A DNA stretch of 20,122 bases, taken from the IMG/VR virus record IMGVR_UViG_3300031840_000354, positions 1 through 20,122 of that record; one strand, given 5' to 3'. Positions 1 through 20,122 of this stretch are shown here, one piece after another (position 1 is the stretch's first letter; each line of letters opens with the position of its first letter). Source of the DNA: a virus. The position numbers and the translations under genes are program-made. The notes beneath the pieces were generated by a model. That model ran no database searches. It saw only the letters and a list, made by a program, of their open reading frames with translations, and was not told where the DNA came from.

Positions 1-8
1 AACCTTGT

Positions 9-26
9 ATTATTAGGACTAATAAT
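9..26. repeat. 18-bp palindrome upstream of the HNH-like gene
   Basis: ATTATTAG and CTAATAAT form a perfect 8-bp inverted repeat around GA, 12 bases before the first start codon. It could be an operator or a hairpin in the mRNA leader. There is no T-run right after it, so it is not a standard terminator. The region is very AT-rich, which raises the chance of coincidence. Confidence 0.35.
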
Positions 27-38
27 TATTATATTATT

Positions 39-302
39 ATGAGAGATTACAAAAGAGAGTATGCTTTATATCACAGTAAACCTAAACAGGTTAAAAGGCG
101 TACTGCTCGTAACAAAGCCAATCGTTTACTCGGTAGTGTACCAGGCAAAGATGTAGCTCACAAAGATAACAATCCAATGAACAACAGTCCTAGTAACTTG
201 GTACATCAAAGTAAAGCTAAGAACCGTGCTGAACCTCGTAAGCGTAAAGGTGATCCAAGTAAACGAGCTTATGCTAAAATGATGGCAAGGAAAATGAAAT
301 GA
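39..302 (+). CDS. Small HNH-endonuclease-like protein
   Basis: This 87-aa, very basic protein carries an HNH-type finger in residues 38-63: an H-K-D-N-N-P turn (His41), then an N-N-S-P-S-N-L stretch (Asn49, Asn53) and a closing K-N-R. This is the arrangement of the small HNH proteins found in many tailed phages. The usual D-H pair is A-H here, and there are no zinc-binding cysteines, so catalytic activity is uncertain. The N-terminal third is rich in Arg and Lys and could bind DNA. No clear Shine-Dalgarno sequence precedes the ATG. The stop overlaps the next start by ATGA, which indicates translational coupling. Free-standing phage HNH proteins may act in homing or assist packaging; no role can be assigned from this sequence alone. 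Confidence 0.7.
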   Translation: MRDYKREYALYHSKPKQVKRRTARNKANRLLGSVPGKDVAHKDNNPMNNSPSNLVHQSKAKNRAEPRKRKGDPSKRAYAKMMARKMK

Positions 303-568
303 GAAAAGAACACAAGAATCCAAAAGGTGGTTTGACTGAAGCAGGTCGTAAGTTTTTTAAACGAACTGAAGGTGCAAATTTAAAAGCACCTGTCAAATCT
401 GGTACAAATCCAAGACGAGTATCTTTTGCAGCTAGGTTTGCTGGTATGAAAGGAGCTATGAAGAACCCTGATGGTTCACCAACTCGTAAAGCATTGGCTC
501 TGAAAGCGTGGGGATTTGGATCGGTAGAAGCAGCACGCAATTTTGCTAACAGACATAAGAAAACTTAG
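299..568 (+). CDS. Small basic conserved phage protein (DUF6321-like)
   Basis: This 89-aa basic protein begins with N-P-K-G-G-L-T-x-A-G-R-K-F-F-K-R-T-E-G-A-N-L-K, followed by a P-V-K segment, an F-A-x-R-F-A-G stretch and D-G-S-P-T-R-K-A-L-A-L-K-A-W-G. I recognise this as the layout of a small conserved protein common in tailed phages and their hosts, which I believe is listed as DUF6321. The function is unknown. The Gly/Lys/Arg-rich composition suggests nucleic-acid binding, but that is inference. The start codon overlaps the stop of the HNH-like gene (ATGA), so both are probably made from one transcript. The family label is from memory; the reading frame itself is secure. Confidence 0.7.
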   Translation: MRKEHKNPKGGLTEAGRKFFKRTEGANLKAPVKSGTNPRRVSFAARFAGMKGAMKNPDGSPTRKALALKAWGFGSVEAARNFANRHKKT

Positions 569-586
569 TACCTAGAAGCCACGAGA

Positions 587-1282
587 ATGGCTTTTTATGG
601 GGGTGGTAATGGTAAGGCAAGGGAAAACAAGGAAATGCCGAAATTAGCCAATAACAAGCGTCTGGTGATGTTTACCGATGATTACCTACAGAATTGGTCA
701 CCTGATATGGTAGCAAAGAAGTCAACTTACATTCGTGATGAAAAAGTCAACTGTTTACTCTGTTGTTTCAGTAAGCGTGGCAGTCATTCTTTTGCTTACG
801 ACTATCGCAAAGGCAATGTACATAAATCTAAAGTGTTTGGTTACTACCCTGCGATGTCAATTAAACAAGCAAGAAAAAAAGCATTGGAAATACAAGTAGA
901 AGTCATAGAAAAAAACAGAGAATATGATGATGTCTTTGAAGTACATCGTCATCCATCGTACATTTATTTTTTAGAAAACAAATCAAAACAAATTAAGATT
1001 GGTAGATCTACCGATTGGATGGCACGGATCAAAGAACTTACCGTAGCTACTGAAGATGTTAGACTAATCGGTATACGATTAGAATCAAATGTGTTCAATG
1101 AAACTGCGTGCCACCAACTGTATCGTAAATATAGACAACAATCCAATGAGTGGTTTGATGATAAATCTAATGAAATAAAAAAACTCATCACTGCTGCTAT
1201 TGTTTACGGAGAAAACGATAAGATGTTAGCACAACTAATGGAAGAACAACACAAAAATATTTATGAAAGCACAGTCAGCTAA
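587..1282 (+). CDS. Integrase arm-type DNA-binding domain fused to a GIY-YIG (T5orf172-like) domain
   Basis: The 231-aa frame has two recognisable parts. Residues about 47-107 resemble the N-terminal arm-binding domain (DUF4102 type) of P4-like tyrosine integrases: I-R-D-E-K-V, then S-K-R-G-S-H-S-F-A-Y-D-Y-R, G-Y-Y-P-A-M-S-I and A-R-K-K-A-L. Residues about 124-200 resemble the T5orf172/MUG113 branch of GIY-YIG nucleases: Y-I-Y-F-L, K-I-G-R-S-x-D-W-x-A-R-I-K-E-L (Arg147), N-E-T (Glu172) and E-W-F (188-190). The tyrosine-recombinase catalytic core is absent. Start choice is open: ATG 587 has weak upstream signals, while ATG 635 (Met17) has AAGGGA at 619-624, ten bases upstream, and would give 215 aa with the arm domain intact. 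The 3' end overlaps the next gene by 20 bp. A role in DNA binding and cleavage is inferred. Confidence 0.72.
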   Translation: MAFYGGGNGKARENKEMPKLANNKRLVMFTDDYLQNWSPDMVAKKSTYIRDEKVNCLLCCFSKRGSHSFAYDYRKGNVHKSKVFGYYPAMSIKQARKKALEIQVEVIEKNREYDDVFEVHRHPSYIYFLENKSKQIKIGRSTDWMARIKELTVATEDVRLIGIRLESNVFNETACHQLYRKYRQQSNEWFDDKSNEIKKLITAAIVYGENDKMLAQLMEEQHKNIYESTVS

Positions 1283-1601
1283 AGCTAAAGGTAGAAAATT
1301 GCAGCAATGGGTACGCAATAAACTCATTGATTTACTTGATGTCCATCCAGAAGATATTGAATCAAGAAGTATGGGTGCAGGTGGTGAGGATTTGATTATG
1401 GCAAGAGCTGCTAGAGAGAAGTTTCCTTACTCTATTGAATGTAAAAATGTAGAGAAACTAAATGTTTGGGATGCTTACGAGCAAGCTAAAGCTAACTGTG
1501 GTAACTATGAGCCGCTTGTTATAATGAAGAAAAACAACAAGCAACCCTTAGTTGTCATTGATGCAGAATATTTTATTAAGAAGTGTCAGAAGATTCTTTA
1601 G
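1263..1601 (+). CDS. PD-(D/E)XK nuclease, Holliday-junction-resolvase-like
   Basis: This 112-aa protein has the order of a minimal PD-(D/E)XK nuclease. A basic helix (K-G-R-K-L-Q-Q-W-V-R) comes first, then G-A-G-G-E-D-L-I-M with Asp43 as the metal ligand, then S-I-E-C-K-N with Glu59 and Lys61 forming the E-x-K motif, and finally a V-W-D-A-Y-E-Q-A helix and a beta-rich C-terminus ending F-I-K-K-C. Archaeal-type resolvases and several phage endonucleases share this pattern. It probably cuts branched or otherwise structured phage DNA during recombination or before packaging. It starts inside the end of the arm/GIY-YIG gene (20-bp overlap). Its 3' end overlaps the leftward zinc-ribbon gene by 26 bp tail to tail. 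The fold assignment is good; the substrate is inferred. Confidence 0.72.
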   Translation: MKAQSAKAKGRKLQQWVRNKLIDLLDVHPEDIESRSMGAGGEDLIMARAAREKFPYSIECKNVEKLNVWDAYEQAKANCGNYEPLVIMKKNNKQPLVVIDAEYFIKKCQKIL

Positions 1602-1734
1602 GTAAATAAACTTCCACATAAGAGTTACAGTTAGGGCAACTCAAATTAGTAACTATAATATACTCCTCATTTTCTTCTTCAATATCGTGGTCGCCACCCC
1701 AAATTAATTCTGTATTACAATGCCAACAATTCAT
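1576..1734 (-). CDS. Small zinc-ribbon protein (52 aa)
   Basis: The ATG at 1734 directly abuts the TAA of the upstream exonuclease gene, and the frame runs to a TAA at 1576. The product has two cysteine pairs, C-W-H-C near the start (Cys3, Cys6) and C-P-N-C at 33-36, separated by an acidic loop, which is the pattern of a four-cysteine zinc ribbon. It is the last gene of the leftward operon. The spacing of the pairs and the tight junction support a real gene. Phages often carry such short zinc ribbons, but the role of this one is unknown. Its 3' 26 bp are antisense to the end of the resolvase-like gene. Confidence 0.72.
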   Translation of the reverse strand: MNCWHCNTELIWGGDHDIEEENEEYIIVTNLSCPNCNSYVEVYLPKESSDTS

Positions 1735-2748
1735 TTAATACTCCAGAAGATTCTTAATCGTAACCGTCTTGGCTCGTATGGTTCTAGCTTCTTTCGCTGG
1801 TACAAACTTCTCAGGTTGTGCCTTGTAGTTACGCACCTTGCGTTCTAACTGAATCAATCCTTGTTTGGTACTAACTTGACCAATCTCATTATCACCTAGT
1901 GCTTCAATCATTTGCATTTGTAATCCTTCCATTCCTTCTTCTAGTTCTTTCTTCTCTCTTTCCATTGTTTGATACAAGTTAATGACTTTTGATAACTCAT
2001 CATCTAACTGTGCTGTTTCATTGTAATTCACACGGTTGTATTTTGCCGCCATCGTTTCAATGTCAACAGGATCATAGCGTGTGCCGTTATCTAAATGTTC
2101 ATACAGGGTATGTGCTTTACTAATAATTTCTTTTTGGATGTATTCACTGGCAGGCATTACATAACAACGGTGGTCGTTACCATTGAAAAGAATAGATACA
2201 CACAAGTAATCTGCATCCGCAATCCACGCTTGACATTCTGCTTGTAAATAACCACGCCCATACGGTTCTAGTCTTAACTCGTCTACTGAATCGTAAGGCT
2301 TACCTTGCATATTTTTATACTCCACCACCATCTTACCTACCACATTTTCCATTAAATCATTTTGTGGGGTGAAGATTTTGCCTTCAATCGGTGCAATCAA
2401 GGTAGATTCTTTAATGTAAGCAATCGCATCTAAACTAGCATAAATATCATAGGGTTTATTTTTTGAATCAATCCCTAATTCTTTACTCATTACCTCAGTT
2501 ACAGGATAAACAATGTCCATCTCTAATAATTCTTTGGTTAATTCATTGATCGTACCTTCTAATATGTTACCCATATTCATTCGTTCTTCCATTTTTTCGC
2601 TGTACACTGGGCGTTCATAAGTTCCTGCTCGTACATCCCTTAGTTGTTGTAGCAAAGTGTGTGGGGTGGCAAATAAATAAGGTATCTGTGATGCACTCAA
2701 CATATCGTCAGGTGATAACTTACCGAATCCTTTGTCTAATTTACTCAT
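1735..2748 (-). CDS. YqaJ/lambda-exonuclease-type recombination nuclease
   Basis: The 337-aa product carries the core of the lambda-exonuclease/YqaJ/Cas4 nuclease group: M-G-N-I-L-E-G (Glu64) on an early helix, S-L-D-A (Asp107), V-V-E-Y-K-N-M with the E-x-K pair Glu143/Lys145, then G-Y-L-Q-A-E-C-Q-A-W, the helix with the conserved glutamines. Such enzymes resect double-strand ends to 3' tails for single-strand annealing. Residues about 255-285 form a charged coiled-coil-like helix, followed by a basic C-terminal domain that may bind DNA. A good Shine-Dalgarno sequence (AAGGAG) lies 5 bases before the ATG. It follows the primase-helicase gene by 9 bp and precedes the zinc ribbon with no gap. 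No clear annealing protein is seen, though one of the unknown operon proteins could serve. Confidence 0.82.
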   Translation of the reverse strand: MSKLDKGFGKLSPDDMLSASQIPYLFATPHTLLQQLRDVRAGTYERPVYSEKMEERMNMGNILEGTINELTKELLEMDIVYPVTEVMSKELGIDSKNKPYDIYASLDAIAYIKESTLIAPIEGKIFTPQNDLMENVVGKMVVEYKNMQGKPYDSVDELRLEPYGRGYLQAECQAWIADADYLCVSILFNGNDHRCYVMPASEYIQKEIISKAHTLYEHLDNGTRYDPVDIETMAAKYNRVNYNETAQLDDELSKVINLYQTMEREKKELEEGMEGLQMQMIEALGDNEIGQVSTKQGLIQLERKVRNYKAQPEKFVPAKEARTIRAKTVTIKNLLEY

Positions 2749-2757
2749 ATCTTCTCC

Positions 2758-4584
2758 TTAAAAAATGTTATTGTTATTATCTTCTTCTTTCGGCAACCAT
2801 AAATACTGCTTACCTTTGCTTGATCCTGCAAACAATACCTTGTTGTCAGCAATCAGTTTTTCCAAGACCTTACCAAAATTTTTATTCTTGGTGGTACTCA
2901 CGCCTTCAAACATATCCAATGCCTGTTCTCTTAGGTCGCTACGAGTAATCGTTAATTGACCGTTGGGAACATCTGGGTGGGTACTGGTTTGACCATTGAC
3001 TAATAAATCTTTGATAAGATTTAATAGTTCTTGTGATTTAGTTTGACGGTTAGGTTGTTCATCAACAGTTGCGACCAATGACTGACCACCTAAGAAATCA
3101 ATCTTCTTCATTTCAAAAGTCATTTGTTCAAATGGTTCACAATCTTTCTGCTTATCTGAGGTCAAGGTACAATACAAATCATCTTTAGCAATCTGAATAG
3201 AACTGTCCATTGCAGCGTAGATTGCCGATGATCCACGATATTGACTACCTGATTTACCACTGTGATGCACAATCAAACAAGTTGCACCTGTGTTTTCACG
3301 ATACTTATCTAAGTTATTAATAATTTTAGACATATCAGTGGCACTGTTTTCTTCACTACCACCACTACATCTGGCTAATGTATCAATCACTAATAACTTT
3401 GGTTGTAGTCGGTACATATTAGTGTCTGCCAGTAAATCATCTATGGTTCTTTCTTCATTGATATCTAATCCCATTGGTATCAAATAAAAGTTATCAATCT
3501 TTTTCTTGTGATGCTCAATCCACGCAGTCGTTCTGTTTTTAAAACCACTAGAACCTTCTGCTGCCACATATAACACGGTGCCTGGATTGACACTGTGTCC
3601 AAAAAAGTCTTTACCTGTGGCAACACACAAGGCAAAGTCCAGTGCAATAAAAGACTTATAACTACCACTGTGTCCCCATATCATTGCTAGACTGTTCTCT
3701 TGAATAAAACCATCAATCAAAAACTTTGGTGGTGTCATTGTCATAATATCTTGATAAGTCAAGAACCTGTAATTCGGTTCTCGTTGCATCTCCTCAAAAT
3801 TTTCTGGACAGTTTTTGACAATCTGTTTTAAAGTGTCAACAGAATTACCTTCAGCAAACCAATCACTGAGATCATTACATTCCTCACCTTGACCTTCCAA
3901 CCAACAATGCTTAACGACACTGGCAATGGGTTTAAGTTTTTCATAAGTATCACGCACTCGTTTCATACCCGCAGTATCGTAATCACCGACAATAAACACA
4001 CGCTTACCTTTAAAATAATGCAAGGCTTCATCTGGAATGTCAGACGCACCACCAAAAGTTGTACCAATCAATCCTCGTATGCGTAGTGCATCGGCATCCT
4101 TCTCACCTTCACATAAAAAGATAAACTTGTTACCTGCATCTAATACTTCATTCAGTGCATACGGAATACGCTTAATACCTTTAAGTGTGTACCCTTGATC
4201 TGATTTCCATCTAAAATCTTTGGGTTCGTATTTTAATTTGGAATAGACAATCTCGCCATCTTCATTGGTGTAATCGTACCTATGCGTGAGTATGGGTTGA
4301 GCAGTTGGGGTACTTTGTGGGGAAGTCTGCTCAAGTCCATACCGATTCTTTAATATCTCTAGGGGATTCTCATCAGGATAATATTCTTTCAGTAAGCTAA
4401 TACATCCGCCACCTAATCCTGTTTCAAAATCGTACCAAGTACCTGCGTTCAAGTCCACTGTTTTAGATCCCTTCGCACCAAACCGAACCATATGATTGGT
4501 TTGGCTCAAAGGTTCACCAAATACATCTTGAGCCACTGGCAAGATATAGTCTTTCCAATTAATATCATTAGAACTCATCGTCAT
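2758..4584 (-). CDS. Primase-helicase: TOPRIM plus RecA/RepA-type ATPase
   Basis: The 608-aa protein has three visible regions. Residues about 30-80 (W-Y-D-F-E-T-G-L-G-G-G) look like the end of a CHC2-type primase zinc domain but lack the cysteine ligands. Residues about 150-245 are a TOPRIM domain with C-E-G-E-K-D (158-163) and V-G-D-Y-D-T-A-G (199-206). Residues about 285-500 are a RepA/DnaB-like RecA ATPase with Walker A G-H-S-G-S-Y-K-S (304-311), Walker B L-L-V-I-D-T (397-402) and V-H-H-S-G-K (439-444). The C-terminal 90 residues look like a winged helix. It probably unwinds phage DNA and may prime it, though the missing zinc ligands question primer synthesis. The first ATG overlaps the upstream SSB-like gene by 17 bp; ATG 4578 is an alternative start. 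The C-terminus is acidic, then Asn-rich, ending I-F. Confidence 0.83.
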   Translation of the reverse strand: MTMSSNDINWKDYILPVAQDVFGEPLSQTNHMVRFGAKGSKTVDLNAGTWYDFETGLGGGCISLLKEYYPDENPLEILKNRYGLEQTSPQSTPTAQPILTHRYDYTNEDGEIVYSKLKYEPKDFRWKSDQGYTLKGIKRIPYALNEVLDAGNKFIFLCEGEKDADALRIRGLIGTTFGGASDIPDEALHYFKGKRVFIVGDYDTAGMKRVRDTYEKLKPIASVVKHCWLEGQGEECNDLSDWFAEGNSVDTLKQIVKNCPENFEEMQREPNYRFLTYQDIMTMTPPKFLIDGFIQENSLAMIWGHSGSYKSFIALDFALCVATGKDFFGHSVNPGTVLYVAAEGSSGFKNRTTAWIEHHKKKIDNFYLIPMGLDINEERTIDDLLADTNMYRLQPKLLVIDTLARCSGGSEENSATDMSKIINNLDKYRENTGATCLIVHHSGKSGSQYRGSSAIYAAMDSSIQIAKDDLYCTLTSDKQKDCEPFEQMTFEMKKIDFLGGQSLVATVDEQPNRQTKSQELLNLIKDLLVNGQTSTHPDVPNGQLTITRSDLREQALDMFEGVSTTKNKNFGKVLEKLIADNKVLFAGSSKGKQYLWLPKEEDNNNNIF

Positions 4585-5230
4585 CTTCTGTATCTAAACA
4601 GTCTAAGCTGTCGTTAGGTTCTTCTGATGGATCAACTTTCTTACGGCTACTTGGTTTTGAAGGTTTAACATAACTATCCATATCATCAAACTGATTTTCG
4701 TTTGGTTTATCTGACATAGATAAATCAGGCTCATCAAACAAAGTGATTTCAGTCAATCCTTCTGGTCTAGCTATATACTTTACAATCTCAAAGTTTGGTA
4801 CATACCATTCGCCTGCTTTGCCGTTAGGCTTGATGGCAACAACGGGTACTTTCACTGCATCTGGTCTACCTTCAAGGTAAGTGTTAAAGAATTTTTGGAT
4901 CGCTTGTCCTACCATTCCACTGTTAGAGCCGAACTCACATAGTCCAATGTCTTTGGCATACATACGAATACAAAATGTTTTCTTAAATTCCTCACCAGGT
5001 TTAGCAGGAAACGGTTTGTCGTACTTCACTAAGTGTGATTGTGGTGCTTGTCCTTTTAAGATTAAGTTCCAACCTTTTTGAAATACCTCAAGATCCATTA
5101 CCACTTGCTTTGGCATTTGTATCTCATTGGTTTCACCGTCTTGGCGTAATTTCCATACCCCTGAATTAGCATTAAAGGTAAGGATATTTGGAAACATACT
5201 GTTTCCTTCCATTGTAAAATCATTCAGCAT
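4568..5230 (-). CDS. Single-stranded-DNA-binding-like protein with acidic tail
   Basis: I place the start at ATG 5230 (220 aa) because GGGAG lies 6 bases upstream; an in-frame extension to 5266 lacks such a signal. The body is beta-rich with many aromatic and basic residues. The last 50 residues are low in complexity and strongly acidic, ending E-D-D-D-E-F. A disordered acidic tail with a terminal Phe is the hallmark of bacterial SSB and of T7 gp2.5, where it recruits replication partners. No family match is recognised for the core, so SSB function rests on the tail and on the position directly before the primase-helicase. It overlaps the preceding small gene by 11 bp and the helicase gene by 17 bp. 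Confidence 0.6.
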   Translation of the reverse strand: MLNDFTMEGNSMFPNILTFNANSGVWKLRQDGETNEIQMPKQVVMDLEVFQKGWNLILKGQAPQSHLVKYDKPFPAKPGEEFKKTFCIRMYAKDIGLCEFGSNSGMVGQAIQKFFNTYLEGRPDAVKVPVVAIKPNGKAGEWYVPNFEIVKYIARPEGLTEITLFDEPDLSMSDKPNENQFDDMDSYVKPSKPSSRKKVDPSEEPNDSLDCLDTEDDDEF

Positions 5231-5450
5231 TATCTTCTCCCTCTTTAGTTTCTTGTTTCGCTTCAAATTTATCTAACATTTGTTGCACCTCAGCAATATA
5301 CAATTTTGTATGCACAATGTCTTGTATTATTTGCTGCATATTACCACTCATATCACTGCCATCTCGCAATTCACTGAGCTGTAAACTCATATTGAGTTCT
5401 GCTAGTTTGGTGCGGTATTGCTGTAATATTAATTTATACATCTCAATCAT
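5220..5450 (-). CDS. Small helical protein of unknown function
   Basis: This 76-aa product is mostly helical and Gln/Leu/Glu-rich, with heptad-like leucines through residues 7-30 and 40-65, so a short coiled coil is likely. It ends in an acidic tail. GAGGGA precedes the ATG by 7 bases. The 3' end overlaps the SSB-like gene by 11 bp and the 5' end overlaps the ribbon-helix-helix gene by 4 bp (ATGA). No family is recognised. Its place between a DNA-binding regulator and an SSB-like protein suggests a minor replication or regulatory role, which is inference only. Confidence 0.65.
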   Translation of the reverse strand: MIEMYKLILQQYRTKLAELNMSLQLSELRDGSDMSGNMQQIIQDIVHTKLYIAEVQQMLDKFEAKQETKEGEDNAE

Positions 5451-5629
5451 AGTCTTTCCCTCTCTAAGTTAATGGCATCTATAAAGTCTTGGATCAAGAA
5501 AATAACTTGTTGGCGTTGTGATATTCTTCTGAAATCACACGCTTTCTGGAAATCTTCTCGCAAGTCTTTAGGAATTACCACATTAAATTGTACATTATCA
5601 ATGTACTGGTCATCTTTTTGCAGTTTCAT
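5447..5629 (-). CDS. Ribbon-helix-helix (Arc/MetJ-like) DNA-binding protein
   Basis: The start is set at ATG 5629 because AGGAG lies 5 bases before it; a longer frame to 5686 exists but would read through the end of the upstream gene. The 60-aa product has a short beta strand, N-V-Q-F-N-V-V-I-P, then two helices, D-L-R-E-D-F-Q-K-A-C and S-Q-R-Q-Q-V-I-F-L-I-Q-D-F-I, which is the ribbon-helix-helix layout. Such proteins bind palindromic operators as dimers and often autoregulate. The palindromes over the leftward promoters near 8200 and 9290 are natural candidate sites, but nothing in the sequence proves that link. Confidence 0.65.
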   Translation of the reverse strand: MKLQKDDQYIDNVQFNVVIPKDLREDFQKACDFRRISQRQQVIFLIQDFIDAINLERERL

Positions 5630-5909
5630 TTTTACTCCTGTTCTGTTGCAAAATAGTTTTAATATATTCCCTATTCTCGTACACATCTAAGGGGTGAATT
5701 TCTAGGGTGATATACCCAATCTCCTCTTTGTGTGTCATAAAAGGGCGTTTATTTTCAATGATGCGTTTGGTGTATCCTGCATAAAAAGCATTTTGCAATT
5801 CTTTTTTTACTTCGTACCCTAACGCTAGATAAAGATAAATAAATTCATCCTCTTTACAGTTAAATAAATCTATCTCTAAATTCAGTTTGTCGTTAATCTC
5901 TTGTTTCAA
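5610..5909 (-). CDS. Hypothetical protein with TTG start (99 aa)
   Basis: The frame opens with TTG at 5909, whose last two bases begin the TGA of the upstream gene (TTGA). No ATG occurs in frame until Met58, and GAGGAAG lies about 7 bases before the TTG, so the TTG is probably real. The product is acidic at the start and basic at the end, with aromatic-rich stretches (E-F-I-Y-L-Y-L-A-L-G-Y and Y-I-T-L-E-I-H-P). No family is recognised. The 3' end overlaps the ribbon-helix-helix gene by 20 bp, placing it firmly in the leftward operon. Confidence 0.6.
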   Translation of the reverse strand: MKQEINDKLNLEIDLFNCKEDEFIYLYLALGYEVKKELQNAFYAGYTKRIIENKRPFMTHKEEIGYITLEIHPLDVYENREYIKTILQQNRSKNETAKR

Positions 5910-6466
5910 AACGGCACTTCCTCGTCAGTTACCTTTGGTTGTTCTACGGTTGCTTGGAATTTTTTTTTCAATTCGTACTGCATTTCATCACCACTGATTA
6001 AATGACATAGTTCTTGCATTGTGTACACCAATATTGGTTTGTCTTGGTGCTGTTCTTCAATGATGGCTTTGGTGTTGCGATCAGGCACAACAAATATCTC
6101 ATCCCCATTGGACTTGGTGATGTTAAAGAAGTCTATGTCAATTTTTTCTAATCCTGATGCTTTTGCCGTATCTATTACAATACTGTACCCTTTATATAAA
6201 GACTGTAAACTTTTCATTAATGTTTCTTTTGTTGGAATATGCTTTGGTTTGGCTACAAAATGACCTAAATTACCGCAAGTTACCCCTTCTTGTTTCTTAA
6301 TTTTAGTGTATAAATCTAAGGGGATGCACGACAATACCCTCGTTTTCCCATATTTTAAAAGTTCTAAATATTTTTCCTCAGTTTTTTGTAGCTGTTGCAA
6401 CACCTCTTTACCCATACTGGTGCTTTCTAGTGTTGCCCTTTGTTGCTCTGATAAATATAAACTCAT
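5906..6466 (-). CDS. Unknown replication-operon protein with an SSB-like C-terminal tip
   Basis: This 186-aa protein has a helical N-terminal third (residues 6-40, heptad-like), a mixed middle with beta strands such as I-D-I-D-F-F-N-I and I-F-V-V-P-D, and a C-terminus ending V-T-D-E-E-V-P-F. That ending closely resembles the D-D-D-I-P-F tip by which bacterial SSB recruits repair and replication proteins. The core shows no OB-fold signature that I can recognise. It could be an annealing protein, an SSB, or a decoy that binds host SSB partners; these options cannot be separated here. The start shares ATGA with the methylase gene, and its stop overlaps the TTG start of the next gene. Confidence 0.55.
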   Translation of the reverse strand: MSLYLSEQQRATLESTSMGKEVLQQLQKTEEKYLELLKYGKTRVLSCIPLDLYTKIKKQEGVTCGNLGHFVAKPKHIPTKETLMKSLQSLYKGYSIVIDTAKASGLEKIDIDFFNITKSNGDEIFVVPDRNTKAIIEEQHQDKPILVYTMQELCHLISGDEMQYELKKKFQATVEQPKVTDEEVPF

Positions 6467-6924
6467 AATAATAACCCCTCTTGTTTAATTTCTACGGTGC
6501 ATATGGTGTCGTTATGTTGACCGCCGTGAGCTACTAAAAGAATACGGCTAATCTCAAAACCATATTTCTTACCAATTCCTGTACTGTTCCATCCAAAAGA
6601 AATAACTTTACCACTAGGTCTTAATATTCTTGCGATTTCTTTACGGCACTTTGCCCAATAACTACTATTCATTGGATGCTCTAAAGATATACCATTGTTT
6701 TTGTACATTTCTTTTAATTGTCGTTGTGAATAAGGTGGATCAAATACACAATAATCTTCTGATAGATCAGGTATAGTTTGTAAATAATCTATTGCATCTT
6801 GCTCATAAGGATAAGGAAAAGGGTCTATGTAATCTTCCCCTATTTCCTCTTGTATCAATTCCCCTATCGGTTTAATCGTAAATGTTTTATGTGAAGGCAT
6901 TGCCCATTTTCTCTCTATTATCAT
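6463..6924 (-). CDS. DPPY-type DNA adenine methyltransferase, shortened
   Basis: The 153-aa product begins with T-F-T-I-K-P-I-G-E-L-I, then Y-I-D-P-F (32-36), then V-F-D-P-P-Y-S-Q-R-Q-L-K-E-M-Y (60-74), and ends with R-P-S-G-K-V-I-S-F-G-W-N and a hydrophobic strand. D-P-P-Y at 62-65 is the catalytic motif of N6-adenine methylases. From memory, related phage enzymes have about 20 more residues between the D-P-F and D-P-P-Y motifs, including an N-D-L-N-P stretch; here that segment is only P-Y-P-Y-E-Q-D-A. It may still bind SAM or may be impaired. Methylation would protect phage DNA from restriction, complementing ArdA. It is coupled by ATGA on both sides. Confidence 0.75.
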   Translation of the reverse strand: MIIERKWAMPSHKTFTIKPIGELIQEEIGEDYIDPFPYPYEQDAIDYLQTIPDLSEDYCVFDPPYSQRQLKEMYKNNGISLEHPMNSSYWAKCRKEIARILRPSGKVISFGWNSTGIGKKYGFEISRILLVAHGGQHNDTICTVEIKQEGLLL

Positions 6925-7556
6925 AGTTCCCCCATAATTTCGTGAATTTTTGGTACTCGTTTGTGTTGCTCAATAAAGGCTCTTGCCTTTGGAAAAACAA
7001 TATCAAATTTTAATTTCAAGTCTTTCCCTTGCATATACTTTTCATACTCTTGCCTACTGTAATGGACTGGTTGTCCCAATGCACTTGACACCGCTAGGTT
7101 TAACACCTGTAAATACTGCATATCCACCTTAATTTCTGGTGTCGTTACCTTACTTTCCGCTTGTGTTTGATATTGCTCTTGGTGTTCCTTATCCATATGG
7201 TTGAACGCAACAGCAGGTAGTTCTTCCCCTCGTGGTACTTCATCTAGTCCATCTAAATACAAGACTTGTCGTCTACCTGTTTTCCACTTACTGATCTGTT
7301 TTAACTGCCATTTCTTTTCTAAATCTCGGATCAGTCCTAACTGTTTAAACTTGGTGAAAGCATTTGAAACTTGCTCCCTTGTTAGTCCGCACCTGTTCCC
7401 AATACTTTCAGCAGTAGCAAAGACTAGCCCTTGTCTATTGGTGTAAGTACACATCGCAATGAACGCAACAAGCTGTGTCTTGTTGAGCTTGGTGTGTAGC
7501 TTACATACCCTTACGGGCAGGATGCTGTATAGCGGTTGCCCGTCTGGGGTACTCAA
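6921..7556 (-). CDS. Winged-helix DNA-binding protein, replication-initiator-like
   Basis: The 211-aa product opens with TTG at 7556, which overlaps the TGA of the upstream zinc-ribbon gene (TTGA); no closer ATG or GTG is available. Residues about 25-80 form a winged helix-turn-helix: L-N-K-T-Q-L-V-A-F-I-A-M, A-T-A-E-S-I-G-N-R-C-G-L-T-R-E-Q-V-S-N-A-F-T-K-F-K-Q-L-G-L-I-R. This resembles the N-terminal domain of phage replication proteins of the lambda O or DnaD-like kind. The C-terminal half (Y-L-Q-V-L-N-L and K-F-D-I-V-F-P-K-A-R-A-F-I) may bind a partner such as the helicase. If it is the initiator, the repeats at 8231-8440 are its likeliest target. That is inference from location. Confidence 0.65.
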   Translation of the reverse strand: MSTPDGQPLYSILPVRVCKLHTKLNKTQLVAFIAMCTYTNRQGLVFATAESIGNRCGLTREQVSNAFTKFKQLGLIRDLEKKWQLKQISKWKTGRRQVLYLDGLDEVPRGEELPAVAFNHMDKEHQEQYQTQAESKVTTPEIKVDMQYLQVLNLAVSSALGQPVHYSRQEYEKYMQGKDLKLKFDIVFPKARAFIEQHKRVPKIHEIMGEL

Positions 7557-7741
7557 GTGTTACCCCTTTCTAATTTTTCAATACAATCCCAACAGTAAAA
7601 TCCCTCGTAATGTTCATCATTTATGCAAGGGTATGGTTTACCCTCAATTTCTTCTGTTATTTCTGTTGCATACAAGAATGGTTTTTCACACTCCTCACAA
7701 TTTCTTTTGTCATCAAATACTGGTTTATTTGCATAACTCAT
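7553..7741 (-). CDS. Small zinc-ribbon-like protein (62 aa)
   Basis: I use ATG 7741, with GGGGG 6 bases upstream; the GTG at 7744 just before it is a less likely start. The product has C-E-E-C near the N-terminus and Y-C-W-D-C-I-E-K-L near the C-terminus, with one more Cys in the middle (Y-P-C-I-N-D-E-H-Y). Two C-x-x-C pairs suggest one zinc ion held in a ribbon. It is acidic overall, so direct DNA binding is not obvious. Its TGA overlaps the TTG start of the winged-helix gene. The function is unknown. Confidence 0.68.
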   Translation of the reverse strand: MSYANKPVFDDKRNCEECEKPFLYATEITEEIEGKPYPCINDEHYEGFYCWDCIEKLERGNT

Positions 7742-7751
7742 CACTTACCCC

Positions 7752-7844
7752 CTATCTGTAAATTAAAAGAATAACCCCCACAGCGATCAGTGCTATAGGG
7801 ATTGATACTAAAATTAAAAGCTTTATAAATAATATTGGGTGCAT
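7752..7844 (-). CDS. 30-aa single-pass membrane peptide
   Basis: ATG 7844 to TAG 7752 encodes a 30-aa peptide that is almost wholly hydrophobic (L-L-I-L-V-S-I-P-I-A-L-I-A-V-G-V-I-L-L-I) with a final Y-R. This is a clear transmembrane helix with a short basic end. GGGG lies 8 bases before the ATG. It sits 3 bp after the preceding gene and 10 bp before the zinc-ribbon gene, filling what would otherwise be a gap in the operon. It could be a holin-like or superinfection-exclusion peptide, but it has no family signature and its position among early genes argues against lysis. Confidence 0.55.
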   Translation of the reverse strand: MHPILFIKLLILVSIPIALIAVGVILLIYR

Positions 7845-7847
7845 TTT

Positions 7848-8138
7848 CTATACCCCATTTTGTATTGATTTATTAATAGTCTTTTTAATATGTCTAGGTA
7901 AATAATCAAATCTTTTAATATATCCATTACTTCCAATACAAAAAGAACCTAGTCTTTGACAGTCAATCATTGAATAAATTGATCCAGTTATTTTACCGTC
8001 TATATGTTCTTTCCTTGAAATTTCAAAAAATTTATCTTCACTTATTTTGTTACAAATATCAAAATTATAAGTAGTATTTAATAACTTCTGTATTTCATTT
8101 AAAGTATTATCAGCATATTGTGTACAGCTATAACCCAT
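7848..8138 (-). CDS. Conserved hypothetical protein, first gene of the leftward replication operon
   Basis: The 96-aa product starts M-G-Y-S-C-T and contains K-F-F-E-I-S-R-K-E-H-x-D-G-K-I-T-G-S-I-Y, then L-G-S-F-C-I-G-S-N-G-Y-I-K-R-F. I recall similarly built small proteins (M-x-Y-x-C-T start, F-F-E-I-x-R-E-H-x-D-G-x-I-x-G, G-S-F-x-I-x-x-x-G) from plasmids and phages, often without known function. GAGGGG precedes the ATG by 8 bases, and a consensus sigma70 promoter lies 38 bp upstream. It is therefore probably one of the most strongly expressed early genes. Proximity to ardA makes an anti-defence role worth considering, but this is inference. Confidence 0.65.
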   Translation of the reverse strand: MGYSCTQYADNTLNEIQKLLNTTYNFDICNKISEDKFFEISRKEHIDGKITGSIYSMIDCQRLGSFCIGSNGYIKRFDYLPRHIKKTINKSIQNGV

Positions 8139-8175
8139 TTTAAGTACCCCTCTTGTTAATTTATGTTACCCCTTA

Positions 8176-8204
8176 ATTATACATCTAGTTTTTTCTATTG
8201 TCAA
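8176..8204 (-). promoter_or_regulatory. Consensus sigma70 promoter for the leftward replication operon
   Basis: On the minus strand TTGACA (8199-8204) and TATAAT (8176-8181) match the sigma70 consensus at every base, with an ideal 17-bp spacer. Transcription would begin near 8169, about 30 bases before the ATG at 8138. Upstream promoter strength and early timing are inferred from the consensus match. Confidence 0.85.
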
Positions 8205-8210
8205 TAGAAA
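8192..8210. promoter_or_regulatory. 19-bp palindrome over the -35 box (candidate operator)
   Basis: TTTCTATTG and CAATAGAAA form a perfect 9+1+9 palindrome centred on 8201, inside the -35 hexamer. A dimeric repressor bound here would block RNA polymerase. Candidate binders in the window are the ribbon-helix-helix protein (5447-5629) and the winged-helix protein (6921-7556). No direct evidence links them to the site. Confidence 0.6.
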
Positions 8211-8220
8211 TATCTATAAT

Positions 8221-8440
8221 TATGTTTCAGCATTGCATATTAGCACTCGCAAGGATGAAGTGCTAAAACTCAACACTTCATCAACATAGCAACATTGCAT
8301 ATCGCTAAAAAAAGAATATAAAAATCAATGCTTTAACACTTCATCAACATTGCAACATTGCATATTTGTACCTCAGCAACTCATCATCCGTATATTCACT
8401 GTTAAGTGAATACGGTGAAGTGTTGTACCTTGCTATGTTA
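8221..8440. repeat. Phased direct and inverted repeats (candidate origin or operator array)
   Basis: A 31-bp direct repeat occurs at 8272-8302 and 8335-8365 with one mismatch (8288 versus 8351). Its last ten bases, CATTGCATAT, occur a third time at 8231-8240. The three copies are 62 and 63 bp apart, six helical turns. GATGAAGTG at 8254-8262 is the inverse of CACTTCATC at 8274-8282. Inverted partial copies follow at 8415-8425 (GTGAAGTGTTG) and near 8429-8439 (TTGCTATGTT). A further imperfect hairpin lies at 8388-8412 (ATTCACT, loop, AGTGAAT). An A-rich stretch at 8306-8328 separates the long repeats. No gene is present in 8139-8582. The pattern resembles iterons of a replication origin, or sites for a regulator upstream of the promoter at 8176. 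Confidence 0.65.
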
Positions 8441-8503
8441 AGTGGGGTATGTTGAATCTTAAAAACCTTCCCACTTGTACTATCATTCGTTGTATTGGTG
8501 GAT

Positions 8504-8529
8504 AAAAAAAACCCTCATTTCTGAGGGTT
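8504..8529 (-). terminator. Rho-independent terminator after the ardA unit
   Basis: AACCCTCA (8510-8517) and TGAGGGTT (8522-8529) form a perfect 8-bp stem with a 4-base loop. Read leftward, the stem is followed by a T-run (complement of the A-run at 8504-8509). Two further short hairpins lie just upstream in the leftward transcript, at 8537-8550 (GGCTA/TAGCC) and 8558-8572 (TGGAG/CTCCA). Together they would end transcription from the ardA promoter before the repeat region. Confidence 0.85.
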
Positions 8530-8582
8530 AAAAGTTGGCTATGTGTAGCCTTTGAAGTGGAGTTATACTCCAATGAAAATTA

Positions 8583-8693
8583 CTATAATGCTAGTATTAC
8601 CATACACATAAATATTAAACTTGTAAAAAATATTATTGATCCTATAAATTCAAGTATAAAATTAATGATTATCTTTTTATCTTCTTTGTTCAT
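8583..8693 (-). CDS. 36-aa single-pass membrane peptide next to ardA
   Basis: ATG 8693 to TAG 8583 gives 36 aa: a charged start (M-N-K-E-D-K-K), then a long hydrophobic stretch from I-I-I-N-F-I-L to the C-terminus (I-I-F-F-T-S-L-I-F-M-C-M-V-I-L-A-L). GGGG precedes the ATG by 6 bases. It begins 9 bp after the ardA stop and lies inside the same terminated unit. A cytoplasmic charged end with a single membrane helix is likely. Possible roles are superinfection exclusion or membrane anchoring, neither of which is shown by the sequence. Confidence 0.58.
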   Translation of the reverse strand: MNKEDKKIIINFILEFIGSIIFFTSLIFMCMVILAL

Positions 8694-8702
8694 AATTTAC
8701 CC

Positions 8703-9239
8703 CTAAAAATGATTAAATATAAATACACCATAATTGGAAGATTCAACAACATAATAATGTTGTTCTAAATCTTTCGCGTATTTTTCATAATCAAAATAAT
8801 ATTGTAGGTGTTCTGGAATATTATAAAAACTATCACAATTGTGCAAAAAATCTTCCGCATATTGTTGAAAAGAATCATAATGACCTATACATAAATCTTC
8901 AATATCAGTTAATGAATCAATATCATTATTATATTGCAAATAAACATTGACCAATTCATAACCGTGTTCTTCTATTGCATTTTGTACTTTACATATATCT
9001 TCAATAGACGGATATTCACCTAAATTGTAAAAATTATCATAATCGTGAACCGCCCATTCATCTGCAAATGGTTGTTTTGATGTTTTTAAAACTTCATTGA
9101 TCTGTTCTTGTAGTTCTGTTTCATCACTTGATGGAATAATCCATTTTCCGTGTAAGATACCGCTATTATATGATGCTAAACAAGCAACATATATTTGTGG
9201 TTGTGTTTTTTCATTTTGTTTAATATTTGTATTTATCAT
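8703..9239 (-). CDS. ardA: Antirestriction protein ArdA
   Basis: The 178-aa, strongly acidic product matches the ArdA layout. It has P-Q-I-Y-V-A-C-L-A-S-Y-N-S-G-I-L-H-G-K-W at the start, then E-W-A-V-H-D-Y-D-N-F, G-E-Y-P-S-I-E-D-I and E-E-H-G. The C-terminal domain ends Y-F-D-Y-E-K-Y-A-K-D-L-E-Q and V-F-I-F-N-H-F. ArdA dimers imitate bent B-form DNA and occupy the DNA-binding groove of type I restriction-modification enzymes. Its length is close to the usual 160-170 aa. A good Shine-Dalgarno sequence (GAGAGGTGA) and a sigma70 promoter about 36 bp upstream indicate early, strong expression. It shares its unit only with a 36-aa membrane peptide. Confidence 0.9.
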   Translation of the reverse strand: MINTNIKQNEKTQPQIYVACLASYNSGILHGKWIIPSSDETELQEQINEVLKTSKQPFADEWAVHDYDNFYNLGEYPSIEDICKVQNAIEEHGYELVNVYLQYNNDIDSLTDIEDLCIGHYDSFQQYAEDFLHNCDSFYNIPEHLQYYFDYEKYAKDLEQHYYVVESSNYGVFIFNHF

Positions 9240-9274
9240 TGTTTCACCTCTCTTTTTATTTAACTTACATCTAT

Positions 9275-9302
9275 ATAATACTAGATATAACTAGTATGTC
9301 AA
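9275..9302 (-). promoter_or_regulatory. Sigma70 promoter for ardA with operator-like spacer palindrome
   Basis: On the minus strand TTGACA (9297-9302) and TATTAT (9275-9280) are 16 bp apart; the start site would be near 9268, about 29 bases before the ardA ATG. The spacer is almost filled by a perfect inverted repeat, ATACTAG (9278-9284) and CTAGTAT (9291-9297). Another TAGTAT half-site lies at 9303-9308. The -35 context CTATTGACA is shared with the replication-operon promoter at 8199-8207. Confidence 0.75.
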
Positions 9303-9672
9303 TAGTATAATAAAATTAATTTAATTCATTTATAATATAATGAGATTGCAAAGAGTAATATAGGTTCAATTAAATCCCCGTAAACATACATCATATAGAA
9401 AAATCTTAGATTATTACAGTATAACAATAAATAAAGTACATATTGACAGGAATATATTGCATTTAAACTATTGATTTAATTAGTATTATTGTATTACGCT
9501 TCGCATAATCGTTATTATGTTAAATAATACATCATTTCTAACAAAATCAATGACTTACTATAATTTCTAATATTAGAATGTGCTTATATGGGGGGTACCA
9601 TCAACCCCTTATTATGGGGAGTTGACACAAAATTTTTGTGATTTTTAGTGAAAACAGTTATATACTCGGTTT
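9303..9672. promoter_or_regulatory. Divergent control region before the packaging operon
   Basis: No gene is seen in this stretch, only very AT-rich DNA with rightward promoter-like elements. They are TTGACA at 9443-9448 with a weak -10 near 9464-9471, a perfect TATAAT at 9559-9564 with a poor -35, and TTGTGA (9636-9641), 17 bp, TATATA (9659-9664). Palindromes lie at 9565-9578 (TTCTAATATTAGAA) and 9626-9640 (CACAAAA T TTTTGTG). A G-run (9590-9595), C-run (9605-9608) and second G-run (9616-9619) can pair in two exclusive ways. Which promoter is used cannot be told from sequence alone. Confidence 0.5.
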
Positions 9673-10089
9673 ATGGCTAAATCATTATCATTACGAGAAG
9701 CTAAAGAGATACTGAAATCTCCAAACGAAGCAAAGCGACAAGCTGTTGAACAAGAGTTAGCAGCTATTGGTTCATCAGAACTAACGGATATTTTAAGCTG
9801 GGATGAGAATGGTCGCACCACAATGCTTGCATCAGACCAGATACCTGAGAAAGCTAGGCGTGGAATCAAGAAAATGAAGGTCACACCAACCAAATACGGC
9901 AACCAGTTGGAAGTTGAGATGTACGACAAGATTGCAGCACTACGCTTATTAGCAAAACATTACGGTATGCTGAATGTTGATACTTCACAGAACAGACCAT
10001 CCGTATTAGGCATCAACATATCTGGACCAGAAACGGTATATGAGGTAAGAGAAAAAAATGATGATGAGGAAACCGAAACAAAAGACTAA
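9673..10089 (+). CDS. terS: Terminase small subunit
   Basis: The 138-aa product begins with a helical region (S-L-R-E-A-K-E-I-L-K-S-P-N-E-A-K-R-Q-A-V-E-Q-E-L) and continues with I-P-E-K-A-R-R-G-I-K-K-M-K-V-T-P-T-K-Y-G-N-Q-L-E-V-E-M-Y-D-K-I-A-A-L-R-L-L-A-K. This is typical of small terminase subunits of phages of this type, with an acidic C-terminal tail. Small terminases bind the packaging start site and stimulate the large subunit. Its position one gene before the large subunit supports this. No Shine-Dalgarno sequence precedes the ATG, and a TATACT/TATATA box ends only 6-8 bases before it, so the mRNA may be leaderless. The stop overlaps the next gene by 32 bp. Confidence 0.75.
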   Translation: MAKSLSLREAKEILKSPNEAKRQAVEQELAAIGSSELTDILSWDENGRTTMLASDQIPEKARRGIKKMKVTPTKYGNQLEVEMYDKIAALRLLAKHYGMLNVDTSQNRPSVLGINISGPETVYEVREKNDDEETETKD

Positions 10090-10315
10090 GATTACCCTAG
10101 TGGTTTGGTATGATGCAGTTGCAGAAAATGGTTGGACTTCACAAGCAGATGCTAAACAAAACTGCAAACTAGATAGGTGTGTATCAGTTGGTCATTTGGT
10201 AGATAAAAACAAAGAAAGAATATTATTAGCTTGTACTAAGTCAGATGATGAATATAATGCAATGATAAACATTCCCAATGCGTGGATTGAAACCATCAAG
10301 GAATATAATTTATAA
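10058..10315 (+). CDS. Conserved small protein between terminase subunits
   Basis: The 85-aa frame starts with three ATG codons; GAGG about 11 bases upstream fits any of them. The product has a beta-rich start (I-T-L-V-V-W-Y-D-A-V), then C-V-S-V-G-H-L-V-D-K-N-K-E-R-I-L-L-A and Y-N-A-M-I-N-I-P-N-A-W-I-E-T-I. I recall comparable proteins beside terminase genes of many phages: W-x-D-A, S-x-G-x-L-V, and a closing I-P-x-x-x-I. Their function is not established. It begins within the small-subunit gene and its TAA overlaps the large-subunit ATG by one base (TAATG), so translation is probably coupled. Confidence 0.7.
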   Translation: MMMRKPKQKTKITLVVWYDAVAENGWTSQADAKQNCKLDRCVSVGHLVDKNKERILLACTKSDDEYNAMINIPNAWIETIKEYNL

Positions 10316-11871
10316 TGGCGAGAGTAAAGGGTAGTACCGATTTATCTAAACGCAAAACGAATCAGCATAAGCAATCTGATGTAACCGCACTGGATCTAGA
10401 CTTTAGCAAAAGTCCTACGGTGTGGAAGTTCCTAAATGACCAGTCTTTTGTGCGTGGTTTGATGGGACCTGTAGGTAGTGGTAAGTCTTATGCTTGTGCA
10501 TCTGAGATAATGTTACGTGCATTACAACAACCAGTATCACCACTGGACAACACTCGCCACAGTAGGTTTGTAATTGTGCGTAATTCTTATCCAGAACTAA
10601 GAACCACTACGATTAAGACTTGGTTAGAAATATTTGATGAAGCCACTTGGGGACCGATGCGTTGGTCACCACCACTAACACACCATATTCAGTTACCACC
10701 CAAAGGAAAATTAGCAGGATTGGATATGGAAGTGATCTTTTTAGCATTAGATACACCTAAAGATGTGCGTAAGTTATTGTCTTTGGAGCTAACAGGTGCC
10801 TGGGTAAATGAAGCCAGAGAACTGCCGAAGGCGGTCATTGATGGTTTAACACATAGGGTTGGTCGTTATCCAACCAAAGCACACGGTGGTTGTCAGCATC
10901 GTTTTATTATTATGGACACAAACCCACCTGATGATGACCATTGGTGGCACAGATTAGCAGAAAAAGAAAAGATGAAAGGTAAGTATGCTTGGAAGTTTTA
11001 TAAGCAACCTGGTGGGGTGAAAGAAGTAGATGCACAATATGAGGATGCGATTTTTGCTGGTGGTAAATACTGGGCGATCAATGACCGAGCAGAGAACATT
11101 GATAATCTAACCGAGGGGTACTATGAACAAATGCTTGGAGGAAAAAACTTAGACTGGATTCGTTGCTATGCTGGTGGCGAATATGTCTTTGTGCAAGAAG
11201 GACGAGCCGTTTGGCAGGAGTACACAGATTCGCTGATGAGTGAGGAAATTGAATATCTGCCTGAGTATCCAGTCCAAATCGGCTTGGACTTTGGTTTGAC
11301 ACCTGCGGCAGTGTTTGGTCAGCGATTGGATAATGGTCGTTGGCATATACTGCACGAACTGGTTACTTTTGATATGGGGTTAGAACGATTTACCACACAG
11401 CTCAAGATTGAAATCAATAAGATGTTTCCAAATGCGAAAGATATTAAGATCTGGGGTGATCCAGCAGGTAGTAAACGAGATGAAATCTTTGAGGTGACAG
11501 CATTTGACCATCTCAAAACACAAGGAATGAACGCTAGACCAACGGTGAGTAACGACTTTAAGGTGCGTAGAGAAGCAGGTGCAATGCCAATGAACCGATT
11601 GATTGGTGGTAAAGCAGGATTGATTGTGAATAAAAGCTGTTCAATGTTACGAAAAGCATTGGCAGGTGGGTATTATTTTAAGCGTGAAGCGATTGGTGCA
11701 GGGCAAGAACGCTTTAAAGATGTACCATTTAAAAATAATTTTTCACACATTGGTGATGCGTTTGGTTATTTGATGTTGGGTGGTGGTGAACACCGAATCT
11801 TAACTCGTAAAAATGCACAGTTTAATCAAGCACAACAAACCGTAGCGAAGGTGGACTTTAGTGTATTCTAA
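10315..11871 (+). CDS. terL: Terminase large subunit (packaging ATPase and nuclease)
   Basis: The 518-aa protein has an N-terminal ATPase with Walker A G-P-V-G-S-G-K-S (51-58), a Walker B-like G-A-W-V-N-E-A-R-E-L (161-170) with Glu167 as the probable catalytic acid, and coupling motif D-T-N-P-P (201-205). The C-terminal RNase H-like nuclease has acidic residues at Asp325 (G-L-D-F-G), Asp382 (W-G-D-P-A-G) and Asp481 (H-I-G-D-A-F). It pumps DNA into the prohead through the portal and cuts concatemers. All key residues are present and the length is usual, so it is predicted active. It starts on a TAATG overlap and its end overlaps the next frame. Confidence 0.93.
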   Translation: MARVKGSTDLSKRKTNQHKQSDVTALDLDFSKSPTVWKFLNDQSFVRGLMGPVGSGKSYACASEIMLRALQQPVSPLDNTRHSRFVIVRNSYPELRTTTIKTWLEIFDEATWGPMRWSPPLTHHIQLPPKGKLAGLDMEVIFLALDTPKDVRKLLSLELTGAWVNEARELPKAVIDGLTHRVGRYPTKAHGGCQHRFIIMDTNPPDDDHWWHRLAEKEKMKGKYAWKFYKQPGGVKEVDAQYEDAIFAGGKYWAINDRAENIDNLTEGYYEQMLGGKNLDWIRCYAGGEYVFVQEGRAVWQEYTDSLMSEEIEYLPEYPVQIGLDFGLTPAAVFGQRLDNGRWHILHELVTFDMGLERFTTQLKIEINKMFPNAKDIKIWGDPAGSKRDEIFEVTAFDHLKTQGMNARPTVSNDFKVRREAGAMPMNRLIGGKAGLIVNKSCSMLRKALAGGYYFKREAIGAGQERFKDVPFKNNFSHIGDAFGYLMLGGGEHRILTRKNAQFNQAQQTVAKVDFSVF

Positions 11872-12403
11872 AGAGATGCGAGGTAAAAGAGGGGTGTCAA
11901 AAACCTCGCAAAACCCTATAGGATTAGTAGAATTTTACAACAGTTTAAACCGCAATGAAAGAATTGTTTACCGAGATTACACCAATAATGATGCATATCA
12001 TTTAGATTATCGTGCTTTAGATGAAAGTTATTTTGAAAGTTATGATGCCACAGTAGCATATGTGGAAAGCCTACAAGCTGTTGGTCCAGCAATTACTATT
12101 ATCTACAATGAACAGATTGCAGCGTGCTGGGGGTTTGCTCAAGTGGTACCTGGTGTGTACGAAGCGTGGTGTTTGGGTAGTCAGTTATTTAATAAATATC
12201 CAGTAGCTACCACCAGAACTGCTAAGTTTGTGATTGAATGGGGTGCAAAGTACCTAGCAGCACACCGTATTCAAGTGACTGTTTTAGCTAGTAACAAAGT
12301 TGCAAACAACTGGGCATCTGTATTACAATTCAAGTACGAAGGTCTAATGAAACAGTTTGGACACGACAAACAAGATTATGTGATGTATGCAAAAATTTAT
12401 TAG
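11861..12403 (+). CDS. T7 gp13-like protein with GNAT-type fold
   Basis: The longest frame (GTG 11861) encodes 180 aa; ATG 11876 and GTG 11894 are alternative starts, the last with GAGG 10 bases upstream. Residues about 40-180 look like a GNAT acetyltransferase: A-I-T-I-I-Y-N-E-Q-I-A-A-C-W-G-F-A, then V-Y-E-A-W-C-L-G-S, then I-E-W-G-A-K-Y-L-A-A-H-R-I-Q-V-T-V, N-K-V-A-N-N-W-A-S-V-L-Q-F-K-Y-E-G-L-M-K and a final Y-V-M-Y-A-K. This matches the family of T7 internal virion protein gp13 (DUF2833), which is needed for virion assembly; enzymatic activity is not established there. A hairpin (11877-11910) covers the possible start region. Confidence 0.72.
   Translation: MYSKEMRGKRGVSKTSQNPIGLVEFYNSLNRNERIVYRDYTNNDAYHLDYRALDESYFESYDATVAYVESLQAVGPAITIIYNEQIAACWGFAQVVPGVYEAWCLGSQLFNKYPVATTRTAKFVIEWGAKYLAAHRIQVTVLASNKVANNWASVLQFKYEGLMKQFGHDKQDYVMYAKIY
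11877..11910 (+). promoter_or_regulatory. Hairpin over the start region of the gp13-like gene
   Basis: TGCGAGGT (11877-11884) and ACCTCGCA (11903-11910) form a perfect 8-bp stem around an 18-base loop. The left arm contains GAGG, the best ribosome-binding candidate for the GTG at 11894, and the loop contains that GTG. Folding would hide the site and could lower translation. This is a structural reading of the sequence with no functional proof. Confidence 0.45.
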
Positions 12404-12412
12404 GAGCAAATG

Positions 12413-12676
12413 ATGGGTGGTATATTATCTAAACCAAAGATTCCAGGTCCAAGTCCAGAACAGTTAAAAGCTGAAGAAGAAGCTAGAGTTGCACAAGCAG
12501 AACAGAAAGCATTGTTAGCAGAACAAGCAGAAACTGAAGAAGCAAAGAAACTGCGTGAAATGAAATCATTGCAAGAACGCAAAAGACGAGCCAGATATGG
12601 CGGTAAGCGTATGTTGCTAGCAGAAAGAGAAACACCAGAGATTGGTTTAGGACAACAAAGCGATACGCTAGGTTAA
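12413..12676 (+). CDS. Small charged helical protein in the virion operon
   Basis: Two ATG codons stand in tandem; I choose the second (12413) because GGAG then sits 6 bases away, against 3 for the first. The 87-aa product starts M-G-G-I-L-S-K-P-K-I-P-G-P, followed by an Ala/Glu/Gln-rich helix (residues about 17-60), a basic turn (R-K-R-R-A-R-Y-G-G-K-R) and a C-terminus of G-L-G-Q-Q-S-D-T-L-G. Similar small proteins with a Pro-rich start, a charged helix and a final L-G occur in podovirus structural operons. A minor virion or assembly role is likely; no function is known to me. Confidence 0.65.
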   Translation: MGGILSKPKIPGPSPEQLKAEEEARVAQAEQKALLAEQAETEEAKKLREMKSLQERKRRARYGGKRMLLAERETPEIGLGQQSDTLG

Positions 12677-12679
12677 ATT

Positions 12680-13072
12680 ATGATATCAGGCAGAAGGCCA
12701 CCACGATCACCCTTTGATACATTTTTTGAGATGATCTCTCCGCCTGGTAGCAGCAAGGGATTTTATCAACCAAGACAGCGTGCCTTTGGTGGTGGACCAT
12801 CTCCTGTAAGTTATGCTGCGGCAAAAGAATACAAAGAAATTGTGGGTGAAGAATTTAAAGGTGAAACTTTAGCTCCAACCCAAGATGATTTAGCAAAAGA
12901 AAAGTTTGCGTTGGAGGAAAAGGAAGCGATTGAAAGAGAGAGGGTAGCGAAAGAAAAGCTAGCAGAAACACAAACTAGAATTGAAGAACGCAAGCGTATG
13001 CAAGCTAGACGAGCTGCGGCTCAAAGGCGAGCTACATTATTTCAAATGACAGGTGCAAGATACAGAGTATAG
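12680..13072 (+). CDS. Hypothetical coiled-coil protein
   Basis: The 130-aa product has a Pro/Gly/Phe-rich N-terminal part (S-P-F-D-T-F-F-E-M-I-S-P-P-G) and, from about residue 65, a long highly charged helix rich in Glu, Lys, Arg and Ala that should form a coiled coil. It ends T-G-A-R-Y-R-V. It begins 3 bp after the preceding gene, and its TAG overlaps the AGGAGG ribosome-binding site of the next gene. No family is recognised. Position and composition fit a small virion-associated or assembly protein. Confidence 0.62.
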   Translation: MISGRRPPRSPFDTFFEMISPPGSSKGFYQPRQRAFGGGPSPVSYAAAKEYKEIVGEEFKGETLAPTQDDLAKEKFALEEKEAIERERVAKEKLAETQTRIEERKRMQARRAAAQRRATLFQMTGARYRV

Positions 13073-13080
13073 GAGGATGT

Positions 13081-13233
13081 ATGCCAAAAGTTATAGGTAA
13101 AGATGGGAAATCAAAAATGTTTCCGTATACAGGTAAAGGGATTGCTCAAGCCAAAGGTTATGCAAAAGACACTGGCGGCAAGTTTGTAATGGGCGGTATG
13201 AAAGACAACTTTAAAAAGAAGAAGGGCAAGTAA
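13081..13233 (+). CDS. Small basic protein (50 aa)
   Basis: ATG 13081 is preceded by a strong AGGAGG (13071-13076). The 50-aa product is Lys/Gly-rich: M-P-K-V-I-G-K-D-G-K, F-P-Y-T-G-K-G-I-A-Q-A-K-G-Y-A-K, T-G-G-K, and a basic C-terminus K-K-K-K-G-K. The F-P-Y-T-x-x-G-x-A-x-A-K pattern recurs, as far as I recall, in small proteins of marine phages. The function is unknown; DNA binding or packing inside the head is possible. It ends with TAATG, sharing a base with the next mini-gene. Confidence 0.7.
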   Translation: MPKVIGKDGKSKMFPYTGKGIAQAKGYAKDTGGKFVMGGMKDNFKKKKGK

Positions 13234-13283
13234 TGAAAAAGAAGAAAGGATATGGTGGCGGTAAAAAGCCAGGCAAAAAATGA
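13233..13283 (+). CDS. 16-aa lysine/glycine-rich mini-gene
   Basis: ATG 13233 overlaps the preceding TAA (TAATG) and the TGA at 13281-13283 overlaps the next ATG (ATGA). The peptide is MKKKKGYGGGKKPGKK. Precise coupling at both ends and a basic composition like its neighbours suggest it is translated, at least as a bridge that carries ribosomes from one gene to the next. The AAGAAGGGC upstream includes a modest Shine-Dalgarno match. It is too short to establish coding by sequence alone. Confidence 0.45.
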   Translation: MKKKKGYGGGKKPGKK

Positions 13284-13465
13284 AACGCAAGTTTAAGCCT
13301 GTACCTAAATCTAAGAAGGGTGTACCTTTAAAGTATTTAGCAGGAGCCAAAAACAAATCTAAGCGTGAGAGTGAAATCTTACGCACTAGACGATTGTACC
13401 GTAAAGGTTTATTATCAGCAGAGATGATGGATCAAATTAGCAAGGAGAGAGCAGGTGGCAGGTAA
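13280..13465 (+). CDS. Small basic conserved phage protein (61 aa)
   Basis: The product starts M-K-R-K-F-K-P-V-P-K-S-K-K-G-V-P-L-K-Y-L-A-G-A-K-N-K, then a helical part, R-E-S-E-I-L-R-T-R-R-L-Y-R-K-G. The F-x-P-x-x-K-x-x-x-G-V-P-x-K-Y-L-x-G pattern is one I recall from small proteins near the portal gene of marine podoviruses, with no known function. It is very basic. It begins on an ATGA overlap with the 16-aa frame and its last codons contain the ribosome-binding region of the next gene. Confidence 0.7.
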   Translation: MKRKFKPVPKSKKGVPLKYLAGAKNKSKRESEILRTRRLYRKGLLSAEMMDQISKERAGGR

Positions 13466-13661
13466 ATACCCAAGTAGTTATACTGCTAAATTCAGTAAAT
13501 CCACACTTGATAAAGTGTATAAGCGTGGACTGGGTGCCTATTATTCATCAGGTAGTCGTGGTGTGTCTGCACACGCTTGGGCAATGGGTAGAGTACGATC
13601 TTTTGTGACAGGTAAAGGTGGTGCAAGAAAAGCAGATGCTGATTTAACGAGGAAAACATAA
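13455..13661 (+). CDS. DUF5824-like small protein
   Basis: The start is GTG at 13455, supported by AGGAG 7 bases upstream. The 68-aa product contains V-Y-K-R-G-L-G-A-Y-Y-S-S-G-S-R-G-V-S-A-H-A-W-A-M-G-R-V-R-S-F and ends with A-D-A-D-L. The R-G-x-x-A-Y-x-S-S-G-S-R and W-A-M-x-R-V-x-S-F motifs match what I know as DUF5824, found in phages and large DNA viruses. The function is unknown. The first 11 bp overlap the preceding gene, and its TAA overlaps the portal ATG by one base (TAATG). Confidence 0.75.
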   Translation: MAGKYPSSYTAKFSKSTLDKVYKRGLGAYYSSGSRGVSAHAWAMGRVRSFVTGKGGARKADADLTRKT

Positions 13662-15229
13662 TGGCAAAAGTACCAGTCAATCAAATTATTAAACGCTTTA
13701 ACGCAGCAAAAGTACGCAAAGATCAATGGGAATCTGTCTATGAAGATTGTTATCGTTTTGCTTTGCCGAACCGTAACTTATATGAAGGTTATTTTGAAGG
13801 TAAGACGGTTGGTCAAAACAAAATGGCAGATGTATTTGATAGCACAGCGATTAGTTCAACCCAACGATTTGCTAATAGAATACAATCAGGTTTATTTCCA
13901 CCACAAACTAACTGGTGTAGATTAGAACCTGGTAATGATATTCCAGACAAAAATAAAGGTGAAGTACAAGAAGTCTTAGATGCTTACTTAGATAAAATGT
14001 TTAGTGTCATTCGTACTTCTAACTTTGATTTAGCAATGGGTGAATTTTTATTAGATCTTTGTGTAGGCACAGGTGTAATGTTAATTCAAGAAGGCGATGA
14101 GATGACACCAATTCGCTATACTTCTATTCCAATGTATTTAGTTTGTTTTGAAGAAGGTGCAAATGGTCAGGTAGAAAATGTCTATCGCAGACTTAGACTA
14201 AAAGCAGAACAAATTTTAATACAGTTTCCTGACGCTAAACTTAATGAAACTTTAAAACAAAAAGTAAAAGACAACCCAATCGAAGAAATAGATTTTTTAG
14301 AATCTACGATTAAAGATTTAGAAACAGGTCATTATCATTATCAAATTATATATCAGCAAGAAAAATTTGAATTATTAGATCGTAAAATGAAATACAGTCC
14401 TTGGGTAGTATCCAGATATATGAAAGCCGCAGGCGAAGTCTATGGTCGTGGACCATTAACGGTGGCAATACCTGATATCAAAACTTTAAATAAAACCAAA
14501 GAATTATTATTGAAAAACGCATCATTATCTATTGCAGGTGTATATACCGCAGCAGATGATGGGGTACTCAATCCAAATACCGTAGTATTGAAACCAGGTG
14601 CAATCATACCTGTAGCTAGAAATGGTGGGCCACAAGGTGAAAGTCTAAGACCTTTATCTCGTAGTGGTGATCCACAGTTATCACAAATTGTGATTGACCA
14701 ATTACAAATGTCAATCAAGAAGATATTGTTAGATGAATCTATCCCAAGAGATGATATGTCAGCACGAAGTGCAACTGAAATACAGCAGCGTATTCAAGAA
14801 CTTGCACAGAATTTAGGTAGTGCGTTTGGCCGTTTGATTACTGAGGTAATGACACCGATTGTACAAAGAACTTTACAGATTATGGATGCTCAAAACTTGA
14901 TTGAGCTACCTTTAAAAGTTAATGGTTTAGAAGTTAAGATCAAACCTGTTAGTCCGATTGCTCAATCACAAAACAATCAAGACATTAACAATGTAATACA
15001 GTTTGCTCAAATCGTTGCACAACTCGGTCCTGAAGGACAAACCATTTTAAAAATTGGTAAGATGGCAGATTACATTGCAGAAAAACTTGGTATACCTGCG
15101 GACTTAACTAATAGTGAAGAAGAACGAGCTATCATTGTTCAACAAACACAAGAACTTATCCAACAACAAGCGGAAGCTGAACAGGCAATGCAACAACCAG
15201 CAGAAGCACCAACTGAGGAGCAAATATGA
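13661..15229 (+). CDS. Portal protein / head-tail connector (T7 gp8-like)
   Basis: The 522-aa protein matches the head-tail connector family of T7-like phages. It has W-E-S-V-Y-E-D-C-Y-R-F-A-L-P-N-R-N near the start, D-S-T-A-I-S-S-T-Q-R-F-A-N-R-I-Q-S-G-L-F-P-P, then Y-G-R-G-P-L-T-V-A-I-P-D-I-K-T-L-N, D-D-M-S-A-R-S-A-T-E-I-Q-Q-R, and a Gln/Glu-rich C-terminal tail. Twelve copies form the ring at the capsid vertex through which DNA passes, to which the tail tubular protein A binds. The length is typical. It is coupled to its neighbours by TAATG upstream and ATGA downstream. Confidence 0.92.
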   Translation: MAKVPVNQIIKRFNAAKVRKDQWESVYEDCYRFALPNRNLYEGYFEGKTVGQNKMADVFDSTAISSTQRFANRIQSGLFPPQTNWCRLEPGNDIPDKNKGEVQEVLDAYLDKMFSVIRTSNFDLAMGEFLLDLCVGTGVMLIQEGDEMTPIRYTSIPMYLVCFEEGANGQVENVYRRLRLKAEQILIQFPDAKLNETLKQKVKDNPIEEIDFLESTIKDLETGHYHYQIIYQQEKFELLDRKMKYSPWVVSRYMKAAGEVYGRGPLTVAIPDIKTLNKTKELLLKNASLSIAGVYTAADDGVLNPNTVVLKPGAIIPVARNGGPQGESLRPLSRSGDPQLSQIVIDQLQMSIKKILLDESIPRDDMSARSATEIQQRIQELAQNLGSAFGRLITEVMTPIVQRTLQIMDAQNLIELPLKVNGLEVKIKPVSPIAQSQNNQDINNVIQFAQIVAQLGPEGQTILKIGKMADYIAEKLGIPADLTNSEEERAIIVQQTQELIQQQAEAEQAMQQPAEAPTEEQI

Positions 15230-15486
15230 GCTGGGATGAATTAAGTTTATTAGATGAACAAGCTATTGAACATAAAGAATTTATTAATGTAGTTGAGTTA
15301 AATCGGCTATACGCAAGAGTTTTTAATACCGAAGATGGACAGAAAGTATTAAAACATTTAAGAGCTGTCACTATTGAACAACCAACTTTCATTCCTGGCG
15401 AATCTGCTAGTTATGGATATTGTAGAGAAGGACAAAACTCAATGGTAAGAGAAATTGAAAAACGCATAGAGAGGGCAAGAGGATGA
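15226..15486 (+). CDS. Bbp19-like small structural protein
   Basis: The 86-aa product contains L-Y-A-R-V-F-N-T-E-D-G-Q-K-V-L-K-H-L-R and Y-C-R-E-G-Q-N-S-M-V-R-E-I-E-K-R-I. The F-x-x-x-D-G-x-x-V-L-x-x-L and R-E-G-Q-x-x-x-V-x-x-I patterns are those of small phage structural proteins related to Bbp19 of Bordetella phage BPP-1, often found beside portal or scaffold genes. The role within the virion is not settled. It starts and ends on ATGA overlaps, so it is probably made in step with portal and scaffold. Confidence 0.72.
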   Translation: MSWDELSLLDEQAIEHKEFINVVELNRLYARVFNTEDGQKVLKHLRAVTIEQPTFIPGESASYGYCREGQNSMVREIEKRIERARG

Positions 15487-16331
15487 GTGAAGAAAATCAA
15501 GCAGTAGAAAGTCAAGCGACTGAAAACGAAGGTTTATTAGATCAAGGTATTGAAGAAGTAAGAGAAGAAGAACAAGCACAACAAGATGCAAATCCTGAAG
15601 TGATTGAAGATGTCTTACGCAAAGATCCAGAAGAAGTAGATACAGCGATTGCTGCTGAAGGTGAAGAAGTTGAATACGACAGACCAGAGTATTTTCCTGA
15701 AAAGTTTTGGAATCAAGAAGAAGGTCCAGATATTGAAGGCTTGGTAAAATCTTACAAAGAAATGGAAAAAAACTTTTCTCAAGGCAAACACAAAGCACCA
15801 GAAACATATGATGTATCGTTTGCTGAACAATCTGGCATACCTCAAGATGATCCTTTACTAGAGAGATTTCAAGGTTGGGCTAAAGACCACGGAGTAAGTC
15901 AAGCAGCATTTGAAGCATTGGCTAAAGATTATATTGATATGGAGATGTCATCTTTAGAACAATATAAGGTGGATGTGCAAGCTGAAAAACAAAAGCTAGG
16001 GCCTGATGCAGATCAAATTATCAAATCAACCGCACAATGGGCAAATGGTTTATTTAGCAAAGGTGTCTTTAACGAAGAAGAACTAGAAGCATTTAAAGGT
16101 GCTGCTGGTACTGCGGCAGGTGTTAGAGCCATACAAAAACTTAGAAGGTTTTATGGTGAAGGTAATATACCAACTGCACAACCAAGCGATGAAGGCGTAC
16201 CAACATTAGATGAATTATATGCAATGGTTGGAACTAAAGAGTACAAAGAAGATATTAATTATCGTAACAAAGTACAAAAATGGTTTAAACAGCGTGTGCC
16301 TGACAATCCTAACGAAGATTATATTTTATAA
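15483..16331 (+). CDS. Capsid scaffolding protein
   Basis: The 282-aa protein has an extremely acidic N-terminal third (residues 1-75, rich in Glu and Gln), then Y-F-P-E-K-F-W-N-Q-E-E-G-P-D-I-E-G-L-V-K-S-Y-K-E-M-E-K, A-P-E-T-Y-D-V, predicted helices, and a basic end W-F-K-Q-R-V-P. Scaffolds of short-tailed phages (T7 gp9 role) share this form: acidic and helical, with a basic C-terminus that contacts the coat protein. The P-E-K-F-W and K-S-Y-x-E-x-E-K motif is common in marine phage scaffolds. Its place directly before the capsid gene supports the call. Confidence 0.8.
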   Translation: MSEENQAVESQATENEGLLDQGIEEVREEEQAQQDANPEVIEDVLRKDPEEVDTAIAAEGEEVEYDRPEYFPEKFWNQEEGPDIEGLVKSYKEMEKNFSQGKHKAPETYDVSFAEQSGIPQDDPLLERFQGWAKDHGVSQAAFEALAKDYIDMEMSSLEQYKVDVQAEKQKLGPDADQIIKSTAQWANGLFSKGVFNEEELEAFKGAAGTAAGVRAIQKLRRFYGEGNIPTAQPSDEGVPTLDELYAMVGTKEYKEDINYRNKVQKWFKQRVPDNPNEDYIL

Positions 16332-16342
16332 AAAGTTGCAAT

Positions 16343-16495
16343 CTTCTTAGTTTTAATTACACTATACCGTAAGGATAACAGTTTTCTGCCCTTGACTGCT
16401 TAGTAGCACGGAGGTAGGCGAACCTACAAGTAAGAAGCCCAAATGGACAACTTCAAGCGATAAAATATTAACTTATTGTAATATGGAGTAACAAT
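16343..16495 (+). promoter_or_regulatory. Structured leader upstream of the capsid gene
   Basis: The 164-bp gap before the capsid gene has no convincing frame but several complementary segments. They are GTAGG-CGAA-CCTAC (within 16413-16427), TGCT-TAGT-AGCA (within 16397-16408), CTTGA near 16391 with TCAAG near 16453, and CTTCTTA (16343-16349) with TAAGAAG (16431-16437). GGAG then lies 7 bases before the capsid ATG. This composition differs from the AT-rich surroundings and looks like folded RNA. It may tune translation or stability of the highly expressed capsid message. The fold is by eye and unverified. Confidence 0.5.
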
Positions 16496-17338
16496 ATGAG
16501 TACATCAATCAGTACAAGTTTTGTCACTATATTTGATGCTGAAGTCAAGCAAGCGTACCAAGAAGATCGTAAACTTGCTGGGACAACTCGTGAGAGAGCA
16601 GGAGTACAGGGCAATACTTATAAATTTAATAAACTAGGATCAGGTGTTGCGAATTTACATATCGCACAATCTGATGTTACACCATTGAATTTAACACACA
16701 CACAAGCTACAGCTACAATGTCAGACTACAATGCTGCTGAATATTCAGATATATTCACAAGTGGTAAAGTATTATTTGACGAAAGAGCTGAACTTGTTAA
16801 AGCACTTTCAATGGCTATCGGTCGTAGAATGGATCAATTAGTAATTGATGCGTTAGACGGTGCTGGTACATCTTTAACAGTATCTAATGATATTGGTGGA
16901 ACTGACACTAACTTAAATGTTGATAAAGTGTTATCTGCTAAGAAACTTATGGATGCACAAGGCGTACCTGCTGAAGATAGATATTTCTTATGTCACGCAA
17001 ACAATATGGCGGCTTTTCTAGATGAAACAGATGTTAAGTCTTTTGACTTCAACACATCAAAGGCTCTTGCTGTAGGTACTGTGAATGACTTCCTTGGCTT
17101 TAAGTTCATTATGATGGGCGATAGAGATGAAGGTGGTTTAGCAGTTGATGGTTCGCTTGACAGAACTTGTTTAGCTTGGCACAAAAATGCTTGTGGTTTA
17201 GCTTTAAATATGGACAGAAAAACAGAAATTAACTATGTTGCTGAAAAAGCATCGTTCTTAGTGAACTCTATGTTTTCTGCTGGAGCTGTTGGTATTGATA
17301 CCAATGGTATTGTTGAAATAACTTGTCGTGAATCGTAG
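16496..17338 (+). CDS. Major capsid protein
   Basis: The 280-aa protein has the features of short-tailed phage coat proteins of the HK97 fold. F-V-T-I-F-D-A-E-V-K-Q-A-Y-Q comes at the start, followed by an early E-R-A-G-V-Q-G-N-T-Y-K-F loop. A-L-S-M-A-I-G-R-R-M-D-Q-L-V-I-D-A-L marks the spine helix, then comes L-S-A-K-K-L-M-D-A-Q-G-V-P, and the protein closes with G-A-V-G-I-D-T-N-G-I-V-E-I. Hundreds of copies would form the icosahedral shell around the scaffold. The length is at the short end for this fold. It has its own leader and a good GGAG site, is followed 10 bp later by a decoration-like gene, and a strong terminator closes the pair. Confidence 0.87.
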   Translation: MSTSISTSFVTIFDAEVKQAYQEDRKLAGTTRERAGVQGNTYKFNKLGSGVANLHIAQSDVTPLNLTHTQATATMSDYNAAEYSDIFTSGKVLFDERAELVKALSMAIGRRMDQLVIDALDGAGTSLTVSNDIGGTDTNLNVDKVLSAKKLMDAQGVPAEDRYFLCHANNMAAFLDETDVKSFDFNTSKALAVGTVNDFLGFKFIMMGDRDEGGLAVDGSLDRTCLAWHKNACGLALNMDRKTEINYVAEKASFLVNSMFSAGAVGIDTNGIVEITCRES

Positions 17339-17348
17339 GAGGTAACTA

Positions 17349-17633
17349 ATGGCTTATTCAACTGATGGATTCGGTGCGTTAGCTGGACAAGGTAGATCTG
17401 GTGATTTACCAGCTTTATATGTCTACACAACTACCGATGCACACACTGCTGTTGATGCTAGTGGATACTTCAACACTCTTTCAGATACTTTGAAAGTAGG
17501 TGATATGATAATGGTCCACGGTTCAACAGGCGGAACAAGAACAGTAACAATGCACATTGTTGTATCTAACGCATCTGGAGTAGTAGATGTGTCTGACGGT
17601 ACAGTAATCGGTGTGGTAACTGATTCTGACTAA
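17349..17633 (+). CDS. Probable head decoration or capsid-associated protein
   Basis: The 94-aa product is beta-rich and Gly/Thr/Val-rich: L-Y-V-Y-T-T-T-D-A-H-T-A-V-D-A-S-G-Y-F, L-K-V-G-D-M-I-M-V-H-G-S-T-G, T-M-H-I-V-V-S-N-A-S-G-V-V. The D-A-x-x-x-V-x-A-x-G-Y-F and V-G-D-x-I-x-V patterns are frequent in small proteins encoded beside phage capsid genes. A role on the head surface or as a small fibre base is likely but not proven. AGGAGG lies 6 bases before the ATG, the strongest site in the region, so it is probably made in large amounts with the capsid. Confidence 0.65.
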   Translation: MAYSTDGFGALAGQGRSGDLPALYVYTTTDAHTAVDASGYFNTLSDTLKVGDMIMVHGSTGGTRTVTMHIVVSNASGVVDVSDGTVIGVVTDSD

Positions 17634-17645
17634 GTAATACAAAGT

Positions 17646-17674
17646 TGCCCTGTTTCGGCAGGGCATACTTTTTT
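17646..17674 (+). terminator. Rho-independent terminator after the capsid/decoration pair
   Basis: TGCCCTG (17646-17652) and CAGGGCA (17659-17665) form a perfect 7-bp GC-rich stem with a 6-base loop, followed by TAC and six Ts. It lies 12 bp past the decoration gene stop. Partial termination here would make head proteins more abundant than tail proteins. Confidence 0.9.
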
Positions 17675-17685
17675 AAGGAGATTGT

Positions 17686-18312
17686 ATGGCAGCAGGAGAT
17701 ACTAAACTTACCATTTGTAATGATGCACTCTTGATGCTAGGTGCAGCAGAAATGACCTCATTTACTGAAGGTACAGATTCTGCAAAAATATGTGACCGTT
17801 TATACGATGACTTAAAAAAGTATATATTATCTATTTATCCTTGGTCATTTGCTAAAAAGAAAGTACAACTAGCAAGAACCAGTGATACACCAAACACAGA
17901 ATGGTCTTATGCGTATGCGTTACCTGCGGATATTATTGGCACACCTAAAGCTCTGTTTCAAACATCAACAGCAGGTGCATTGCCACAAACTGAATTTGAA
18001 TTATATTATATTGACCAACAAAGATTATTGACAGATTACGAAACAGTTTACATTGACTATGTAGCAGATGTTGACGAATCAAGATTTCCAGAGTTTTTTG
18101 TTTATATGTTACGCCACGCATTAGCAGCAGACTTTGCAGAACCATTAACAGATCAAATTACTAAAGCAGATTATTTTAGAGCTTTAGCATTTGGCAGTCC
18201 TGCTGAAAATGGTAGAGGTGGCTTATTTAGACAATGCACACAAGCTGATGCACAAGGACAAAGATCACAACAATTAGGCAATAATAGTTTTGATTTAATT
18301 GAGGTACGATAA
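17686..18312 (+). CDS. Tail tubular protein A (T7 gp11-like adaptor)
   Basis: The 208-aa protein starts with the pattern of this family: L-T-I-C-N-D-A-L-L-M-L-G-A-A, then A-K-I-C-D-R-L-Y-D-D-L-K-K-Y-I-L and Y-P-W-S-F-A-K-K, followed by W-S-Y-A-Y-A-L-P-A-D, Y-I-D-Y-V-A-D-V and F-V-Y-M-L-R-H-A-L-A-A-D-F-A. In T7, gp11 forms a dodecameric ring that joins the portal to the tail nozzle. The length matches the family. AAGGAG lies 5 bases upstream, directly after the terminator. The TAA overlaps the next ATG by one base. Confidence 0.9.
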   Translation: MAAGDTKLTICNDALLMLGAAEMTSFTEGTDSAKICDRLYDDLKKYILSIYPWSFAKKKVQLARTSDTPNTEWSYAYALPADIIGTPKALFQTSTAGALPQTEFELYYIDQQRLLTDYETVYIDYVADVDESRFPEFFVYMLRHALAADFAEPLTDQITKADYFRALAFGSPAENGRGGLFRQCTQADAQGQRSQQLGNNSFDLIEVR

Positions 18313-20122
18313 TGTCTAGGGTGATTGCGATTCAAAATAGTTTTACTTCAGGTGAACTAGATCCAAAACTTATAGCTAGAGATGATGTTAAGGCTTATGA
18401 TGCAGGATTAACCACTGCTCTTAATGTTGTGGTTTTACCACAAGGCGGTGTTAAACGCAGACCTGGATTAGAATATATTACTGAACTCGGTGGTAGTCCT
18501 GAAAATGGTATACGCTTAGTATCATTTGAGTTCTCAACTTCTGATGCTTACTTATTAGCATTTACTCATAATCGTATGTATGTCATTAAAAATGGCGTGC
18601 TACAAACTAATATTGCAGGTAGTGGAAATAATTACTTAACGACAACTATTACTTCAGCAATGCTATCTGAAATGTGTTGGGTACAAAGTGCAGATACATT
18701 GATTGTCACACAAGAAGATATGATTCCTAAAAAGATTACTCGTACTTCTGATACTGCGTGGACTATTACTGATGTAACTTTTACTTTTAATCCACAACAC
18801 GCATTTACTCTAACTGTAGAAAATACATCAGCAGCAGGCACACTAACACCTAGTGGCACAGAGGGCAAAATAGATTTAACAACACAACACGCTTACTGGA
18901 CTGATCCAGGTGACATTGGTAGTTATGTTAATATTATTGGTGGTACTCAGTTTGGTAGAGCAAAAATTGTAGATATTGAAAGCACAACCAAAGCACAAGC
19001 GATTGTAGAAATACCTTTTTTTGGTACTACAGCTATTGCTAATGCTGATTGGGAACACGAAACAGGCTATGAAGATACTTTTAGTGTATCAAGAGGATAT
19101 CCAAGGACAGCTACTTTTCACCAAGGAAGGTTATTTTTTGGCGGTAGTAAATCAAGACCATCCACTATCTTCGCATCTAGGATTAATGCTTTCTTTGATT
19201 TTAATCCTGGTGAAGGATTAGATGATGATGCGTTTGTAGCAACCTTAGATACCAATCAGTTAAATACGATTACTGATGTACTAAGTGCTAACTATTTACA
19301 AATCTTTACTACAGGTGGTGAATTTTTTGCACCACAAGATTTTAGTGATCCACTAACACCAAGTAACTTTATTGCTAAATTACAATCAAGTCACGGTAGC
19401 AAAGAGAATATACGAGTACAAAACATATCAGGTAGTACCATTTACATTCAGCGTCAAGGTAAAGCATTGAATGAATATATCTATGACCGTGGTGGTGATG
19501 GTTACTTAACATCACAGATATCATTGTTATCTAGTCATTTGCTAAACACACCGATTGATATGTCTATCCGTAAAGCTACTTCTACTGATGAAGGCGATAG
19601 ATTATTAGTCGTTAATAACGATGGTACTTGTGCAGTCTACACTTTACTTAGAGATCAAAACATTGTTGCAGGAACGCAGTTTACCACGGATGGTTCATTC
19701 TTGAATGTAGGTACGGTAGTAGATGACCAATATGTAGCGGTAAAGCGTACCATCAATAGTGTTGATAAATATTATATAGAACTTTTTAACGAAGCATTTA
19801 CAGTAGATAGTGGGTTAGCAGGAGGTGCAGCATCAAGCGTTGCATCAGGACATTTAAACCAAAAAACTATCAAAGTCATTGGTGATGGCGTAATGCAAGC
19901 TGATGTAACAGGTGGAGCTAGTAGTATTACTTTTGCTAGTGCAACATCAACTTCTTACCAAGTAGGGTTAGATTACACAGTAACAATTAAAACATTACCG
20001 ATTGAACCTAGTATACAAGGATATGCTTCTTTAAGAGGTTTTAAAAAGCGTGTGCTAGAAGTCAACGCATTTTTAAATGAAACACAAAACTTAACAATTA
20101 ATGGAAACACCATACCCATTAG
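18312..20122 (+). CDS. Tail tubular protein B (T7 gp12-like), 3' end beyond the window
   Basis: ATG 18312 (TAATG overlap) opens a frame of about 603 codons that has no stop before the window ends, so the gene is cut by the edge and is not broken. The start, N-S-F-T-S-G-E-L-D-P-K-L-I-A-R-D-D-V, followed by N-V-V-V-L-P-Q-G-G-V-K-R-R-P-G-L-E-Y-I, is the signature of podovirus tail nozzle or stabilisation proteins. Further in are Y-P-R-T-A-T-F-H-Q-G-R-L-F-F-G-G and a beta-rich body, typical of the family. In T7, six copies of gp12 form the nozzle below the gp11 ring. Most gp12-like proteins are longer than 603 residues, so about a quarter may be missing. Confidence 0.9.
   Translation, partial: MSRVIAIQNSFTSGELDPKLIARDDVKAYDAGLTTALNVVVLPQGGVKRRPGLEYITELGGSPENGIRLVSFEFSTSDAYLLAFTHNRMYVIKNGVLQTNIAGSGNNYLTTTITSAMLSEMCWVQSADTLIVTQEDMIPKKITRTSDTAWTITDVTFTFNPQHAFTLTVENTSAAGTLTPSGTEGKIDLTTQHAYWTDPGDIGSYVNIIGGTQFGRAKIVDIESTTKAQAIVEIPFFGTTAIANADWEHETGYEDTFSVSRGYPRTATFHQGRLFFGGSKSRPSTIFASRINAFFDFNPGEGLDDDAFVATLDTNQLNTITDVLSANYLQIFTTGGEFFAPQDFSDPLTPSNFIAKLQSSHGSKENIRVQNISGSTIYIQRQGKALNEYIYDRGGDGYLTSQISLLSSHLLNTPIDMSIRKATSTDEGDRLLVVNNDGTCAVYTLLRDQNIVAGTQFTTDGSFLNVGTVVDDQYVAVKRTINSVDKYYIELFNEAFTVDSGLAGGAASSVASGHLNQKTIKVIGDGVMQADVTGGASSITFASATSTSYQVGLDYTVTIKTLPIEPSIQGYASLRGFKKRVLEVNAFLNETQNLTINGNTIPI

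Follow-up and report, generated by a model that had tools for sequence, protein, structure and literature searches.

The window analysed here, the 20,122-nt record IMGVR_UViG_3300031840_000354 from IMG/VR taken at its full length, is an AT-rich phage sequence (GC content of 27-42% per 1-kb block) in which the genes for the terminase, head-tail connector, major head and tail proteins lie on the plus strand and the replication genes on the minus strand. The left end of the plus strand carries, in this order, a small HNH gene, a DUF6321 gene, the gene that is the subject of this analysis, denoted here the Arm-GIY-YIG gene after the two domains of its product, and a gene for a small PDDEXK-type nuclease (Table 1). 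The last of these overlaps by 20 bp the 3' end of the Arm-GIY-YIG gene, which is faced by a RecE-like exonuclease gene. The open reading frame at 587-1282 is uninterrupted in the ORF check, and the gene within it most likely comprises positions 635-1282, judging from comparison with the relatives. This start is preferred because the relatives have an in-frame stop codon upstream and a first methionine equivalent to the window ATG at 635, and because the ATG at 587 lies within a terminator-like hairpin, which is suggestive only, given an RNA-fold z-score of -1.75 and the lack of a flag in the terminator scan; the start at 587 was accordingly dropped. Residue numbers of the 215-aa protein count from position 635, and the Pfam spans on the open reading frame from position 587.

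Table 1. Features of the window that are discussed in the text.
Feature	Position	Strand	Basis and remarks
DUF6321 gene, left neighbour, within the block exchanged between L001 and L002	299..568	+	PF19846, 86.6 bits
Terminator-like hairpin after the DUF6321 gene, contains ATG 587	574..596	+	RNA fold
Arm-GIY-YIG nuclease gene, 215 aa	635..1282	+	Start from relatives, Pfam, structure, purifying selection; open frame from 587
Integrase-type arm DNA-binding domain, residues 12-94	668..916	+	VIA-align to 3JTZ, PF13356, PDB sequence profile
T5orf172 GIY-YIG nuclease domain, residues 109-185	959..1189	+	PF10544 and PF13455 over cut-off; invariant motif residues
Small PDDEXK-type nuclease gene (phrog_244)	1263..1601	+	phrog_244, E 2e-22; PF24608 below cut-off
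RecE-like exonuclease gene, right border of the variable slot	1735..2748	-	phrog_434; slot comparison
Iteron-like region, candidate replication origin	8225..8430		AT-rich, noncoding, near the GC-skew minimum; two 31-nt direct repeats (8272, 8335; 97% identical) and partial copies; not far from a replication-initiation-like gene (6921-7556)
ArdA-type antirestriction gene	8703..9239	-	PF07275, 121.7 bits

The N-terminal half of the protein is an integrase arm domain of the PF13356 type, that is, an AP2-like sheet plus a helix, both by profile and by fold. Pfam detects Arm-DNA-bind_3 (PF13356) at residues 49-106 of the open reading frame (E 2.1e-7, 31.4-31.6 bits against a cut-off of 27), with boundaries nearly the same as those (about 47-107) that the original prediction had read from the sequence. 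An AlphaFold model built on a 17-member alignment (mean pLDDT 86, pTM 0.53, so low that the relative placement of the two domains is not readable from it) was compared with known structures using VIA-align, and the arm half superimposes on the arm of the HPI integrase (3JTZ) with a Z-score of 11.0 over 77 of 77 residues and an rmsd of 1.6 A, followed by 3JU0 (Z 10.6) and 3RMP (Z 10.2), the best match outside the integrases being an AP2 domain (Z 5.6). Foldseek was in agreement, and a second model, that of the L118 member, which is 46% identical to the window protein, gave the same result (Z 11.4). When a profile of the arm part of the family was searched against all PDB sequences with E-values up to 10 admitted, the only matches were 3ju0 and 3jtz/3rmp, the best E-value of 0.027 being weak taken alone; the full-length family profile had no match in the PDB. 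The arm motif is partly invariant among members down to about 40% identity.

The C-terminal half belongs to the T5orf172/GIY-YIG nucleases by profile and motif residues, and cleavage activity is predicted on these grounds. T5orf172 (PF10544) is matched at residues 125-201 of the open reading frame (E 3.9e-7, 31.0-31.2 bits against a cut-off of 20) and MUG113 (PF13455) also exceeds its cut-off (28.6-28.8 bits against 22.3), in agreement with the prediction of a T5orf172/MUG113-type domain at about 124-200. At an E-value of 0.01, the arm and MUG113 models each detect all of the 17 family members scanned and the T5orf172 model detects 16, with some distant members scoring under the curated Pfam cut-offs. 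The residues Y111, K121-I122-G123, R131, E156 and H160 do not vary among the 23 aligned members. The structural matches of this half are weak (Slx1 and UPF0213, Z about 4), with the order of strands and helices in the model being right. Furthermore, E156-x3-H160 has the pattern around E180 of Odn, the origin-directed nuclease (gp88) of Vibrio phage ICP1, where this glutamate sits in TEQRIH; the equivalence of E156 and E180 rests on the motif because the automatic alignment left that part unaligned. The E180A mutation of Odn is predicted to abolish catalysis (PMC8263062).

The fusion of the two domains, in the order arm then GIY-YIG, recurs in 38 IMG/VR contigs besides the window record, 39 in all, as found by pattern-based scans, a recurrence that the original prediction had named as a check. 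Each of the 38 loci retrieved with the arm as the sole query encodes the nuclease domain as well, fused to the arm in one open frame; a few family members end at contig edges, and the sole broken copy among the 39 (L170, 2959-3611) has a frameshift 3' of the catalytic motif that reflects either decay or an assembly error. None of this arm subfamily was found joined to a recombinase in the IMG/VR scans. The tyrosine recombinase core (PF00589), which had been noted as missing from the gene, is absent from the window contig and from 25 other carrier contigs, also as an adjacent frameshifted remnant, in a search that was positive for 14 of 14 control genomes; the contigs are fragments, such that an integrase could reside elsewhere in the respective genomes. 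In each of 24 carrier contigs tested, exactly one match to PF13356 was obtained, namely the Arm-GIY-YIG gene itself. With no recombinase core in any of the 26 carrier contigs, the gene does not represent a broken integrase, and there is no visible resident integrase with which it would compete.

Beyond the uncultured phages, short-pattern scans confirmed no relative in 84,980 prokaryotic species genomes, and among 50,697 phage records and plasmids gave weak partial matches only, nearly all to the GIY-YIG part; since these scans rest on short patterns, absence from isolated phages, plasmids and cellular genomes is not proven. The protein has no match in NCBIfam and none in PADLOC, and among the matches listed for the viral predicted structures of BFVD, the best query TM-score is 0.44 and none is a full-length two-domain match. 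One apparent two-domain match, Gordonia phage Sixama 174 (26%), lies on the strand opposite the annotated gene and was dropped, the annotated protein having no match to any Pfam family.

The family occupies two unrelated genomic sites, and at both of these there are sister phages that lack the gene. In the lineage of the window, the site is a slot between the DUF6321 gene, or a small ORF following it, and the exonuclease gene. The slot holds the Arm-GIY-YIG gene together with the PDDEXK-type gene in the window, L001 and L008; both of these plus a further minus-strand gene in L002; the Arm-GIY-YIG gene alone in L003, L004 and L010; the Arm-GIY-YIG gene and a C5-methyltransferase gene in L009; the methyltransferase gene alone in L029; and neither nuclease nor methyltransferase in L028. 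The PDDEXK-type gene is thus missing in L003, L004, L009 and L010. In the other lineage (L013-L016, L114-L119 and others), the Arm-GIY-YIG gene is located upstream of the gene for the terminase small subunit, and in L120, L121, L123, L125 and L126 it is found neither before the terminase nor in the rest of the contigs. The pattern-based scans yield no true frequency of such empty sites.

The methyltransferase shows a pattern of its own: the copies of L009 (5237-6214, minus strand) and L029 (1555-2583, plus strand) occupy the same slot and are 91.4% identical, whereas the exonucleases of these two contigs are only 72% identical, and relatives of this methyltransferase occur near the Arm-GIY-YIG nuclease in the other lineage (L013, L018, L021, L112, L113). 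In L114-L119 and L127, an intergenic region of about 190 nt precedes the terminase small subunit gene and is 83-98% identical whatever the nuclease allele; it carries the short repeats TATGGAAAACA and CTAGGAAT and could be a packaging or promoter site. The possibility that TAGGAA-type repeats upstream of the terminase gene serve as arm-like targets was rejected, given that they are also present in the gene-less L120 and that the intergenic region is independent of the allele.

Comparison of close relatives indicates that the Arm-GIY-YIG gene is exchanged between phages as a discrete unit, a conclusion that rests on two cases. First, L001 and L002, the backbones of which are about 63% alike (62-64% identity for the upstream genes, the exonuclease and the primase), have in common a block of about 1.29 kb, which is 93.7% identical, encompasses the DUF6321, nuclease and PDDEXK-type genes and extends from the DUF6321 start to the exonuclease stop. 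Second, in L115 and L116, the preceding gene is 97.8% and the following intergenic region 93% identical, whereas the Arm-GIY-YIG gene itself is only 62.5% identical, and in the tree the L116 allele groups with those of L117-L119. The DUF6321 gene, which moves with the nuclease between L001 and L002, encodes a domain that in several PHROG families is located at the end of much larger proteins of unassigned function. Purifying selection clearly maintains both halves of the protein: median dN/dS values across seven close members are 0.155 (arm) and 0.078 (nuclease half), similar to those of the exonuclease (0.115) and the primase (0.095), all of these values being approximate because dS is near 1.

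So what could be the function of such a gene? On balance, and with modest confidence, we take it to be probable that the gene encodes a free-standing, sequence-specific, homing-type T5orf172 endonuclease in which an integrase arm serves as the targeting module. Under this scenario, the arm domain would dock on a short DNA target, the T5orf172 GIY-YIG domain, tied to it by a short linker, would cut the DNA near the docking site in a co-infecting phage with another allele or with no copy of the gene, and repair from the carrier would copy the gene, sometimes along with its neighbours, into the cut phage. DNA binding, cleavage, the target and the exchange driven by the gene's own cut are all inferred here. 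This possibility is favoured because the family fits the description of phage T5orf172 homing nucleases in anatomy, location and mobility. In particular, both domains and their fold are recognizable, the motif residues are invariant and both halves are constrained; the gene is present sporadically at two unrelated sites; the shared L001/L002 block and the L115/L116 allele swap testify to its mobility; and the location near terminase and replication genes, at exchange boundaries, is that known for T5orf172 homing nucleases (PMC10448857). The suggestion of a homing enzyme in the original prediction thus gains gene-precise mobility and empty sites in sister phages, with the cleavage itself still a prediction. 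Several facts do not sit easily with this scenario. Homing genes often decay, whereas among the 39 copies here only one is frameshifted, and it is this rarity of broken copies, along with the strong constraint, that chiefly argues against a purely selfish gene. Furthermore, the flanks of the two lineages have no target motif in common beyond what is found in shuffles, and ordinary homologous recombination between conserved neighbours could also result in exchange of the unit.

The second explanation in our ranking, which we consider unlikely, is protection of the phage: through the captured arm, the protein would recognise att arm sites in a rival element that integrates, be it a satellite, a genomic island or a prophage, and its GIY-YIG domain would destroy these sites. 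The precedent is Odn, a T5orf172 nuclease with a DNA-binding domain in common with the replication initiator of a satellite (PMC8263062). The nearest solved arms are those of HPI, HAI7 and P4-like integrases, the kind used by islands and satellites; the strong conservation of both domains and the lack of a visible integrase in the carriers suit a lytic attacker; and the precise allele replacement between L115 and L116 would fit an arms race. However, in contrast to the clear similarity between Odn and RepA, pattern scans of IMG/VR and the 84,980 prokaryotic species genomes yielded no closely related arm in any integrase, and this is the main point against interference with integrating rivals, with the qualification that these scans are insensitive to diverged integrases. 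Hence the recognition of att arm sites that had been proposed from the sequence has so far found no support. Nor does the partial invariance of the arm motif suggest the tracking of a changing target. There is a small chance that phages have arrived at the Odn principle a second time, independently, by capturing an integrase arm, so that the attachment-arm sites of satellites or islands that block the phage would be read and destroyed by an arm-T5orf172 fusion.

Less likely again is a resident phage nuclease that serves the phage's own cycle, whether in DNA processing near replication and packaging or in degradation of the host DNA, and that has been shuffled as cargo. The gene does adjoin recombination or terminase genes, it is under purifying selection like core genes, and it is accompanied by PDDEXK, C5-methyltransferase and ArdA genes. 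However, close relatives in the same lineages do without it, and therefore it is not required; also, the two unrelated positions are hard to reconcile with such a role, and the presence of an arm points to a specific target. A regulator that binds DNA without cutting it, for example on integrase arm sites or phage promoters, ranks fourth and appears improbable. Arm domains in integrases are indeed regulatory DNA-binding modules (PMC8138268), but all GIY-YIG motif residues are invariant here and the stronger constraint is on the nuclease half; the carrier contigs, furthermore, have no tyrosine recombinase, which weakens the particular version put forward originally, a regulator competing with an integrase. 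Finally, a decayed integrase or a chance or assembly fusion, in favour of which nothing speaks beyond the homology to integrase arms, can be practically dismissed in view of the 39 contigs, the several gene contexts, the lack of a core in the 26 contigs tested and the selection on both halves.

How, then, does the homing-type endonuclease that we favour compare with known systems? One close counterpart is Odn, which likewise has a C-terminal T5orf172 domain behind one DNA-binding domain of a mobile-element type, is of similar length (226 aa compared with 215 aa) and shares the YxYxxx...IK[IV]GRS...R and E-x3-H motifs. The DNA-binding part of Odn is of the RepA type (DUF6945 in Pfam) and not an integrase arm, and it is the satellite's own RepA-type domain that Odn uses to find and cut the satellite origin, a target that is proven (PMC8263062), whereas any target of the present family is putative. 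The arm is shared, in fold and sequence, with the HPI, HAI7 and P4-like tyrosine integrases (3JTZ, 3JU0, 3RMP), the core-binding and catalytic domains of which are absent from the Arm-GIY-YIG gene and from its contigs. The AP2-HNH homing endonucleases, a pairing described previously (PMC10448857), resemble the family in joining a nuclease to a DNA-binding domain of AP2-like fold (the arm matches 6SY0 at Z 5.6 and 5.2), but their nuclease is of the HNH type, the order of the domains is reversed and the DNA-binding domain is a genuine member of the AP2 family. We found no description of a GIY-YIG domain paired with an integrase arm in the literature searched, supplements, preprints and Pfam architectures aside, consistent with the initial impression that the pairing was not characterised, and an uncommented database entry may exist; the survey of the GIY-YIG superfamily does not contain the word 'integrase' (PMC1564403), and the only modules mentioned in the main text of the T5orf172 survey are zinc fingers and RepA_N (PMC10448857).

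It is with the T5orf172 homing endonucleases of ICP1, T5-like, Vibrio and Aeromonas phages that the family has most in common under the interpretation preferred here, given the same nuclease domain in a free-standing, sporadically distributed gene near terminase or replication genes and at exchange boundaries (PMC10448857). Phage T5orf172 nucleases have exchangeable DNA-binding modules, mostly zinc fingers, and mark the boundaries of exchange; of the 229 surveyed, 200 carry CapR, DUF723 or DUF4397 zinc fingers, and the rest include RepA_N (PMC10448857). The Arm-GIY-YIG family differs from these in its arm and in the scarcity of broken copies. The integrase arm, previously known as a regulatory part of recombinases, thus appears to have been taken over by a mobile phage nuclease as its likely targeting module, in a pairing that is stable across at least two lineages of uncultured phages. 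The family allows a direct test of whether phages use reading heads derived from integrases against integrating rivals, and it extends the set of T5orf172 DNA-binding modules from zinc fingers and RepA_N to the integrase arm.
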